From Chloroflexota bacterium (lineage in GTDB: Bacteria; Chloroflexota; Anaerolineae; Anaerolineales; Villigracilaceae): a DNA stretch of 64,000 nucleotides. Numbering within the stretch: position 1 is the first letter of the stretch; every line of letters starts with the position of its first letter. Location of the stretch: NCBI GenBank assembly GCA_026390015.1, contig JAPLGS010000107.1, forward strand, positions 1 to 64,000. Reading direction: 5' to 3'. The notes beneath the pieces were generated by a model. That model made no database searches, was not told the origin of the DNA, and was given only the letters and a program-made list of their open reading frames with translations. Of the stretch, positions 1 through 64,000 are shown piece by piece. The position numbers and the translations under genes were made by a program.

Positions 1-1
1 T

Positions 2-277
2 AGTGAAGTTATCGAATCTGTCTTTGGGAAGATGAAACGGCTGGAGCAAGATCAGTCCAAAAATGGCTTCACTGGTTTGCTCTTGGGATTGAGTGCTCTG
101 GTCTCCACTACCACCAACGCAGTGATCCAAATGGCACTGGAAACTGTTCCCACAAAACAAGTTGAGCATTGGTGCCAGGAAACGCTCGGACAGACGGCTC
201 AATCCAAGCGGCGTCAAGTGTTTGCATCTGCTAAATTATCGGAACAAATACAGGATCTATTTTTAGCGCCTGTCTGA
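2..277 (+). pseudogene. Transposase C-terminal fragment (runs off left edge)
   Basis: The frame is open from the first bases of the window and ends at a stop at 277, so this is the 3' end of a longer gene or a remnant. The visible 91 or so residues begin SEVIESVFGKMKRLEQDQ and include a GFTGLLLGLSALV stretch and a basic tail (QSKRRQVF). The EVIES(V/L)FGK motif resembles the region around the last catalytic Glu of DDE transposases. The insertion-sequence family cannot be named from this piece, and whether the gene is intact cannot be judged because its 5' part lies outside the window. Confidence 0.55.
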
Positions 278-342
278 GCTTCTTTTCATCAGCCCAGGTC
301 AAACCTAAAGCAAAAAATAAAGCTCATAGATCCCCATCCACG

Positions 343-369
343 AAAAAAACGCCCTATGAGCGTTTTTTT
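343..369. terminator. Bidirectional terminator-like hairpin
   Basis: Seven A residues plus CGC pair with GCG plus seven T residues around a 7-base loop. The element can end transcripts in either direction. It lies between the transposase fragment and the 3' end of tRNA-Glu, so it may serve both. The G-C part of the stem is only three pairs long, so strength is uncertain. Confidence 0.5.
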
Positions 370-419
370 GACGGACGTCCCTTTATGATCAGTATCGTGA
401 AACTGCGTATGAGGGGAGG

Positions 420-492
420 TGCCCCCACGGGAATTCGAATCCCGGTTTAAGCCTTGAGAGGGCTTCGTCCTGGGCCACTAGACGATGGGGGC
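420..492 (-). tRNA. tRNA-Glu (anticodon CUC)
   Basis: Read on the minus strand, the 73-nt sequence folds as a full cloverleaf. The 7-bp acceptor stem is GCCCCCA with TGGGGGC. The anticodon stem-loop is GAAGCC-CTCTCAA-GGCTT, giving anticodon CUC. The T arm contains GATTCGAAT. The discriminator base is A and the next bases are CCT, so the CCA end is not fully encoded and must be added enzymatically. The lutBC gene ends 30 bp upstream, and the tRNA has its own promoter inside the end of that gene. Confidence 0.95.
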
Positions 493-515
493 GTTTGTTT
501 TATGAAGCGGGCTGT

Positions 516-544
516 ATTCTATCATCCCGAATTTGAATCGTCAA
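516..544 (-). promoter_or_regulatory. Sigma-70-type promoter of tRNA-Glu
   Basis: On the minus strand a TTGACG -35 box and a TAGAAT -10 box are separated by exactly 17 bp. Transcription would start about 15 bases before the tRNA 5' end. The -35 box overlaps the last codons of the lutBC gene. Confidence 0.75.
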
Positions 545-2552
545 CGAACACGTGAATTTCCTTCGGGCCGTGCACGCCGATGGTGAGAGTCATTTCAATA
601 TCTGCTGTGCGCGACGGCCCTGTGATGAAGACCGCCGCACTTTTATCTTTGACCAGGCCCATTGCGTTTGGCAGTGAGGAAAGGATGTCGGATGATTTTA
701 ATATTGCGATGTGGATCTCTGGAAGGAGTGATGCGTGCAACGGTCTCCCTTCTCCATCCGCGATCAAAATGGAGCCTGTATCTGCCAGCCCGCAAATAGC
801 ATTCGTCACGCCGACAAGGATTTGATCGTCAGAAGTATGTGTGAATTCGATGCTCGCTTCCTGCAAAAGTGATTCGTTCAATGTATTCGGCTCAAGATGG
901 ATCTTGCTGATTCGGCGAGTGTTGAGAAATTCAATGATTTTTTGCGTTGGGTTTTTGGTGATTGTTACATGTCCGCTTAGGGCGGTGAGTTCTTTGGTGA
1001 ATTGTTCAATTTTATTTCCCTTGAGTTCAATCTCTTCAGCTGTTGCACTTTCTGCAGCAGGTCGAATTTTTGGCGTGAAGCGTTCGGACTCCACGATGTT
1101 TTTCTTAATAAAATCTTCTCGAAATGTTTTTCCTGCAAAACGCGGAAAGTCTTTGCTATAGCCCCAGCCAGTAAATGCGGGCAGACGAATCCACTTTGAG
1201 CGCGGAGAGAGGAGATAAGTTCCCAGTGCAGCGAATTTTTGGGAGGCAGCATACAGCTTCGGGTGAGTCGCGAGGCGGGCGTATAGTTGCAGACCAATTT
1301 TTGTAGAGGAGGAAAGTCCTTTTCCGCCGCCAACTGCGGGTTGAGTCGAAGATCCAGCCCGTACACGAGTTAATAATTTCGGGAGATCAATATCCACGGG
1401 GCAAACATCTTTGCACGCGCCGCAAAGGGATGAAGCTTGCGCAAGTTGCACATAATTCTCGCCTAGCAATCCCGGCGAAATTACCGAACCGATTGGACCG
1501 GGATATGGCGCGATGGATTGATCACTGCCAATGTAGGCGTGACCGCTCAACTCGCGGAAGACTGGGCAGGCATTCAGGCACGCGCCGCAGCGGATGCAAT
1601 ATAAAGATTCCTTAAGCGGAGAATTTCTTAAGCGCGTGCGGCCGTTATCGAGGAGGATGAGGTGGCGCGTTTGATTTGCAAGTGGTTTGTTGAGCAGTTG
1701 AGCGTAGGCAGTTAACTTTTGTCCGGTTGCGGAGCGAGGCAAAAGCGACAGCATGAGCGACAGATCATTAAGGTTTGGGACGAGTCTTTCCATGCCCATC
1801 AGCGCAATGTGGACTGGCGGTATGGTTGTGACCATGCGCCCGTTGCCTTCGTTGGTGATGATACAGGTTGTGCCAGTTTCAGCCACGCCGAAATTAACTC
1901 CGCTGAATCCTATATCGGCGGTTAGGAAAACTTCACGCAGAACTTTGCGGGCGGCCGCAGTGAGTGTGGGAATGTCGGTTGTGTAGGGAATGCCAAGTTT
2001 TTCATGGAAGAGTTCGCCCACTTGTTCCTTGCGTAAATGCGCGGCGGGCGTGATGATGTGACTTGGTCTTTCGTGGCGCAGCTGCACAATGTATTCGCCC
2101 AGGTCGGTTTCGATGACGCGAATATTTTCTTTTTCAAGCGCGTGATTTAATTCGATCTCTTCGGAGACCATGCTCTTGGATTTGGCGATAATAATTGGAG
2201 ACGCAGATGAACGCTGATGAGCACTGATCTCTTTTTGGTTTTCTTTGTGCGCCTGTGGCAAATCTTTTAAGATTTGTAAAATAATTTGAATGGCTTCGGC
2301 CGCGTCTTTTGCGCGATGAACGATGACTCCATTCTCTTCGTTCTTTGCGATGAATTGCGCCAGATATTCGTCGAGCTGTTCGATCACATTATCGCGGATG
2401 GTGTGCGCGCGCTGACGTCTCTCGCGCCAATCGGGAATGGATTCGAATGCGAGTGCGCGCCCTTTCAAACGGCGTTCAGCGTTGTTATCTAATGCGATCT
2501 GAAGAGTTTTATTTTCAATGGATTGGCGAATTCTTTGACGGAAGGTATGCAT
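522..2552 (-). CDS. lutB: LutB-LutC fusion: lactate utilisation iron-sulfur protein
   Basis: A 676-residue cytosolic protein of the LutABC lactate oxidation complex. The N-terminal LUD domain covers roughly residues 40-285 (GVAETGTTCIITNEGN motif). A ferredoxin-like region follows, with CIRCGACLNACPVF near 319-330 and a second cluster CGACKDVCPVD near 377-386. The last 140 or so residues form a second LUD module like stand-alone LutC (GLADTGSILIADGEGRP), so LutB and LutC appear fused. The ATG at 2552 is preferred because it follows an AAGGA Shine-Dalgarno and begins MHTFRQRI as in the family. A TTG 13 codons upstream overlaps the lutA stop. It lies directly after lutA in one operon. Residues about 106-119 (KEISAHQRSSAS) are encoded by a repetitive word and look inserted. 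Confidence 0.88.
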   Translation of the reverse strand: MHTFRQRIRQSIENKTLQIALDNNAERRLKGRALAFESIPDWRERRQRAHTIRDNVIEQLDEYLAQFIAKNEENGVIVHRAKDAAEAIQIILQILKDLPQAHKENQKEISAHQRSSASPIIIAKSKSMVSEEIELNHALEKENIRVIETDLGEYIVQLRHERPSHIITPAAHLRKEQVGELFHEKLGIPYTTDIPTLTAAARKVLREVFLTADIGFSGVNFGVAETGTTCIITNEGNGRMVTTIPPVHIALMGMERLVPNLNDLSLMLSLLPRSATGQKLTAYAQLLNKPLANQTRHLILLDNGRTRLRNSPLKESLYCIRCGACLNACPVFRELSGHAYIGSDQSIAPYPGPIGSVISPGLLGENYVQLAQASSLCGACKDVCPVDIDLPKLLTRVRAGSSTQPAVGGGKGLSSSTKIGLQLYARLATHPKLYAASQKFAALGTYLLSPRSKWIRLPAFTGWGYSKDFPRFAGKTFREDFIKKNIVESERFTPKIRPAAESATAEEIELKGNKIEQFTKELTALSGHVTITKNPTQKIIEFLNTRRISKIHLEPNTLNESLLQEASIEFTHTSDDQILVGVTNAICGLADTGSILIADGEGRPLHASLLPEIHIAILKSSDILSSLPNAMGLVKDKSAAVFITGPSRTADIEMTLTIGVHGPKEIHVFVDDSNSG

Positions 2553-2587
2553 GTTGAGTCCTTGAAAACGTTGAAGTAATTCAACGT

Positions 2588-3313
2588 TCAAATGTTACTT
2601 AATACTTCCGCAATATGGATGACTCTTTGTTTCTTCTTCTGCCGATTTAATCCGCCCGCGATGTGCATGAGACAGCCTGCGTCGGTCACGACCAGAGTTG
2701 GGGATTGGGTCATCTCTAAATTGCTGATCTTGCGTTTCAGCCATTCGGCGGATAATTCAGGATGTTCCACTGACATGATTCCGCCGAAGCCGCAGCATTC
2801 TTCGGCGTGCGGCAATTCAACAAGTGTGGCGCCCCGCACGTTTGCCAATAAGGCGCGCGGCTGTTTATCCACATTGATTCCGCGCAGCGTGTGGCATGAT
2901 GGATGATAGGTTAGCAAGCCGTCCCAGTGTGCGCCAACATCTGTCACGCCTAATTTGTCTACTAGATATTCTGTGAATTCATAAGTCCGCGCTGCTAGTG
3001 CTTTCGCGCGCAGAATCCAGGTTGGGTCGCCTTCAAATAATTCTGCATAGTTATGCCTGAACATGTGCGCGCACGAACCGGATGGCGTGACAATATCGCC
3101 CGTTGTCTTTTCGAAAACTTTTATGGTGTGTTCCGCAATGGCGCGCGCGTCTTTGCGGAGGCCTGCGTTAAATTGCGGCTGTCCGCAGCAGGTTTGCTCG
3201 CGGGCGAAATCCACATCAATGCCGAGGCGCAGGAGAATTTCTACGACGGCTTGACCAGTTTTCGGGAAGAATGAATCGGCGAGGCAGGTAATGAAGAGTT
3301 GGACTTGAGTCAT
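2588..3313 (-). CDS. lutA: LutA-type (Fe-S)-binding protein, lactate utilisation
   Basis: A 241-residue protein with two cysteine-rich CCG modules. The first is QTCCGQPQFNAG with a preceding ITCLADSFFP. The second is YHPSCHTLRG with HAEECCGFGGIMS. Such modules bind an iron-sulfur cluster. In Bacillus, LutA works with LutB and LutC to oxidise L-lactate to pyruvate. The stop codon is nearly adjacent to the lutBC start, so the two are translationally linked. The junction carries AACGTT-rich repeat words. Length is typical for the family. Confidence 0.9.
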   Translation of the reverse strand: MTQVQLFITCLADSFFPKTGQAVVEILLRLGIDVDFAREQTCCGQPQFNAGLRKDARAIAEHTIKVFEKTTGDIVTPSGSCAHMFRHNYAELFEGDPTWILRAKALAARTYEFTEYLVDKLGVTDVGAHWDGLLTYHPSCHTLRGINVDKQPRALLANVRGATLVELPHAEECCGFGGIMSVEHPELSAEWLKRKISNLEMTQSPTLVVTDAGCLMHIAGGLNRQKKKQRVIHIAEVLSNI

Positions 3314-3345
3314 GAATCCACTTTCAAAAAAATATTGGTCTGGCG

Positions 3346-4461
3346 CTATCCAAACGAAATTCCCAGATCGCGCGCGGTTAAGACGATATCTGAATCCATT
3401 GGCACCATTTTCATTTTACCCATGGCTTCGTCGATCGGTATGTATTTGACATGTGGCGGGTCGAGCGCGATCATCACGCCGCCCTGACCTTCTTCCAACC
3501 CGCGGATAGCAGCGGCGCCGAAACGCAGAGCTGTCAGGCGGTCGAAGGAGGTGGGAGAGCCGCCTCGCAGCAGGTGACCGAGAACGACCACGCGCGTTTC
3601 TTTTCCTGAAATGGCATGGATCTCAGCCGCCACTTTTTCACCGATACCGCCCAGGCGCTCTGCGCGGCCGGCTTCATGTTCTACCACAGTTACCTCGCCA
3701 CCCATTGGCGAGGCGCCTTCTGCAACCACCACGATGGTGAATTTGTTGCCGCGCGATTCGCGTTCCTTTATCTTTTCAATCACTTTGTGGATGTCATACG
3801 GGTGTTCGGGGATCAGGATCACATCCGCAGAGCCAGCCACGCCTGAGTGAAGAGCGATCCAGACGGCGTACCGTCCCATCACTTCCACGACCATGATGCG
3901 GCCATGCGATGCCGCGGTTGAATGCAGACGGTCAAGCGCTTCGGTGGCGAAGCCGACCGCTGTATCAAAACCGAATGTGACCTCGGTCTTGTCGAGATCG
4001 TTGTCGATGGTCTTGGGCACTGATATCAGACGCAGTCCCTTTTTTGACAGCACACTGGCAATCGCCAGCGACCCATCACCGCCAACCGTGATGAGCGCGT
4101 CAATGTGATGCAAACGGAATCCTCGAACTACCTCGTCAGTTCGATCCACTTCTTCTATGGTCCCATCGGGGCGCGTGATCGGATACTTGAGAGGATTATT
4201 GCGGTTACTTGTTCCCAAAATGGTTCCGCCGAGATGGGTAATTCCGCTTACTCTTTCGCGTGTGAGCGGAATAAAACCTCCGTTCGGGTATTCTTCCGGT
4301 GATAATATTCCGTGAAAACCGTCCAGAACGCCATACACTTCCCAGCCGCGTTTGATCGCGGAGAGTGCGGTTGCGCGAATGACAGCATTCAAGCCGGGGG
4401 CATCGCCTCCGCCAGTGCTGATCGCTATTTTTTTGATTTGCATATTTTGATAGGTAGCCAT
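3346..4461 (-). CDS. 6-phosphofructokinase, mixed-substrate (ATP or PPi) type
   Basis: A 371-residue phosphofructokinase phosphorylating fructose 6-phosphate in glycolysis. Visible motifs: the N-terminal ISTGGGDAPGLNAVIR loop, GGDGSLAIA at the phosphoryl-donor site, PKTIDNDL carrying the catalytic Asp, and MGRYAVWIALHSG. The GGDGS Gly is typical of ATP users, while Lys in PKTIDND is typical of pyrophosphate-dependent and mixed-substrate enzymes. The phosphate donor therefore cannot be assigned from sequence. The ATG at 4461 follows a GGAG Shine-Dalgarno. A TATAAT -10 element lies at 4499-4504 with a weak -35. The gene is divergent from the glycogen phosphorylase gene, fitting a shared role in sugar storage and use. 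Confidence 0.9.
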   Translation of the reverse strand: MATYQNMQIKKIAISTGGGDAPGLNAVIRATALSAIKRGWEVYGVLDGFHGILSPEEYPNGGFIPLTRERVSGITHLGGTILGTSNRNNPLKYPITRPDGTIEEVDRTDEVVRGFRLHHIDALITVGGDGSLAIASVLSKKGLRLISVPKTIDNDLDKTEVTFGFDTAVGFATEALDRLHSTAASHGRIMVVEVMGRYAVWIALHSGVAGSADVILIPEHPYDIHKVIEKIKERESRGNKFTIVVVAEGASPMGGEVTVVEHEAGRAERLGGIGEKVAAEIHAISGKETRVVVLGHLLRGGSPTSFDRLTALRFGAAAIRGLEEGQGGVMIALDPPHVKYIPIDEAMGKMKMVPMDSDIVLTARDLGISFG

Positions 4462-4576
4462 AAAGTTTCTCCGTATTAATATTTATTTTCCGGGTTGGAT
4501 TATAGTACTGAATTGGAAATCGTCTGCCCGATTCCCCCAATCCCGATTCTTCATTTTTACGGTATCATTTGGCACT

Positions 4577-6709
4577 ATGCAATTCAAAACCAAACCTTCC
4601 CAAAAATTTGACCTGCCCAAGCGCCTCGCGCGCCTCGGCGAATTAGCCTACAACCTGTGGTGGACGTGGCACCCTGAAGCAGCGCGGCTCTTTGGAAAAC
4701 TTGATTATGACCTGTGGGGACGCCTTGGGCATAACCCCATCCGCTTACTGCAGGAGGTCAGTCTCGAACGTATGACTCAGGTCGCCAAAGAAAAAGATTA
4801 TCTTGCGTTGTACGATGCGCTCTTTGGAGATTTTGATTCTTACTTTACCAATGAATCATGGTCGCAGAAACATCATCCTGAATTAAAAAATCCCATCGCG
4901 TATTTTTCAATGGAATTCGGCTTGCACGAAACGCTCCCCATTTATTCGGGCGGCCTCGGCGTGTTGGCCGGCGACCATCTAAAAGAATCCTCCGATCTCG
5001 GATTGCCGCTGATTGCTGTCGGCTTCATGTATGATCAGGGATATTTCTCACAGCGTATTTCTGAAGACGGCTGGCAGGATGCGATCAATAATCCATTGAC
5101 CATTGAACATTTGCCAGTGACGCTGGTTACAAAAAACGGCAAGCCCCTTACCATTCAAATTGAATTCCCCGATCGCAACATCACCGCTCAAATTTGGGAA
5201 GTCCGTGTGGGACGCGTTCCACTTTATTTGCTTGATTCAAATGTCGAAGAAAATAATGAATTTGACCGGCTGCTCACTGCGCGTCTTTATTGGTCTGATC
5301 TTGACCGCCGCGTGATGCAGGAAGTCTTGCTCGGAGTCGGCGGCGTGCGCGCCTTGCGGGCCCTGGGATATACTCCAGATGTTTGGCACATGAACGAAGG
5401 TCACGCATCTTTCCTGACCCTGGAACGGGCGCGTGAACTAGTGGCATCTGGCTCCACTTTTGCAGATGCCGCCAAAAAGACTCTCGGGCAAAATGTATTC
5501 ACCACGCATACACCCGTCCCTGCTGGCAATGACGAGTTCCCATTATGGCTGCTGGATAAATATCTCGCCAAACTTTGGCCAGAGTTGGGACTCACCCGCG
5601 AAGAATTCGTAGACATCGCCAAGCATCAACAGCCGCACGGAGAGACTTTCTCCATGCCCATTCTCGCCTTGAAACTTTCAGGTGGAAGCAACGGCGTTTC
5701 AGAATTGCATGGACAGGTCTCACGTGAAATGTGGAAATTCCTCTGGCCTGATAAACAGGCAGATGAGGTGCCGATCAAACATATCACCAATGGTGTCCAT
5801 ACCGCAAATTGGATGGCACGCCGTTTGAATAATTTGTTCGAAAATAATTTGGGCGGAGATTGGTACGAACATTTGGATGACCCCGCTTTTTGGTCGAAGC
5901 TTGATAACGTGCCCGATTCAGAATTATGGGCGGTGCGCCTGCATCTCAAACGCAAACTCGCTTTCTATATGCGTGAACGAGTTCGTGATCGCTGGGCACT
6001 GGGCGGATTTCACCCTGTGCAAGTGGTTTCCTCTGGTGTGCTGATCAATCCCTACGCGTTGACCATTGGCTTTGCGCGCCGCTTTGCCACATACAAACGC
6101 GCCAATTTGATCCTCTCTGATATTGAGCGGCTGCTCGAAATCATCAACCGCCCGAACATGCCGGTGCAAATTATTTTCGCGGGCAAGGCGCATCCTGCTG
6201 ATGAACCCGGTAAGCAGATAATTCAAAAGGTTTATCGCACCGTCAAAAAAGCTGAGACTGGCGGACGGCTGGTCTTCCTCGAAGATTATGATATGAATCT
6301 CGCGCGTTATCTCGTGCAGGGAGTGGATGTGTGGATGAACACGCCGCGTCGCCCAATGGAAGCCAGCGGTACTTCTGGAATGAAAGCCGCCATCAATGGC
6401 GTGCTAAATTTCTCTGTGTTAGACGGTTGGTGGCGTGAAGCCTATAACGGTCACAATGGCTGGTCGATCGGTGAGGATAAAGAATACGAGTCAAATGAAA
6501 TTCAGGATGCAGCCGATGGCGAAGACCTGTATCACACGCTCGAACACAAGATCATTCCGCTCTATTACAACCGCGACCCGAAGGAAATTTCTCACGAGTG
6601 GATCGCGATGATGAAAGACACCATGAAGACCTGCATCCCGCAATTTTCCACGCGCCGCATGGTGAAGGAATATGTGGAAAAATTATACGTGCCCGCCTTG
6701 AAGAAATAA
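4577..6709 (+). CDS. glgP: Alpha-glucan (glycogen) phosphorylase
   Basis: A 710-residue GT35 phosphorylase releasing glucose 1-phosphate from glycogen or maltodextrin. The N terminus (LGELAYNLWWTWHPEA) is the DUF3417 region typical of the short bacterial/archaeal subfamily. Recognisable core motifs include MEFGLHETLPIYSGGLGVLAGDH, VWHMNEGHASFL, and RRPMEASGTSGMKAAINGVLN, whose Lys is the expected pyridoxal phosphate anchor. No Shine-Dalgarno is visible. A TATCAT hexamer ends only 8 bases before the ATG, so the transcript may be leaderless. It is divergent from phosphofructokinase and followed by a rhodanese gene. Confidence 0.93.
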   Translation: MQFKTKPSQKFDLPKRLARLGELAYNLWWTWHPEAARLFGKLDYDLWGRLGHNPIRLLQEVSLERMTQVAKEKDYLALYDALFGDFDSYFTNESWSQKHHPELKNPIAYFSMEFGLHETLPIYSGGLGVLAGDHLKESSDLGLPLIAVGFMYDQGYFSQRISEDGWQDAINNPLTIEHLPVTLVTKNGKPLTIQIEFPDRNITAQIWEVRVGRVPLYLLDSNVEENNEFDRLLTARLYWSDLDRRVMQEVLLGVGGVRALRALGYTPDVWHMNEGHASFLTLERARELVASGSTFADAAKKTLGQNVFTTHTPVPAGNDEFPLWLLDKYLAKLWPELGLTREEFVDIAKHQQPHGETFSMPILALKLSGGSNGVSELHGQVSREMWKFLWPDKQADEVPIKHITNGVHTANWMARRLNNLFENNLGGDWYEHLDDPAFWSKLDNVPDSELWAVRLHLKRKLAFYMRERVRDRWALGGFHPVQVVSSGVLINPYALTIGFARRFATYKRANLILSDIERLLEIINRPNMPVQIIFAGKAHPADEPGKQIIQKVYRTVKKAETGGRLVFLEDYDMNLARYLVQGVDVWMNTPRRPMEASGTSGMKAAINGVLNFSVLDGWWREAYNGHNGWSIGEDKEYESNEIQDAADGEDLYHTLEHKIIPLYYNRDPKEISHEWIAMMKDTMKTCIPQFSTRRMVKEYVEKLYVPALKK

Positions 6710-6716
6710 ATTCGTC

Positions 6717-6751
6717 CTCATCCCCTCTCTCTTCTCCAAAGGGAGAGGGAA
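6717..6751 (+). repeat. Short C/T-rich palindromic intergenic repeat
   Basis: CCCTCTCTC and GAGAGGG arms face each other around TTCTCCAAAG, preceded by CCTCATC. The same style of word recurs near 44370-44400 and, in frame, inside metH at 50932-50970. The repeat sits between the phosphorylase stop and the rhodanese Shine-Dalgarno. Confidence 0.55.
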
Positions 6752-6760
6752 AGGAAAACT

Positions 6761-7105
6761 ATGTTCCCCGAAATCACAGCCACCGAACTTGGTGACAAAC
6801 TAAAGTCAGATGAAAAATTTATTTTATTGGATGTGCGCGAACTGTCAGAGCTGGAACATGCCAAAGTAACCGACAGCAGGCTGCAGATCACACCTATGAG
6901 TCGGCTGGCGAGCGAAGGTATTGCCGCATTATCCGAGTCTGTTCAATCTCAGGAAATTCCCGTGTATGTGATGTGTCATCTTGGCGGCCGCAGTATGCAA
7001 GTCACAGGCTGGCTCATTCAACAAGGATATAAAAATGTGTTCAACGTCAGCGGCGGCATTGATGCGTACGCTCGCAAAGTTGACTCTTCAATTGGGTTTT
7101 ACTAA
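6761..7105 (+). CDS. Rhodanese-domain protein
   Basis: A 114-residue single-domain rhodanese. It has the opening LLDVRELSELEHAKV and the active-site loop CHLGGRS, in which Cys would carry a persulfide, followed by VFNVSGGIDAYARKV. No signal peptide is visible, so it acts in the cytosol. An AAGGAAAA Shine-Dalgarno precedes the ATG. The substrate and sulfur acceptor are unknown. It is 51 bp downstream of the glycogen phosphorylase gene and may be cotranscribed with it. Confidence 0.85.
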   Translation: MFPEITATELGDKLKSDEKFILLDVRELSELEHAKVTDSRLQITPMSRLASEGIAALSESVQSQEIPVYVMCHLGGRSMQVTGWLIQQGYKNVFNVSGGIDAYARKVDSSIGFY

Positions 7106-7121
7106 GCGTTAAAAAGTTATC

Positions 7122-7163
7122 AAGTTTGAAGGTTGAAAGTTTTAACTTTCAACCTTCAAACTT
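7122..7163. repeat. Perfect 20-bp inverted repeat, terminator-like
   Basis: Two 20-bp arms, AAGTTTGAAGG... and its exact complement, flank a 2-base TT loop and are followed by TT. The repeat can act as a terminator for the rhodanese gene or for a minus-strand transcript from 7300. The TTTGAAGGTTGAA word belongs to a family of A/T-rich word repeats seen elsewhere in the window. Confidence 0.65.
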
Positions 7164-7184
7164 TTAAAACCCGCAACCGTTTAT

Positions 7185-7278
7185 TAAACCAGACTGCCAT
7201 CCTTGCGGATGGCAATCGTGGGGCGCTGTGGCAATTCTTCGTTAGTTCACGGAGAGGGATGCCACAGCGCTGGGTTTA
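7185..7278. ncRNA. Predicted three-way-junction RNA structure
   Basis: A closing helix TAAACCAG with CTGGGTTTA (one bulge) encloses two hairpins. The first is an 8-bp perfect stem, TGCCATCC-TTGC-GGATGGCA (7195-7214). The second is an 11-bp perfect stem, GCGCTGTGGCA with TGCCACAGCGC (7223-7233 with 7260-7270). It fills much of the 400-bp gap between the rhodanese and DUF4173 genes. It does not match a riboswitch class I recognise. The minus strand of the same segment encodes a 15-residue reading frame with an ideal ribosome binding site. Which strand is transcribed is not known. Confidence 0.4.
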
Positions 7279-7289
7279 CTACTATTCAT
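7242..7289 (-). CDS. Possible 15-residue leader peptide with perfect Shine-Dalgarno
   Basis: On the minus strand AGGAGGTGAT (7297-7306), complementary to the 16S rRNA tail over ten bases, is followed 7 bases later by an ATG. The frame encodes MNSSKPSAVASLSVN and stops. The codons for SAVA form one arm of the 11-bp hairpin at 7223-7270, so ribosome movement could alter folding. No longer gene follows on this strand before the 7122-7163 inverted repeat. It may be a leader peptide or small regulatory RNA, or chance. Confidence 0.3.
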   Translation of the reverse strand: MNSSKPSAVASLSVN

Positions 7290-7504
7290 AAGTGACATCA
7301 CCTCCTCCATTTCATAGAATGGCATTTAATTGTTTGCCCCCAGCAGTAATGAAAGTATGTCACAAAATAAATCGGATGTCAATAGGTGGAATTGAAATTC
7401 TCATAAAACTGTAATGCTGCATTTTTGACGTTTTGTGATACCTTTTGAGAGTCTCCGCCAGACAATCACAGTTATCCTTGCTGAAATTCAATCAGGAGAA
7501 ATGT

Positions 7505-9100
7505 ATGAAAACCAAACCCACCAAACTATGGATAATTGTGTTTGTTCTCGGCTGGCTGTTCGATTTTCTATTTTGGAAGCAAGCGCCCGGTATTAATTTC
7601 GCCATTTTTGCCACCGTCTGTCTGACTGCGGCTTTCTATCTTTTGTTGAGCGATGGGCTTCGCCCGAGTCGCACCAGCCTGATTCTGATTCCGTTATTTG
7701 GATTCTTCGCCGCTGTGACAGTGATCCGCGCCGAGCCGATGACGATCTTCCTCGCGTATTCATCCACACTTTTGATGATGACTCTGCTTGCAGTCAGTTA
7801 TCTGGGCGGGCGCTGGTATTTATATACCAGCATTGATTACGTGAGTAAATTCGTGCAATTGTTCGGAAGCCTGCTTGCGCGGCCGATCACCTTTATGAAC
7901 GATATCCGTAAAGCGCAGATTGAAGCTGGATTTCAACCGGCAAAACGCAATATCTGGCCGGTGGTGCGCGGAGTTGTCATCGCACTGCCCATCATCGCAA
8001 TCTTCGCATCTCTGCTTGCTTCAGCAGATGCGATCTTCGGCCAACGGCTGACAGATATCATTAAATGGTTCAACATTGAAAACCTGCCAGAATTGATCTT
8101 TCGTCTTGTTTATATTGTCATCATCGGATATGCGCTCGCAGGGGTTGTGCTGCATGCCGCCACAGAATCAAAAGATGAGAAACTCATCAATGATGACAAA
8201 CCCTTCGTGGCGCCATTCCTCGGCTATATAGAATCAACGATCGTGCTGGGCAGCGTGATTGCGCTTTTTCTCGCGTTTGTGATCATTCAATTTCAATATT
8301 TCTTCGGCGGCACAACTAACATTCACATTGACGGATTTACCTACGCCGAATATGCGCGCCGCGGTTTCGGTGAATTGGTGACGGTGGCATTTTTTGCATT
8401 GCTTCTATTCCTTACTTTCAGCGCCATCACCAAACGCGAATTTGAATCTCAGCGCAAGATATTCTCAGGGCTGGGCGTGACGCTAGTCACTCTCCTGCTG
8501 GTCATGCTCGTTTCGGCGTATCAGCGTCTCGGTCTGTATGAAACGGCGTACGGCTTCTCTCGTTTGCGCACGTACACGCACGTGTTCCTGATCTGGATCG
8601 GGCTGCTGCTTATCGTCACCATCGCTCTCGAAATTCTGCGCAAGGAACGTATGTTTATGTTTGCCATGTTGATCGCCGCGCTTGGATTTGCAATGTCGCT
8701 GCCCATCCTCAATGTGGACGCGTTCATCGTGAATCAAAATATTCAACGCGAAATCCGCACACAGAAAAATAACAACGCGGATCTGGATGCGCAATATTTT
8801 CTGGATCTGTCTGATGACGCGGTTCCAGCAATGGTAAAAGCGTATCAGACTCCATCCCTGCCTGCTCCTATCCGAGAGAAAGTTGGCGCGGCTCTGGCAT
8901 GTGTCCAATACACACGCATACTGGACACACGCGAATTGCCGTGGCAGTCATTTCAATTCTCAGCTTTCAACGCAGATAAAGCGTTGGTATTAATAAAGAA
9001 TGATTTGAAAGGATTTGTAGTTGACGAGAAAGAATTCCCGAATAAAGTTACAAATCCATCGGGTGAAGAATTCTACTGCTCATCATATTATTCAGATTAA
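7505..9100 (+). CDS. DUF4173/DUF4153-type polytopic membrane protein
   Basis: A 531-residue protein with about 10-12 hydrophobic segments in residues 1-430, followed by a soluble C-terminal part (about 440-531) that begins after IVNQNIQRE. The motif NIHIDGFTYAEYARRGFGELV is characteristic of the DUF4173 family; its function is unknown. The ATG at 7505 is chosen because CAGGAGAA lies directly upstream and the following MKTKPTKLWIIVFVLGW starts the first membrane segment. A TTG 20 codons upstream is less likely. It has no operon partner. Confidence 0.8.
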   Translation: MKTKPTKLWIIVFVLGWLFDFLFWKQAPGINFAIFATVCLTAAFYLLLSDGLRPSRTSLILIPLFGFFAAVTVIRAEPMTIFLAYSSTLLMMTLLAVSYLGGRWYLYTSIDYVSKFVQLFGSLLARPITFMNDIRKAQIEAGFQPAKRNIWPVVRGVVIALPIIAIFASLLASADAIFGQRLTDIIKWFNIENLPELIFRLVYIVIIGYALAGVVLHAATESKDEKLINDDKPFVAPFLGYIESTIVLGSVIALFLAFVIIQFQYFFGGTTNIHIDGFTYAEYARRGFGELVTVAFFALLLFLTFSAITKREFESQRKIFSGLGVTLVTLLLVMLVSAYQRLGLYETAYGFSRLRTYTHVFLIWIGLLLIVTIALEILRKERMFMFAMLIAALGFAMSLPILNVDAFIVNQNIQREIRTQKNNNADLDAQYFLDLSDDAVPAMVKAYQTPSLPAPIREKVGAALACVQYTRILDTRELPWQSFQFSAFNADKALVLIKNDLKGFVVDEKEFPNKVTNPSGEEFYCSSYYSD

Positions 9101-9124
9101 TTAATTCGGATTTGCAAAGTGCAA

Positions 9125-9143
9125 GATCGCCCTCGCAATGACG
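9125..9143 (+). repeat. Dispersed 'cgtcattgcgagggcgatc'-type repeat
   Basis: The sequence, read on the minus strand as CGTCATTGCGAGGGCGATC, is a word found repeatedly between genes in many bacterial genomes. It lies in the 114-bp gap before the selenoprotein candidate. Only one copy is seen in this window. Confidence 0.35.
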
Positions 9144-9214
9144 CAGCTCGATGACGTAAGAACCCACTCTCATTGACTGTCTATTCACTATTCCCAATTC
9201 CCAAAGGACTGACA

Positions 9215-9826
9215 ATGAACTTCAAACTAACCATCTTCTCCGATTACATCTGACCGTGGTGCTATGTCGGCCAGGGTGTGGTCGACCTATTGAAAGCTGA
9301 ACACAAAGTGGATGTAGACTGGCGTCCATATTATTTGCGCCCTGATACTCCGCCAGAAGGCATGGACTTGCCTGATTACATTCTACGCGCGCGTGCCAGT
9401 GGTGCGGATGATCGTCTGCAAAACATGGCGAAGATGCATGGCATGCAGTTCAAATCCACCGAGCGCATCTACAACACACGCCTCGCGCATGAGGCCACGG
9501 AATACGCGCGCGAGCACGGCAAGATCAACGAATATCATCGCGTGATCTTTCGCAAAGTCTACGCCGATGGACAGGACATCAGCAAATGGGATGTCCTGCG
9601 CTCTGCCGCAGAAGAGGTTGGTTTAAATGCTGATGATATGCAAGCGGTCGTGGATAGTGGAAAATATACCGCCGAAGTAGCGGAGCAGGTTCGCCATGCC
9701 CAGGAAATTGGCGTGACAGGTGTGCCAACCTATGTCATCAACGACCGTTATGCAATTGTCGGCGCCCAGCCATATGAAGCCTTCAAAAACGCGCTGTCAC
9801 AGATTTCGAATATGAAAAACGAATAA
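9215..9826 (+). CDS. Probable selenoprotein: DsbA/FrnE-family thiol oxidoreductase (UxxC)
   Basis: A 203-residue protein of the DsbA/FrnE (2-hydroxychromene-2-carboxylate isomerase-like) thioredoxin fold, read through an in-frame TGA at 9251-9253. The ATG at 9215 follows AAAGGA at 6-base spacing. The N terminus is MNFKLTIFSDYI-(TGA)-PWCYVG, so TGA stands exactly where the first Cys of the family's DYICPWC motif belongs. Residue 13 would be selenocysteine and Cys16 its partner. The rest is intact: WRPYYLRPDTPPEG, FRKVYADGQDIS and the cis-Pro loop GVTGVPTYVIND. A 7-bp hairpin with a 7-nt loop starts 12 nt after the TGA. No signal peptide is seen, so it should act in the cytosol. The alternative is a nonsense mutation or read error in an otherwise intact gene. 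Confidence 0.82.
9251..9286 (+). promoter_or_regulatory. Candidate bacterial SECIS element
   Basis: After the TGA (9251-9253), GTCGGCC (9266-9272) pairs with GGTCGAC (9280-9286) through seven pairs, one of them G-U. The loop is AGGGTGT. The loop begins 19 nt after the TGA and has a G at its second position. Bacterial SECIS elements are described as lying just after the UGA with an apical loop roughly 16-37 nt away and a G among the first loop bases. They recruit SelB. The element lies inside the coding region, as in other bacterial selenoprotein genes. Confidence 0.7.
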
Positions 9827-9900
9827 CGGGTAGTGTTCGGATAATAGTGATACAGACCCCTTGCCATCATTTTATGATAGATTGCAACATAGGGATTTAT

Positions 9901-9928
9901 GCGGGGCAGGCTTTATGGCTTGCTCCGC
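9901..9928 (+). terminator. Terminator-like hairpin after the selenoprotein gene
   Basis: GCGGGGCAGGC and GCTTGCTCCGC pair over 11 positions (two G-U) with a TTTATG loop, followed by TTCTTTAT. It lies 75 bp after the selenoprotein candidate stop. Its right arm supplies the -35 box of the next promoter. Confidence 0.6.
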
Positions 9929-9948
9929 TTCTTTATCACGACTATAAT
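9920..9948 (+). promoter_or_regulatory. Promoter of the pentapeptide-repeat gene
   Basis: TTGCTC and a perfect TATAAT are spaced by 17 bp. The predicted start lies about 60 bases before the pentapeptide-repeat ATG. The -35 box overlaps the right arm of the upstream terminator hairpin. Confidence 0.65.
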
Positions 9949-10016
9949 ATTTTAAATGGAGATATAAAATTTCGAATGTGATAAACCCCTGTAACAAAAA
10001 AAAGAAAGGAAAAACA

Positions 10017-10427
10017 ATGCCATATACAAAAGATGAACTCGACGTACTGCTCAATAAACCGGAACCGCTGCAACTCGTCCGTTGTGACTTGAGCAAGGCC
10101 GAGCTAAGCGGCGCTGCCTTGAGCAGAGCTGATTTGACCGAAGCCAGACTGCGCTACGCAAACCTGAGCAAGGCCAATCTCGATGGAGCAAATTTGAGCG
10201 AGGCAAATCTTCACGGGGCTGATTTGAGCGAGGCAAACCTGAGCGATGCCAACCTTTTCGGAGCTGACCTGAGCGGAGCAAAGTTAAACAACGCCTGCTT
10301 GGTTTATGCCAATCTGTATGAAGCCAACTTGAGCGGAATTGACTTAAACGGGGCGAAATATAATAATGGAACAAAATGGCCCGATGGATTTGATCCAATT
10401 GCGGCTGGGGCGATTCTTGAGGAATAA
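10017..10427 (+). CDS. Pentapeptide-repeat protein
   Basis: A 136-residue protein. Residues about 20-115 consist of roughly 19 tandem A(D/N)LxX pentapeptides (RADLT, YANLS, GANLS, GADLS and so on). Such repeats fold as a right-handed quadrilateral beta helix. Proteins of this kind include DNA mimics, but the family is functionally diverse and no specific role can be assigned. The ATG at 10017 follows GAAAGGA; a GTG 13 codons upstream is in frame but lacks a ribosome site. A good promoter lies at 9920-9948, and a hairpin surrounds the stop codon. Confidence 0.88.
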   Translation: MPYTKDELDVLLNKPEPLQLVRCDLSKAELSGAALSRADLTEARLRYANLSKANLDGANLSEANLHGADLSEANLSDANLFGADLSGAKLNNACLVYANLYEANLSGIDLNGAKYNNGTKWPDGFDPIAAGAILEE

Positions 10428-10454
10428 AATAATTTTGTTTCTCGAGAATCGCCC
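10408..10454 (+). terminator. Hairpin around the pentapeptide gene stop codon
   Basis: GGGCGATTCTTGAG pairs with CTCGAGAATCGCCC over 14 positions (one G-U). The 19-base loop contains the TAA stop. It is followed by TTCTACCT. A long, stable stem at the 3' end suggests termination or mRNA protection. Confidence 0.55.
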
Positions 10455-10526
10455 TTCTACCTCGATAAAATTTCGTCTGCAGGAATGTACGTTTGTGCTT
10501 GAGTTAGGACGTATATAGGAGCAAAT

Positions 10527-11522
10527 ATGATAAAAGGCACAACTCTGGCAAGATGTAAAGTATTCGATAAACCGGTTAGTGGAAATAATATCAGAACCAT
10601 TGGGGCTAATGTTGTCATTACAGCCACTGAAAACAAACTGCAATGGCTTCATCTTGTCGGTGGCGGGTGGGTAAGCGCTGGGCCGAAACAACAATATATT
10701 AAATGGCAGGTCGAGGCTGATCCGCTGCCGTTGCCGCCTCCACCGTCACCTCTTCCTCCCCCCTCTGTGACTAGAGCTATTACTGAAATAAAGCGTCAAG
10801 GAAGAATCGCAACTCTACTGGTTGTCTGGCAAAATCCAAAATGGGGATTTATACCGCCGCAACCTGGAACTTTGAATGCCTGGCCGCACGCATTTCAATT
10901 TAGTAACGTTGGCGGAGTGGATAGAAAAGGCGCCCGTATTCCACTGACAAAGGCCATGGAAAATTATGTTGAGAGACTTAATTCCCATGACAGTTTTCCC
11001 CGCAGGATCATTGATCTTCCAGACGCAGGATGGATAAACATTTATATTACACCGCCAGACCCGATGAGCATCGAGTGTCTGACTTGGGCGGCGAACCATG
11101 TTGTTGTGAAAGAAACCAGGTTATTCTCAGGCGTGGAATATGCCAGCGTCCATGCTATAAATTGCAACGAGACCAACCTGGACGGAACTTTTTTCGATAA
11201 GGACATGCGATTAATCGTCCATAAATTCAATGCATATACAATGCAAAAGAAGATGATAAATATTGCGAATAGCGTTGATTGTTATACTCCCTTCATCTCC
11301 AATCCTAATATGTGGTACGGCGAAATGTGGATACGATCTGATTATATAGAGATGTGGCCTGCCCTGCCATTTTTACTAAATGATGGAACTTCAATTGTAG
11401 AATATGAACTTTACGGATACTCCACTTTTGGAATAAGAGCGGATAAGACATCCATCCTGCTCCGTGACGCGAGCGGTTTCAAGACGAACTGGAAGATCAA
11501 CTCCCCAGAAGTGCCTGTGTAA
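10527..11522 (+). CDS. Uncharacterised protein: SH3-like N terminus, polyproline linker
   Basis: A 331-residue protein I do not recognise. Residues 1-63 look like a bacterial SH3-type beta domain (spaced valines, W-x-H-L-V-GGGWVSAG near 38-50). Residues 66-82 are a Pro/Leu/Ser linker (about PLPLPPPPSPLPPPS). The remaining 245 residues are Trp- and Tyr-rich and contain few acidic clusters. No signal peptide, lipobox or membrane segment is visible. The ATG follows TAGGAGCAAAT. It is 100 bp downstream of the pentapeptide gene. The linker and SH3-like region would suit a cell-wall or binding role, but this is a guess. Confidence 0.6.
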   Translation: MIKGTTLARCKVFDKPVSGNNIRTIGANVVITATENKLQWLHLVGGGWVSAGPKQQYIKWQVEADPLPLPPPPSPLPPPSVTRAITEIKRQGRIATLLVVWQNPKWGFIPPQPGTLNAWPHAFQFSNVGGVDRKGARIPLTKAMENYVERLNSHDSFPRRIIDLPDAGWINIYITPPDPMSIECLTWAANHVVVKETRLFSGVEYASVHAINCNETNLDGTFFDKDMRLIVHKFNAYTMQKKMINIANSVDCYTPFISNPNMWYGEMWIRSDYIEMWPALPFLLNDGTSIVEYELYGYSTFGIRADKTSILLRDASGFKTNWKINSPEVPV

Positions 11523-11527
11523 ATATT

Positions 11528-11633
11528 AGGACTTACGCAGTTCAAAATCATTTAGCCGCGAATTATACAACTTATTATTTGCTGAGTTTCTAGTTCAATT
11601 CGCGTAAATTAGCGAAACATCCGCATAAGTGGC
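11528..11633. repeat. Possible small mobile repeat (MITE-like)
   Basis: The ends GGACTTACGCAG and CCGCATAAGTGG are imperfect inverted repeats (8 of 11 match in the best alignment), bounding about 105 bp with no reading frame. GGACTTACGCA resembles end sequences of IS-derived repeats in other bacteria. No second copy is in the window, so this is weak. Confidence 0.25.
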
Positions 11634-11692
11634 GCGGCTGAGGTTTGGGGTTCAGAGGATAGTCAAATAGCAAGTTATGCTCTATTGCCTTA

Positions 11693-11729
11693 AATCAAAA
11701 ATCGAAACGTTATATTCCGATTTTTGATT
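11693..11729. terminator. Hairpin downstream of the small basic-protein gene
   Basis: AATCAAAAATCG and CGATTTTTGATT form a perfect 12-bp stem with a 13-base loop. It lies just beyond the stop of the minus-strand gene at 11737 and between convergent genes. There is no clear U tract. Confidence 0.45.
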
Positions 11730-11736
11730 GCCTATA

Positions 11737-11889
11737 TTACTTTGGCGCTATTACTGTGCGTTTCTTTTTCTTTACTACTTCCGTGCCTGGGATGCTGGTT
11801 CTACGAGCTTCCTGTTTTACCAGACGATTATGTTTGGCCACCCCTTTGGATGGGCGCTTGGGCTTGGTCTTGACGGGTGTTGTATCCAA
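11737..11889 (-). CDS. Small highly basic protein (about 50 residues)
   Basis: A short frame begins at a TTG preceded by AAGGAG at 8-base spacing. It encodes about 50 residues rich in Lys, Arg and Pro (PVKTKPKRPSKG near the start, VVKKKKRTV near the end). It starts 23 bp after the CsbD-like stop and could be cotranscribed. The composition suggests nucleic-acid binding or an unstructured tail protein, but no family is recognised. The TTG start and small size make it uncertain. Confidence 0.4.
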   Translation of the reverse strand: MDTTPVKTKPKRPSKGVAKHNRLVKQEARRTSIPGTEVVKKKKRTVIAPK

Positions 11890-11912
11890 TTGTATTGCTC
11901 CTTGTATTGTAA

Positions 11913-12140
11913 TTAGTTACTTCTGTGATTGGCTTCGTACTCTGCCCAGAGCTTGCCAACTTCCTCTCTGGCTTTCTGGCGTGTATATCCATACTTAACC
12001 TGAAGCATGGTGACGAATTTATCGAACTTCACCTCTGCTTTATCCACTTTGTTCAGATCATATTCCACCATCAGGCTCCACTTGGCATTGATCTGACTTC
12101 GGATTTGGGTCCATTTTTCTTCGAACATCGTTTTGTTCAC
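11913..12140 (-). CDS. CsbD-like stress protein
   Basis: A 75-residue protein resembling the CsbD/YjbJ family. It has W-x-x-I-x-x-Q-I-x-x-x-W near the start (FEEKWTQIRSQINAKWSLM), a DL motif, then VTMLQVKYGYTRQKAREEV. Family members are small, abundant and induced by general stress, with unknown biochemistry. The GTG at 12140 is chosen because GAGGAG lies six bases upstream. The ATG at 12128 is an alternative giving 71 residues. It is followed closely by a small basic-protein frame. Confidence 0.65.
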   Translation of the reverse strand: MNKTMFEEKWTQIRSQINAKWSLMVEYDLNKVDKAEVKFDKFVTMLQVKYGYTRQKAREEVGKLWAEYEANHRSN

Positions 12141-12434
12141 GATTTTCTCCTCATTATATCGCTTACAGATCACTGCGTAAAAAATCAGCGAGATGATCTA
12201 AGCAATAAACGTCAAACAAGATGACGCGCCTTTGGCAGGTTGTGTCTTTTCAAAAACAGGATTCATAAAAGGTATCGTAGTGTTGCTTACAAACGATGAT
12301 CCATATCCCCCACCGTATAGGCAATTTACCTTCTGGTTACCAAATTCATTGTACTACGTACTGTGAATATTGCTAGGCTAATTCATGCTGAGTGTGCTTG
12401 TTCACTCGCAAAAAATATTTGGGGAGAGGCAGTA

Positions 12435-12830
12435 CTAGCGTGGAAGGGATGTAATCCCCGCAGACCTAAACACCAGCCAATAAAAACATAATGCGAAGAC
12501 CGCGTACACCACCTGCGCCGCCATAATGGACAGGTTTATTTCATTTGCAAGTTGCACCCTTGCCAGAATCAGAGTTCCTGCAAAGAAATGACTGAAATTA
12601 CCCATTGATACAGGCCTCGCATAAATTCCTCCAATAAGGCTGTCTTTGGCTGCCCAGTTCATCAACGCAAAGGAGAAATACAATGCGCCCATCAATTGCA
12701 CAAGCATGGAGGCAGCCCCTGTAACGGTCACTCCTTGGGTGGACAACACCACATCAGGCGCAAACAAAGTGATTATTCCTGCCAACCCAAGAACTATACT
12801 CCTGGAGGTCATTAGTAGCTTTGTATTCAT
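12435..12830 (-). CDS. Small four-helix membrane protein, unknown function
   Basis: A 131-residue protein with four predicted membrane segments, at about residues 8-26, 38-58, 76-95 and 100-122. It has no recognised motif. Similar small four-segment proteins are often annotated only as hypothetical. The preceding 295-bp gap toward the CsbD gene (12141-12434) shows no gene, hairpin or clear promoter. The 253 bp upstream (12831-13083) holds a weak open frame that I do not accept. Confidence 0.65.
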   Translation of the reverse strand: MNTKLLMTSRSIVLGLAGIITLFAPDVVLSTQGVTVTGAASMLVQLMGALYFSFALMNWAAKDSLIGGIYARPVSMGNFSHFFAGTLILARVQLANEINLSIMAAQVVYAVFALCFYWLVFRSAGITSLPR

Positions 12831-13083
12831 AATTTTTTCCTCGCGATAAGGTTACTTCTCATTCGCTCTCTCTGACCTGCCCAGAGTCTCCTAAAAATGC
12901 CGATGAAAATTTTGAAGGGATTCAAAGGGTAAATTGTTCCATTTGGGCGAGATGCTGAATGTGGATTTTTCCAAAATGCGCCACCTCGGCGCGGGCGGCA
13001 TCTACCGTGACTTGGTTCGCTCGTAACTGCCCCGTCTTCATCTTGTTCACGAAAGGATTCAATGAATTGAATTAATGAATTTC

Positions 13084-13548
13084 CTATTTGCACAGCTCGG
13101 GATTGGACTTTGCTAAGTCAGGAAAATCTCTGGCACACGTACTTGTGTGCTGTTTATCGAAGGAATCGTGTTCCCATGTACCTTCAGGATATGGGTTCAC
13201 TTCGGGAGTAACTGATTCCAGATAAGGCGCATTTGGATCATCTAAATGTTTTTGAACACCCTCGATAACTTTTTCATAATCTGAATGATTTATGGCCTTG
13301 CCCCAGCCCGCTTCAACAAGAATGGCTTCGAGAGCGATAACGCCATCATCTAATGTGTGTCTTGACAAAAGATCTTCTCTTCCTAATAAACCAGTAAAAT
13401 ACTTCATCAACCCCTGAACTGCCGGGTCATTAATAGCTGGCATTACAAAAGGCTTGCTCTCATTATTAACAGGATTTATCGGGACACAACCGTAAAGTGC
13501 CAATGTAGTAAATAATGTAAAACATACTAATTGTCTGTATTTTGACAT
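13084..13548 (-). CDS. Predicted lipoprotein, unknown function
   Basis: A 154-residue protein with a classical lipoprotein signal: a Lys/Arg start, a hydrophobic core FTLFTTLALYG and Cys21 in the LYGC lipobox. The mature part is acidic and has two further Cys near the C terminus (TCARDF and ELCK), which could form a disulfide. No family is recognised. It appears to be a single-gene unit. Confidence 0.65.
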   Translation of the reverse strand: MSKYRQLVCFTLFTTLALYGCVPINPVNNESKPFVMPAINDPAVQGLMKYFTGLLGREDLLSRHTLDDGVIALEAILVEAGWGKAINHSDYEKVIEGVQKHLDDPNAPYLESVTPEVNPYPEGTWEHDSFDKQHTSTCARDFPDLAKSNPELCK

Positions 13549-13656
13549 TTATAATCCTTTCTGCCAGGTGATGCCCGAAGAAATTTTCGAATTCGGTCTG
13601 CCAGTATCACAACTGTCTCTTACAATCAAAGTCTAATCACTTCCATAAATATCTTG

Positions 13657-13684
13657 GAACGGCCTGCCCTCTCTCAGGCCGTTC
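13657..13684. terminator. Strong hairpin between lipoprotein and glyA-gcvT genes
   Basis: GAACGGCCTG and CAGGCCGTTC pair perfectly over 10 bp with an 8-base loop. A T-rich tract follows on the plus strand only. On the minus strand it lies 27 bp after the glyA-gcvT stop and could stop that transcript less efficiently. Confidence 0.6.
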
Positions 13685-13710
13685 TCTTTTTCTTTTTCCT
13701 CTTTCGATCC

Positions 13711-16700
13711 CTACAACTTTGCGAACCGACTGACCACCTTCGCCGCCGTGGCGGGACGATCCACCACAGCGCCTTGATGAATGAGAATTGGCGTGCCTTC
13801 CTTTATGTAAGCTTTATCCAAATACGCCTGACCTGTGATGAACCTCTGTCCATCAATCGCGCAGGAGGTGACGAAGCCAATGCGCTCGCCGTTGATATTC
13901 ATCACAGGGTCGCCGTTATGCGCCATGCGCACGCGCTGATCGTCAAATGTAAAGCGGATGACCACGCCTTTGCGTTCCTTCTCTCTTGCAACATAAGCGT
14001 CCCGCCCGATGAACCACGGTTTGTACGGTTTCACATAAGAACCAAATCCGCCTTCGGCAACACCTAAATCTCTGCCGTCAAATTTGCCGGACCCGAGTCC
14101 CATTTCGTGACCATACAACGGCAAGCCTGCCTCGGTGCGTAATGAATCTCTCGCGCCCAAACCAATGGCTTTGACGCCGAACTGTTCACCCGCTTTCATG
14201 ACCGCGTTCCAGAAATCCACGGCGCGTTCAGGGTGGACAAATAATTCAAAGGCCAGCTTCTCGCCCGTGTAGCCTGTGCGCGAGACGATCAGGTCAAATC
14301 CGCCAACCACGGCATCGCATAATTCTGTGCGCTTTAATTTCATAATGTTCGCGCGGGTTGCATCGTCGACGCCCATTGCCAACAGAATGTCGCGGCTCTT
14401 TGGGCCTTGCAGGGCAATATCCACCCGCATGGCAGAACCAGCTTGCGGGTCACGCAGGTTGCGGAGGTCTGCGTTATATCCATAAGTCCGCGCCCATGCT
14501 CGATCGTTATCGATCTTTACTTTTCCATCACGCACACTTTCAAGCCATGTGCGATCCTTGTCATCGTTGGACGCGTTGACAACCACCAGATAATTATCCC
14601 AGCCGCGGCGATAGACGAGTGTGTCGTCTATCACGTCTGCATCGGGCGTGAGGAAATGCGAATACAAAGACTCGCCGGGCTGAAGCCCGCCGCAGTCGTT
14701 GCCACAGACTGTATCGAGGAACGAAGCCGCGTCTGCGCCGCGTACATCGTAGACGCCCATGTGCGAAACATCGAACAAGCCCGCCGCGTTGCGCGTGGCC
14801 AGATGCTCCTCAAAAATCCCCGTGTACTGCACAGGCATTTCCCAACCCGCGAAGGGCACCATTCTGCCGCCGCTGGATTTATGGACTTCATATAACTTCG
14901 TTCTTTTGAGGATTTCCGCTGGTTCAGTCCATTCAAAGGATGGCAGTGCATCTTCCTTGAACTGTGAGTTGACTCCAACAAACCAGGGCTTGACTCCGCC
15001 TTTGAGCGGGGGAACGGTCACCGTTAATTTGGCTTTGGCTTCATCCACAACAAATGCACCTGGCATTCGTTTCGCGCTGAAATCTTTTGTGCCATCCAAA
15101 TTAAAGGATGTGTATCCATCTGAAAGATCGCGCAGCCAGGTAGCTACTGCCGATGCGTTCTTGACAGGCACCGCCAATTGGTAGGTGATGTTATCCACGT
15201 TCTTCAGCATGCCTTTGATTACACCTTTAGGAGTTGCAATGGAAGTTACCTGAGTCTTGCCCTTCTTCAATACGGAAAGATCAGAAGACAGCGCATAATC
15301 CAAAACCTGCCGCACACGTTGGCCGCTCAATTCATAGACACCGCTCGTGGATTTATCATCAACATAATAGAAATGCGGATACCCGCTTTTTTTAAATTTG
15401 AAATCAATGCCCGCGCTTTCAGCCAACTTTCTAACCTTCAAACGCGCAACGTTCAACACGTTGAAATCAAGTTTGGCGCGGCGCTGTTTGCCTTTCTTGA
15501 CGGTATCCACTGAATGAGGCGCACAGGCTTCGAGCACGTCTGCCATGATGTTTGCCAGTTCACGCGTAGACTTCTCGTTGAAACCGCGCTGAGTGATCCA
15601 GGGCGTTCCCAATCGAATACCTGATGGGTCAGCTGAGTTCCTATCACCGGGGATGGTGTTGCGATTAACCACCACGCCGACGATATCCAAAATGCGCGCG
15701 GCTTGATCGCCACTTAATTTGGTTCCATCTTCACCGACAATTGAAGTCACATCCACATTCAGCATGTGCGTATTCGTTCCACCAAATGGAATTCGGAAGC
15801 CGCGCTTCTTGAACTGGTCCGCCATGGCCACCGCGTTCTTGATCGTCTGCGTCTGCAGTTGTTTGAATTGTTTGGTTTGCGCCAGTTTGAAAGCCACCGC
15901 CAGCGCGGCAAAGATGTGAACGTGAGGTCCGCCCTGCTCACCTGGAAAAACAGCTTTATCGAGTTTCTTCGCGATCGCTGCGTCGGTTGTCAATAGCACC
16001 GCGCCGCGTGGACCGCCCAGCGATTTATGCGTTGTAGACATCACCACGTGGGCGTATCCGATCGGCGAGGGCGTAATGCCTGAAGCCACCAATCCGCCAA
16101 TGTGTGAAATATCTGCCAGCAGGTACGCGCCAACTTCATCGGCGATCTCGCGGAACTTCTTCCAGTCGGGAATCCATGAGTAGGATGAATATCCGGCGAT
16201 GATCATTTTGGGTTTGCTTTCCACTGCCTGAGCGCGAATCTTTTCGTAGTCTAGTTTTTCGTTCTCATCCACATTGTAGTGAACGATCTTGAAATATTTG
16301 CCGCTGCGGTTGACCGACGAACCGTGCGAGAGATGTCCGCCATGCAGCAGGTTCATGCCCATTACCGTGTCGCCGGGCGTGACGAGAGCGTGATAGACCG
16401 CGTTATTAGCGGGCGCGCCGGACAATGCTTGAATGTTGACATAAATCTGATCGGGCTTGAATCCGTTCCCAGCGAAGGCTTCTGCGGCGCGGCGACAGGC
16501 AAGCGACTCAACTACGTCGGCATATTCCACGCCCTTGTAATAACGCGGATCGCCGCTGCGGCGGTATTCAGCCAGCCGCGCGGGATAATCGAGGATATCT
16601 TCTTCTGCCATTCGGCGCAGATCATCGTCGGGATAGCCCTCCGCGTAGATGTTCTGGAAAACGGAACCCATCGCGTCACGCACCGCTATCGGAGCGACGG

Positions 16701-16815
16701 ATTCGCTGGGGATCAGGATCAGTTTTCTGGCCTGCCTCTCAGCTTCCAGTTGAGTCAGATCGAAAACGTCACGGTCAAGTTTGGCTAAGTCGCCACGAAA
16801 TAGAAAATCGGACAT
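13711..16815 (-). CDS. Serine hydroxymethyltransferase / aminomethyltransferase (GcvT) fusion
   Basis: A 1034-residue fusion linking serine-glycine conversion to the glycine cleavage T-protein, both tetrahydrofolate dependent. Residues 1-455 are SHMT, with the pyridoxal phosphate lysine at about K264 in [13 protein letters not shown] roughly 25-residue insertion lies between AEGYP and RYYKG. Residues 640-1034 are GcvT ([32 protein letters not shown]). The 185-residue middle piece resembles a decayed copy of the GcvT N-terminal half: [16 protein letters not shown] aligns with [15 protein letters not shown], and VKPWFVG with YKPWFIG. The ATG follows an AGGAG site. The adjacent lpdA product could act as the L-protein of glycine cleavage. 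No glycine riboswitch is visible upstream. Confidence 0.9.
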
Positions 16816-16910
16816 TGTATTCTCCTTTTGAGAGTTGGTTTTTGGAATTGTCAGACAGTTGAATTGTAGGACGGGAGCGAGGGATGGTCAAGTGAAGAAT
16901 GACATAAAAA

Positions 16911-16938
16911 CAGCCCTGCGATTTTCATCACGGGGCTG
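16911..16938 (-). terminator. Terminator after lpdA
   Basis: On the minus strand CAGCCCC and GGGGCTG-type arms (with a loop around TGATGAAAATCG) are followed by TTTTTATG. It lies 28 bp after the lpdA stop and separates lpdA from glyA-gcvT. Confidence 0.7.
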
Positions 16939-16965
16939 ACTTTTTCACTTTTACTTCTCAACTTG

Positions 16966-18366
16966 CTATATATGGATCGCGTTACCTTCCGCGCCATGCG
17001 CGGCTTCCATGATCGCTTCTGAAAGCGTGGGGTGCGCGTGGATGTTACGAGCAATCTCGTGCGGCGTGAGTTCCATCATGCGCGCCAGAGTCAACTCAGG
17101 CAGCAATTCTGTTACTTCGGGGCCGATCATGGATGCGCCGAGAAGTTCGCCGTATTTTTCATCCACAACAATTTTTACGAAGCCTCCGTAATCGCCCATG
17201 CCGAGTGCCTTGCCATTTGCCTGAAATGGGAAGCGCCCGATCTTGACAGTGAGTCCGCGTTCCTTTGCCTGCGCTTCCGTCATGCCGAATGACGCGATCT
17301 GCGGCTGGCAGTACGTGGCGCGCGGCATCATTTCGTAATCGAGCGTGATCGTTTCTGCGCCAGCGATATTCTCGGCGCAGATGATGCCCATTGCCGAGCC
17401 GACATGCGCCAGCATAAGTTTGCCCGTCACATCGCCGATGGCCCACACGCCCGCGACATTCGTCCGCATTTTTTCATCGATCTCCACAAAGCCGCGCTCA
17501 TTGATCTTGACTCCCACTTCTTCGAGTCCGAGTCCTTTGGAGTTGGGGCGGAAACCGATCGCGACCAAAGCCTGATTCGCTTCGAGGACAGTTTCTTTGC
17601 CATCGGCAGAAACCTTCACCTTTACACCAGCGGCCGCTGCTTCGACAGATTCGACTTTGTGCCCCGCCAACATTTTGATGCCGCGCTTCTTGAATTCCTT
17701 TTCAAGTTCCTTTGAAATTTCTTCATCTTCCAACGGAACAATGCGCGGAAGCATTTCAACGATGGTCACATCTACGCCATACGAACTCCACACGGTGGCA
17801 AATTCCACGCCGATCGCGCCCGAGCCGATGATGACAACAGATTTAGGGAGTGTGGTTTGCAAAATAGCTTCCCAATATGTAACGACTTTTTGCCCATCCA
17901 CTTTCCAGACTGGGGGAACCGCCGCGCTCGCGCCTGTTGCAACGATGATATTATTTGCCTTGAGTTCAGTTACTTGTTTATCTTTATCTGTAACTGCAAT
18001 CATGTCTTTTGATTTGAACTTTGCTTCGCCCATAAAAACGGTGATGTTGTTCTTCTTCATCAAAAAGCCAATGCCTTTGACGAGTCGATCCGAATTTTGG
18101 CGTGAACGTTTGACAGCCACACTGTAATCCAATTTCAAATTATCGAATGAAAAGCCAAAATCTTTTGCGCGTTCCCGCAGCGTGTGCGCGATCTCCGCAT
18201 TTTTGAGCAGTGACTTCGACGGAATACAACCGACGTTAAGACATACACCTCCAAGCCATTGCTTGTCGACGATTGCGACCTTCTGCTTGAGTTGTGCGGC
18301 GCGGATCGCGGCGACGTATCCCGCGGGGCCGGCACCAATTACGACTACATCAAAATTTTCAGACAT
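16966..18366 (-). CDS. lpdA: Dihydrolipoyl dehydrogenase (E3)
   Basis: A 466-residue FAD-dependent enzyme reoxidising dihydrolipoyl groups with NAD+. It has the N-terminal FAD fold VVVIGAGPAGYVAA, the redox disulfide GGVCLNVGCIPSK (C42 and C47), the NAD fold VVIIGSGAIGVEFA, the AIGDVTG motif and the C-terminal HAHPTLSEA with the catalytic His. The length is standard. It lies downstream of E1 and E2 genes and upstream of the GlyA-GcvT fusion, so it can serve both the 2-oxoacid dehydrogenase and the glycine cleavage system. Confidence 0.95.
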   Translation of the reverse strand: MSENFDVVVIGAGPAGYVAAIRAAQLKQKVAIVDKQWLGGVCLNVGCIPSKSLLKNAEIAHTLRERAKDFGFSFDNLKLDYSVAVKRSRQNSDRLVKGIGFLMKKNNITVFMGEAKFKSKDMIAVTDKDKQVTELKANNIIVATGASAAVPPVWKVDGQKVVTYWEAILQTTLPKSVVIIGSGAIGVEFATVWSSYGVDVTIVEMLPRIVPLEDEEISKELEKEFKKRGIKMLAGHKVESVEAAAAGVKVKVSADGKETVLEANQALVAIGFRPNSKGLGLEEVGVKINERGFVEIDEKMRTNVAGVWAIGDVTGKLMLAHVGSAMGIICAENIAGAETITLDYEMMPRATYCQPQIASFGMTEAQAKERGLTVKIGRFPFQANGKALGMGDYGGFVKIVVDEKYGELLGASMIGPEVTELLPELTLARMMELTPHEIARNIHAHPTLSEAIMEAAHGAEGNAIHI

Positions 18367-18408
18367 TATTTACTCCGTATTTCTTTGTAAGATTTGATAA
18401 TTTTACTA

Positions 18409-18885
18409 CTACAACCAACGCCTCACGCGTGACTTGTAGTCTGTATACTGCGCTTTGAATTTTTTCTCCAAATAGGCTTCTTCCCGTTCAATAACCAGCC
18501 GATTAATGGTCATCACGAAAAATGGCGCTGTGAGAATTTCCCAATAGAAACCAGAGTTCAGCGGCAGACCAATGACCATCAGTAAAAATCCGAGATAGAT
18601 GGGATTGCGTGTAAAGCGATAGACTCCCGTCGTAACCAGTTGTTTGACCGAACCATGCGGATCAAGCGTGGTGCGGGCCTTCCTGAATTCAATGAACGCG
18701 CCTACACCAAAAAGAAAACCGATGAAAGTCAGCGCGAAACCGATGTTCCGCAAAATGACGGGTACCGCAAATGGAAGTTGAACAAACCTTCCAATCAAAA
18801 ATGCGATCACGATATACATCAACGCCACAATTGGTGGATGTATATTTTTATTAATGTCTGGCATATCTTTTTGTTTTTCAGTCAT
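18409..18885 (-). CDS. Isoprenylcysteine carboxyl methyltransferase-family membrane protein
   Basis: A 158-residue integral membrane protein with four or five hydrophobic segments. The conserved C-terminal part RFTRNPIYLGFLL ... EREEAYLEKKFKAQYTDYKSRVRRWL is diagnostic of the ICMT/PEMT-like fold that binds S-adenosylmethionine. The true substrate in bacteria is generally unknown. The ATG at 18885 is preferred over a TTG that overlaps the E2 stop. It sits between the E2 and E3 genes and is probably cotranscribed, but no functional link is obvious. Confidence 0.8.
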   Translation of the reverse strand: MTEKQKDMPDINKNIHPPIVALMYIVIAFLIGRFVQLPFAVPVILRNIGFALTFIGFLFGVGAFIEFRKARTTLDPHGSVKQLVTTGVYRFTRNPIYLGFLLMVIGLPLNSGFYWEILTAPFFVMTINRLVIEREEAYLEKKFKAQYTDYKSRVRRWL

Positions 18886-18890
18886 ATTCG

Positions 18891-20111
18891 TTAGTTCCAA
18901 TTTTCCAAAGTCTCTTTCACTTTCATCAAGAACCGATCCGCCGATGCGCCGTCGAGGATGCGATGATCGAAAACGAATGATAGATAAATCATGGGTCTAA
19001 TCGCGATCGCATCGTCAATTACGACGACTCTTTTCTGCATCGCGCCGACGCCGAGAATACCACATTGCGGCTGGTTAATGACAGGGAACGCAAACAGCGA
19101 TCCGCTGATGCCGTGATTGGTCAGCGTGAATGTTCCACTTTTGACCTCATCGGGTTGAAGTTTTTTTGTTCTCGCGCGATTTGCCAGATCATTGACCGTG
19201 CGCGCCATTGCCAGCAGCGACAGATCATCCGCGTTCTTGATAACGGGCACGATCAGTCCCTCTTCTCCGAGTGAAGTTGCCATGCCGAGATTAATGGCTT
19301 TGTGTATCAGAACGCCTTCATCAGCCCATGATGAGTTGGCGGTGGGATATGCTTTCAGTCCCGCCACAATAGCGGACATGAAATAGGCGGTAAAAGTCAG
19401 CTTGACCCCATCCCGTTCAAACGCGGATTTGTTCGCCATGCGGTGTTTGGTGACGTGGGACAGGTCCGCTTCCATGACAGTCAACACGTGCGGCGAAGTG
19501 CGCTTGCTCATCACCATATGCTCGGCGATGGATCGGCGAATGGGAGAGTGTTTGATAAGTTGATCGCCTGCGGCTGGTTGAATGTTCGCAGGTTGCAGGT
19601 TGGAAGGTTTAGGCGTGGGAACAATTCCCCGCGAAGCGTCCCGATTCCCAACATACACCAACACATCGTTCTTTGTGATACGTCCGTTTAATCCAGTACC
19701 CGTGACCTGACCTAAGTTGACTCCCTGTTCGGCGGCGATTCTGGCAACGACGGGAGAAATGAAACCTAAATCAGTCGAAGGTCGAAGGTCGAGGATCGCA
19801 GTTTGAAGTACAACTGACTTTTGATCTTCGACTTTAGACTCTATTTTTTCGGGAACGCCTTCCACATTTTCCTCTGCCGTTCCAATGATCGCAAGTAACT
19901 CTCCAACCTTCGCGATCTGACCTTCCTGCATTTCAATCTTCAAGATCACGCCCGAAGCGGGTGCTGGAATTTCGGTATCCACTTTATCTGTGTTAACTTC
20001 GAGCAAAGCCTCAAGCTCATTGATAGAGTCTCCAACCTGTTTGAGCCATTTCGTGATTGTGACTTCATCAACGCCTTCGCCGAGTCTTGGAACAAGTACT
20101 TTAGTTGCCAT
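18891..20111 (-). CDS. 2-oxoacid dehydrogenase E2 (dihydrolipoamide acyltransferase)
   Basis: A 406-residue E2 core protein. Residues 1-77 form one lipoyl domain, with the lipoylated Lys at about 43 in NTDKVDTEI. A peripheral-subunit-binding domain lies near 115-155 (ISPVVARIAAEQGVNLGQVTG). The catalytic domain ends with DHRILDG (His383, Asp387). Acyl specificity (pyruvate, 2-oxoglutarate or branched chain) cannot be told from sequence. Two linkers are built from repetitive DNA words: residues about 100-112 (19772-19801) and about 165-180 (19574-19610). The gene follows fused E1 after a four-helix-bundle gene and precedes E3. Confidence 0.92.
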   Translation of the reverse strand: MATKVLVPRLGEGVDEVTITKWLKQVGDSINELEALLEVNTDKVDTEIPAPASGVILKIEMQEGQIAKVGELLAIIGTAEENVEGVPEKIESKVEDQKSVVLQTAILDLRPSTDLGFISPVVARIAAEQGVNLGQVTGTGLNGRITKNDVLVYVGNRDASRGIVPTPKPSNLQPANIQPAAGDQLIKHSPIRRSIAEHMVMSKRTSPHVLTVMEADLSHVTKHRMANKSAFERDGVKLTFTAYFMSAIVAGLKAYPTANSSWADEGVLIHKAINLGMATSLGEEGLIVPVIKNADDLSLLAMARTVNDLANRARTKKLQPDEVKSGTFTLTNHGISGSLFAFPVINQPQCGILGVGAMQKRVVVIDDAIAIRPMIYLSFVFDHRILDGASADRFLMKVKETLENWN

Positions 20112-20117
20112 GTAATC

Positions 20118-20178
20118 TCCAGTTATTAGTGATCGGTAAACAGTGCTCAGTTATCAGTTGTTGGTAAACAGTGATCAG
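20118..20178. repeat. 'Cagtgatcag/ttatcagt' word repeats
   Basis: A run of related 8-12-base words (AGTTATTAGTGATC, GTAAACAGTG, TCAGTTATCAGTTG, GTAAACAGTGATCAG) fills the gap between the E2 start and the four-helix-bundle stop. Similar words occur on the other flank of that gene (20629-20660) and inside the Fe-S oxidoreductase gene at 23516-23551. Confidence 0.6.
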
Positions 20179-20624
20179 GCGTCTGTGTTTTCAATTTCGA
20201 CGAGGTATTCAGAAGATTGTTCGCGGATAGTGCGAGAGGGCTCTCCATAGAACATTTCTGATTTTTCCATCATTCCACCGAGCATCCGCCCGATTTCGAG
20301 ACAATTAGCTATCAATTGCATGCTTGTCTTTTGGTCAATATACTCACAATCCAAAGCAGTTTCAATCCAATGCTGGGTTTCCATTTGTTCACCATCAGAA
20401 TCGGTCAACTTACTAATGAAGTGTTTTTCATATCTGCGTATTGCCCAGGCCTCTGCGATATTCGCCCCAACTGAACGAGAAGACATGCGGATTTGGTCGG
20501 TCAAAGAAAAAATTTCTTCCTTTGGAAACAATCTTGTAAGCCTCATAATTTCCCGTGATAATTGACGGCATTTCTGATAAACAACCAAATCACGAAAACT
20601 CTGTGCATGCTGTAAACCACTCAT
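20175..20624 (-). CDS. Four-helix-bundle protein (S23/IVS type)
   Basis: A 149-residue protein of the family often called four helix bundle or 23S rRNA intervening-sequence protein. It has SFRDLVVYQKCRQLSREIMRLTRLFPKEE, QIRMSSRSVGANIAEAWA and a heptad-rich C terminus. Members are frequently mobile passengers of unknown function. The ATG follows AGGAGAAGCC. The gene interrupts an otherwise ordinary E1-E2-E3 cluster, and both flanks carry the cactgttcactg/cagtgatcag words, which suggests insertion. Confidence 0.8.
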   Translation of the reverse strand: MSGLQHAQSFRDLVVYQKCRQLSREIMRLTRLFPKEEIFSLTDQIRMSSRSVGANIAEAWAIRRYEKHFISKLTDSDGEQMETQHWIETALDCEYIDQKTSMQLIANCLEIGRMLGGMMEKSEMFYGEPSRTIREQSSEYLVEIENTDA

Positions 20625-20650
20625 GGCTTCTCCTGCTCACTGTTCACTGT

Positions 20651-23065
20651 TCACTTGATCTTCGGAAACGCTTCAGGATCAACTTCATGCATCATCTCAT
20701 ACACTGCGTCAAAAACAGTCTCAGCATTCGGCTTGGACCAGTAATCTCCGTCACTTCCATACGCGGGTCTGTGCGCCGTACCTGATAAAGTCTGTGCGGG
20801 GGAATCCAAATGGAAATATCCGCCTTGCTTTTCGAGTACTTCCTGCAGCATATACGCGGATGTTCCACCAGGCACATCTTCATCCACGAAGATCACGCGT
20901 GATGTTTTCTTGATCGACTCGACGATGCTACTGTGAATGTCAAAGGGCAGCAACGATTGTACATCGATCACTTCGATCTCGATCCCAACTTTCGATAATT
21001 TTTCCGCCGCTTCCAAAACAATTCTACAACATGCACCATAAGTGACCAGGGTCACATCTTTTCCCGCGCGGATCGTTTCAGGCACGCCCAGCGCTAAAGT
21101 CATTTCGCTGATGTTATCGGGCAGGCGTTCTTTTACGCGATAACCGTTCAACACTTCCACTACAATTGCGGGTTCATCGGCTTTGAGAAGTGTGTTGTAA
21201 AAACCTGCCGCATGCGTCATGTCACGCGGTACCAGCACATACATGCCGCGTACGAGATTGATAATGCCAGCCATCGGCGACCCGGAATGCCAGACGCCTT
21301 CGAGGCGATGTCCGCGTGTGCGCACGATGACAGGCGCCTTCTGCCCGCCCGCCGTGCGCCAGCGCAAAGTTGCCAGATCATCAGACATGATCTGCAAGGC
21401 ATACAAAACATAATCCAAATATTGGATCTCTGCGATCGGTCGCAATCCGCGCATAGACATGCCGATGGCCTGTCCCAGAATGGTCGCCTCTCGGATGCCG
21501 GTATCAGTCACGCGTAGTGTGCCGTATTTTTCCTGCAGCCCTTTGAATCCCTGGTTCACATCGCCAAGTTTCCCGACATCTTCACCGAATGCAACCACAC
21601 GCACATCGCGTTTCAGAATTTCATCGAAGGCGGCGTTCATTACTTCAAAGCCCATCACGGTCGGCGAGCCCTTTGAATATATTGGCTTAACTTCCTTAAC
21701 CTGTAAAGCCGCCGCACTGTAAAAGTGTGATCCATAGCGTTCGACGTTAAGCGCATCCTGTTCATTCTTCCATTGGATGAGGATCTGTTTGGATGGGTGT
21801 GCTTCGTCGCGCAGGATCCTTAAGGCTTCATGTGCGGCGCTGTGGATGTCTCGTCTCGTTATAGACGGGAGTCCTGCCAGCCGATCTTTGAGTTGTCTCA
21901 ACTCTGACAAATGACTCGAAGTACCAGCGATCTCTTCCAATATATCAGTCACTTGTGCACGCTCTTCATTAATGGGAACCAGGAACGCATCCCACGCGGA
22001 TTTGCGGAATCCTTCCACAGCGGCGTACTCTTCTTTTTCAACAGCGGTCAGCTCAAAGTCTGATGCGATTTGGTTGTCTATCAGCCAGCGCCGCATGCGA
22101 GTCACGCAATCGAAATCTTCCTCCCACTTAAGGCGCTCGGCAGATTTATATCGTTCGTGACTGCCTGAGGTGGAATGTCCCTGCGGCTGAGTCACATCTA
22201 TAACATGGATCAGCGCGGGGATGTGATACTCGCGCGTGATCTCCGCGGCGGATAAATAAGTTTCGATGAGCGCGGGGTAATCCCAGGCGCGGACTGTGTA
22301 ATGATCGTATCCATTCTGGACTTTTTCGGGCGGGTCATTCGGCTTGCGCTCAAAGCCTTTAAGCAGCGCGCCAATATTTTCCTTGACCATTTGAAATTGA
22401 TTGGGGACGGAGATACCATACCCGTCATCGTAGATGGTGATGATGGCAGGCGCTTTGAGCACGCCGATGGCATTGACGCTTTCCCAGAACATACCCTCTG
22501 AAGTGGATGCGTTTCCAATAGTGGCGAAGGCGATCTCATCGCCGTTGTGCGAGAAAGTTTTAGCGTCTTGTAATTCCAGTGAATTGCGATATAACACGGA
22601 GGCATAAGCCAGCCCGACGGCACGCGGCATTTGCGCGGCTGTTGGGGAAATATCGGAAGCGACATTATACATTTGGGTCTGGTTGCGCCACGAGCCATCG
22701 GGGTTGAGATTGCGCGAAGAGAAGTGAGCGTTCATCTGACGCCCCGCGCTGGCAGGGTCATGTGCAACATCGGTATTGGAATAAAGTTGCGCAAAAAATT
22801 CCTGAATGCTCATCACACCCAACATGAACATCCAGGTCTGGTCGCGGTAATAGCCCGAGCGCCAATCACCTTTTTTGAAAACGTGCGCAATGGCCAGGTT
22901 GGCAAGTTCCTTGCCATCGCCAAAGATGCCAAATTTAGCCTTGCCACTTAATACTTCGCGGCGGCCAATAAGGCTGGTCTGCCTGCTTTTATAAATCAGG
23001 CGATAATCTTTTATGATCTCTTCAGCTGAAAAGGGAAGTAAAACAGAGCCCTTCTTTTTGGGCAT
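20651..23065 (-). CDS. Fused E1 alpha-beta subunit of a 2-oxoacid dehydrogenase
   Basis: An 804-residue thiamine diphosphate-dependent E1 in which alpha and beta chains, usually two proteins, are joined. The alpha part covers about residues 1-420 and contains the cofactor segment GNASTSEGMFWESVNA with YDDGYGISVPNQ. The beta part starts near 470 (VMGFEVMNAAFDEILKRD, FGEDVGKLGDVNQGFKG) and ends with DEDVPGGTSAYMLQEV. It decarboxylates a 2-oxoacid and transfers the acyl group to the E2 lipoyl arm. The ATG at 23065 is chosen because of the GGAGAGA site and MPKKKGSV start. A longer upstream frame runs into the terminator region and is rejected. The layout resembles branched-chain or acetoin-type fused E1, but substrate is undetermined. 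Confidence 0.9.
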   Translation of the reverse strand: MPKKKGSVLLPFSAEEIIKDYRLIYKSRQTSLIGRREVLSGKAKFGIFGDGKELANLAIAHVFKKGDWRSGYYRDQTWMFMLGVMSIQEFFAQLYSNTDVAHDPASAGRQMNAHFSSRNLNPDGSWRNQTQMYNVASDISPTAAQMPRAVGLAYASVLYRNSLELQDAKTFSHNGDEIAFATIGNASTSEGMFWESVNAIGVLKAPAIITIYDDGYGISVPNQFQMVKENIGALLKGFERKPNDPPEKVQNGYDHYTVRAWDYPALIETYLSAAEITREYHIPALIHVIDVTQPQGHSTSGSHERYKSAERLKWEEDFDCVTRMRRWLIDNQIASDFELTAVEKEEYAAVEGFRKSAWDAFLVPINEERAQVTDILEEIAGTSSHLSELRQLKDRLAGLPSITRRDIHSAAHEALRILRDEAHPSKQILIQWKNEQDALNVERYGSHFYSAAALQVKEVKPIYSKGSPTVMGFEVMNAAFDEILKRDVRVVAFGEDVGKLGDVNQGFKGLQEKYGTLRVTDTGIREATILGQAIGMSMRGLRPIAEIQYLDYVLYALQIMSDDLATLRWRTAGGQKAPVIVRTRGHRLEGVWHSGSPMAGIINLVRGMYVLVPRDMTHAAGFYNTLLKADEPAIVVEVLNGYRVKERLPDNISEMTLALGVPETIRAGKDVTLVTYGACCRIVLEAAEKLSKVGIEIEVIDVQSLLPFDIHSSIVESIKKTSRVIFVDEDVPGGTSAYMLQEVLEKQGGYFHLDSPAQTLSGTAHRPAYGSDGDYWSKPNAETVFDAVYEMMHEVDPEAFPKIK

Positions 23066-23142
23066 GGTTCTCTCTCCTGAATTGGATGTGTTGAGGGGGA
23101 TTATAACAAATGATGAAGGGTGAATTATGAAGGATAAAAAAA

Positions 23143-23162
23143 GGCGGACATTTCTGCCCGCC
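23143..23162 (-). terminator. Terminator after the Fe-S oxidoreductase gene
   Basis: On the minus strand GGCGG pairs with CCGCC around a 10-base loop and is followed by seven T residues. It lies 13 bp after the upstream gene's stop and separates it from the fused E1 gene, which therefore needs its own promoter. Confidence 0.7.
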
Positions 23163-23175
23163 AACTTTTTACTTC

Positions 23176-25161
23176 CTATTTCATTCGCTCCGCCACGATT
23201 TCGGCCACATCTTTCACTTGGATATTTCCGCCATCGGCTTTGGAGGCATCGTTCATCATCGTCAGGCAGAATGGACAACCCACAGCCACCGTATCCGCGC
23301 CAGTGGATTTGGCTTCGGCGAAGCGCATCTCATTGACTCGCGCCGAACCTTGTTCCTCTTCCTTCCACATCTGCGCGCCGCCCGCGCCGCAGCAAAATGA
23401 TTTGGCTGAATTGCGCGGCATTTCGATAGTTAAAGCACCAGCAGATTTGAGCGCTGTACGTGGAGAGTCAACTTCCTTGTTGTGGCGTCCCAAATAACAT
23501 GGGTCGTGGAATGTTACTGAAAACTGATCACTGCTTACTTCTAAACTGATCTTTCCCGCGCCCACCAATTCATTAATTAATTGTGTGTGATGGATGACCT
23601 GATAATTTCCACCGAAGGCGGGATATTCATTTTTGATCGTGTGCAAACAATGCGGACAGGTCGTCACGATCCGTTTTGGCGCAAGCTCATTCAAGATCTC
23701 AACATTCTGTGAAGCCAGACCAAAGAAAATATCCTCACGTCCTGCGCGTCTAGCGGAGTCGCCTGTGCAGGATTCGTTTTTGCCAAGCACGGCGTAATTG
23801 ACTCCCGCAGCGTTCAAGATTTTCGCGAAGGCTTGCGCCGTCTTTTGCGCACGCGAATCCGTTGCGGGAGCGCAGCCAACCCACCACAGAATATCAGGTT
23901 CGGCGTTTTGCTCAATGGTCGGCACAGACATTCCATCCGCCCATTTCATTCGATCCGCTTGCGAAACATTCCATGGATTCATATTGCGTTCCATGCCTTT
24001 GAACGCGCTTTCCAATTGTTTGGGGAACACGCTTTCCATCATCGAAAGATTTCTGCGGATGTCTAAAATGTCGCGCATCGGTTCATTGCCAACGGGGCAG
24101 ATATCCACGCACGCGCCGCAGGATGTGCAAGCCCATATAGCTTCTTCAGAAATTAATTCTGTCATGGTCACATCGGTCGTACCGCCGCCGTTGAAATGAT
24201 AGCGTTTATTAATTTCCAGTGCGGCAGGCGATAATAATTTTCCAGTATTATAGGCGGGACAAACTTCCTGACAGCGGAAGCACATGATGCAGGCGTAGCT
24301 GTCCATGATCTGCTCCCAGCCGAGATCCTTCATTTTCGCCGCGCCAAATTGTTCGATGCTTTGATCTTCAAGATTAATATAACTTAATTCCCCGATGGAT
24401 TTTCGTTCAGGTTTCACTGCAAAATTTAATGGGGCGAAGAACAAGTGAATATGTTTTGAGTAGGGGAAGTAGGGCAGGAAGGCCACGACTGCGCCAATCG
24501 ATAACCAGAATGCAAGATGTTCGCCGATGACCAAAGTCTGCGTATTCACTCCTGACCATAAACCTGCCACAGCCGAAATAGTGGGCTGCCAACTGTCGGC
24601 GTGACCGGAAAGTGTTATCCCAAACGATTCTCCCAATAAGCGCATCGCGTTATGAATGAAAATAAAAGTCGCAACAATCGCTGAATCGCGTGTGATTCCG
24701 AAACGCGCCTTGGGATTCAAAAGAGTCGTCTCGCGTGTTGAGAGAGTGGCAGGACGCAGGATGAAGCGGCGAATTGCCATCGCCACAATGCCGAATATGA
24801 TCACGACATTCGCAAAATCCGCGAGTAATCTGTATGCGTCTCCAAACAGGCCAGTATGCTCCAGAAGTTTGAAGCCTGTAAAGGCGTAGATCAGATCCGC
24901 GAGGTTGATCAACAGGAACGAGAGAAAACCCCATCCGATCAGTCCGTGCAAAATGCTGGGCCATAGTCTGAATCGAAAAACGGGCTGGAACAATCCCATT
25001 TTTATAATGAGTTCTCCAATCCGTTTATATGCCAGAGACCAATCTATTTTGCCTTGCCCACTGTTGATGCGCCGCATAATGAGCGCGACCCCGTGATATG
25101 TGTAATAGAGCGAAGCAAGTGTTGCGACGACAAAGAGTATCTTTTCAATGAGGGTAAGCAT
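23176..25161 (-). CDS. Membrane-bound (Fe-S) oxidoreductase, HdrD/FadF-like
   Basis: A 661-residue protein. Residues 1-250 hold five or six membrane segments resembling the gamma subunit of respiratory nitrate reductase. Two [4Fe-4S] motifs follow, CIMCFRCQEVCPAYNTG and CTSCGACVDICPVGNEP. Two CCG domains come next, the second with HDPCYLGRHN, FCCGAGGAQMW and CPFCLTMMND. Relatives pass electrons between the quinone pool and soluble donors such as electron-transfer flavoprotein or acyl-CoA dehydrogenases. The donor here is unknown. The segment VSSDQFSV (about residues 535-548) is encoded by a repetitive word and looks inserted. The gene starts at an ATG after a GGGAG site. Confidence 0.88.
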   Translation of the reverse strand: MLTLIEKILFVVATLASLYYTYHGVALIMRRINSGQGKIDWSLAYKRIGELIIKMGLFQPVFRFRLWPSILHGLIGWGFLSFLLINLADLIYAFTGFKLLEHTGLFGDAYRLLADFANVVIIFGIVAMAIRRFILRPATLSTRETTLLNPKARFGITRDSAIVATFIFIHNAMRLLGESFGITLSGHADSWQPTISAVAGLWSGVNTQTLVIGEHLAFWLSIGAVVAFLPYFPYSKHIHLFFAPLNFAVKPERKSIGELSYINLEDQSIEQFGAAKMKDLGWEQIMDSYACIMCFRCQEVCPAYNTGKLLSPAALEINKRYHFNGGGTTDVTMTELISEEAIWACTSCGACVDICPVGNEPMRDILDIRRNLSMMESVFPKQLESAFKGMERNMNPWNVSQADRMKWADGMSVPTIEQNAEPDILWWVGCAPATDSRAQKTAQAFAKILNAAGVNYAVLGKNESCTGDSARRAGREDIFFGLASQNVEILNELAPKRIVTTCPHCLHTIKNEYPAFGGNYQVIHHTQLINELVGAGKISLEVSSDQFSVTFHDPCYLGRHNKEVDSPRTALKSAGALTIEMPRNSAKSFCCGAGGAQMWKEEEQGSARVNEMRFAEAKSTGADTVAVGCPFCLTMMNDASKADGGNIQVKDVAEIVAERMK

Positions 25162-25220
25162 GGTGACTCCCAGGAATGAAGGTTTGCTTTGTTAAGTTTA
25201 GCACAAGTTTGAAATAAAAA

Positions 25221-25253
25221 AAATCAGCCAATCGATTTTGATTGACTGATTTT
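25221..25253 (-). terminator. Terminator overlapping the transglycosylase-like gene end
   Basis: AAATCAG-C-CAATC and GATTG-A-CTGATTT arms form a hairpin with one internal mismatch. On the minus strand it is followed by seven T residues (25215-25221). Its 3' side touches the stop codon of the minus-strand gene at 25253. Confidence 0.7.
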
Positions 25254-26893
25254 TATTTGCTGATGTCGTTCACGTAATCCAATGCGCCGCCACAAGCCCC
25301 GCCAATGAATGGCGAGGTATTCTCCCATGTCAGTATGGAGTTTCCTTCCCCAAGGGAACGGGTGATTACCTCGGCGAGACAGCCTCCGCCCGCGTTGTAG
25401 TTGACAAGGGAAAACTTCCACAAGTCTTCATAGGAAGCTACGTCACCTGGCGATTTTCCTGTGTAATTGGTAATGACTTGACCGGCTTGTTTACAACTTC
25501 CGATCAGACTGTGCGCAAAAACACCTATTGAAAAATCTGCCCGTGAGAGGTCAATTCCAAGCGGACAATTTTCGCAGGTCGCGTTGACACTTGCCACCAA
25601 TGCCAGGCGCAGTGTTTCACGTTCCTCCGGGGTCAGATGCATATATCCCTGGCCGCAAGTTTCGCCTGGGAACGTGAGCGTACAGAATTGATTGAAGAAG
25701 GATGGATTCCAGAATAGCGTTGTATCGGCGCCGTTTTCGGTTAATTGACCCAAGCCCACATCTCCAGCGGTCTGATAAGTGCCCGGCCAAAACTGGCTTT
25801 CTCTTGCAAATAGGTTTTTTAGCAATCGCGCAGGTACTGTTGTTTCCTGGGCGGTACTTAAGATTAATTCATCGAAGCGATTCTGCCAATTAAAAACTTC
25901 GCCGCGTGCTATTTCCAGTCCACATTGATTTACATTTCCGTCTGGAACAATTCCGCCATCTACACAGGTGCTTGCATCCACTACGCCTTGCAGGATCAGA
26001 TTTTTTGCGAGATAGGTGTAGGGAATATCACTGCTGAGGTCTTCGCTGAGTTTTGGCGTGGTCAGCCATCCGGGCGGACCGCCAACGGGTGGAAATACAT
26101 TCCATGAATCTGAACAGATTGCAACAGCTTGTCCCATCCACTGCGGGGACAGAACATCCACATACCAATACGATTTATCAGGATCATTTTCATTGGCTTT
26201 TTGTACGCGGACTTGAGCGCTGTAAATGAGGCTGCTGTCTCCATAAGATGAGTAAGCCCAAAAATCAACCTTCACGCCTTTTACATCTGTTTCGGGGATG
26301 TGGAATTTACATACATCGGTTTGGTCGCAATCGAAGGGTTGACCATTATACGTTCCTTCAATCCGTATGATCCGTTCATTTTGAACTGGTTCCTGCCCTG
26401 TAATAACGAGCGTGGGGGTGGTTTCACATATATTTGTGGAGGTGCTCAGTACCGGCTGGCAGTCTTCCAATGAAATCCAGGCGCTGGCAGGTGCGAACTG
26501 CATGGCAACCTCTTTGGTGGCAGGCGTGCTTTTTATAGGAAAGGTGTAATAGCCGTCACATAAATTTGTTTCGTTGTAAATGCACGGAGGTTGGGATATC
26601 CATTTATTGTAAACTCCTAATTGACAATCCCTATACACTTCAGCTGGGAACGGGATGCCTTCATGGTCTGTCATAACAGAGCAGACTATGTAAGATCCTT
26701 TCCAGGTGGCAAAATACCATTCATGGATGGTATAGTCAACCGTGACGGTAGTAAAGCGATCTGGGCCAGGTGGGGGATTGGGAGCAAAAACAGGCGACGG
26801 GTTAGCCTGAAGCTCAGGAGGAACATGCGTGAAGGCAGAGCCGGTTATGGCAATCAAAATGGATAGTAGGCCGAGCAGCCAGTGGCGTGTCAT
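25253..26893 (-). CDS. Secreted protein with C-terminal transglycosylase (SLT)-like domain
   Basis: A 546-residue protein with a signal peptide (residues 1-25, core LLGLLSILIAITGSA). The middle 300 residues are Cys- and Trp-rich and probably form beta domains. Residues about 345-546 resemble lytic transglycosylases: the helix FARESQFWPGTY with a likely catalytic Glu, GDVGLGQLTENGAD and FSLVNYNAGGGCLAEV. Such enzymes cleave peptidoglycan glycan strands. Many Cys pairs suggest an oxidising extracellular location, which would suit the neighbouring thiol-handling genes, but no operon link exists. Its promoter overlaps the terminator hairpin upstream. Confidence 0.7.
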   Translation of the reverse strand: MTRHWLLGLLSILIAITGSAFTHVPPELQANPSPVFAPNPPPGPDRFTTVTVDYTIHEWYFATWKGSYIVCSVMTDHEGIPFPAEVYRDCQLGVYNKWISQPPCIYNETNLCDGYYTFPIKSTPATKEVAMQFAPASAWISLEDCQPVLSTSTNICETTPTLVITGQEPVQNERIIRIEGTYNGQPFDCDQTDVCKFHIPETDVKGVKVDFWAYSSYGDSSLIYSAQVRVQKANENDPDKSYWYVDVLSPQWMGQAVAICSDSWNVFPPVGGPPGWLTTPKLSEDLSSDIPYTYLAKNLILQGVVDASTCVDGGIVPDGNVNQCGLEIARGEVFNWQNRFDELILSTAQETTVPARLLKNLFARESQFWPGTYQTAGDVGLGQLTENGADTTLFWNPSFFNQFCTLTFPGETCGQGYMHLTPEERETLRLALVASVNATCENCPLGIDLSRADFSIGVFAHSLIGSCKQAGQVITNYTGKSPGDVASYEDLWKFSLVNYNAGGGCLAEVITRSLGEGNSILTWENTSPFIGGACGGALDYVNDISK

Positions 26894-26897
26894 AATA

Positions 26898-26932
26898 TCA
26901 AAAGTCCGCTTGCATTATAAGCGGACTTTTGA
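26898..26932. terminator. Perfect 14-bp hairpin terminator
   Basis: TCAAAAGTCCGCTT and its complement flank a 7-base loop, GCATTAT. The T-rich side suits termination from the minus strand after ccmD as a second terminator. The loop contains the -10 element of the next minus-strand gene. Confidence 0.75.
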
Positions 26933-26942
26933 ATTACAGCAA
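26914..26942 (-). promoter_or_regulatory. Promoter embedded in the terminator hairpin
   Basis: On the minus strand TTGCTG and a perfect TATAAT are 17 bp apart. TATAAT falls in the loop and right side of the 26898-26932 hairpin, and transcription would start within its other arm. The promoter drives the transglycosylase-like gene at 26893, leaving a short leader of about 15 bases. Confidence 0.6.
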
Positions 26943-26970
26943 ATATTAGTTTAAGTTGAAATAATCTATT

Positions 26971-27011
26971 ATATTCCCCGATGCGGGGCGTTCCTCCGCA
27001 TCGGGGAATAT
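26971..27011 (-). terminator. Terminator of the ccm operon
   Basis: A perfect 16-bp stem, ATATTCCCCGATGCGG with its complement, surrounds a 9-base loop and lies 11 bp after the ccmD-like stop. The minus-strand 3' side is A/T-rich but not a pure U tract. Confidence 0.75.
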
Positions 27012-27021
27012 GATCTTTTTG

Positions 27022-27210
27022 TTATTTCTTTTTCGAGCTGGATGATCTTTTCGACTTTTCAGATTGTAAAGATTCCAGCGTTTCGATATCTCGCTTAAGA
27101 TTGGCATTTCGCAAATACATACTAAAAACATAGATGCCCATAATCACGAAGGCGAATGCATATCCTGCGATCATATAGTTTGAGGTTTCTGGAATGGTTT
27201 CAAGGAACAT
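27022..27210 (-). CDS. ccmD: CcmD-like small membrane protein
   Basis: A 62-residue protein with one membrane segment (residues about 12-33, YMIAGYAFAFVIMGIYVFSMYL) and a charged coiled-coil C terminus ending in Ser/Lys-rich residues. CcmD is a small protein that joins the CcmABC complex and helps release haem-loaded CcmE. Sequence alone is weak, but size, topology and position directly after ccmC support the call. Confidence 0.75.
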   Translation of the reverse strand: MFLETIPETSNYMIAGYAFAFVIMGIYVFSMYLRNANLKRDIETLESLQSEKSKRSSSSKKK

Positions 27211-27234
27211 TTTGTTCTCCTAAATGATTTACTC

Positions 27235-27930
27235 TTACATCGAAACTGTCAACTTAAGTTGTTCAACTTTTTCTTCGAGAGCGCCGAGACGGATGCGATG
27301 CCACATCATGTCGATAAAGATTATGGTGAATGCAAAGAGACCGAAGAAAAAGGCAACGCGCATATCACTGGTCATATTCATTTTTTCCTGAGTTCCATTT
27401 GCCGCGCCGATGACGATGGGATGAATGGAACGGAACAGGCGAATCACCATGAAAGTGATCGGTGCGCTGACTCCGCCAAGCAGGGTGTAGACCGCGCCAA
27501 AGCGTGCCCGTTTTTCGGGATCATCAATTCCCTGACGGAGCATGAAGTAGGCGATATAGATCAACTCAGTAATGGCGGCGGTCGTGAGGCGGGGATCCCA
27601 GGTCCACCAGGTGTTCCAGGCGGGGCGTGCCCAGATGGAGCCTAGCACGATGGTGATAAAGAAGAAGACTGTGCTTACTTCAACAGCGGCGACTTCGAAA
27701 CGATCCCAGCGCATATCTTTTGTAACGAGATAGGCAATGCCAGCCGCGGCCGCGAGGATAAATCCAAGCAGACCGACCCAGGCTGTGCCGATGTGGAAAT
27801 AGAAAACGCGCTGTACTTGTCCCATCACGGCTTCGGTGGGTGCGAACACGAGCGCGAGATAGGTGGCTACTCCTAATACAATGACGGATGCAAAGTCGAG
27901 AATTTTAAGTGCGAGGGGTCTGGGTTGCAT
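27235..27930 (-). CDS. ccmC: Haem exporter protein CcmC
   Basis: A 231-residue protein with six membrane segments. The haem-handling tryptophan-rich loop is ARPAWNTWWTWDPRLTTAAI at about residues 105-124, and conserved His residues occur (FYFHIGTAW, RSIHPIV). CcmC transfers haem to CcmE on the outer face of the membrane in cytochrome c maturation System I. It lies between ccmB and ccmD in the operon. Confidence 0.93.
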   Translation of the reverse strand: MQPRPLALKILDFASVIVLGVATYLALVFAPTEAVMGQVQRVFYFHIGTAWVGLLGFILAAAAGIAYLVTKDMRWDRFEVAAVEVSTVFFFITIVLGSIWARPAWNTWWTWDPRLTTAAITELIYIAYFMLRQGIDDPEKRARFGAVYTLLGGVSAPITFMVIRLFRSIHPIVIGAANGTQEKMNMTSDMRVAFFFGLFAFTIIFIDMMWHRIRLGALEEKVEQLKLTVSM

Positions 27931-27968
27931 AGTTGCTCCTTATAAATTTACGGTTTGTTATTGATAAA

Positions 27969-28688
27969 TTATTCTTCCACGACAAAGTCAAATACCATGA
28001 ACGCAATGGCGATAAAAATGACATCGTAAACGATGAGAAGGTTGATCGGTGTGAGTACCTCGGCAAATTCTGCGCCAGCCAGTAAACCGTTGCTGGCTTT
28101 AACCGATGCGAGTAGAACGGGCATTGCCACTGGGAATAATAAAATGGGCAGTAATACCTCGCGTGTGCGTGTTTGCGCTGACATGGTTGAGAGCAATGTG
28201 CCGACAGCCGCGTATCCGATGGAGCCGAGCAGAATCACACCCAGCAGGTCAAACCGAAATAGGTTCACATTATAGAGCACGCTATAAACGGGTAGGACAA
28301 TCCCTTCCACGATCAGCATGAAAATCAAATTGCTGATGGCTTTACCAAAATAAATGACCGAGCGATCCACTGGCGCGAGCAGGAGACCATCCATACAGCC
28401 GCGGTCTTTTTCGACAGACATGGAACGGTTTAGTCCGAGTGTGCCTGCGAAGGCGAATGTTGTCCACAATACGCCTGAGGTGACGGACTGACGCACCTTG
28501 ATATCCAATTCCAACGCGAAGTTGAATATGATGATGACCAAAAGAGAAAAGACCAGCATCGCAGAAATTAATTCAAATGAACGGAACTCGGCAGACAGAT
28601 CTTTTTGAATGATCGCCAGTGTGGCTTTGAAGAAGGAAGGATGCAGGCTTTCCGCTTTCTGTTTTTTGCTTTCTGATTTATTAGCCAT
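27969..28688 (-). CDS. ccmB: Haem exporter protein CcmB
   Basis: A 239-residue protein with six membrane segments. The LNRSMSVEKDRGCMDGLLLAP motif is characteristic of CcmB. It pairs with CcmA as the ABC transporter module that releases holo-CcmE from CcmC. The start is two bases from the ccmA stop, so translation is coupled. Confidence 0.92.
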   Translation of the reverse strand: MANKSESKKQKAESLHPSFFKATLAIIQKDLSAEFRSFELISAMLVFSLLVIIIFNFALELDIKVRQSVTSGVLWTTFAFAGTLGLNRSMSVEKDRGCMDGLLLAPVDRSVIYFGKAISNLIFMLIVEGIVLPVYSVLYNVNLFRFDLLGVILLGSIGYAAVGTLLSTMSAQTRTREVLLPILLFPVAMPVLLASVKASNGLLAGAEFAEVLTPINLLIVYDVIFIAIAFMVFDFVVEE

Positions 28689-28690
28689 TA

Positions 28691-29389
28691 TCAGTCCACC
28701 AATGCCTGTTTGTAGAACGCAAGTAAATTTGTTTTCTTTAATTCTTTTTGCGTCGCGGAAGCAGTGATCACTCCGCGTGAGAGAATGTCAAAGCGCGTGG
28801 CCAGTTCTTCGGCGCGGGCCAGGTCGTGCGAGGTCATAACCACGGTGCGACCTTCAGCGGCAACCGAGCGAAGAACTTCATCCAGCATTTCTGAGGCGTC
28901 CTGATCTAGGCCTGTATAGGGTTCATCAAACAACATTACTTCGGGGTCGTGGATGACCGCGCGTCCAATCGCGAGTCGCTGCTGCATTCCGCGTGAGAAA
29001 GTGCGGATGAGGTCTTTGCGGCGATTTTCCAACCCGACCATTTCCAATACTTCGGTGATGCGTTCTTCCATATTCCCAATGCCATACATACGCCCGTAGA
29101 ATCGCAGATTTTCTTCCGCGGTTAAATCTGGATATAACAAGGGCATGTGTGAAACAACGCCTAATTTAGCGCGGACTTGCGCGGCTTGGTTGGGGAGCTG
29201 ATAACCAGCGACCACGACTGCGCCTAAAGATGGGCGTGAAAGTGTGGCGAGGATGCGCAGGAATGTGGTCTTGCCCGCGCCATTCGGGCCGAGCAAGGCC
29301 ACAAACTCACCCGGCTCCACAGAAAAATCCAGGCCGCGTAAGATGGTTTTTAGTCCAAAGCGTTTAACGAGTTTTTTTACTTCGATCAT
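28691..29389 (-). CDS. ccmA: Haem ABC exporter ATPase CcmA
   Basis: A 232-residue ABC ATPase. Walker A is LGPNGAGKTTFL, the signature is FSRGMQQRLAIGRA, Walker B is VMLFDEPYTGLD and the switch His lies in MTSHD. The position next to ccmB and ccmC and the absence of a membrane domain identify it as the CcmA component. The gap before it holds a perfect 14-bp palindrome. Confidence 0.9.
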   Translation of the reverse strand: MIEVKKLVKRFGLKTILRGLDFSVEPGEFVALLGPNGAGKTTFLRILATLSRPSLGAVVVAGYQLPNQAAQVRAKLGVVSHMPLLYPDLTAEENLRFYGRMYGIGNMEERITEVLEMVGLENRRKDLIRTFSRGMQQRLAIGRAVIHDPEVMLFDEPYTGLDQDASEMLDEVLRSVAAEGRTVVMTSHDLARAEELATRFDILSRGVITASATQKELKKTNLLAFYKQALVD

Positions 29390-29398
29390 GAGTAGTTA

Positions 29399-29427
29399 GT
29401 AATTTGTAATTGCCAATTACAAATTAC
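29399..29427. repeat. Perfect 14-bp palindrome of 'attacaaattac' words
   Basis: GTAATTTGTAATTG and its complement flank a single C. It covers the cytochrome gene stop codon and ends 10 bp before ccmA. It is one of several A/T-rich palindromes in this window. It could act as a weak terminator or processing site within the ccm operon. Confidence 0.65.
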
Positions 29428-31307
29428 CCCTTTCTCTTTAAGACGCTCTTCAATTCATCGCGTCGTTTTTGATAGGCCTCATCAGAGAGTTTGCCCGCGC
29501 GGTGCAGATCATCCAGTGCGATGATCGCATCCATCAGAGATTCGGGATCCTCGAATTCATTTTCTTCCTGATCCACTTCTTCCACTTTCTTGGGGCTGCG
29601 CATGAACAGCCATACGCCTACGAGAATGAGTACCAGTCCGAGCGCACCGACTCCGATCAAGAGTGTTTTGTTTTGTAAAATATTCGGATTGACAGCGACG
29701 GAGGACGGCTTGCCGGTCACGGTGAATTTTATACTCTCATCCTTCTTCAAACCAACGGAAGAATAAACGTGGAAGTTAGTACCGTTTTGTAGTTGAATAC
29801 CTTCATCCTTCAATGAGCTGCCTTTGGCTTCCATGCCTTCCGGCAGGAATATATTGATGAGGTCAATTGGCAGGAGCGCGCCTTGAGAAATTTCAATTTT
29901 ATCTGTCTTCGGAATGGATGCGAAAGCGATCAATCCGTAAGGGGTTGTGCTGGGAGGCATGGCAAACCCATCCGCAGTTTGCACGAAAGTCGCAGTATCC
30001 TGAGTGGTTTCAAAGCCAAGTGCTTCAGAGCCTTCCGCGAATGCAATGAATGGAATATTTTTAGCGTCTGTCATTTTCACTGTGACAGTTTTGTCTGTGA
30101 TATTTGCAATCGTATATACTGAAAATATCTGGGCCGATCCTTCAATTGCAAAGTCAAAGTAGATCTGCATCGAGGTGATCTGTAATGTCGAGTAATCTGT
30201 CGTACCTTCGAAGATGGCGATGGGCGGGATGACCACTGCCACGTCACCTGCTTTCACAACGGCAAATTCAGATGAATACACTGAACCATTTACATCCGCA
30301 TCCGCGATAAAGATGCGGTTTTCAGGGATTTCAATATTTTCGAATACATAAGTCCCATCAGGATTGATGGAGCCTTCAAATGTTTTGATCTCTTGCGGGC
30401 CGGCATTGAGGTCTTTGCCATGTTCCATCACGCGCAGGGTGACTTTCATTTCACTTGGAAGTGGTTTGCCTGTTTGATTATCAAGCGAGCCGCTGACTTT
30501 ACCGAAGCCTGCAACTGGTGCCGCTCCAACTGTTACCGCTGCTTGAACACTCGCTTCAGGCGTGACTGCGGCCTGTGTGCCATCAACCGGAGTAGTCTCG
30601 GCGGATGGAGTCCCTGCTTCAGCGCTGACGGGAGTCTCGCTGGCAGCAACAGCTACCGCTGCGTGGGGAGCGGCGTAGGTCAAACTCCGCAAATAGGCGG
30701 CGACGGCGGCGGCTTCTTCATCTGTAAAATTCTTTCCAAAAGCGCTGATGTCACCTTTGCCTTTTTTCATGATCTGGATGAGATCATTCTCGGAAAGCGC
30801 TGACATCATTTTTGGATCGCTGAATGTTTTTGCGCAATCAACACAAGCTGTTTCTACAAGTGACCGGCCTTGCGCGATCTGATCGAGATTGGTGTGCAGG
30901 GTCAGCGCATAGGAAACTACATCCCAGCGTTCTTGATCGTTCAAACTTGCAAATGGCGGCATAAAGCGCTCGAGGTTGCCTTGCGTGACAGTCATGAACC
31001 AGGCGGATGGTAATGCCTCTTGCGCGAGTACCGCCAAGCCGATCGGGGAAACTGAGACCGGGAGTTCTTTGCCTTTTGGCCCATCTCCCAAACCAGTGGA
31101 GCCATGACAGGGTTCGCATTTCTCAAAATAGATCGCCGCGCCGTTCATAATATTCGGTGTGTTCGGAGGGAACAACGGTCCCATGGTTGGAGCCGGTGTC
31201 GGCGGCACATAATCTGGCGGAGGAGTAACATCTTCGGCGAGGGTGAAGTTGCACGCGGCAAGAAGTACCGCGATGGTTAGAACGAGCAGGATATGTCGTA
31301 GTTTCAT
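29424..31307 (-). CDS. Membrane-anchored c-type cytochrome in the ccm operon
   Basis: A 627-residue lipoprotein (Cys19 in LLAAC). A cytochrome c domain lies at about 55-140 with haem site CEPCHG (C64, C67, H68). A second cytochrome-like domain at about 145-205 has C155-V-D-C158-A159: the CxxC is present but the haem-ligating His is replaced by Ala, so this site probably binds no covalent haem. Next come an Ala/Thr/Pro-rich linker (about 215-265), beta domains including a carboxypeptidase regulatory-like fold (270-370), a membrane segment near 560-580 and a short C-terminal helix pair resembling SHOCT (DDLHRAGKLSDEAYQKRRDEL). It lies between ccmI-like and ccmA, so it may be a substrate of the machinery or a partner. 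Confidence 0.75.
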   Translation of the reverse strand: MKLRHILLVLTIAVLLAACNFTLAEDVTPPPDYVPPTPAPTMGPLFPPNTPNIMNGAAIYFEKCEPCHGSTGLGDGPKGKELPVSVSPIGLAVLAQEALPSAWFMTVTQGNLERFMPPFASLNDQERWDVVSYALTLHTNLDQIAQGRSLVETACVDCAKTFSDPKMMSALSENDLIQIMKKGKGDISAFGKNFTDEEAAAVAAYLRSLTYAAPHAAVAVAASETPVSAEAGTPSAETTPVDGTQAAVTPEASVQAAVTVGAAPVAGFGKVSGSLDNQTGKPLPSEMKVTLRVMEHGKDLNAGPQEIKTFEGSINPDGTYVFENIEIPENRIFIADADVNGSVYSSEFAVVKAGDVAVVIPPIAIFEGTTDYSTLQITSMQIYFDFAIEGSAQIFSVYTIANITDKTVTVKMTDAKNIPFIAFAEGSEALGFETTQDTATFVQTADGFAMPPSTTPYGLIAFASIPKTDKIEISQGALLPIDLINIFLPEGMEAKGSSLKDEGIQLQNGTNFHVYSSVGLKKDESIKFTVTGKPSSVAVNPNILQNKTLLIGVGALGLVLILVGVWLFMRSPKKVEEVDQEENEFEDPESLMDAIIALDDLHRAGKLSDEAYQKRRDELKSVLKRKG

Positions 31308-31324
31308 TTATTTCCTCAATATGA

Positions 31325-31360
31325 ATTTGAACGTAATAATGTTCAAACGATTCAACGTTA
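31325..31360. repeat. AACGTT-word imperfect palindrome
   Basis: GAACGTAATAATGTTC is followed by AACGTTATTAC, giving an imperfect inverted repeat between the ccmI-like and cytochrome genes. The words resemble those at the lutA-lutBC junction (2565-2592), the ccmH-ccmF junction (33057-33074) and inside metH (50239-50288). Confidence 0.45.
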
Positions 31361-31867
31361 TTACAGGGATTTTCCGCAAGACGGACAGAATTTATCAGCG
31401 ACGAGTACCGGCTTGCCGCACTTTGGGCAAAAGCCAGCGGATTTGCTCTTGCGCTCTTTTCGGCGCGCAGCGATCATCGATTCAAGATCGTCATCATCGA
31501 TCGGTTCAACTTTGGCTGATGAATCCGCGCGGACTGCGGCCGCGGCTTGTTCAATGCGCGATTCTACATTGCTGTCTGAAACAAATCCGGACGAGATCTC
31601 ATCAAGTTTGCGCAGGATGTCTGCGCCTTTTTGAATCAACTGGGTGCGTTGATCGGGATAATCTTCAGCGGGGATCTTGCCAAGATTATGATCAAAATCC
31701 AGTTCCTGCAAAGAGTTGATCACGCGGTCACGTTCCGCTTTTAAGGCAGATACTTCGAGGGTTTCACTCACGCGCGCGCGGCGTGTGCGCGCCGTGAATG
31801 GCGCATATAAAAAGATGCCGATCAGAACGACTACGGCGAAAATAAGAAAGATAGAACCTAGTTGCAT
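31361..31867 (-). CDS. CcmI-like membrane protein with C-terminal zinc ribbon
   Basis: A 168-residue protein. One N-terminal membrane segment (residues 4-26) is followed by an acidic/basic helical part with EVSALKAERDRVINSLQELDFDHNLGKIPAEDY, as in the N-terminal half of CcmI/CycH. Residues 143-168 form a zinc ribbon (CPKCGK ... CPSCGK). Zinc-ribbon ends of this type are common in Chloroflexota and Gram-positive proteins. The tetratricopeptide domain of classical CcmI is absent. Position between ccmG and the cytochrome gene supports a role in haem attachment. Confidence 0.65.
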   Translation of the reverse strand: MQLGSIFLIFAVVVLIGIFLYAPFTARTRRARVSETLEVSALKAERDRVINSLQELDFDHNLGKIPAEDYPDQRTQLIQKGADILRKLDEISSGFVSDSNVESRIEQAAAAVRADSSAKVEPIDDDDLESMIAARRKERKSKSAGFCPKCGKPVLVADKFCPSCGKSL

Positions 31868-31879
31868 GGTTGGTTTTCC

Positions 31880-32449
31880 CTACTGAACACTTTGAATCAT
31901 AGATTTGATCTCATCCACTGAAGAAAAGGGGCCGATCTTTATATTTTGCAATATCCCTTTACGGTCAATGATATAAGTTTCCGGCACGCCCATTTGGCGG
32001 TTTAAAATACTGGAGATGTTTGATTTCAGATCGGGCGCGTTCGGAAAGCTGATGTTAAATTTCGTCAGATATTCATTTGCGCCGGCGGGCGTATCCACAT
32101 AATCCACGCCGACGAAGACCACATCATTGCCGTCTTTATAGATTTGCCAGGCTGCTTGCAGATCGGGCGCTTCCTGTTCACAGGGTTTGCACCACGAAGC
32201 CCAAATGTTGACGACAACGATCTTGCCTTGCAAGTCAGAGAGTTTCATCTCTTTTTTGCCGTTGTATTCATACCCTTCATAAAAAACAAGGTTGAAATCA
32301 GGGACGGGTTTTCCAATTGCGGCCTGTGGATTTTGCGCGCGCCTCAGTCCAAAAGCAACCAGCCCGAGCAGCCCCACAACAAATATCCAGATTACAACCT
32401 GTGTCCAGATCGGTACACCGTGTTTTGCGTTTGATGTTTCTTCTGTCAT
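31880..32449 (-). CDS. ccmG: CcmG/ResA-type thiol-disulfide oxidoreductase
   Basis: A 189-residue membrane-anchored thioredoxin. One N-terminal membrane segment (about 15-35) precedes a TlpA-like domain with active site W86-CKPC (C87, C90) in NIWASWCKPCEQEAP. It also has the cis-Pro loop MGVPETYIID. It would keep apocytochrome CxxCH cysteines reduced for haem attachment. It lies 11 bp upstream of the CcmI-like gene. Confidence 0.9.
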   Translation of the reverse strand: MTEETSNAKHGVPIWTQVVIWIFVVGLLGLVAFGLRRAQNPQAAIGKPVPDFNLVFYEGYEYNGKKEMKLSDLQGKIVVVNIWASWCKPCEQEAPDLQAAWQIYKDGNDVVFVGVDYVDTPAGANEYLTKFNISFPNAPDLKSNISSILNRQMGVPETYIIDRKGILQNIKIGPFSSVDEIKSMIQSVQ

Positions 32450-32474
32450 AACATTCTCCGTGTAAGTAAAAGTA

Positions 32475-32538
32475 AGACCTGACAGGTTTTCACACGCATC
32501 TGATGGATGAGAGAAATTCCCTGAAACCTGTCAGGTCT
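32475..32538. repeat. 'Agacctgacaggttt' long hairpin repeat
   Basis: AGACCTGACAGGTTT (32475-32489) pairs with AAACCTGTCAGGTCT (32524-32538) across a 34-base loop. The flanking AAGTAA/TTTACT bases extend the pairing imperfectly. A shorter relative lies at 35200-35227. Repeats with this word are widespread between genes in several bacterial phyla. Confidence 0.65.
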
Positions 32539-32552
32539 GTTTACTGTGAAAA

Positions 32553-33050
32553 CTATTTTTGTTTCTTTAATTCTTCTTCAAAGCGTGTCACATAAGAATC
32601 TTTTTGAGATGATGCTTCGCTCGCATCACGCGCTGCGCCTGAACCTGCTTCTACAGCTTTGGGAGTCGTCCACTCTTTGAGCGAGCGGAAGAGGATGATC
32701 GCGCCTGCCAGAATGATGAGCGGCGGAATGATGTAAATGATCAAATTGAATTTTGTGCTCAAAGGCGGCGCAGCCAGAACCCGATCACCGAATTGATCGA
32801 CGAAATATTGTTGGATCTGGGCTTCTGTTTTGCCTTCTGCGAGCATTCCGCGGATCTGTTCACGCCAATCTTTGCAGGCGTCTGTTGGGCAAACATCCAG
32901 CGGCGTATTTTGGCAAACAGGACAATACAGATTATGCGCGACTTTGTTTACTTCGTCATCTGTCGGAAGTTTATCCTGCGCGAGCGCAGCACCTGTGAAC
33001 AGAATACCTAGTAGGATTATAAATGTGAAAGTGTATAAAAACTTTTTCAT
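32553..33050 (-). CDS. ccmH: Cytochrome c maturation protein CcmH
   Basis: A 165-residue protein with a signal peptide (residues 1-24, ending AALAQ). The redox motif LYCPVC (C43, C46) lies in the typical context HNLYCPVCQN. Two further Cys occur at 54 and 59. The segment DWREQIRGMLAEGKTEAQIQQYFVDQFGDRVLAAPP is conserved in CcmH/CcmL. A membrane segment follows at about 105-125, and a Lys/Glu-rich tail ends the protein. It reduces apocytochrome thiols and works with CcmF. Confidence 0.92.
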   Translation of the reverse strand: MKKFLYTFTFIILLGILFTGAALAQDKLPTDDEVNKVAHNLYCPVCQNTPLDVCPTDACKDWREQIRGMLAEGKTEAQIQQYFVDQFGDRVLAAPPLSTKFNLIIYIIPPLIILAGAIILFRSLKEWTTPKAVEAGSGAARDASEASSQKDSYVTRFEEELKKQK

Positions 33051-33073
33051 GGAAAATCTCCAACGTTTGAATG

Positions 33074-35140
33074 TTAATCCGCTGCGCTGGGTTGGTTTGC
33101 GCTTTGTGTAATTCCGCGTCGAGAGATTTCCTCGGCAGGGTCGCGATCAGGCCAGGCTGCAAAAATGATCCCAACCAGAAAGAGCAGACTGCCGACCCAT
33201 AACCAGTTGACCAATGGGTTTACGAAAATCTTGAAGGTCGCGCCCATGGCGGTTGTTGGCTGCCAGTCTACCAGAATGATGTACAGGTCATCTTTAATTG
33301 TGGAGCGGTTGCCGGGGATGGTCATGTTTTGTTGTGAGTCAAAATAATAGTCAATGCGCGGGTGAAGTTGGCCGAGATAAATCCCATTTTTATAAATGTC
33401 CATTGTCGCGCGGGTAAAATTCACGCCTTTGCCTGTGTCATCCCAGGAAGCCAGTTCACGATATTTTACTGAATACCCGGAGATATCTAGTGCATCACCT
33501 TTGGCCAGCTCGCCTTGTGTGGATGTTTGGAATGCTTCCATTCCGAGAATACCGATCGCCATTAACATCATGCTGATGTGGATGATATACCCACCGTAAC
33601 GACGGCGGTTGCGTCCCATCAAACGCGAGAGCGCGCTGAAGAAATTTTCGTTCTGTGATCTTTGTCTTGCGCGTGCGCCGCGCCAAAATTCCTGCGCGGT
33701 AACGAGTATCACGAGTGCGATCAGGAAGAATCCGATCAGCGCGATGTAATTCTTTGTGTAGGTAAGGAACAGGATGACGGTCACGCCCAAAGCGATCAGC
33801 GCGGATTTCCACATGGCGCGGCCAAGAGTCTTGACGGTTGAATGTCCCCAGGCAGAAAGCGGAGCGACTCCCATTAAGAACATCAACCCTGCAAAAATTG
33901 GAGCGGTGGCGCGTTCATAGAATGGCGGACCGACGGTTACTTTTTGGCCGGTGAACAATTCAGAGACGAGCGGGAACATCACACCCCAGAAGCAGATCAC
34001 GAGTACGCTCATGAACAGAAGATTATTGAGCAGGAATAACGCTTCACGCGAAAGCATGGATTTCATTTCTGTTTCGCCGCGCAATTGGGGCCAGCGATAA
34101 ATCACCAGCGCAATTGATGCGATCAATGTGGCGGATACAAATGCCATAAAGAGCGGACCGATCGGGCTGTTGGCGAAAGCGTGGACAGAGGAAAGCACAC
34201 CGGAGCGCGTCAGAAAGGTGCCGAAGATAACGAGCGCGTAAGTGAGGATGACGAGAATCATATTCCAATGTTTGAGCATGCCGCGTTTTTCCTGGATCAT
34301 GACGGAATGCAAAAAGGCTGTGCCGGTCAGCCACGGCATAAAGGCCGCGATCTCAACCGGGTCCCAGCCCCAGTAACCGCCCCAGCCTAATACGTCGTAC
34401 GCCCAACGTCCACCGAGGACGAGTCCAAAGGAGAGGAAGAGCCAGGCCCACAAAGACCAGCGGCGAGTCAGGCGGATCCAGCGGTCATCGGTGCGGCCGG
34501 TGATGAGGGCGGCCATGGCGAAGGCATACGGGATCACGTAAGAGACAAAGCCAAGATAAAGCATGGGCGGATGAATGACCATGCCCGGGTGGCGTAAGAG
34601 CGGGTTCAATCCATTACCATCCTGCGGAGTAAAAATAGTCGCAAGGGCTGGCTGGAACATGTGCGGTTCGACGTTTCCATTTACCAGCCAGTAGCGTGTA
34701 AATGGATTTTCGTAGAAGACCACCATGCCGAGGAAGAAGACAAGCGTGACTGAGCAGACCATAACCACCCACGGCAGGAATTCAATATCGCGATCCCATT
34801 TGCGGATGGTGACTGCGGATGCGAATGCCGCCAACAGCCACGACCAAAATAGAAGCGAGCCGGCTTGTCCGCCCCACCAGGCTGTGATTTTAAGGTAGGT
34901 GGGCATACTGCGGCTGGTCACTTCGTAGACGAAGGCAACTTCAAAATGGTTGGTGACCAGTAGATAGATCAAAGACCCGGCTGCGATCGTGATCAGTGGA
35001 AATGTGAGTAACATGCCGCGCCGCGAACTTTCCACCAGGGAAGCGGATTTTTTCGTGGCGCCATAGACCGCCGCGACAACACTGTAAACCGCAACGAGGA
35101 AGCTGACCAGCGCAATACCATATCCAAATTCAGCAATCAT
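33074..35140 (-). CDS. ccmF: Haem lyase subunit CcmF
   Basis: A 688-residue protein with about 14 membrane segments. The tryptophan-rich haem-handling motif is GGYWGWDPVEIAAFMPWLTGTAFLHS, and conserved sequences TAWWGGQAGSLLFWSW and HPPMLYLGFVSY are present. CcmF accepts haem from CcmE and, with CcmH and CcmI, attaches it to the CxxCH site of apocytochromes. A large periplasmic loop lies near residues 545-640. The length is normal for the family. Confidence 0.95.
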   Translation of the reverse strand: MIAEFGYGIALVSFLVAVYSVVAAVYGATKKSASLVESSRRGMLLTFPLITIAAGSLIYLLVTNHFEVAFVYEVTSRSMPTYLKITAWWGGQAGSLLFWSWLLAAFASAVTIRKWDRDIEFLPWVVMVCSVTLVFFLGMVVFYENPFTRYWLVNGNVEPHMFQPALATIFTPQDGNGLNPLLRHPGMVIHPPMLYLGFVSYVIPYAFAMAALITGRTDDRWIRLTRRWSLWAWLFLSFGLVLGGRWAYDVLGWGGYWGWDPVEIAAFMPWLTGTAFLHSVMIQEKRGMLKHWNMILVILTYALVIFGTFLTRSGVLSSVHAFANSPIGPLFMAFVSATLIASIALVIYRWPQLRGETEMKSMLSREALFLLNNLLFMSVLVICFWGVMFPLVSELFTGQKVTVGPPFYERATAPIFAGLMFLMGVAPLSAWGHSTVKTLGRAMWKSALIALGVTVILFLTYTKNYIALIGFFLIALVILVTAQEFWRGARARQRSQNENFFSALSRLMGRNRRRYGGYIIHISMMLMAIGILGMEAFQTSTQGELAKGDALDISGYSVKYRELASWDDTGKGVNFTRATMDIYKNGIYLGQLHPRIDYYFDSQQNMTIPGNRSTIKDDLYIILVDWQPTTAMGATFKIFVNPLVNWLWVGSLLFLVGIIFAAWPDRDPAEEISRRGITQSANQPSAAD

Positions 35141-35199
35141 AAGATATCCTTTTTATGTAGACCCTAAAGATGTTTCTCTCAAAAGGTTGGGTGAAATAA

Positions 35200-35227
35200 A
35201 ACCTGACAGGTAGAAACCCATCAGGTT
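35200..35227. repeat. 'Aacctgacaggt' short hairpin repeat
   Basis: AACCTGA and TCAGGTT pair around a 14-base loop. The ACCTGACAGGT palindrome lies inside the left half. It is a shorter relative of the repeat at 32475-32538 and sits between ccmE and ccmF. Confidence 0.5.
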
Positions 35228-35232
35228 ACTTT

Positions 35233-35718
35233 TTATTTATTCGCTTCAGCTTGATCTGGTACCGCTTGTTTATATTTTGTTGGACATTTGAGCAGAAGTT
35301 CGTCAGCGTGGAAAACTCCGTCGCTGTCAAGTTTGCCGGTCAAGATTGCCTGAGCCTCACCGCGCAGAAGATCTGGTTTAGGTCCGATGTAAACAACTGA
35401 CACGTGTTGACGGGTGGGATCGTTGACCGCTTCCGATAGAACTTTTGCCAAGCCGCCTTGCGCTTCGATCTCGGCATTGTCGCCGGAGACGTGTGCGATA
35501 TCGAATGTGAGGGTAAGTGTGGCGGAATCATATTTGATTGTGTCGCCCATTACCGCGCCGGAAAGGCGTAAGCTTTGACCAACGGCTTGTGCACCTTTGG
35601 CTTTTACTTCGTCAACTGTCATGAAATATTCGGCGCTCGCCTGCGTGGATGAAACGATCAGGTAAACCACTGCCGCCAGAATAAGCAGCCCGCCGAGAAT
35701 GAATTTAGTACGTTGCAT
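35233..35718 (-). CDS. ccmE: Haem chaperone CcmE, Cys-type (CxxxY)
   Basis: A 161-residue protein with an N-terminal membrane segment (about 6-24) and an OB-fold domain. In well-studied CcmE the haem is bound covalently through the His of an HxxxY motif. Here the equivalent place reads LLLKCPTKYK, with C145 and Y149, i.e. CxxxY. This variant is known from archaea and some delta-proteobacteria (System I*). The protein carries haem from CcmC to CcmF. It is the first gene of the operon, with a GGAGG site before the ATG. Confidence 0.9.
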   Translation of the reverse strand: MQRTKFILGGLLILAAVVYLIVSSTQASAEYFMTVDEVKAKGAQAVGQSLRLSGAVMGDTIKYDSATLTLTFDIAHVSGDNAEIEAQGGLAKVLSEAVNDPTRQHVSVVYIGPKPDLLRGEAQAILTGKLDSDGVFHADELLLKCPTKYKQAVPDQAEANK

Positions 35719-35751
35719 AGTGCCTCCAAAAAAATCCTTTATTGATTTCCG

Positions 35752-35770
35752 ATAGTTTATAAGAAACTAT
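35752..35770. promoter_or_regulatory. Small inverted repeat upstream of ccmE
   Basis: ATAGTTT and AAACTAT face each other around ATAAG, 34 bp upstream of the ccmE start. Its place in the divergent ccmE/peptidase region suggests an operator or -10 surroundings, but no second copy was found. Confidence 0.3.
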
Positions 35771-35926
35771 ATAAACCTTCATTCATTTTACATGGCGACA
35801 TTAAATCACGATGAGATTTGGGGGTGGATGAATGTTACAAAAACGTCCCAATTTTGTCATGTTTATACGGGTATGGATTAATGTTTGGTGATATAGTAAA
35901 TGCGATTTCTTTAGGAGATTCATAGT

Positions 35927-37300
35927 ATGCGAACCAGGATAACGATATTCTTTCTGCTATTTGGGCTGATTGCCGCCCCTGTTCAGTCTGCTCTCGCCGC
36001 TCAACATGCAGATGTGACAAATAACAAGGTAACTTTTTCATTTCCCGAGACCGCCACTTTTTCAGCCAGACTTGCCGCCGACACAGCCATAGCTTCGGTT
36101 ATTTTGGAATATGGCAACGAACAACAAACATGCGGAGAAGTGATCGCAAAAGCATTTCCTCAATTTACATCCGCTAAAAATACCAATGTTGAATGGACTT
36201 GGGATATGCGTCAGAGCGGTTCACTTCCGCCGGGCGCTTCGCTCTGGTGGCGCTGGCGCTACACTGACGATACCGGCAAGGAATATCTCAGCGAGACACA
36301 GACTGCCACCTGGCTTGATAATAAACATAAGTGGCAAACCATCACCAGTGATTTTTTGCGCCTGCATTGGTATGACGGTGATCAGACATTTGCAAATGAT
36401 TTGCTGAACGCCGGTCAGGAAAGTTTGTCTCGCAACCAGAAGCAGGCGGGGCTTATTCCAGATGCGCCCATTGACATATATATTTATTCCGATCCTCAGG
36501 ATCTGCGCGATTCAATTTTATATGAACCTTCATGGACAGCCGGCCAGGCTTTTGCCGAATACAATATCGTTATTATTGCTGGGCAGAATAATAAAGAATA
36601 TGATCGCAACACGGTCATTCATGAATTGACACATGTGCTCGTGGGTCACTTTACGTTTTCATGTTTGAACGATCTGCCTTCCTGGCTGGAGGAAGGTCTT
36701 GCAGTTTACAGCGAAGGCAAACTGGATCCCAGCTCGCATGAACAATTTGACCAGGCCGTTCAAAACAATGAGCTGTTATCTGTCCGTTCGTTGAGCAGCG
36801 GCTTTTCTGAGGAATTTTCAAAAGCGGTCTTGTCCTACAGCGAATCTTTCAGCCTGGTCGAATTTTTGATCAAAACTTATGGGCAGGAAAAAATGACTCA
36901 ACTGCTCAGCATTCTGCGCGATGGAAATGCGATCGAGCCCGCGCTCGTCCGCGTGTATGGATTTGATATTGATGGACTCGAAGACGTGTGGCGCGATTCA
37001 GTCGGGGCTGTGCCTCGAGTTGTTTCTGCTCAACCGACAGCTCAGCCCACCCCGACATTTGTTCCGACCTTCGTGCCTGTGTCTGGCGCGCCGCTGGCAG
37101 TGACTCCTACTCCATACGCGATCCCCACTTCCACCATTAATGGTGGACAGCCATCCCAGCGAGGTAGTCCGCCTATTTGGTTAACGTTGTCTCTGCTTGG
37201 TTTTTGTTGTTTGCTCATGTTGATCTTTGGTGTCTTCACATTGGGTTTCTTTGTCCGTTCGCAGAATATAAAGGCGAGGAAAAATGATCAAGCGAATTAA
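35927..37300 (+). CDS. Secreted gluzincin peptidase (peptidase MA-like), membrane anchored
   Basis: A 457-residue protein with a signal peptide (residues 1-25, ending ALAAQ). A beta domain covers about 28-140. The metallopeptidase domain (about 145-360) has zinc motif HELTH (H232, E233, H236) and WLEEGLAVY, in which Glu255 or Glu256 is the expected third ligand. A Thr/Pro-rich linker (375-420) leads to a C-terminal membrane segment near 425-450. Peptidase MA-like proteins have unknown substrates. The ATG follows TAGGAGATTC. The 3' end overlaps the next gene by 17 bp, so the two are cotranscribed. Confidence 0.82.
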   Translation: MRTRITIFFLLFGLIAAPVQSALAAQHADVTNNKVTFSFPETATFSARLAADTAIASVILEYGNEQQTCGEVIAKAFPQFTSAKNTNVEWTWDMRQSGSLPPGASLWWRWRYTDDTGKEYLSETQTATWLDNKHKWQTITSDFLRLHWYDGDQTFANDLLNAGQESLSRNQKQAGLIPDAPIDIYIYSDPQDLRDSILYEPSWTAGQAFAEYNIVIIAGQNNKEYDRNTVIHELTHVLVGHFTFSCLNDLPSWLEEGLAVYSEGKLDPSSHEQFDQAVQNNELLSVRSLSSGFSEEFSKAVLSYSESFSLVEFLIKTYGQEKMTQLLSILRDGNAIEPALVRVYGFDIDGLEDVWRDSVGAVPRVVSAQPTAQPTPTFVPTFVPVSGAPLAVTPTPYAIPTSTINGGQPSQRGSPPIWLTLSLLGFCCLLMLIFGVFTLGFFVRSQNIKARKNDQAN

Positions 37301-38879
37301 TTTTTTGAGAAATGTATTTGCCGCATTGTTTGTTTCAATTTTTATAACCGCCAGCGCGCATCCTGCGCCAGCGTGGCAAAATGATATTCCGCTGAATCAA
37401 GCCCTCGTTTTGGCTGGAGGCGAGACCACCAATCCGCGTGAATATGACCCGGCCACCACGCACGGCTCAGGTGACAAATTGATCTACAGCGGACTCGTCT
37501 CATTTGATCCGAACTTAAATCTCACGCCTGATCTCGCAGAAACCTGGGAAGTGAGCGGCGGTGGCACGATCTACACTTTCCATTTGCGCGCTAATGCTTA
37601 CTTTCATAATGGCCGTTCAGTGATCGCGCAGGATTTTGTCTACTCGTGGGAACGGGCTGTCAGTCCGGCGATTGCTTCGGATACCGCGTTGACCTATCTC
37701 AGCGATATTGTTGGTGTGAACGAAATGGCCGCGGGGCAGGCTGACCACATTAACGGTTTGAAGGTCATTGACGATCTCACTTTGCAAGTGACGATCGATT
37801 CTCCCAAACCATATTTTGTTTTGAAGCTCACATATCCAACCGCGTTTGTTGTTGATAAAAATAACGTGGAGCAGGGCGGCGAATGGTTCCGCGAGCCAAA
37901 TGGAACAGGCCCATACATACTCATCGAGTGGACAAGTAATACGCGTATGGTCTATCAGGCGAATCAGAATTTTTATCTTGGCGCGCCGTCCATTCCGTTT
38001 GTGATCGTTAACATGTATGCAGGTAAACCCCAGCGTTTATATGAAACGGATGACGTGGATATAACCGGCGTCGGCTCGATCGAGCGCTTCCTTGACCCCG
38101 CAGAACCGCTTCACAATGAACTCATTAGCGGTGTGAGCCTTTGCACAGGCTACGTTGTTTTTGATACCACGCGTCCACCTTTTGATGATGTGGATGTGCG
38201 CAAGGCTTTTAGCATGGCCTTTAATCGCCAGCAATATATTGATATCGTCATGGGCGGCCATGCCTTGCCTGCCGTTGGAATCTATCCGCCTGGCTTGCCT
38301 GGATTTAGTTATGAATTGCAGGGCCTGCCTTACGATCCTGCTCAAGCGCGTGAGTTGCTTAAGCGATCCAAATATGGCGGTGCGAATGGATTGCCTCCCA
38401 TTGTGTATACGCATGCTGGTCTTGGAAGCAATGTCAACGCGGATGTAGCTGCGCTGGCCGAGATGTGGCAAAAGAATCTGGGTGTGACCATTACTGTGGA
38501 GAATCTCGAACCTAATTATTTTTCTGATCAGATCTACGCGGGCAATCACGGCCAACTATTAAGCAGAGGCTGGTGTGCAGATTATCCTGACCCCGAAAAC
38601 TTTGCCGATGTGCTTTTTCATACAGGCTCAAATCAAAATAGCGGCGGCTATTCCAACCCCGCGCTGGATGCCATACTAGAACAGGCGCGCATCGAACAGG
38701 ATGTGACGAAGCGCATTGCTTTATATCAACAGGCTGAGCGAATCATAGTTGAAGATGCCCCCGTGCTTTTCACCACGCACTCGCTATCGTATCAACTCGT
38801 CAAACCGTATGTCAAAGGATATTCGTTTACGCCGATCCGTATCCCGATTGAAAGATATATGTGGTTGGATGGGAAATAA
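37284..38879 (+). CDS. Peptide ABC transporter substrate-binding protein
   Basis: A 531-residue secreted protein of the SBP_bac_5 (DppA/OppA) family. It has a signal peptide ending near ASAHPAPA and the family motif ATTHGSGDKLIYSGLVSFDPNLNLTPDLAETWEVS, then YTFHLRANAYFHNGR and VLFHTGSNQNSGGYSNP. It binds oligopeptides or similar ligands outside the cell. No permease or ATPase genes follow. It starts inside the peptidase gene after a GGCGAGG site, suggesting that binding protein and peptidase act together, perhaps in sensing or peptide supply. Confidence 0.88.
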   Translation: MIKRINFLRNVFAALFVSIFITASAHPAPAWQNDIPLNQALVLAGGETTNPREYDPATTHGSGDKLIYSGLVSFDPNLNLTPDLAETWEVSGGGTIYTFHLRANAYFHNGRSVIAQDFVYSWERAVSPAIASDTALTYLSDIVGVNEMAAGQADHINGLKVIDDLTLQVTIDSPKPYFVLKLTYPTAFVVDKNNVEQGGEWFREPNGTGPYILIEWTSNTRMVYQANQNFYLGAPSIPFVIVNMYAGKPQRLYETDDVDITGVGSIERFLDPAEPLHNELISGVSLCTGYVVFDTTRPPFDDVDVRKAFSMAFNRQQYIDIVMGGHALPAVGIYPPGLPGFSYELQGLPYDPAQARELLKRSKYGGANGLPPIVYTHAGLGSNVNADVAALAEMWQKNLGVTITVENLEPNYFSDQIYAGNHGQLLSRGWCADYPDPENFADVLFHTGSNQNSGGYSNPALDAILEQARIEQDVTKRIALYQQAERIIVEDAPVLFTTHSLSYQLVKPYVKGYSFTPIRIPIERYMWLDGK

Positions 38880-38902
38880 TTAGACGGTGGACCGCCCATC
38901 GG

Positions 38903-39823
38903 CTACGGTCGGCTTTCTACAAAAAACTCTACCGCATCAATCTCTGCCGCGAGGCTTGACACTAAAAAGCTGAAAGAGATATTTCCCCCGGGTTGGAGCG
39001 CTCCGCCTTCCCAGCGTTTAACTCCAACCACGCGGCCATCTTTATCATAAGCCACAGCCGCGACCCAGACTTGTGTTGCGGCTGATGATTCCGCTGGCAG
39101 GAAGATCTGCCCGCTGAGTTGAGCAGTGCGCCCATTAATTTGAGCTACAGCATTTTGGATCACCGCTGGCGGGTAACGTGTATTGTTTATTGAAAGTTGA
39201 TTTGCGCTGAGCACTTGAATTTGAATAGTGTATTTTGACGGGACTTTTGAATCAAAGAAAACATAAACAGGCATAGCTGAATTTGGTTGGATAATATCCA
39301 AAGGCATGAACGCGGTTTGACTCGCAATTACATTATTGCTTTCATCAAGCAGCGTAATTTGCGCGGATATATTCTCAAGCAGTTCAGTTGTATTATTTTG
39401 AATGAGCGCGAAACACCACAGGCCGCCATCTGCTGAAGGGTGGCAAACTGTCTGGGTGACTGGGGCCGGCACGGGCGTTGGAGTCGATCCGTCTGCTTGC
39501 GCGGCGGAACTATCTGGGATGAGTAGAGTCGACCCGATGGTCATGCTGTTCGGAGAGACATCAGGATTCGCCGCTCTTAATTCATCCTGTGTGATATTGA
39601 ATTGTTCGGCGAGTTTGCTGATCGTATCATTTGCTTTTATAGTATAAACAAATGGAGTTGAAGTGGGCAGCGCGGTCTCGTCAATCACGATCACATTGGG
39701 CGTGGAGGTCAGGCTGGGCGTGGAGGTGACGTAAGAATCAAGCGAAGTGTTGGGCGCGCGTTGAGTCGTTTGCGATGCGCAGGCAGAAATGAGAAATACA
39801 TAAATCAATAATAGTTTACGCAT
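38903..39823 (-). CDS. LysM-domain lipoprotein
   Basis: A 306-residue lipoprotein (lipobox LISAC, Cys15). After a Thr/Ser-rich linker, residues about 58-103 form a LysM domain ([40 protein letters not shown]) that should bind peptidoglycan. A second Pro/Thr linker is followed by an immunoglobulin-like or FxLYD-type domain (about 130-306). It is convergent with the peptide-binding gene, only 23 bp away. Confidence 0.82.
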
Positions 39824-39864
39824 TCAATGATTATAATAGACGAACAAAATTCTTCGGAGGCATC

Positions 39865-40848
39865 ATGAAATATCGTTTTCTCGGCAGGACGGGTATTCAG
39901 GTTAGTGAACTTTCTTTTGGCTCGTGGGTTACGTTTCACAATCAGGCAGGTGTGGAATCTGCCGTGGAAATGATGGCCGCAGCGTATGACGCGGGCGTGA
40001 ATTTTTTCGATAACGCTGAAGTGTACGCGGGTGGCAAATCTGAAATTGTAATGGGCGAAGCGCTCAAAGAGTTGAATTGGCGCAGAGGCAGTTATTTGAT
40101 CTCCACAAAATTTTATTGGGGCCTGCAGGATGGCGTGAATGAAAAGAACACCCTTAATCGCAAACGTCTCATCGAAGGCATTGCGGGTTCACTCGAACGC
40201 CTGCAGCTCGATTATGTGGATCTGATCTATTGTCACCGCCCCGATGCGACTACACCGATCGAAGAAACTGTCTGGGCGATGCACAATATCATCGAATGGG
40301 GACAGGCCTTATATTGGGGAACTTCGGAATGGGCGGCTTCTGAAATTATCGAAGCGATCCAAATTGCTGAACGCCATCACTTGCACAAACCCGTTGTCGA
40401 ACAACCGCAATACAATTTGTTTGAGCAAGGCCGTATGCAAGGTGACTACGTCCGCTTTTATAAGGAGTATGGCTATGGCTCGACGATCTGGAGTCCACTG
40501 GCTTCTGGTTTGCTGACGGGTAAATATAGCAAAGGCATTCCCAGCGACAGCCGGGGTGCGCTCAAAGGTTATGAATGGTTAAAAGACAATTTAACCAATG
40601 AGCAAAGACTTGCCAAGGTTGCCGCGCTGCAGCCCATTGCAAATGAACTCGGCTGTACACTTTCACAGTTGGCGCTGGCATGGTGTTTGAAAAATCCGTT
40701 CGTGAGCACAGTTATCACAGGCGCCAGCCGCGTGGATCAGGTTTATGAAAACATGAAGGCTTCAGATGTGGCCGATAAGATCACGCCTGAGCTGCTTGAA
40801 AAGATCGACGCGATCTTTGGGATGAAGAAAGAAGAAGACGGCGATTAA
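39865..40848 (+). CDS. Aldo/keto reductase (potassium-channel beta-like)
   Basis: A 327-residue NADPH-dependent reductase. It has [21 protein letters not shown], the catalytic Asp-Tyr in [14 protein letters not shown], Lys in LISTKFYWG and His in YCHRPD. The cofactor motif [13 protein letters not shown]-like ([15 protein letters not shown]) and the C-terminal [12 protein letters not shown] are those of the AKR6 (Kv-beta/YghZ) group. Its substrate is unknown. A GGAGG site lies 8 bp before the ATG, and a terminator follows the stop. Confidence 0.92.
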
Positions 40849-40868
40849 ATTTACCCTCACTAAAAAGC

Positions 40869-40899
40869 AAACTCCGAATTCTTAAAGAACTCGGAGTTT
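40869..40899 (+). terminator. Terminator after the aldo/keto reductase
   Basis: AAACTCCGA and TCGGAGTTT form a 9-bp stem with a 13-base loop, then a T run. It lies between convergent genes and may work for both. Confidence 0.8.
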
Positions 40900-40903
40900 T
40901 TTA

Positions 40904-42322
40904 TTACAGCTTTGTAAAATAATTTTTTTCCACCTGTTCCCAGGTTTCATCAGGCAACTTCATATACCTCGTCAACAGCGGGTGCACGCGCGCCATTTCC
41001 TCATACATTTTTTGTGCGACCCTGCGAATTGAAAAATGCGCATTGGCCGCACTTCGCAATTGACAGAACGCGAACGCTTCACGCAAATTGAATTGCGCCA
41101 GCACGCGCCGATTGAATCCGTTGGGGACAATATATTGCGCGACATCGGGATTGAACGCAACTAACTTCTCATACATCTGTATCGCGGATTCCATTGCCGC
41201 TTCATACTTTAACCCGAAGCCTGCTTCTGTCACGAGCAGCGGAATCGTATACCCCAGCCGCGTTGACAGTCTCTGCGGCGTCTGAGTCATCATGCGGTGA
41301 CGTTTGAATTCGGCAAACGCACCCTGATCCATGATTAAATCAAAAGTGTAATTGCAGTATTCCAGCTCGCGCAGCGGCACATCGAAACGACTTAATCGTT
41401 TGAGCAATGTATCTGCCAGTTCAGATTTCTCGTGTTCCGATAATGATCCAACATAAGTCAGCGCATCTGCAAATTGAATCTCATTGAAGCGATATAAAGC
41501 CGCGGCGAGGATTTTCTTTTCGCCGTCTTTGTCGTAGTCGATTAAGCTGCACCAGTCCAATTTACGATTGACGGTTTTTCCAGATTCCAGATTCCTAATT
41601 CCTAATTCCTGTACTGTTTCTACAAAATAAGGAACTGCATCCGCATACTTGACCAATGTTGGCGTTTCAGCTTTTGCCACTTCCTTCATCTTCTCGCCGA
41701 TCTGACGTACTTCCGACAGCGGGTGCGAGAGCATTTTGCGGATGATCATTTCGATCACGCGCGCGTTGGCGGTCATGCCAACATTGGCATTCGCGGCAGC
41801 GGGCAGAATGAAGCGACATCTATCCACGTATTGTGAACGGATGCGGCGGTCGTACCCTTCGTCGCTTTCATTCCCGCGGCGCGGGGATTTCTCCAGAATG
41901 AGATTCTTTAGCGGGTCGAGCGACTCAGCATAAGTGGCGAAGAGGAAGCGTACCGTTTCGATGAATTCGTTCCGCAATGGATGGTTATCCAACTCTGGCG
42001 GAATCGTGAAATCAGCTTGTCCCCACTTTTGGTAGCGCGTGGATTTTTCTGTATAGGATGCCAGACGGCTGCTTTCGATTGTCTCAATGGCGATGCGCGA
42101 AACATTTTCGAAGGCAACATGCAAAACCGCATGTTCCGCAACGGAGGCGTGACCATATCCCACGACCCATTTCTCATGGAACTTTGCAGATTGTTCATCA
42201 CTTAATTCCGCGGCGATCTCGCGAAAAGATTCTGGCGCACGCGATGTTTTTGCGAACGCGACCGCGATAGTTTCAGGGCTGAGCGCGCGCGGCGAAAGCA
42301 GATAAATTTCTCGTTCAGGCAT
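40904..42322 (-). CDS. ThyX-like protein with two Thy1 domains
   Basis: A 472-residue protein about twice the length of ordinary FAD-dependent thymidylate synthase. The first Thy1 half (about 25-240) holds GHASVAEHAVLHVAFENVSR and SSRLASYTEKSTRY, the latter aligning with the RHRxxSxNxxSxRY motif but with RHR replaced by SSR. The second half (about 280-470) holds FKRHRMMTQTPQRLSTR, with RHR kept but the spacing to S-x-R altered. Neither site is fully canonical, so catalysis is uncertain. The ATG at 42322 follows GGAG. Residues about 262-280 (ELGIRNLES) are encoded by an ATTCCTAATTCC word array. Confidence 0.7.
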   Translation of the reverse strand: MPEREIYLLSPRALSPETIAVAFAKTSRAPESFREIAAELSDEQSAKFHEKWVVGYGHASVAEHAVLHVAFENVSRIAIETIESSRLASYTEKSTRYQKWGQADFTIPPELDNHPLRNEFIETVRFLFATYAESLDPLKNLILEKSPRRGNESDEGYDRRIRSQYVDRCRFILPAAANANVGMTANARVIEMIIRKMLSHPLSEVRQIGEKMKEVAKAETPTLVKYADAVPYFVETVQELGIRNLESGKTVNRKLDWCSLIDYDKDGEKKILAAALYRFNEIQFADALTYVGSLSEHEKSELADTLLKRLSRFDVPLRELEYCNYTFDLIMDQGAFAEFKRHRMMTQTPQRLSTRLGYTIPLLVTEAGFGLKYEAAMESAIQMYEKLVAFNPDVAQYIVPNGFNRRVLAQFNLREAFAFCQLRSAANAHFSIRRVAQKMYEEMARVHPLLTRYMKLPDETWEQVEKNYFTKL

Positions 42323-42401
42323 TTTAGACTCCAGTAATCCGTGAGCAGTAATCAGTGTTTGATTGGCGCGGTTTATAAATGATATCTTTATATAAGTCAA
42401 C

Positions 42402-42435
42402 AAAAAAAGCGACCAGCTTATGTCTGCTGATCGCT
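42402..42435 (-). terminator. Terminator after the HIT gene
   Basis: On the minus strand AGCGATCAGC and GCTGGTCGCT pair over 10 positions (one G-U) with an 8-base loop, followed by seven T residues. It lies just after the HIT stop. Confidence 0.85.
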
Positions 42436-42442
42436 GTGTATT

Positions 42443-42784
42443 TTATCCCATGAGTCTCATAGGCGCGCCGCCCAAAAGATGCAGGTGGATGTGGAAGACA
42501 GTCTGCCCGGCGTGTGCGCCTGTGTTGATGATGAGACGATATCCGTTTACGGCGATGCCTTCCTGCGCGGCGATTTGTTTCGCCGTGCTGAAGAGGTGAC
42601 CTATTAATGGTTCATCTTCATTTGTGAGCGTGTTGATCGAGTCTATGTGTTTGTTTGGCACAATCAGAATATGAGTCGGTGCGGCGGGGTTAAGGTCGCG
42701 GAAGGCTGTCACTTGCTCGTCATGAAATACGTGTGTGCTTGGAATGTCGCCTGTGATGATCTTGCAAAAAATACAATCACTCAT
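42443..42784 (-). CDS. HIT-family (HINT) nucleotide hydrolase
   Basis: A 113-residue protein of the histidine-triad family. It starts with the Cys pair MSDCIFCKIITGDIP, shared with HINT1-like proteins, and ends with the triad HIHLHLLGG. Such proteins hydrolyse nucleoside phosphoramidates and AMP-lysine type substrates. The ATG follows GGAGAAAGC. It is 24 bp downstream of the deacetylase-like gene. Confidence 0.93.
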   Translation of the reverse strand: MSDCIFCKIITGDIPSTHVFHDEQVTAFRDLNPAAPTHILIVPNKHIDSINTLTNEDEPLIGHLFSTAKQIAAQEGIAVNGYRLIINTGAHAGQTVFHIHLHLLGGAPMRLMG

Positions 42785-42808
42785 GATAGCTTTCTCCTGT
42801 TGGATGTA

Positions 42809-43885
42809 TTACTGTTCTGGTATCGGTCCGAGGGTGGGTTTGCAAATCAGATCGTAATAATTAAAGTCTACGGCTTTGTTGGCTTCCTGATAGACAGCAG
42901 ATTCTTCGCCAGATACGCGTACCGCGTCAATTGCATTGAGCGCTTGTTCTGCCGGGTAGCGTGGCAGTGTCATCAACGGATCGTTGATGGATCCTTCTGG
43001 AATATAAGAGGGACGCGCTGGGTCAATATTATCTGCAAGCGGAACCCAGTTGTACATGACAGGGCCGCGCATGTTGGATGTGAATCCAAGACGATACCTT
43101 AGTTGCCTAGCTGCTTGAACAGGGCGTAGACCAAATCCGCCGTTAGGCCAGATAAAAGCGGAAGGGGTCTTGCCATAATGTTCGGCAAATTCAGTGAGCG
43201 AGTCTCCCAACTCGCGTGTGATGACTGCCTTGGAAGAATCATCAGATAGGACAGTGTCGCTTATGACGCCTTGCGCCTGATGATCCACCCAACCTTCATT
43301 TTCAAGGATTTTGTTTTCGATCCGGACGGATTCAGGCGTGTCCGGTTGGCTTATCCAGCCATTGACCACTGGCCAGCCAAATCTTTCCCAATATTCACGG
43401 AAGTTCTGCTCAAAGTTCTTTGTTTCAAAATTTCCATCTTGAATGAGCAGCACGGAACGCACGGGGATCTTGATGTTACGCTCCATGAATGATTGGAACT
43501 GTTTTATGTTGATCGCTTTAAAGCCCTGACTTTGAAGCTGAACCATCACCTTGGTGAATTCAAGCGGATGTGAGATATCCTTGAACATGATGATCATGAC
43601 TATCGTGCCGGGTTCGGCATTTTCTGGATTCCATTTATTCCGCAAGTATTGACAGGTATCTTCAACGTACGTATGTGGGGTATCTCTTGGGTTTAGATAT
43701 GGAGATTGATAACTGGCTGGAAGCGGGGGAAGTGCCTCCTGTACAATTTCTGTACCGTTCGTTTCGGAAGTGGCTATTGTATTGAGAGGCTTGCAGGATG
43801 TGAGTATGAAAATACCAGTGAGGAAAATGGCAAAATATGAGTTATGTGAAGTACATGGATTTATTTTTAGTTTCATAAGCAACAT
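42809..43885 (-). CDS. Polysaccharide-deacetylase-like lipoprotein, probably degenerate
   Basis: A 358-residue lipoprotein (lipobox LTSC). The fold order resembles carbohydrate esterase family 4: VRSVLLIQDGNF stands where DDG is expected, GWVDHQAQGV where the metal-binding H-(S/T)-x-x-H motif would be, and IWPNGGFGLRPVQAA in place of the RxPYG motif. The first Asp is Gln and the His pair is not conserved, so classical metal-dependent deacetylation is doubtful. The ATG at 43885 is chosen to give a signal peptide; an alternative ATG lies 9 bp downstream. No clear Shine-Dalgarno is seen. Confidence 0.55.
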   Translation of the reverse strand: MLLMKLKINPCTSHNSYFAIFLTGIFILTSCKPLNTIATSETNGTEIVQEALPPLPASYQSPYLNPRDTPHTYVEDTCQYLRNKWNPENAEPGTIVMIIMFKDISHPLEFTKVMVQLQSQGFKAINIKQFQSFMERNIKIPVRSVLLIQDGNFETKNFEQNFREYWERFGWPVVNGWISQPDTPESVRIENKILENEGWVDHQAQGVISDTVLSDDSSKAVITRELGDSLTEFAEHYGKTPSAFIWPNGGFGLRPVQAARQLRYRLGFTSNMRGPVMYNWVPLADNIDPARPSYIPEGSINDPLMTLPRYPAEQALNAIDAVRVSGEESAVYQEANKAVDFNYYDLICKPTLGPIPEQ

Positions 43886-43949
43886 ATTATAATGCCAATG
43901 TGCACCATGTATTTTTGATGTGCGAGCTGAAAGTGGAGTTGACGAAAGA

Positions 43950-44349
43950 TCAAGGATGAAGGATGAATTCACGGATATTCCCCAAAACAGCGGACAAGTT
44001 CTTCATAACCTCATCATTCCTGAATCGGACAATCCGCGCCCCATCTCTCTCAAAGACCTTTTCCCGCCTCGCATTGTCTTCCTGCTGCAGATCATGGGTG
44101 TCACCATCCACTTCAATGACCAGCGCCACCTTGTGACAGTAAAAATCAACAATGAATCCTGCGACACTTGCACCAGCACGCAAGTGCAGGTGTGACTTGT
44201 TGTCTTCTGAAATGGATGCCCAGCTTATTCGAGAATAATTCCTGCCAAAGGATTTTCTCAGCAGGCGTCATGTCACGGCGCAGTTCGCGGGCACGTTGAA
44301 GTTTTTCTTTGGCGACAGTTTGACCTGGGATGATGTTCTTAATCGGCAT
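43950..44349 (-). pseudogene. Frameshifted DUF559 (endonuclease-like) gene
   Basis: Two overlapping frames together make one DUF559 protein. The N-terminal frame starts at 44349 (MPIKNIIPGQTVAKEKLQRA, DMTPAEKILWQELF, GIHFRRQQV). The C-terminal frame supplies AGFIVDFYCHKVALVIEVDGDTHDLQ and RIVRFRNDEV. The break falls at about 44160-44190, where roughly 28 extra bases rich in CACTTGC/GCAAGTG inverted repeat separate QQV from AGFIV. DUF559 resembles very-short-patch-repair endonucleases. The 3' end overlaps a region upstream of the deacetylase-like gene. Confidence 0.75.
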
Positions 44350-44474
44350 GGCGGGATTGTAATGCAAAACGGGAAGACCCCTCTCACGTCTTCCCGAACG
44401 GGGAGAAGCTAATACCCACCTGAACACAAAAGTTGCTTTGCTATGGACAATCACCACAGCTATCAGCGGACTAG

Positions 44475-44500
44475 CCGCCCTTCCCATTTGGGAAGGGCGG
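44475..44500. repeat. Perfect 11-bp G/C-rich palindrome
   Basis: CCGCCCTTCCC and its complement flank ATTT. Nearby C/T-rich words (44375-44400 and 44505-44545) belong to the same family as the repeat at 6717-6751. The stretch 44350-44632 holds no gene that I can support. Confidence 0.65.
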
Positions 44501-44632
44501 GGGGATAGGTCACATCCCTTCCTCATCTCCTCCCCTTTCTCTTTCCAAACTGTGTACTATTTTGCGAAACGATTCGCAAATCTTTTACAGATTCTGTTGA
44601 AAATATCATCCGCGCCATTGACCATCTTTCCT

Positions 44633-44785
44633 TCATAATAAGTTTAATATTTTATAATAGTATGACTCGTTGTTTGGATCATCATCAACTGGCGTTATGA
44701 CAACTTCGTTTGCAGCCAATAATTCTAATTTAGACTTAATTTCGTTCTTGTAACCTACAAGAAAATAATATGTGATTGAATTTTG
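44633..44785 (-). pseudogene. C-terminal fragment of an unknown protein
   Basis: On the minus strand a frame reading QNSITYYFLVGYKNEIKSK, LELLAANEVVITPVDDDP and NNESYYYKILNLL runs to a TGA at 44633-44635. It has protein-like composition but no start codon, and its upstream side ends abruptly at the transposase remnant. The parent family is not recognised. It looks like the tail of a gene cut by an insertion. Confidence 0.4.
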
Positions 44786-44812
44786 GGGAGTGTCCCTGTA
44801 ACGAGTGAAAGG

Positions 44813-44944
44813 TCATTTCCATAGTGATTTTGGGGGTACGCGGAAACTAAGCAATTCATCCATTGTCCAAACGTGATCGGTCAAACCAGCCGCCATCGCA
44901 GGAGTTACCTGTTTCCATTTTTTGTACGACCATTTTTTGTACGA
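44813..44944 (-). pseudogene. Transposase C-terminal remnant
   Basis: The minus-strand frame reads KWKQVTPAMAAGLTDHVW, TMDELLSFRVPP and KSLWK before a TGA at 44813. The TPAMAAGLTDHVW...ELL pattern is the usual end of a common transposase group. Directly before it, a 15-bp unit (SYKKW codons, TCGTACAAAAAATGG) is duplicated in tandem. The upstream part of the gene is missing. Confidence 0.65.
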
Positions 44945-44945
44945 A

Positions 44946-45068
44946 CCTTTGCGTCCTTTGGTTGGCATTGCGCATGGCTTTACCACTTTGATTCTGGAAG
45001 ACCAGTTTCCCCACGAATATCTGCAAGATCAAAATCTAAAAGAACTGCTCAAAACCGTCATTTCGTAA
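44946..45068 (+). pseudogene. TetR-type regulator C-terminal remnant
   Basis: The plus-strand frame reads PLRPLVGIAHGFTTLILE, DQFPHEYLQDQNL and KELLKTVIS before TAA. The AxxHGFxxLxLxxQF pattern is that of the WHG ligand-binding domain of TetR-family regulators. The DNA-binding domain and start are absent. It abuts the transposase remnant, so insertion probably destroyed it. The rest of the gap to coaX (45069-45163) shows nothing. Confidence 0.5.
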
Positions 45069-45163
45069 TGTGCACGTATCATGTAGATGCATGAGGCTAA
45101 TTAAAGAGACGCGGTTACCCTGTTAACAAAGAGCATGGGATTGCAATAACTTTCTTCTTCAAC

Positions 45164-45928
45164 TTAATGATTAAGCTCCCAAATGATGCGAAGTCCATCA
45201 AGCGTCAACCAGGGGGAGATTATATCGATAACTTTGGTCTCTTTGGCGACGACTTCAGCCAGCCCGCCAGTTGCGATGACTTTCATATCGCTTCCCAATT
45301 CGGATCTGAATCTTGCCACCATTCCCTCGACCATGCTCACGTAACCAAACAATAAACCTGATTGCATCGCGTGGGTAGTGTTGCGGCCAATGACGGAAGG
45401 CGGAACCTGTAAATCAATGCGCGGTAATTTTGCGGCGCGAGTATATAAGGCTTCAGCAGCGAGATTTATTCCAGCAGTGATCGCGCCGCCAAGATATTCA
45501 CCATCTTTTGTGATGGCGTTGAATGTGGTAGCAGTTCCGAAATCGACCACGCAGGCAGGGCCGCCATAAAACTTCATCACCGCCACCGCGTCACAGACGC
45601 GGTCAGCGCCGACGGCTTTGGGATCTTCATAGCGGATTTTGATTCCCGTTTTGATTCCCGCATCGACAACCAACGGTTCTTGTTTAAGGTATTCACGGCA
45701 GGCTTGAATTACCCTGCCTGTCAATGGCGGCACAACCGAAGCAAGTGAAATGCCTGTAATTTCATTCAACGTTTTTCCTGCATTTTGCAACAAGCCTAAA
45801 AATTGCAAGCCATATTCATCGGGCATGCGGTTATTGTCGGTGGCGATTCGCCAATGTGCGCCGAGTTGATCGCCTTCATATAATCCAAGTGTGAGGTTGG
45901 TGTTGCCGATATCTATGGTGAGGAGCAT
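45164..45928 (-). CDS. coaX: Type III pantothenate kinase
   Basis: A 254-residue enzyme phosphorylating pantothenate, the first step of coenzyme A synthesis. Motifs: LLTIDIGNTNLTLGLYEG (phosphate loop), GADRVCDAVA and VVDFGTATTFNAI. Length is standard. It begins 4 bp after the end of the upstream homocysteine methyltransferase gene, so the two are likely cotranscribed. Confidence 0.95.
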   Translation of the reverse strand: MLLTIDIGNTNLTLGLYEGDQLGAHWRIATDNNRMPDEYGLQFLGLLQNAGKTLNEITGISLASVVPPLTGRVIQACREYLKQEPLVVDAGIKTGIKIRYEDPKAVGADRVCDAVAVMKFYGGPACVVDFGTATTFNAITKDGEYLGGAITAGINLAAEALYTRAAKLPRIDLQVPPSVIGRNTTHAMQSGLLFGYVSMVEGMVARFRSELGSDMKVIATGGLAEVVAKETKVIDIISPWLTLDGLRIIWELNH

Positions 45929-45932
45929 GGTT

Positions 45933-47783
45933 CTATTTTACCGCTTCTATGATTTCCGCGACCATATCATAACGATGGAATTGCGGCATGATGTAAATTC
46001 CGCTTGCCCAGGATTTTATATTTTGAATCAATTCCACTGCGAGTTCCACACCGACTTTTATTCCATGCTCCGAGTCGCCGGCTGACTCAATTTTTATGCG
46101 CGCTTCTTCCGGGATGAAGATCCCTGGAACTTCATGATGCAAAAAGCTCGCGTGTTTGGCGCTGACCAAAGGCAGAATGCCCGCAAGAATCGGTCTATCC
46201 AGTTTGCCATATTTTGCTTCGTAGGCTTCGAGCAGTTTCGGACCATCGTCAACATGATAGGTCGGCTGTGTCAGAAAAAAATCCGCGCCCGCTTTGACTT
46301 TGCGGTGTAAATTCTTCACTTCGTTATCCATATCTTGCGGGCAAAGATTCAATGCCGCGCCCACGAAAAAATTCGTCGGCTGGCCAATGCTTGTTCCCGA
46401 ATGATCCACCCCCATGTTGAATCCTTGTTTGATGAGTTTGATCAATCCTGAAGGGACGAGATCGTAGTTATCCATCGCTTCGGGATAATCGCCGATCGAA
46501 GTTGGGTCGCCCATCACGACAAAAACATTGCGAATACCGAGCGCGTGCGCGGCAAGCAAGTCACCTTGTACGCGCAGAAGATTCCGCCCACGGGTGGGAA
46601 AATGTAAAGTAGATTCCACTCCAACTTTACGCTGGACCAGATCGCAGACCGCCCAGGCTGACATGCGCATGCGCGCCATTGGTGAATCAGCTACATTGAT
46701 GACGTCCGCGCCAGCGTCGTGCAGGAGCGACGCGCCTGCCAGCAATTTGTGAGTCGAGAGTCCGCGCGGCGGATCCATTTCAACACAAATGGAAAATTTT
46801 CCTGAAGATAATTTTTGCGCGAGCTGCGTCGGCTGTTCAATCTCTGATATTTCCATGTCTAAAATCTCCGAGGTCTCCAAGACCTCGGGGGGTTGGATAG
46901 GCGCCGATTCAAAGGCCTTATTCATAGCAGAGATATGTTGGGGCGTCGTGCCGCAGCATCCGCCGACAATGTTCGCCCCCGCTTCCCGGAACGCTAGCGC
47001 GTAATCGCCAAAATAATCCGCATCAGCAGGATACATAATGCGCCCACCGACCTGTTCAGGCCAGCCCGCGTTTGGCTTGACCCAAAACTTCGTGAAACGG
47101 TCAGGCACAGCTTGTTTCATTTGCTTGAGAATACGAAGCAACTGTGACGGTCCACCTGAACAATTCACGCCGATCACATCCGCGCCTGCTTCTCTTAATT
47201 TGCGCGCCACTTTCATTGGATCATCGCCGAGCAGGGTTCGGTCATCGCGAGTAAATGTGACCGATGCAACGATTGGCAGTTTCGAAACCTGCTTCGCAGC
47301 TTTGATCGCCTCTTGAATTTCGTACAGGTCGCTCATGGTTTCGATGACGATCAACTCTGCGCCCGCATCTACCAGCGCTTTGACTTGCTCCTCAAATGCG
47401 GCGCGCGCCTCATCGGGTTTGACTCGTCCATAAGGAGCGATGCGCACTCCAAGCGGACCAATGTCACCAGCCACGAGAACATCCTTGAATGACGCGGCCA
47501 CTGCACGCATTGCAAGTTCGACACCTGCGCGATTGATCCTGACCACATCATCTTCGAGCCCATGTTTTCTTAATTTAAATCGGTTCGCGCCAAATGTGTT
47601 TGTGATGATCAACTGCGCGCCCGCTTCAATGTATTCGCGGTGAATATCGGCCACCGCCGCGGGGTTTGTTAAATTTAGTTCATCAAAGCATTTATCAAAG
47701 CCCACGCCGCGCGCGTGCAGCATCGTGCCCATCGCACCGTCGGCAAGAATTGTACTTAGCGAAAGTTGTTGCAGAAAATCCAT
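45933..47783 (-). CDS. Homocysteine S-methyltransferase / methylenetetrahydrofolate reductase fusion
   Basis: A 616-residue two-domain protein like Bacillus YitJ. Residues 1-300 form the zinc-dependent homocysteine methyltransferase, with Cys ligands in VNCSGGPSQ and GGCCGTTPQH. Residues about 325-616 form the flavin-dependent MTHFR domain (CVEMDPPRGL, DVINVADSP, VMGDPTSIGDYPEA). It would reduce methylene-THF and possibly methylate homocysteine. A cobalamin-dependent MetH gene lies nearby at 49444-52971, so the methyl group may pass to MetH. No SAM or cobalamin riboswitch was recognised upstream. Confidence 0.93.
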   Translation of the reverse strand: MDFLQQLSLSTILADGAMGTMLHARGVGFDKCFDELNLTNPAAVADIHREYIEAGAQLIITNTFGANRFKLRKHGLEDDVVRINRAGVELAMRAVAASFKDVLVAGDIGPLGVRIAPYGRVKPDEARAAFEEQVKALVDAGAELIVIETMSDLYEIQEAIKAAKQVSKLPIVASVTFTRDDRTLLGDDPMKVARKLREAGADVIGVNCSGGPSQLLRILKQMKQAVPDRFTKFWVKPNAGWPEQVGGRIMYPADADYFGDYALAFREAGANIVGGCCGTTPQHISAMNKAFESAPIQPPEVLETSEILDMEISEIEQPTQLAQKLSSGKFSICVEMDPPRGLSTHKLLAGASLLHDAGADVINVADSPMARMRMSAWAVCDLVQRKVGVESTLHFPTRGRNLLRVQGDLLAAHALGIRNVFVVMGDPTSIGDYPEAMDNYDLVPSGLIKLIKQGFNMGVDHSGTSIGQPTNFFVGAALNLCPQDMDNEVKNLHRKVKAGADFFLTQPTYHVDDGPKLLEAYEAKYGKLDRPILAGILPLVSAKHASFLHHEVPGIFIPEEARIKIESAGDSEHGIKVGVELAVELIQNIKSWASGIYIMPQFHRYDMVAEIIEAVK

Positions 47784-47901
47784 ATCACCTCATTGTTGGT
47801 TACAAGAAAAACGCAAACAAATTTGCATACATAATTTCTTGCTTATATTACTTTTACTTCGTCAGATCAAAGACACTCATGGGCTACTCCACCCGACCGA
47901 C

Positions 47902-49359
47902 TTATGGGTTGATTTGGACAACCATCATCTTTGAAAGACTTGCCGGAAAAGTGATCCGTGCTTGGGGAGCATATCCATCCTCATAGCGGAACGGGGGAAA
48001 GCTACTCAACGGATGCTCTGCGCTCATCAATATTTTTCCATCAACTGGAGGAACTTCATCAGGGAGTAAAAAAATATACTTAATGTAATAGGCTTTATAA
48101 GGCCCGACATCAATCACATTAGATGTGTAGTAATAGGTCATATTTTTCGGCGGTTTAAAATACGGGTAAACTTTTCGCGCCTGGTTTGCAAAGTTAAGCG
48201 GATAAATAATAAGAAACGGACGCCGAAAATTTAAGCCCGCCTGTAAAATCACAACAGCAAGAATAACTACCGTGATGAGGCGCCCCCAGCGCTTACTGCC
48301 TTCAATCATTCTTAAACCATATGCACTCGCCAAAACGAGGAATGGAACCATCTCACGAACCAAACGCCCATAGACAACGAACTTATGGAGAACCATTGAA
48401 GAGATGACAAAACACGCATAGATAAATAACGCTCCTCCCACCCAGATAATGACTCGTTGAGAGTCGCTTCTTGAAATCATAACAATGGCATAAGAAATTA
48501 GCAGGAGCCACACGATCAACAAGAAGTGCTCCGCTGTCCACAAATATTCAAATGGCAAAATTGCTCCTTCAGAGAAATTCCCATTCGTAATCGTGTCGGA
48601 AAACTGCCCGTATCCCTGCATCAAGTCATTACCAAACTGCCCATTAATCCAAACCAACAAAAGTAGTGTGGCGAAGAAACCCAACCCGGCAAATACGGTT
48701 CGAGAAAATAAGCGGGTGTAAGACCCAAAAGCGAATAGTATATGCACAATAAATATAAAACCAACAAGTGCCCAATAACCATTGTAAATAAAGAAGGCAA
48801 GGAAACCGAACACGCCCGTGAGCATGGATGTCCAAATACCAGATTCACGCCTTAACCCAATGTACAGTGCCAACAAACCAAAAGTCATTGCTGGATCGAA
48901 CGGGAAAAGGTGCGATGAGTAATAAAATAGTGTATTAGAAGCTGCGGCTAGGAACGAAGCCAATAGCGCCTCTGTTTTGTCGCCGCCAAGCCTTAGTGCT
49001 AAAAGCCAGATGAGCGCTATATTTATCAAACTAAATAAACCAAAGAAGAGCGCCGGAATAACGGAATTCTCTCCTCGTTTCAATTCCACCATCGCAGGGA
49101 TGACGCCTAGAAATTTAAAACCCTGATGCGCAGCCTCCCTCGTCAATTCTGTCAGCGCTGCAGCGTAATCTCCTTTTTGGATATCGCGAGCGACCTCACG
49201 ACAATACAGGTAGCGATACTCATCCGGATTAAAAAATTGACCGCCTTGAAAGGCAAGTCCCCACCTCAGTAAAAAGGAAACAATCAATACGGCAGCCAAG
49301 AGGATATGCTGAACAGCTATGGGGAGCTGCAAAGGTTTTGTTCGTTCAATAATTTTCAT
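47902..49359 (-). CDS. Integral membrane glycosyltransferase (GT39/PMT-like)
   Basis: A 485-residue protein with about 11 membrane segments. The first extracytoplasmic loop holds the acidic motif FFNPDEYRYLYCREV typical of lipid-linked sugar transferases (GT39/GT83, ArnT-like). The rest shows alternating hydrophobic helices and a soluble C terminus of about 90 residues. The donor and acceptor are unknown. It is separated from its neighbours by 80-120 bp and has no cell-envelope operon. Confidence 0.75.
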   Translation of the reverse strand: MKIIERTKPLQLPIAVQHILLAAVLIVSFLLRWGLAFQGGQFFNPDEYRYLYCREVARDIQKGDYAAALTELTREAAHQGFKFLGVIPAMVELKRGENSVIPALFFGLFSLINIALIWLLALRLGGDKTEALLASFLAAASNTLFYYSSHLFPFDPAMTFGLLALYIGLRRESGIWTSMLTGVFGFLAFFIYNGYWALVGFIFIVHILFAFGSYTRLFSRTVFAGLGFFATLLLLVWINGQFGNDLMQGYGQFSDTITNGNFSEGAILPFEYLWTAEHFLLIVWLLLISYAIVMISRSDSQRVIIWVGGALFIYACFVISSMVLHKFVVYGRLVREMVPFLVLASAYGLRMIEGSKRWGRLITVVILAVVILQAGLNFRRPFLIIYPLNFANQARKVYPYFKPPKNMTYYYTSNVIDVGPYKAYYIKYIFLLPDEVPPVDGKILMSAEHPLSSFPPFRYEDGYAPQARITFPASLSKMMVVQINP

Positions 49360-49443
49360 AGCCTATGATCTACTACTTCTAGGGCATAACCAAGGAATAA
49401 TACAGCGCATGGAAAATAGACTTGATATCTCATAGCGCACCTC

Positions 49444-52400
49444 CTACTTCATCAACTGGTCAACGCGACTCTCACCCACTGAGTAATACTTCGCCTGCGC
49501 ATGGTGCACAATGATTGCGGCCGTGGATTGCTCGGGGATGAGTTGTCCCGAAGTAGATAACCTCATGCCAAGTTCAGATTCTACCGCAGGAAGCAACTTA
49601 AAAACCTTGAAATGATCTTCCAACTCAGGAATGGCAGGGTAGCCCCATGAGTAACGTTTGCCTTGTTCCTCGCCGAGTCCCAGCTCGCGTCGGATATGGT
49701 CGTGCAGATAATTGGCTGTTGCTTCGGCAGTTTGGACGGCTAGTCCATGGGCAAAGTAGGCTTCGGTGTAATCGTTGGCGGCTTGCATCTTTTCAAATTT
49801 TTCAGTAGCTTCGAGACCAACCGTGACGACTTGAAGCGCGACCACATCCATTTGACCAGACTCAACAGAAGTGTAGTAATCTGACAGCGCAAGATGATCA
49901 TCATAAGGCTGGCGCGGACAAGTGAGGCGTGTTAGTGTAATTAGGCTCACGGGATCGTAAATCACCAGCGCATCACCATCAGCCTGGCATGGGAAATAGC
50001 CATACACAGCTTGAGGTTTGAGCCAGCCATCTTTGAGCGCTTCCTTGGTCATCTTTTGCAGGCGGGCGTCAAATTCTTTCTTTAACTTTTCCCATTCCTT
50101 GCCGTGCGTATTTTTCGCACCCCATGAAAGCCGATACAACTCATTGATATTGAGATGTTTGAAAATCATTTCAAGCGGCATATCTTTTACGACGCGCTGA
50201 CCGAGTTTGGCGGGTAGCTGAATGGGTGCAGGGACAATGTTTGAACGTGTTAGCGTTTCAGCGTTTGAACGTTGAAAGCTTACACGTTCTATTTCCATAT
50301 CCGCATCTTTTCGGAGTTGTTCAAGAATGGCAGGCTTGCGTTTAGAATCGATCAGTGCCTCCATCGTATCCAAGCCTTCAAAGGCATCCTTACAATAGAA
50401 GACACCAGGCTCGTAAGCGCTGCCATCCTCAGTGAAGAGGATGCGGCGCCCGAAGCGGCGATTGATGGCTGCGCCGCCGATTAGGATCGGAATCTTATGT
50501 CCGCGGCGCTGCATTTCGTTGATAATGAGCGGCATCTGCTTCGAAGTGGATACCAACAGCGCAGACAAGCCGATCGCGGTGGCGTTGGCTTCGACAGCTT
50601 TGGTGATGATCGTCTCGGCTGGGACTTGTTTGCCTAAGTCAATCACTGTGTAGCCGTTGTTGGCGAGAATCGTCTTGACAAGATTTTTACCGATGTCATG
50701 CACATCGCCATAGACGGTAGCAATCACAACCGTACCCTTGGTGACGCCTTCAATTTTCTCAAGATAATTCTCAAGATGAGAGACAGTTTTTTTCATCGTC
50801 TCAGCAGATTGCAGGACGAAAGGCAAAATCAATTCGCCCGCGCCGAATTTATCGCCCACTTCTTTCATGGCGGGAAGCAGAACAGTGTTGAGTGTATGGA
50901 CGGCGACTTCGTGGTTCAAGGAGCGTTGTTCCCTGCTCCCCTCTGGGGGAGGGTTAGGGATAAGGGAGCGATTCATGATCTCGTCAATATCCGCCTCGAC
51001 TCCATCTTTGTGGCGATGCAAAATTTTCCAGTGCAGACGTTGTTCGGGAGTCATTCCCTCAGTAGGGTCAGTAACAGTGGACTCATTTGAAACCGTGACC
51101 GTCTCAAAGTATTGAATGGAACGTTGGAGCGCATCTGCGCGGCGATTGAAGATCAGGTCTTCGCACAGATTGCGTTCTTCGGTATCAATTTCGGCGTAGG
51201 GTTTAACATGTGTTGGATTTACGATCGCCATATCCAAACCAGCCTGTACGCAATAATACAACATGACCGAGTTGAGCGCTGGACGAGCTTGCGGCGCGAG
51301 ACCAAATGATAAATTACTTACGCCAAGCGAAGTCATCACTCCTGGCAAATTCTGTTTGATGAGTCGAATGCCTTCGATGGTTTCCTTTGCAGAATCCACA
51401 AATTCCACGTCACCAGTGGCGAGGGTGAAAGTGAGGTCATCAAAGACCAAATCTTCGGGTTTGAGTCCGTGGTCGTTGACAGCAATATCAAAAATACGTT
51501 GTGCAACTTCATATTTGAGTTGCGCGGTTTTTGCCATGCCATTCTCATCTATAGTTAGACAGATCACTGCGGCATTATATTTTTTTGCAAGATCAAAAAT
51601 CTTATCGGCTTTTTCGCGACCTGACTCAAGATGGGTAGAGTTGATGAGACAACGCCCAGGTGCGGTTTGCAATGCGATCTCCATCACATCCAATTCGGTG
51701 GTGTCGATCACGAGCGGTACATCCACTCCCATGGATAACTTCTTAATGACCTTGCGCATTAGTTCGCCTTCATCAGCGCGTTCAGTGACTGCCACGGAAA
51801 TATCCAAAGCATGTGCACCGCCTGCAACTTGTTCACGCGCGATCTGCAAGATGCCATCGTAATCTTCTTCGAGCAGCAATCGTTTGAACTTACGCGAACC
51901 TTGCGCATTGCAGCGCTCACCGAGCAGGGTTGGAGCGGGTTCCTGTCTCATGGAAATAGCTGACATGGCAGAGGCAAGCTGAGGCGTAGAGTGAAGCGGT
52001 CGCTTTGGGTGTGGATGCGCATCCAGTTTTTGGATTAGCAATTTAAGATGTTCAGGCGTCGTACCGCAGCATCCACCCACAACTGAAATGTTGTACTTAG
52101 TCACGAATTCATACAATTCATTCGCAAACGGCTCAGGCTCAAGCGGATAAACTGCCTGCCCGTCGACATTGAGTGGAAGACCCGCGTTGGGAATACATGA
52201 AACAGGCAAGGTGGAATTTTCGCCGAGGAACTGAATCGGCTCGCGCATGTGTTCGGGCCCCGTGGAGCAGTTGAGGCCGATAACGTCGATGCCCATGCCT
52301 TCCAGGATCGCAAGCGACGCGTTGATATCTGTGCCGAGCAGCATACGGCCCGTCGTATCCAACGTGACCTGAGCCTGGATCGGCAAATATTGCTGAGTCT

Positions 52401-52971
52401 CGGCGAAAGCATTGTGAATGCCAGTGATGGCGGCTTTGACTTCGAGAATATCCTGCGATGTTTCTATCAGCAGAAGATCAACGCCGCCTTGGATTAATCC
52501 GACAGCCTGCTCTCGGAAAATATCGATCAGTTCATCGTATTTGACATTTGAAAGTTCAGGATCATCCGTAGATGGAAGTTTGCCCGATGGGCCGATGGAA
52601 CCAGCGACGAATCTGGGATTTTTGATCTGCGAATATTCGTCAGCAAGGCTTCTGGCAAGTTTGGCAGCGGCCATATTGATTTCAATAATGCGGTCTTGCA
52701 GGCCGTACTCAACCATCGTCAAACGGTTGGAGCGGAAGGTGTCAGTCTCGAGCACATCTACGCCGATTTCAAGAAACGAGCGGTGGACTTTTTCCACGGC
52801 TTCGGGATGCGAAATAACGAGGTAGTCATTACATCCGTTGTATTGCTCGCCGCCAAAATCTTCGGCGGTCAGATTTTGGAGTTGCAGGCTCGTTCCCATC
52901 GCGCCATCAAAGACGAGGACTTTTTTTTCGAGGGCATCGAGATAGCGGCGGTTGGTGTATTTGCGAATCAT
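49444..52971 (-). CDS. metH: Cobalamin-dependent methionine synthase MetH
   Basis: A 1175-residue enzyme making methionine from homocysteine and methyl-THF. Domains in order: homocysteine-binding (about 1-325, GLNCSTGPEHM, GGCCGTTPEHL), pterin-binding (about 350-620, GERCNAQGSRKFK), cobalamin-binding (about 650-880, GDVHDIGKN with the lower-ligand His) and reactivation domain (about 905-1175). Two in-frame repeat-derived segments lie in linkers. RSLIPNPPPEGSREQ, near the start of the cobalamin cap domain, is a 45-bp insertion (50920-50964) bounded by a GGAGCG duplication. RSNAETLTRSN, between cobalamin and reactivation domains, is made of CGTTCAAACG words (50239-50288). A CAGGAG site precedes the ATG. 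No riboswitch was recognised upstream. Confidence 0.95.
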   Translation of the reverse strand: MIRKYTNRRYLDALEKKVLVFDGAMGTSLQLQNLTAEDFGGEQYNGCNDYLVISHPEAVEKVHRSFLEIGVDVLETDTFRSNRLTMVEYGLQDRIIEINMAAAKLARSLADEYSQIKNPRFVAGSIGPSGKLPSTDDPELSNVKYDELIDIFREQAVGLIQGGVDLLLIETSQDILEVKAAITGIHNAFAETQQYLPIQAQVTLDTTGRMLLGTDINASLAILEGMGIDVIGLNCSTGPEHMREPIQFLGENSTLPVSCIPNAGLPLNVDGQAVYPLEPEPFANELYEFVTKYNISVVGGCCGTTPEHLKLLIQKLDAHPHPKRPLHSTPQLASAMSAISMRQEPAPTLLGERCNAQGSRKFKRLLLEEDYDGILQIAREQVAGGAHALDISVAVTERADEGELMRKVIKKLSMGVDVPLVIDTTELDVMEIALQTAPGRCLINSTHLESGREKADKIFDLAKKYNAAVICLTIDENGMAKTAQLKYEVAQRIFDIAVNDHGLKPEDLVFDDLTFTLATGDVEFVDSAKETIEGIRLIKQNLPGVMTSLGVSNLSFGLAPQARPALNSVMLYYCVQAGLDMAIVNPTHVKPYAEIDTEERNLCEDLIFNRRADALQRSIQYFETVTVSNESTVTDPTEGMTPEQRLHWKILHRHKDGVEADIDEIMNRSLIPNPPPEGSREQRSLNHEVAVHTLNTVLLPAMKEVGDKFGAGELILPFVLQSAETMKKTVSHLENYLEKIEGVTKGTVVIATVYGDVHDIGKNLVKTILANNGYTVIDLGKQVPAETIITKAVEANATAIGLSALLVSTSKQMPLIINEMQRRGHKIPILIGGAAINRRFGRRILFTEDGSAYEPGVFYCKDAFEGLDTMEALIDSKRKPAILEQLRKDADMEIERVSFQRSNAETLTRSNIVPAPIQLPAKLGQRVVKDMPLEMIFKHLNINELYRLSWGAKNTHGKEWEKLKKEFDARLQKMTKEALKDGWLKPQAVYGYFPCQADGDALVIYDPVSLITLTRLTCPRQPYDDHLALSDYYTSVESGQMDVVALQVVTVGLEATEKFEKMQAANDYTEAYFAHGLAVQTAEATANYLHDHIRRELGLGEEQGKRYSWGYPAIPELEDHFKVFKLLPAVESELGMRLSTSGQLIPEQSTAAIIVHHAQAKYYSVGESRVDQLMK

Positions 52972-53044
52972 TAAATCTCCTGAAATTTTTTATATGATAA
53001 ATATAATTTCCACATCGTTTAGCACTACGAAAAAGATCCCAGAG

Positions 53045-53383
53045 CTAAAAACCTTTCGGTAATACTGCCCGCCCCGCATCAGTCATCTTGCCTTCTTCGA
53101 TCATTCTTTGCGCACGTTCAATATTTGTATCCGTCCACAAGGATTTTTGTCTGCGCGGCGTGAAGCGTTTGGCATAGCGTTGATCATCCATGCCTTTTTC
53201 GAAGCCGTCGATCCATCCGAAGCAAATGGCCTCTTCAACCGCCTCTGCATACGGAATGGATGGCTTTTGAGTGAATTTCTTATATTGAATCAACCAGATC
53301 TCTTTACGAATCTTGTGATTTTTTTCCAGCCACTCGCGGAATTCTTCACGCGTTGTTACATAAATAGTTTCGCCGATTTCCAT
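53045..53383 (-). CDS. YdeI/OmdA-family protein
   Basis: A 112-residue protein. REEFREWLEKNHKIRKEIWL, YAEAVEEAICFGWIDGFEKGMDDQRYAKRFTPRR and WTDTNIERAQRMIEEGKMTDAG are the family pattern. Relatives are linked to bacteriocin or peptide resistance, but the mechanism is unknown. The ATG at 53383 follows GGAGG; a GTG four codons earlier is less likely. It lies between metH and the divergent regulator gene. Confidence 0.85.
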   Translation of the reverse strand: MEIGETIYVTTREEFREWLEKNHKIRKEIWLIQYKKFTQKPSIPYAEAVEEAICFGWIDGFEKGMDDQRYAKRFTPRRQKSLWTDTNIERAQRMIEEGKMTDAGRAVLPKGF

Positions 53384-53463
53384 AATAACCTCCACATTTT
53401 TAACAACTTAATCGTTCAAGTTTTATATCACGAGCAAGAGGGCAGGTCAAATAGAAATTATGC

Positions 53464-53492
53464 TTGACTTCAAGTTGATTCAAAATTATACT
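53464..53492 (+). promoter_or_regulatory. Promoter of the molybdate/tungstate-type regulator unit
   Basis: TTGACT and TATACT are spaced by 17 bp. Transcription would begin around 53498, inside the inverted repeat at 53496-53515. The leader before the ATG would be about 30 bases. Confidence 0.8.
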
Positions 53493-53495
53493 AAC

Positions 53496-53515
53496 AATTA
53501 AGTTTTCCCTTAATT
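53496..53515 (+). promoter_or_regulatory. Operator-like inverted repeat AATTAAG-N6-CTTAATT (copy 1)
   Basis: The two 7-bp arms are perfect, the spacer is TTTTCC and the repeat is followed by GAG. It overlaps the predicted transcription start of the regulator gene, a position suited to repression. The same arms, 6-base spacing and GAG occur at 55233-55255 before the second transcription unit. Confidence 0.65.
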
Positions 53516-53528
53516 GAGAAAGTGGTAA

Positions 53529-54503
53529 ATGAAAACTGTTCAACCCATCCAATCCTTTGACAAGATTAAACTTCTAGCGGACTCGCGCCGCATGGAGATT
53601 CTGCGTCTGTTGATGGACACCCCCGCCACGCTCACGCATCTCGCACGGACCTTGAAACAGTCTCCCGCGTGGATACGACATCACATCCTCGCGCTTGAAT
53701 CTGGAGATTTGATCGAAGTCGGCGAGATCCGCAAAACTGGCAAAGTAATGGAAAAGTTCTATCGCGCAAAAGGCGGCGCATTCCTCTTACAAGAGATTAT
53801 TCTGCCAAAGAGCAAAAAACCTGCGGTCATTTTTTCAGGAAGTCACGATCTTGCGCTCGAGGAAATTGCCGAGCATCTCAGTAAACACGTGACCATGCTT
53901 AGCCTGCCTGTTGGCTCGCTGGATGGGCTGGTCAACTTGCGGCAGGGATTATGTCAAATTTCGGGATCTCATATTTTGGATGAGACAGGCGAATACAACA
54001 CATCCACGGTCCGGCATCTATTCCCAGACCGAAGCGTGGAATTAGTGACGCTTGCCCATCGCACCCAGGGACTTCTCCTCGCGGCGGGCAATCCAAAAGG
54101 CATCAAGAAAATTTCAGATATCGTGCGCACGAACATCATATTCATAAACCGCAACGCAGGCTCAGGCACGCGCCTCTGGATCGATGCTGAACTCAAAAAA
54201 CAAAATATCGATCCATCACTTGTTAATGGATATGAGAGTTCTGTAAAAACACACAGCGAGGCCGCCGTATTGATTTCGCAAAATAAAGCCGATGTATCCA
54301 TTGGCTTGCAGGCCGCCGCGCATCAACACGGACTCGACTTCATCCCACTTTTCGAGGAACGTTACGATCTGATTCTGCCGCGTGAAAATCAAAAGACCCT
54401 TTCACCCCTGCTTGATTATTTGCAAACATCCAATTTCCGCAACGGACTCAACTTGCTGACAGGATACAACGCATCCCACAGCGGCGAACAAATTCAAATC
54501 TAA
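53529..54503 (+). CDS. ArsR-like HTH regulator with periplasmic-binding-like oxyanion domain
   Basis: A 324-residue regulator. Residues about 8-85 are a winged helix (RRMEILRLLMDTPATLTHLARTLKQSPAWIRHHILALE). Residues about 95-320 match the PBP-like domain often joined to HTH domains in molybdate/tungstate regulation (GSHDLALEEIAEHL, NRNAGSGTRLWIDAEL, ADVSIGLQAAAHQHGLDF). A bound oxyanion would change DNA binding. It stands first in a unit with a Mop protein and a lipoprotein, upstream of tupABC. Two identical inverted repeats near the promoters are plausible targets. Ligand identity is inferred from the neighbourhood. Confidence 0.85.
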   Translation: MKTVQPIQSFDKIKLLADSRRMEILRLLMDTPATLTHLARTLKQSPAWIRHHILALESGDLIEVGEIRKTGKVMEKFYRAKGGAFLLQEIILPKSKKPAVIFSGSHDLALEEIAEHLSKHVTMLSLPVGSLDGLVNLRQGLCQISGSHILDETGEYNTSTVRHLFPDRSVELVTLAHRTQGLLLAAGNPKGIKKISDIVRTNIIFINRNAGSGTRLWIDAELKKQNIDPSLVNGYESSVKTHSEAAVLISQNKADVSIGLQAAAHQHGLDFIPLFEERYDLILPRENQKTLSPLLDYLQTSNFRNGLNLLTGYNASHSGEQIQI

Positions 54504-54514
54504 AGGAGAAGACC

Positions 54515-54727
54515 ATGAAACTTAGCGCACGCAACGTATTGATAGGAAAAGTTGTAAAAGTCACCAAGGGCGCGGTGAATTCCGAAGTGACATTGGAATT
54601 GCCCGGAGGGGCGATCATAGTTTCCATCATCACCAATGCATCCGTATCCAGCCTCGGGTTAAAAAAAGGCAAAGAGGCTTATGCCGTGATCAAAGCCTCA
54701 AACGTCATGATGGCTGTGGACAACTAG
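54515..54727 (+). CDS. Mop-type molybdate/tungstate-binding protein (TOBE domain)
   Basis: A 70-residue protein consisting of one Mop/TOBE domain: MKLSARNVLIGKVVKVTKGAVNSEVTLELPGG, then TNASVSSLGLKKGKEAYAVIKASNVMMA. Such molbindins form hexamers storing molybdate or tungstate in the cytosol. It starts 11 bp after the regulator with an AAGGAGA site. Confidence 0.92.
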   Translation: MKLSARNVLIGKVVKVTKGAVNSEVTLELPGGAIIVSIITNASVSSLGLKKGKEAYAVIKASNVMMAVDN

Positions 54728-54735
54728 AAAAATAA

Positions 54736-55200
54736 ATGAAGCGACATCTTTCAATTCTTTTTTTATTGACGCTGTTGCTTTCGGCATGTGCTTCTGTTGC
54801 TACCACCGCAACAGTTGTCTCGGTTCCAACCGCAACAGATGCCCCGCCGCAGGTGATACAACCTGCAGCGTCGAAGGTTTTATTTCAGATCATCAAAGCG
54901 GATGGCACGAAGTTTGATGTGACCCTCGATGCGGTCAAGGTAATACCGCTTACCCAAATTACCGTTGAAGGCAAGGTACAGGAAGGCCCGAAACTTTCGG
55001 ATGTATTAGCTCTGGCCGGCGTGACCGACTTTACCGAGGTGACTATTAACGGCAGCAGCGCTCCCTCAACGTTGATCCGCACTCAAGTGGATGACAATAC
55101 CATTCTTGATTTCAGCAATCGCGGCACGATGAAACTTGCCACTACTTATATTCCCAAAGTAAACTGGACAAAGGACATCACGGACATCACTGTTAAATAA
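54736..55200 (+). CDS. Lipoprotein with a molybdopterin-oxidoreductase-like domain
   Basis: A 154-residue lipoprotein (lipobox LLSAC, Cys16). Residues about 45-154 resemble a reduced form of the sulfite-oxidase-type domain found in some secreted proteins (VTLDAVKVIPLTQITVEG, GPKLSDVLALAGVTDFTEVTINGSS, IYIPKVNW-like end). The expected molybdopterin-ligating Cys is absent, so cofactor binding is unlikely. It starts 8 bp after mop and closes this unit. Confidence 0.6.
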   Translation: MKRHLSILFLLTLLLSACASVATTATVVSVPTATDAPPQVIQPAASKVLFQIIKADGTKFDVTLDAVKVIPLTQITVEGKVQEGPKLSDVLALAGVTDFTEVTINGSSAPSTLIRTQVDDNTILDFSNRGTMKLATTYIPKVNWTKDITDITVK

Positions 55201-55232
55201 TAACTCCAGTACTTTTTTTATTTTGCACTTTT

Positions 55233-55252
55233 AATTAAGTAAAAACTTAATT
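55233..55252 (+). promoter_or_regulatory. Operator-like inverted repeat AATTAAG-N6-CTTAATT (copy 2)
   Basis: AATTAAGT and ACTTAATT form perfect 8-bp arms around AAAA, followed by GAG as in copy 1. It lies 24 bp before the TiaS-like ATG. A possible -35 TTGCAC lies at 55223-55228, so the repeat would cover the -10 region and start site. Confidence 0.65.
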
Positions 55253-55276
55253 GAGCAAAACTCATAGGGTTAAGAA

Positions 55277-55999
55277 ATGCATTATCTGCTTGGCATTGAC
55301 GATACCGATAATCTCGAATCGCGCGGCACAGGTCATCGTGTCCGTCAACTTGCGGATTGGCTTGCCGAGAATAAACTGGCTGTACCGCTGGGAATTACCC
55401 GCCATCAACTTTTGGTTGACCCACAAATTCCATATACATCTCATAACAGTTCAGTGTGTTTATCTGTTGAAACCGAGAATGCAGATGATGTGTGGGAGGC
55501 CTCGCGTGAATTTCTTCTGCGTGAAAGCGCGGAAGGGTCAGATGCTGGCTTAACTCTGGCGCAATGGGACTCTATCAACGACTGCGTGTTATCCTTCGCA
55601 AAACGGGCAAAGATCATAGTGTTGACCATGCTTGAAGCTGAACAAACAGCCTCACAGTCACAGATAAGGTACGAAGGGTTGACAGGCACACACGGAGGAA
55701 TTATCGGCGCATTATCCTCTGTCGGATTACATCGCGCTGGTAATGATGGCCGATTTCTATGGCTGCCGGGCATGCGTGAGTTGAAGGATAAATATCAAGT
55801 CGGTGAGATTTGCAGATTGGCGCATATAGATCGTATTTGCGCATTAAACAATGTGGAACTGCATCCAAAAACAATTGTTGATGTCGGCGAATGGATTCGT
55901 CCCGTCTTGCGTGACGGCAAAGCCACATTATATGTAGAGGAGAACAATCGTGAATGGCACATCATCTCTAAAGAACATATCAAAAAACTTTCCAATTGA
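55277..55999 (+). CDS. TiaS N-terminal (TCKD)-like protein
   Basis: A 240-residue protein beginning MHYLLGIDDTDNLESRGTGHRV, with the GIDDTD motif of the kinase-like domain of archaeal tRNA-Ile2 agmatidine synthetase TiaS. A later GTHGGIIGALSSVGLHRAG segment recalls the TiaS GxxGIVGALAAIG region. The zinc ribbon and OB-fold parts needed for tRNA binding are missing. The domain uses ATP in TiaS, but the role here is unknown. It is the first gene of the tup unit and overlaps the next gene by 50 bp, so a link with tungstate handling or tungsten-pterin cofactor is plausible. Confidence 0.65.
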   Translation: MHYLLGIDDTDNLESRGTGHRVRQLADWLAENKLAVPLGITRHQLLVDPQIPYTSHNSSVCLSVETENADDVWEASREFLLRESAEGSDAGLTLAQWDSINDCVLSFAKRAKIIVLTMLEAEQTASQSQIRYEGLTGTHGGIIGALSSVGLHRAGNDGRFLWLPGMRELKDKYQVGEICRLAHIDRICALNNVELHPKTIVDVGEWIRPVLRDGKATLYVEENNREWHIISKEHIKKLSN

Positions 56000-56522
56000 G
56001 TGGTCACTCTCATGGATCGAAGCACTGCTGTTAATTGGCGGCGGCGTATTGGCGGTCATACTTCACCGTGCATTTGATACCTCGCCTGGTTTGCCCGGTC
56101 ATCACGGCATCGAATGGATGGCTTTGATGATCATCGGCCGTGCGTCATCAAAGTATCGCGGCGCGGGCACACTCACGAGCATTGGCGCATCATTTGCATC
56201 AGTTCTGCCAATCCTGCATGGTGATAATCCATTCACATGGATGTACTATCTGTTACCCGGCCCGGTCATGGACCTGGCTTTTCGCTATCTGCCACGCTAT
56301 GCAAATAAACTCTGGTTTATGGTTTTATTGGGCGGTTTCGCACATATGACGAAACCGATCGGTCAAGTCACCGTGAACCTGCTCACTGGCTGGCCTATTG
56401 GCTCATTCCGCTTTGGCATTTTGTATCCATTCACCAGCCACCTTCTCTTTGGGATGATCGGTGGATTGCTTGGCGCGCTCGTTGTGCTTGGCATTCACCA
56501 TGCATCAAAAAAATCTTCGTAA
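55950..56522 (+). CDS. Membrane protein of the tungstate operon, ECF S-component-like
   Basis: A 190-residue protein with five or six membrane segments. The GTG start at 55950 follows GAGGAGA at good spacing and lies inside the end of the TiaS-like gene, so translation is coupled. Regions such as YLLPGPVMDLAFRYLPRYANKLWF and GILYPFTSHLLFGMIGGLLGALVVLGI resemble substrate-binding S components of energy-coupling-factor transporters, but this is a fold-level impression. No ECF ATPase gene is nearby. Confidence 0.6.
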   Translation: MNGTSSLKNISKNFPIEWSLSWIEALLLIGGGVLAVILHRAFDTSPGLPGHHGIEWMALMIIGRASSKYRGAGTLTSIGASFASVLPILHGDNPFTWMYYLLPGPVMDLAFRYLPRYANKLWFMVLLGGFAHMTKPIGQVTVNLLTGWPIGSFRFGILYPFTSHLLFGMIGGLLGALVVLGIHHASKKSS

Positions 56523-56536
56523 TAAAGGAATGAAAA

Positions 56537-57499
56537 ATGAAACTCACTACTCGTAATTTGTTATTGACACTTGGCATGATTTTGGCTATCGCCTTATCAG
56601 CCTGCGGTCCAGCCGCCACACCGACCGCTGCTCCAGCAACTGAGGCCCCAACAGCCGCTGAAGCCCCGACTCAAGCACCCACTCAAGCACCCACTCAAGC
56701 TCCCACAGCAATCCCGGCGCCCACCAACCCGGACATCATCCTTGCGACCACCACCTCCACGCAAGACTCCGGTCTGCTTGATGTGCTGATTCCGCTCTTC
56801 GAAGCGCAGACCGGTTACAAGGTCAAGACTGTTGCGGTTGGTTCCGGCGCAGCAATCACAATGGGACAGGAAGGCAACGCCGATGTACTGCTGGTCCACT
56901 CTCCTGCGGCTGAAGCAACATTCATGAGCGACGGCTGGGGCAAGGATCGTGCCTTGATCATGCACAATGATTTCATCCTCGTTGGTCCCGCCGCTGACCC
57001 CGCCAAAGTTAAGGGACTTGGACCGTCAGATGCATTCAAAGCCATCGCCGCGGCTGAGTCAACATTTGCGGCCCGCGCAGATAAATCTGGTACCAGCACA
57101 AAAGAACTCGGCCTCTGGAAGAAAGCCGGAATTGACCCCGCCACCACAAAGCCAGCCTGGTATCTTGAAACAGGCCAGGGGATGGGCGCCACTTTAACCA
57201 TCGCATCCGAGAAGGGCGCTTATACATTGACCGATCGCGCAACCTTCCTTGCGAACAAGGATAAACTTCAACTTGAAATTCTTGTTGAAAAGAACAATTC
57301 GCTTCTAAATGTTTATCATGTTATGACCATCGATCAAGCAAAATGGCCGAACACAAATTATGATGGTGCGATCGCCTTCCTGAAATTCATGACCGACCCC
57401 GCCACACAGGAAGTCATCGGAAAATTCGGCGTGGATAAATACGGGCAACAGCTATTTATTCCCGACGCAGACAAAACCGACGCAGATCTGGGGTTGTAG
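56537..57499 (+). CDS. tupA: Tungstate ABC transporter substrate-binding protein
   Basis: A 320-residue lipoprotein (lipobox ALSAC, Cys23) with an Ala/Pro/Thr linker containing tandem APTQ units (a DNA minisatellite at about 56665-56705). The mature domain has ATTTSTQDSGLLDVLIPLFE, the oxyanion-binding motif of TupA, then VAVGSGAAITMGQEGNADVLLVHSP, RADKSGTSTKELGLW and YLETGQGMGATL. TupA binds tungstate with very high affinity and selects it over molybdate. It precedes tupB and tupC, with a hairpin between. Confidence 0.93.
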   Translation: MKLTTRNLLLTLGMILAIALSACGPAATPTAAPATEAPTAAEAPTQAPTQAPTQAPTAIPAPTNPDIILATTTSTQDSGLLDVLIPLFEAQTGYKVKTVAVGSGAAITMGQEGNADVLLVHSPAAEATFMSDGWGKDRALIMHNDFILVGPAADPAKVKGLGPSDAFKAIAAAESTFAARADKSGTSTKELGLWKKAGIDPATTKPAWYLETGQGMGATLTIASEKGAYTLTDRATFLANKDKLQLEILVEKNNSLLNVYHVMTIDQAKWPNTNYDGAIAFLKFMTDPATQEVIGKFGVDKYGQQLFIPDADKTDADLGL

Positions 57500-57527
57500 T
57501 AAAATCTTTGTTTAAAAGTAATTAGTG

Positions 57528-57570
57528 AAAAGTAAAAAGTAATACGCAACATGTATTACTTTTTACTTTT
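57528..57570 (+). terminator. Perfect 18-bp hairpin between tupA and tupB
   Basis: AAAAGTAAAAAGTAATAC and its complement surround a 7-base loop, followed by TTT. It could stop a share of transcripts, raising TupA over TupBC, or protect the tupA mRNA end. Its word content (AGTGAAAAGTAAAAAGTAA) suggests origin as a dispersed palindromic repeat. Confidence 0.65.
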
Positions 57571-57586
57571 TTTACTGCATATTCCC

Positions 57587-58231
57587 ATGTCTGAAATTTT
57601 TGAAATCACTCTTCTCTCATTACAAGTCTCAACACTTGCAACCCTCATCAGTTTGCTGATCGGTCTGCCGTTTGGCACATGGCTGGCGCTTGGCAATTTT
57701 CGCGGCAGATCATTCATGCTGAGTATTGTCAACACAGGCATGGCGTTACCGCCTGTCGTTGTTGGGCTTGTTGTCGCGATTACTTTATGGCGCAGCGGCC
57801 CGCTGGGAGGGTTGCATTTGATCTACACCCCCATCGCCATCATCATCGCGCAGACGATCATCTCGGCGCCCGTGGTAATGGGATTAACCGCCGCGGCGCT
57901 TGAATCGCTTGATCCGCGGTTGCAACAACAACTGCTCGGGTTGGGCGCATCCCGTTCGCAAATGATCTGGATGTTATGGAGAGAAGCTCGCCTGCCTCTG
58001 CTTGCTGCGCTCATGGCGGGCTTTGGCTCAGTCATTTCAGAAGTCGGCGCTTCGATGATGGTCGGCGGAAACATCAAAGGTCAAACGCGCGTCTTGACGA
58101 CTGCAATTGTATTGGAAACATCCAAAGGGGATTTCGGGAACGCGCTCGCGCTAAGCGCTTTATTGCTGACCCTGACCTATCTTATCAACCTCGCGCTGAC
58201 ATTGATCCAGCAAAAGGGACACAAAAAATGA
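57587..58231 (+). CDS. tupB: Tungstate ABC transporter permease
   Basis: A 214-residue permease with five membrane segments. The EAA-type loop that contacts the ATPase reads LLGLGASRSQMIWMLWREARLPLLAALMAGFGSVISEVGASMMVGGNI. The ATG at 57587 is favoured because an upstream ATG falls inside the hairpin arm. No strong ribosome site is visible. Its stop overlaps the tupC start (ATGA). Confidence 0.9.
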   Translation: MSEIFEITLLSLQVSTLATLISLLIGLPFGTWLALGNFRGRSFMLSIVNTGMALPPVVVGLVVAITLWRSGPLGGLHLIYTPIAIIIAQTIISAPVVMGLTAAALESLDPRLQQQLLGLGASRSQMIWMLWREARLPLLAALMAGFGSVISEVGASMMVGGNIKGQTRVLTTAIVLETSKGDFGNALALSALLLTLTYLINLALTLIQQKGHKK

Positions 58232-58947
58232 GCGCTCTAATTTCCATTCACGATCTGCTCATTCAACGCAATGGGCGCGATGCATTGAAGATCAAATCAC
58301 TTGAGATCAAACGTGGCGAGACCCTGGCACTTGTCGGCCCGAACGGCGCGGGAAAAAGCACGCTCTTGCTGGCGCTGGCACATCTCATCAAACCCAAACA
58401 TGGAGAGATCCTCTTTAATGAAAAGCCAATTTCACAGATGAACGATCTTGAATATCGACGCAAAATATCATTTGTCTTTCAAGATCCATTACTTATGGAT
58501 ATGTCCGTTGAAAAAAATATAGCGCTTGGATTAAAGTTCCGCGGCACCGACAAGGATCAGATACGCACACAGATTAAAAAGTGGAGTAAAGCCATTGGAG
58601 TAGAGTCACTGCTCGGACGGCGGGCGGGTCAAATTTCAGGAGGCGAGGCGCAAAGAGTCAGCCTAGCGCGGGCCTTTGTTCTCGATCCCGAATTGCTTCT
58701 TATGGATGAACCATTCTCAGCTGTCGATCCCCCAACCCGTACACAATTGATCAAAGACCTATCCAACTTATTATCACAAGATCAGCGAACCACCATTATT
58801 GTCACACACAATCTTGCCGAAGCCGCACAAATCGGAAATCGTATGGCTGTGATCATTAATGGTGAATTGAAACAAGCGGGAACTCCGAAGCAAATTAAAG
58901 AAAATCCAGCGGATATAAGCGTGGAAAAATTTTTGAAGGAACTTTAG
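58228..58947 (+). CDS. tupC: Tungstate ABC transporter ATP-binding protein
   Basis: A 239-residue ABC ATPase. Walker A is LVGPNGAGKSTLLLAL, the signature is QISGGEAQRVSLARA, Walker B is LLLMDEPFSAVD and the switch His lies in VTHNLAEA. It starts within the tupB stop codon, giving translational coupling. With TupA and TupB it completes the tungstate importer. A longer upstream frame overlapping tupB is not used. Confidence 0.93.
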   Translation: MSALISIHDLLIQRNGRDALKIKSLEIKRGETLALVGPNGAGKSTLLLALAHLIKPKHGEILFNEKPISQMNDLEYRRKISFVFQDPLLMDMSVEKNIALGLKFRGTDKDQIRTQIKKWSKAIGVESLLGRRAGQISGGEAQRVSLARAFVLDPELLLMDEPFSAVDPPTRTQLIKDLSNLLSQDQRTTIIVTHNLAEAAQIGNRMAVIINGELKQAGTPKQIKENPADISVEKFLKEL

Positions 58948-58971
58948 TTGTGCTCCCTTTTTAACGGCATA

Positions 58972-58991
58972 CACCGCGTTTTCACGCGGTG
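58972..58991 (+). terminator. Hairpin after tupC
   Basis: CACCGCG and CGCGGTG form a perfect 7-bp stem with loop TTTTCA, 25 bp after the tupC stop. No U tract follows (GCAGCCAAAAAA), so it may need Rho or act from the other strand. Confidence 0.5.
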
Positions 58992-59052
58992 CAGCCAAAA
59001 AACCAACTCAGAGAGAGGAGAGAGTTTGGAAGAGCAACTTTTGGTTGCTCAA

Positions 59053-59271
59053 TTACACAGGGTCGAGGTCAGGATTTGTGCCACACAGGGCGCAAGCAAC
59101 TTTTTCAAGTGAGTTGCATTCCAATGCATTCGAGCAGCGGCGCGCGATAATTCTTGGCGGCTGGTCTGGCAGATTTTCAGCGGGATACACGACATTATTC
59201 TCAATCGCGATCTCGCGCGCGGCATGTTCGCAGTATTTGATCTTTTCAATTTTCCAAATCTTTTCTGCCAT
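59053..59271 (-). CDS. Small Cys-containing protein, unknown function
   Basis: A 72-residue protein. Cysteines are arranged KYCEHAA ... RRCSNALECNSLEKVACALCGTNPD, with a CALC pair near the end, which could bind a metal or an Fe-S cluster. The ATG at 59271 follows GGAG at five bases. No family is recognised. It stands alone between the tup operon and the sugar dehydrogenase, at the end of a 430-bp stretch whose other content is a hairpin and unremarkable sequence. Confidence 0.5.
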   Translation of the reverse strand: MAEKIWKIEKIKYCEHAAREIAIENNVVYPAENLPDQPPRIIARRCSNALECNSLEKVACALCGTNPDLDPV

Positions 59272-59381
59272 GTCTGCTCCTGAATCCAATGCTCAAAGTT
59301 TATAACAAAAATGACAATCAGTGTAGTGACAGGCGTCACACACTCGTATGACAAAACGCATATTGTGGATGTGATATATCT

Positions 59382-60614
59382 TTATTTTACTGCAAGATGA
59401 TAGATGCTGCCATTATCGCTGGCGAAATAAATTTCCCCTGATTCGTCCTGACCAAATGTCGTGATCGTCACGCCCGTTTCAAACATAACCTGAGACTGCC
59501 ACTGACCCTCGAATAGGATCAACCCCCAAATTTTTCCTGAACAATAATCTCCGTATAAATATATGCCATTCCATTCAGACATTGCGCCGCGATACACATA
59601 TCCACCAGTGACGGAGCAGCCACCTTCGTTGTGACTATATTCAGCAACCGGGAGCAGCAAACCAGGTTGAGGCGCGCCATCGTAGCCATGATTGCCTTCC
59701 ATGATAGACCAGCCAAAATTGGCGCCGCCTTGCGAATCCGCGGGCAGATAATCAATCTCCTCCCAATCACCCTGACCCACATCGCCGATATACAAATCGC
59801 CTGTGGCGCGGTCGAAGGAGATTCGCCACGGATTGCGAAGCCCATAAGCCCAGACTTCGTTCCCAAATGGATTATCCGTTGGAATGCTGTATGTTTCGCC
59901 GCTGTCTACATTTAGGCGTAAAATTTTTCCGAGCAAGGAGGTTGTGTTTTGACCATTCTTGTGCGGGTCACCGGCGAAGCCGCCATCACCAAGGCCTGCG
60001 TAAAGATAACCGTCGGGGCCAAAGGCTAATGCGCCGCCATTGTGATTGGGATAAGGTTGTTTAATTTTGAGCAATAGAACTTCACTGTTTGAGCTGTCTG
60101 AAGTTCCAACTTGAAAACGTGAAATAAAAGTATCGCCGCCAGCGCCAGTGTAGTTGACATAGAAGAATCCATTTTTTTCGAAATCAGGGTGAAATGCCAG
60201 ACCGAGCAAACCCATTTCGTTGCCGCTGTCATTCACGCGGTCAGAAATATCAAGCAAAGGCGCGTCGAGGAGTTGTCCATTTTCATAGATGCGGATCATG
60301 CCATATTTTTCTATGATGAACAATCGGCTTGAGCCGTCATTTGCAGGCTGAATATCTACCGGGCGGTCGAGTGAGCTGGCGACTATTTTCCATTCGTATG
60401 CATCTGCGTTGGGAAATGAAACTGCGCTGGTCACTGGATTCGCGGTCGGCGGCACGGCGGTAGAATCAGGCGCGGGTTGGGACTCTGCTTGAGAGGCAGG
60501 AACAATTATCGGCGCGGGTGAAGCAAGGGGCGTGATCGTGGCAGAAGCAGATTCTGCCAACCCTCCGCATGCTGCGAGAATTGGCAGAATCAATAAAATT
60601 AAGAGACGCTTCAT
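59382..60614 (-). CDS. PQQ-dependent sugar dehydrogenase-like lipoprotein
   Basis: A 410-residue lipoprotein (lipobox LAAC, Cys16) with a Pro/Thr/Ser linker. The mature part is a six-bladed propeller of the soluble glucose/sorbosone dehydrogenase family: LDRPVDIQPANDGSSRLFIIEKYGMIRIY, GLLGLAFHPDFEKNGFFYVNYT, GGALAFGPDGYLYAGLGDGG and VWAYGLRNPWRISFDRATGDLYIGDVGQ. Family members oxidise aldoses using pyrroloquinoline quinone and calcium, but many have unknown substrates. It is closely linked with the YkvA-like gene upstream (5 bp gap). Confidence 0.88.
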   Translation of the reverse strand: MKRLLILLILPILAACGGLAESASATITPLASPAPIIVPASQAESQPAPDSTAVPPTANPVTSAVSFPNADAYEWKIVASSLDRPVDIQPANDGSSRLFIIEKYGMIRIYENGQLLDAPLLDISDRVNDSGNEMGLLGLAFHPDFEKNGFFYVNYTGAGGDTFISRFQVGTSDSSNSEVLLLKIKQPYPNHNGGALAFGPDGYLYAGLGDGGFAGDPHKNGQNTTSLLGKILRLNVDSGETYSIPTDNPFGNEVWAYGLRNPWRISFDRATGDLYIGDVGQGDWEEIDYLPADSQGGANFGWSIMEGNHGYDGAPQPGLLLPVAEYSHNEGGCSVTGGYVYRGAMSEWNGIYLYGDYCSGKIWGLILFEGQWQSQVMFETGVTITTFGQDESGEIYFASDNGSIYHLAVK

Positions 60615-60619
60615 TGTGA

Positions 60620-60979
60620 TTATTTATCGCTTATATCGGTGGCTTCTACATCCACAATTTCATCCTGTGCGTTAACGTTCATGTTGCCAGCAAGTTCCTT
60701 CATGTGTTCCGCAACAACAGCCGGCGGGCAAAGTTCGGTGAAGACATATGAACCAAGCCAAAGGATTGCGGCATCGTCCAATGCGCCAATCACGGGAATG
60801 GAAATCGCGTCTATTGGTGAAACAAGATAGATGAGTGCGCCAAGGGGAATCAGTTTGGCAAAAATATTCACTCGCGAATCACCCATCAGGCGAAAGATAA
60901 GTTTGAGTTGATTAAGCACATTGCGAATCACACCGCCCTGCTGAGGCACCAATAAATTGTTGGGTTTCTTTTCGTCCAT
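60620..60979 (-). CDS. YkvA/DUF1232-family membrane protein
   Basis: A 119-residue protein. The DUF1232 core is LIPLGALIYLVSPIDAISIPVIGALDDAAILWLGSYVF, with one or two membrane segments. The function is unknown. The ATG at 60979 lies after an AAGGAGA site. It starts an operon with the sugar dehydrogenase. Confidence 0.85.
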   Translation of the reverse strand: MDEKKPNNLLVPQQGGVIRNVLNQLKLIFRLMGDSRVNIFAKLIPLGALIYLVSPIDAISIPVIGALDDAAILWLGSYVFTELCPPAVVAEHMKELAGNMNVNAQDEIVDVEATDISDK

Positions 60980-61091
60980 TTGAATCTCCTTTTGAATAAT
61001 ATATTATATTCGATTTGCGTTTTGCTTTTATCTACGAATTTTAACTGAATTTGATGCAGGGCAGATCAAGACTCCCTGATAAAATCATGCC

Positions 61092-61559
61092 ATGCCCTAT
61101 TTGATCGACGGACATAATTTAATTCCAAAAGTGGGATTACGACTCGATGACCCTGATGATGAACTAAAGCTGGTCGCCATCCTGCAAAAATTCGCGCGCC
61201 TGAAGCGGCAGCAAGTGGAAGTTTATTTTGACGGCGCGCCGACCGGCCAGGCGGGGACCCGAAAGCTGGGCACCATCCGAGCGCATTTTGTTCATCTCGG
61301 GCAGAGTGCCGACAACGCCATCCGCGCTCGTTTGAATAAAATGACCGGGGACGCAAAAAATTGGATCGTGGTGTCCTCAGATAGAGAAGTGCAAAGTTCG
61401 GCGCGCATTGCACGGGCGCAATATATTTCTGCAGAAGAATTCGTAAAATCTTTAAGCGCGGCATTTAACTCCGCTCCAAAAGCAAATACAGCGGATAAAA
61501 AAATTTCGCCTGCAGAGGTGGACGAATGGCTGGAAATCTTTCGTGAAAAAAAACGCTAA
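61092..61559 (+). CDS. NYN-domain (YacP-like) RNase
   Basis: A 155-residue protein with a PIN-like NYN fold. MPYLIDGHNLIPK holds the first catalytic Asp and Asn, YFDGAP the second and VSSDREVQSSAR the third acidic cluster (SADNAI before it). Bacillus YacP/Rae1-like relatives are ribosome-associated endonucleases, so an RNA-cleaving role is plausible. No Shine-Dalgarno is obvious (CATGCC precedes the ATG). A strong terminator follows at 61675. Confidence 0.85.
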   Translation: MPYLIDGHNLIPKVGLRLDDPDDELKLVAILQKFARLKRQQVEVYFDGAPTGQAGTRKLGTIRAHFVHLGQSADNAIRARLNKMTGDAKNWIVVSSDREVQSSARIARAQYISAEEFVKSLSAAFNSAPKANTADKKISPAEVDEWLEIFREKKR

Positions 61560-61674
61560 TTACGACAAACTCTCTCCAAATTCTAATCTCAATTTAATGT
61601 AATTCAGACCATTAAGGTGTATATTCTAGCCATCGACACCTGCCCTCCCCTTTATTGGTATTAAGGTGTCAACC

Positions 61675-61718
61675 CCGCCGCTTGATTAGCATGTCCCCCC
61701 CATGCTGACAAGCGGCGG
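61675..61718 (+). terminator. Terminator after the NYN gene
   Basis: CCGCCGCTTG and CAAGCGGCGG form a perfect 10-bp stem. An inner AGCATG/CATGCT stem adds stability with a C-rich loop. AACCTTTTT follows. The 61560-61825 gap holds nothing else besides the leader repeat at 61782-61810. Confidence 0.8.
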
Positions 61719-61781
61719 AACCTTTTTAATCTCCCCTTAACTTTTCTCGTTTTTGGGAGTAAAATCTTACCGCTTCAATAC

Positions 61782-61810
61782 AATAACTTTTCCTGTGAGG
61801 AAAAGTTATT
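61782..61810 (+). promoter_or_regulatory. Perfect 12-bp inverted repeat before the lipoprotein gene
   Basis: AATAACTTTTCC and its complement flank TGTGA, ending 15 bp before the ATG at 61826 and just before the Shine-Dalgarno (GGTAGG). It could be an operator, or a leader hairpin that controls translation. Confidence 0.5.
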
Positions 61811-61825
61811 AACTAGGGTAGGAAA

Positions 61826-62872
61826 ATGAAAAATAAATATTCTTCATCCAAAAATAAACTCACCATTAAACTCTATTTGTTCGGATTAATTACTCTGCTG
61901 GGACTTTATGGATGTGCCCCACCTACACAAATGGTACCTCAACTGGAGCAGAATGCAACAGCCGCTCCTTGTTCTCTGGAATCTCCTGGAATAAATATAT
62001 ATAATATAACCCCGCGCTCATTGACACAGATCATCTTCAACAAGGCTTACTCAAATCCAGCTACCGGGCAAACTGACGTGAACCTCATAAATTTTATAGA
62101 TTTGGATATTGCTAAATACGCAGCCTTTCAAGATCTAATCAGGGAGACTCAACGCTGGTCAGATGTTGAAACGATTGTTTTGAGTGAAACAAATGTTGTC
62201 AAGATTACAGTTACATTTATCAGTCCTGAATTAATAGATTCAGTTGTCTTAAATCAGGTTTTACAAGTTAGTGAGATTACCGGGGGGTTTGATGGCTACC
62301 TTCTTAATACTCGCCAATCCTTTGCCGCACGTGGTGAATTGTTGTTTTTGATTACTCTAACTGCGACAAATGTCACAGATATAAATATAATTTCTCATAA
62401 TTTAATAATGCCTATTAGCCAAATGGTTTTAACTAATTCCTCAGATGTAACCAGTCCGCCCAATCATGACGATCACAACCTGGAACTTCCGATGAATTCA
62501 TCATCTGAATTCGCTTTTGGATTCATCTCATATCCATTGGCGGGAGTTAATGGCAATGGATGTAATTGGCTTCTGGATCCCACTTACAATACAAACATCG
62601 TTTTATCTATTCCCCATATTACTGTTGACAATGTCAGTAATGGCCCTTATTCCTGGAAATTTTCATATGCCCCTCCGCTAATTGGAATTCTCCCTGAACT
62701 TATCCCTAATTATAATAGACCCCCTGATTTCACTAATGGCCGGATAACACCTACACTGTTGCCGCCACGTTTAACGACAAACCTAAGTTTTCCAAATGGC
62801 GAAGAACCAGAAGTATATTGGGAAGGCTTCGCGCGATATGTTTGGCACCAGTTAATCGGAGAACCATATTGA
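61826..62872 (+). CDS. Predicted lipoprotein, unknown function
   Basis: A 348-residue lipoprotein with signal core KLYLFGLITLLGLYGC (Cys near residue 29). The mature part has a high content of Asn, Ile and Thr, few charged residues, and a Pro-rich end (PPLIGILPELIPNYNRPP). Base composition is more A/T-rich than its neighbours, which may mean recent acquisition. No domain was recognised. The inverted repeat at 61782-61810 may control it. Confidence 0.55.
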   Translation: MKNKYSSSKNKLTIKLYLFGLITLLGLYGCAPPTQMVPQLEQNATAAPCSLESPGINIYNITPRSLTQIIFNKAYSNPATGQTDVNLINFIDLDIAKYAAFQDLIRETQRWSDVETIVLSETNVVKITVTFISPELIDSVVLNQVLQVSEITGGFDGYLLNTRQSFAARGELLFLITLTATNVTDINIISHNLIMPISQMVLTNSSDVTSPPNHDDHNLELPMNSSSEFAFGFISYPLAGVNGNGCNWLLDPTYNTNIVLSIPHITVDNVSNGPYSWKFSYAPPLIGILPELIPNYNRPPDFTNGRITPTLLPPRLTTNLSFPNGEEPEVYWEGFARYVWHQLIGEPY

Positions 62873-62915
62873 TCGGGATTTCCCAATAATTTGTTTTATA
62901 AACAAGTTGATAAAT

Positions 62916-63926
62916 ATGCCAACCGCATACACCTTTATCCCCTCTCGCGGACATGAATTTCCAGAACATCCTGAACGGCCGGGGAGATTGGATGTTTTGG
63001 AACCTTTGCTGAATTCTTTTGCAGCGGAAAAACTTGAACCACATCAAGCGACCGTTGAGCAAATTGCTCGTGTGCATAATCCACAATTGATCCAAGCTAT
63101 CGAAAAAATTTGTCAGAATGGTCCAGGGATCATAGACCATGCTCCCACTTATGTTACCCAAACATCCTATCAAGATGCTCTCCTGGCGGCTGGCGGTGTG
63201 ATCGCGTGTACGCGCGCGGTTATCAATGGAGATGCAAAGAATGCCTTCGCGATAGTCCGCCCACCGGGGCATCATGCAGAACCAGCGCGCGCGATGGGAT
63301 TTTGCATCTTTAATAATATTGCAATTGGCGCGCGTGAAGCAATGGAAAATGGATTACAGCGCGTGATGGTCATTGACTATGACGCGCATCACGGCAACGG
63401 GACGCAAGCCGCGTTCCTTCATGAAGAACGTGTCGGATTTATATCCACTCATCAATGGGGAATTTATCCGGGCACAGGCTGGATCACAGACTCGCCTCAT
63501 GCGAAGGGACGGCTGGTCAACGTCCCTTTGCATGAGTTTGCAGGCGACGAAACTTTTGCGCGCGTGAGTGATGAAATCTTCAAGCCGATGGTCCGATCAT
63601 TCAGTCCGCAGATGCTATTTATTTCAGCGGGTTTCGATGCGCATTGGAATGACCCGATCACTTCGCTGGGATTATCTACCCGCGGATTTTACAACATGTC
63701 TAATAAACTGGTTGAGATCGCGGAAGAATATTGTGAGGGCAAAATTATCTTTGTACTCGAAGGCGGCTATGACCCGCAAAACGTCGCGCATGGAGCGGCG
63801 GCTGTCTTCGACGCATTGACCAACTCAAAGTTCAGGAATGATGCGCACGACCCGTCACCTTATGCAGATGCGGATCACGAATCCCGCATTCAGGAGATTC
63901 TAAAATGGCACGAAATCCCGCAATAG
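62916..63926 (+). CDS. Histone deacetylase-family amidohydrolase (AcuC/APAH-like)
   Basis: A 336-residue zinc amidohydrolase. Motifs: HPERPGRLDVLEPLL, AIVRPPGHHAEPARAMGFCIFNNIAIGA with the two catalytic His, VMVIDYDAHHGNGTQ with zinc-binding Asp and His, and SAGFDAHWNDPI with the second Asp; EGGYD closes the site. Bacterial members deacetylate acetyl-polyamines or acetyl-lysine, or are linked with acetoin use; the substrate here is not known. The ATG at 62916 is preferred to a TTG three codons earlier. Confidence 0.93.
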   Translation: MPTAYTFIPSRGHEFPEHPERPGRLDVLEPLLNSFAAEKLEPHQATVEQIARVHNPQLIQAIEKICQNGPGIIDHAPTYVTQTSYQDALLAAGGVIACTRAVINGDAKNAFAIVRPPGHHAEPARAMGFCIFNNIAIGAREAMENGLQRVMVIDYDAHHGNGTQAAFLHEERVGFISTHQWGIYPGTGWITDSPHAKGRLVNVPLHEFAGDETFARVSDEIFKPMVRSFSPQMLFISAGFDAHWNDPITSLGLSTRGFYNMSNKLVEIAEEYCEGKIIFVLEGGYDPQNVAHGAAAVFDALTNSKFRNDAHDPSPYADADHESRIQEILKWHEIPQ

Positions 63927-63985
63927 GAATATTATGATGTAGAATCATTTTGTTGTACATTCGCATAAAATTCGAGGAGCGAAAG

Positions 63986-64000
63986 ATGGATAAAAAAGAA
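63986..64000 (+). CDS. Start of a gene running off the right edge
   Basis: An ATG with a GAGGAG Shine-Dalgarno 7 bases upstream starts MDKKE and continues beyond the window. Nothing can be said about its product. Confidence 0.5.

Follow-up and report, generated by a model that had tools for sequence, protein, structure and literature searches.

The gene at 9215–9826 of the window (the 64,000-nucleotide stretch of contig JAPLGS010000107.1 that was analysed) is almost certainly a working selenoprotein gene, in which the UGA at codon 13 would be translated as selenocysteine (Sec) in the active site of an FrnE/DsbA-type oxidoreductase. We base this on the Sec machinery of the genome, on the recurrence of TGA at codon 13 among relatives, and on hairpin codons that are frozen in the TGA genes and changed in five TGC genes. 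The reading frame contains a single in-frame TGA, at codon 13 of 203, within the motif DYI-U-PWCYVG, and thus on the first cysteine of the CPWC active site; the translation also contains WRPYYLRP and GVTGVPTY. The preliminary description of this DNA had reported an otherwise intact frame with its TGA at this cysteine, the PWCYVG, WRPYYLRP and GVTGVPTY signatures and a proper Shine-Dalgarno sequence, all of which we find (Table 1). Among the 46 TGA rows, 36 have AAGG, AGGA, GGAG or GAGG in the 18 nt that precede the aligned start. As that description had also anticipated for automatic gene callers, the standard-code ORF list begins the frame only at the GTG at 9278, and so cuts the gene at its active site.

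Table 1. Features of the selenoprotein locus and its conserved upstream neighbours, in window coordinates.
Feature	Position	Strand	Basis
Single-domain rhodanese-like protein, farther upstream, kept in part of the relatives	6761–7105	+	neighbourhood comparison
DUF4153 protein, upstream neighbour, kept near the gene in relatives	7445–9100	+	neighbourhood comparison
AAAGGA, Shine-Dalgarno-like, 6 nt 5′ of the ATG	9203–9208	+	sequence
CDS, predicted FrnE/DsbA-type selenoprotein, 203 residues with Sec13; ATG at 9215, stop TAA at 9824–9826	9215–9826	+	frame, Pfam, structure matches
Sec codon, UGA predicted to encode selenocysteine, Sec13, at the first position of UPWC	9251–9253	+	Sec insertion itself predicted
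Cys16, the sole Cys of the protein, at the second position of the UxxC pair	9260–9262	+	translation, alignment
Predicted bacterial SECIS hairpin, 8-bp stem (9266–9273/9279–9286), 5-nt loop GGGUG (9274–9278), UGA to loop 20 nt	9266–9286	+	synonymous freeze and constraint scan
GTG where the standard-code ORF list begins the frame; inside the hairpin, probably no real start	9278–9280	+	ORF list
Pro171 of GVP, taken to be the cis-Pro position by family resemblance	9725–9727	+	invariant in 26 of 26 aligned rows

The genome itself (4.3 Mb, 177 contigs, 95% complete) encodes the complete set of selA, selB, selD and tRNA-Sec with a UCA anticodon for which the preliminary description had proposed a search. 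The tRNA-Sec (64.4 bits, above the Rfam cut-off) is located on the window's own contig, where ARAGORN confirms its TCA anticodon. SelB (360 bits, above cut-off) carries the SelB-wing_2 and SelB-wing_3 Pfam domains, and SelA and SelD score 555.6 and 356 bits, respectively. We note that the SelD gene (L018:1402–2463, minus strand) has one in-frame TGA of its own, in the context CAG-U-ASK, with a hairpin, GACGCAGGUUCUGCGUC, downstream of it at a UGA-to-loop distance of 33 nt, and is likely, on this sequence, a second selenoprotein of the genome.

Among 14 control genomes, tRNA-Sec, SelB, SelA and SelD were above cut-off in five, two, one and two, respectively. Of the 44 genomes with TGA at codon 13, SelB and tRNA-Sec occur together in 35 and at least one of them in 42, in a scan of the 121 surveyed genomes whose stricter tRNA-Sec filters lose weak matches. 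Neither SelB above cut-off nor tRNA-Sec turned up in three of the 51 genomes that carry a TGA gene, namely G014 and G017, which are 71% and 78% complete, and G074, which has a member of the distant subfamily but is 93% complete. The five TGC genomes also retain SelB above cut-off (5/5) and mostly tRNA-Sec (4/5). Across the 121 genomes the association between a TGA gene and the Sec machinery is weak (p 0.057) and suggestive at most, SelB or tRNA-Sec being present in 105 of them anyway.

The distribution of TGA at codon 13 was followed through these 121 genomes, which comprise the window's own and 120 relatives. In 49 of them a homologue with 45% identity or more extends over the codon, which is TGA in 44 and TGC in five (G051, G053, G055, G012 and G024); G001, with only a C-terminal fragment, lies outside the 49. 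In the alignment with Cys-containing homologues that the preliminary description had recommended, Cys falls at codon 13. Among 52 named loci, codon 13 is TGA in 22, a search whose query had Cys at this codon and in which one of six peptide patterns favours Cys genes; identical stretches from the two collections were counted once, by DNA, and L137 has no match over codon 13. In seven further genomes a less similar homologue also aligns a TGA with codon 13, and the copy in G086 contains additional stops. Sampling 298 genomes across the class gave matches at E 1e-25 in 29, of which 28 carry a TGA within the frame that matches; eight of the 29 are already among the 121 and, for the other 21, TGA was counted anywhere in the frame. 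Outside the main subfamily, three loci (L123, L124 and L127, in G074, G075 and G077) belong to a distant DsbA subfamily (UPWCFMAESGLDSL) with TGA at the same codon and a different hairpin, whose spacing is 24 and whose loop, GGUCU, is presumably that of fdhF. In addition, G048, which has a member of the main subfamily, also encodes a 26%-identical paralogue (L135:1028) with TGA in D-T-V-U-P-F-C.

Downstream of the UGA, the window RNA can fold at 9266–9286 as GUCGGCCA-GGGUG-UGGUCGAC, a hairpin that the preliminary description had not noted. Across 45 different TGA genes, all with 60% identity or more, the codons that form this hairpin, codons 17–23, are nearly frozen synonymously, with a mean relative entropy of 0.11 versus 0.72 at 57 other conserved codons and 0 of 100000 permutations as low; the segment was chosen after the alignment had been viewed, and codon 29 is invariant too. 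Among rows with the common residue, codon 19 is always GGC, codon 21 always GGT and codon 22 always GTG, and codon 18 is GTC in 44 of the 45 genes. In the five TGC genes with at least 60% identity the frozen codons are gone: in all five, codon 18 is GTG or GTT and codon 19 is GGT.

The published model of the bacterial SECIS specifies a loop of 3–9 nt with a G in its first two positions, a stem of 4–16 bp, a UGA-to-loop distance of 16–37 nt and an MFE of −7.5 or lower (PMC13188914). The window hairpin lies within all of these limits (loop 5, stem 8, GG, spacing 20, hairpin energy −11.8; −12.6 for 50 nt in RNAfold). A scan with the same constraints, which allowed uninterrupted stems only and applied the −7.5 threshold to the hairpin alone, found such hairpins in 44 of 54 TGA genes (one of which, L139, has further internal stops) versus three of 36 Cys genes, and at 3.0% of 7020 other in-gene positions and three of the window's 155 other Cys codons. 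Of the ten TGA genes outside the limits, seven miss by 0.3 kcal/mol, forming the inner six pairs of the same hairpin (−7.2), and L125, L129 and L132 are clear failures with no fitting hairpin. L122, at 46% identity, has other residues at codons 21–23 and still keeps a six-pair stem. The folding energy itself is unexceptional, with a z of −0.07 against shuffles and, against synonymous recoding, a mean z of −0.6 over the 45 genes and −1.2 for the window, and the SECIS argument therefore rests on the synonymous freeze and the constraint counts. An Rfam search of 9150–9450 gave no match.

These comparisons also bear on the other ways in which the frame might be explained. A nonsense-mutated pseudogene or a one-codon sequencing error would be in keeping with a lone in-frame stop near the 5′ end and a shorter ORF beginning at GTG 9278, but would have to accommodate the same TGA in the 44 of 49 genomes and 22 of 52 named loci described above, as well as the frozen hairpin. 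That dozens of genomes assembled independently of one another have TGA at codon 13 excludes a read error, and the preliminary description had argued that a random nonsense mutation would seldom strike the very codon where Sec takes the place of Cys in redox families; moreover, the dN/dS of 0.055–0.113 on the 3′ side of the TGA, against seven relatives (six TGA, one TGC), implies that the part beyond the stop is translated. By these sequence comparisons the gene is neither a pseudogene nor an error, and we give that explanation hardly any credence. We consider it just as improbable that translation starts after the TGA, at GTG 9278, to yield a shorter protein without the CxxC, even though the standard-code ORF begins at that very codon. 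At codons 5–12 the protein is conserved (98–100% in all but two of the eight columns, which reach 80 and 87%) and the codons vary synonymously, so that translation begins upstream of the TGA; M1 is present in 37 of 45 rows, and residues 3–9 form strand 1 of the predicted fold.

That UGA is decoded as Cys or another amino acid instead of Sec would accord with the Cys at codon 13 in homologues, but it is at odds with the complete set of tRNA-Sec, SelA, SelB and SelD in the genome and with the seven of 35 window ORFs of at least 200 aa (ORFs, not all of them confirmed genes) that terminate in TGA. Nor does it sit well with hairpin codons that are frozen in TGA genes and altered in the five TGC genes, and the chance that it is correct seems to us very slight. 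Among the window's 136 ORFs read through TGA, 14 were inspected by eye, and none of these has a TGA inside an evident conserved motif. Decoding of codon 13 as Sec is the reading that we adopt in what follows.

The protein matches Pfam DSBA (PF01323) with 144.6 bits versus a cut-off of 25.6, and five NCBIfam matches are weak, none of them above cut-off. The nearest solved sequences are those of D. radiodurans FrnE (E 1.5e-28) and S. coelicolor SCO1869. A model built from 26 aligned sequences, with Sec entered as Cys, has a mean pLDDT of 95.2, and the solved structures that resemble it most are FrnE entries (Z 26.6, rmsd 2.1 across 202 residues; Foldseek E 1.4e-15). Invariant in the 26 rows are D10, C13 (Sec in the TGA rows), P14, C16, L26, A91 and P171. 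The predicted fold is thus that of FrnE, together with the CP(W/F)C active site of that subfamily, in which Sec would replace the first Cys. The C-terminal CxxxxC of many, although not all, FrnE proteins is absent, with no Cys after residue 16; two FrnE proteins are named as lacking this motif, which hence does not define the family (PMC8945050). A signal peptide could not fit before strand 1 of the model, which already comprises residues 3–9; we therefore regard a cytoplasmic location as probable, in line with the prediction for FrnE (PMC8945050).

In the scheme that we infer, for Sec insertion, cellular location, redox direction and recycling partner alike, a ribosome reaching the UGA would be served by SelB with Sec-tRNA-Sec, held by the hairpin that begins 12 nt past the UGA, and Sec13 would be inserted. 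The product would probably be a cytoplasmic FrnE-type thiol-disulfide oxidoreductase of DsbA fold with Sec as the attacking residue, in which Sec13 attacks, Cys16 resolves and Pro171, which we take to be the cis-Pro, lies beside both. Its most likely activity would be the reduction or reshuffling of disulfides in cytosolic proteins. Because it has no further Cys, and hence no C-terminal CxxxxC of the kind found in D. radiodurans FrnE, the enzyme is probably regenerated by an outside reductant.

In a tree of 53 rows, all at least 45% identical, built with codon 13 masked and with L100, L121 and L138 left out, the Cys state, present in seven rows, requires five changes. The count is five at both ends of the 5–95% bootstrap range as well, four of the changes are forced by starred branches, and a topology with all Cys rows in one clade is rejected (p-AU 2.7e-7). 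L122, the one long-branched outgroup row on which the rooting rests, suggests a root within the Sec part, in which case the five changes would likely run from Sec to Cys. Four of the five fall in genomes with SelB, and the fifth, in the hosts of L074 and L075, is outside that count. Among the Cys genes, L111 can still fold into a fitting hairpin (−10.5), which is perhaps a relic. From this tree and the codon comparisons, we lean towards the view that in Anaerolineales and their kin the enzyme was ancestrally a selenoprotein with an almost invariant SelB-binding hairpin, and that Sec gave way to Cys about five separate times. If so, these genes would offer naturally replicated cases in which to ask why Sec is retained or lost.

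Among 30 compared loci, the window included, a relative of the upstream DUF4153 protein is present in at least 16 and one of the rhodanese-like protein in at least 10, both undercounts since most of the flanks compared were 3 kb or shorter. Elsewhere in the window, an ORF of 1034 aa at 13711–16815 (minus strand) combines, in a single frame, a serine hydroxymethyltransferase domain (PF00464) with a glycine-cleavage T-protein domain (PF01571), an apparent SHMT-GcvT fusion. A 689-aa ORF at 522–2591 (minus strand), with a LUD domain, a 4Fe-4S domain and a weak LutB_C match below cut-off, looks like a fused lactate-utilisation-type protein.

The novelty implied by the preliminary description is not supported, as DsbA-like UxxC selenoproteins are a listed family. 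Nine such sequences were reported from the Sargasso Sea in 2005, under COG2761 (PMC1088965), followed by four DsbA-like selenoproteins in 2006 (PMC1794560), 63 'DsbA 1' in 2008 (PMC2398784) and 45 proteins from 41 organisms in 2016 (PMC5029168), and the family is listed in 2026 as 'DsbA-like protein form 1' (PMC13188914). In the portions of the literature on that family available to us we found no Chloroflexota members, and no title or abstract opening found among work on the selenoproteins of Chloroflexi or Anaerolineae describes this subfamily. UxxC recoding in DsbA-like proteins is thus already known, and the window gene adds a member with unusually clear comparative evidence; the repeated Sec/Cys exchange is the less expected part. 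It is also the most useful new point, because the 2006 table shows a dash for Sec-to-Cys changes in DsbA-like proteins (PMC1794560). The gene points to the use of selenium in a disulfide enzyme of an environmental bacterial group, and the presence of Sec and Cys forms in near relatives could show directly what selenium gives the enzyme.

With the known DsbA-like UxxC selenoproteins (COG2761/PF01323), to which we liken it by domain and motif, the window protein shares the Pfam family and a UxxC with Sec first, whereas the subfamily described here is mostly Sec and has a sequence-frozen SECIS. The closest solved structure by both sequence and fold is that of D. radiodurans FrnE (5cnw, 5coh and 5cp1), which shares the CPWC-type active site; D. 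radiodurans FrnE, however, has Cys in place of Sec, and also has a C-terminal CxxxxC, described as having a regeneration role, that is missing from the window protein. Like the SECIS of E. coli formate dehydrogenase genes, the predicted SECIS of the window gene is a hairpin after the UGA with a small loop beginning with G and the 16–37 nt spacing of the published model, but it has its own stem sequence and the loop GGGUG.
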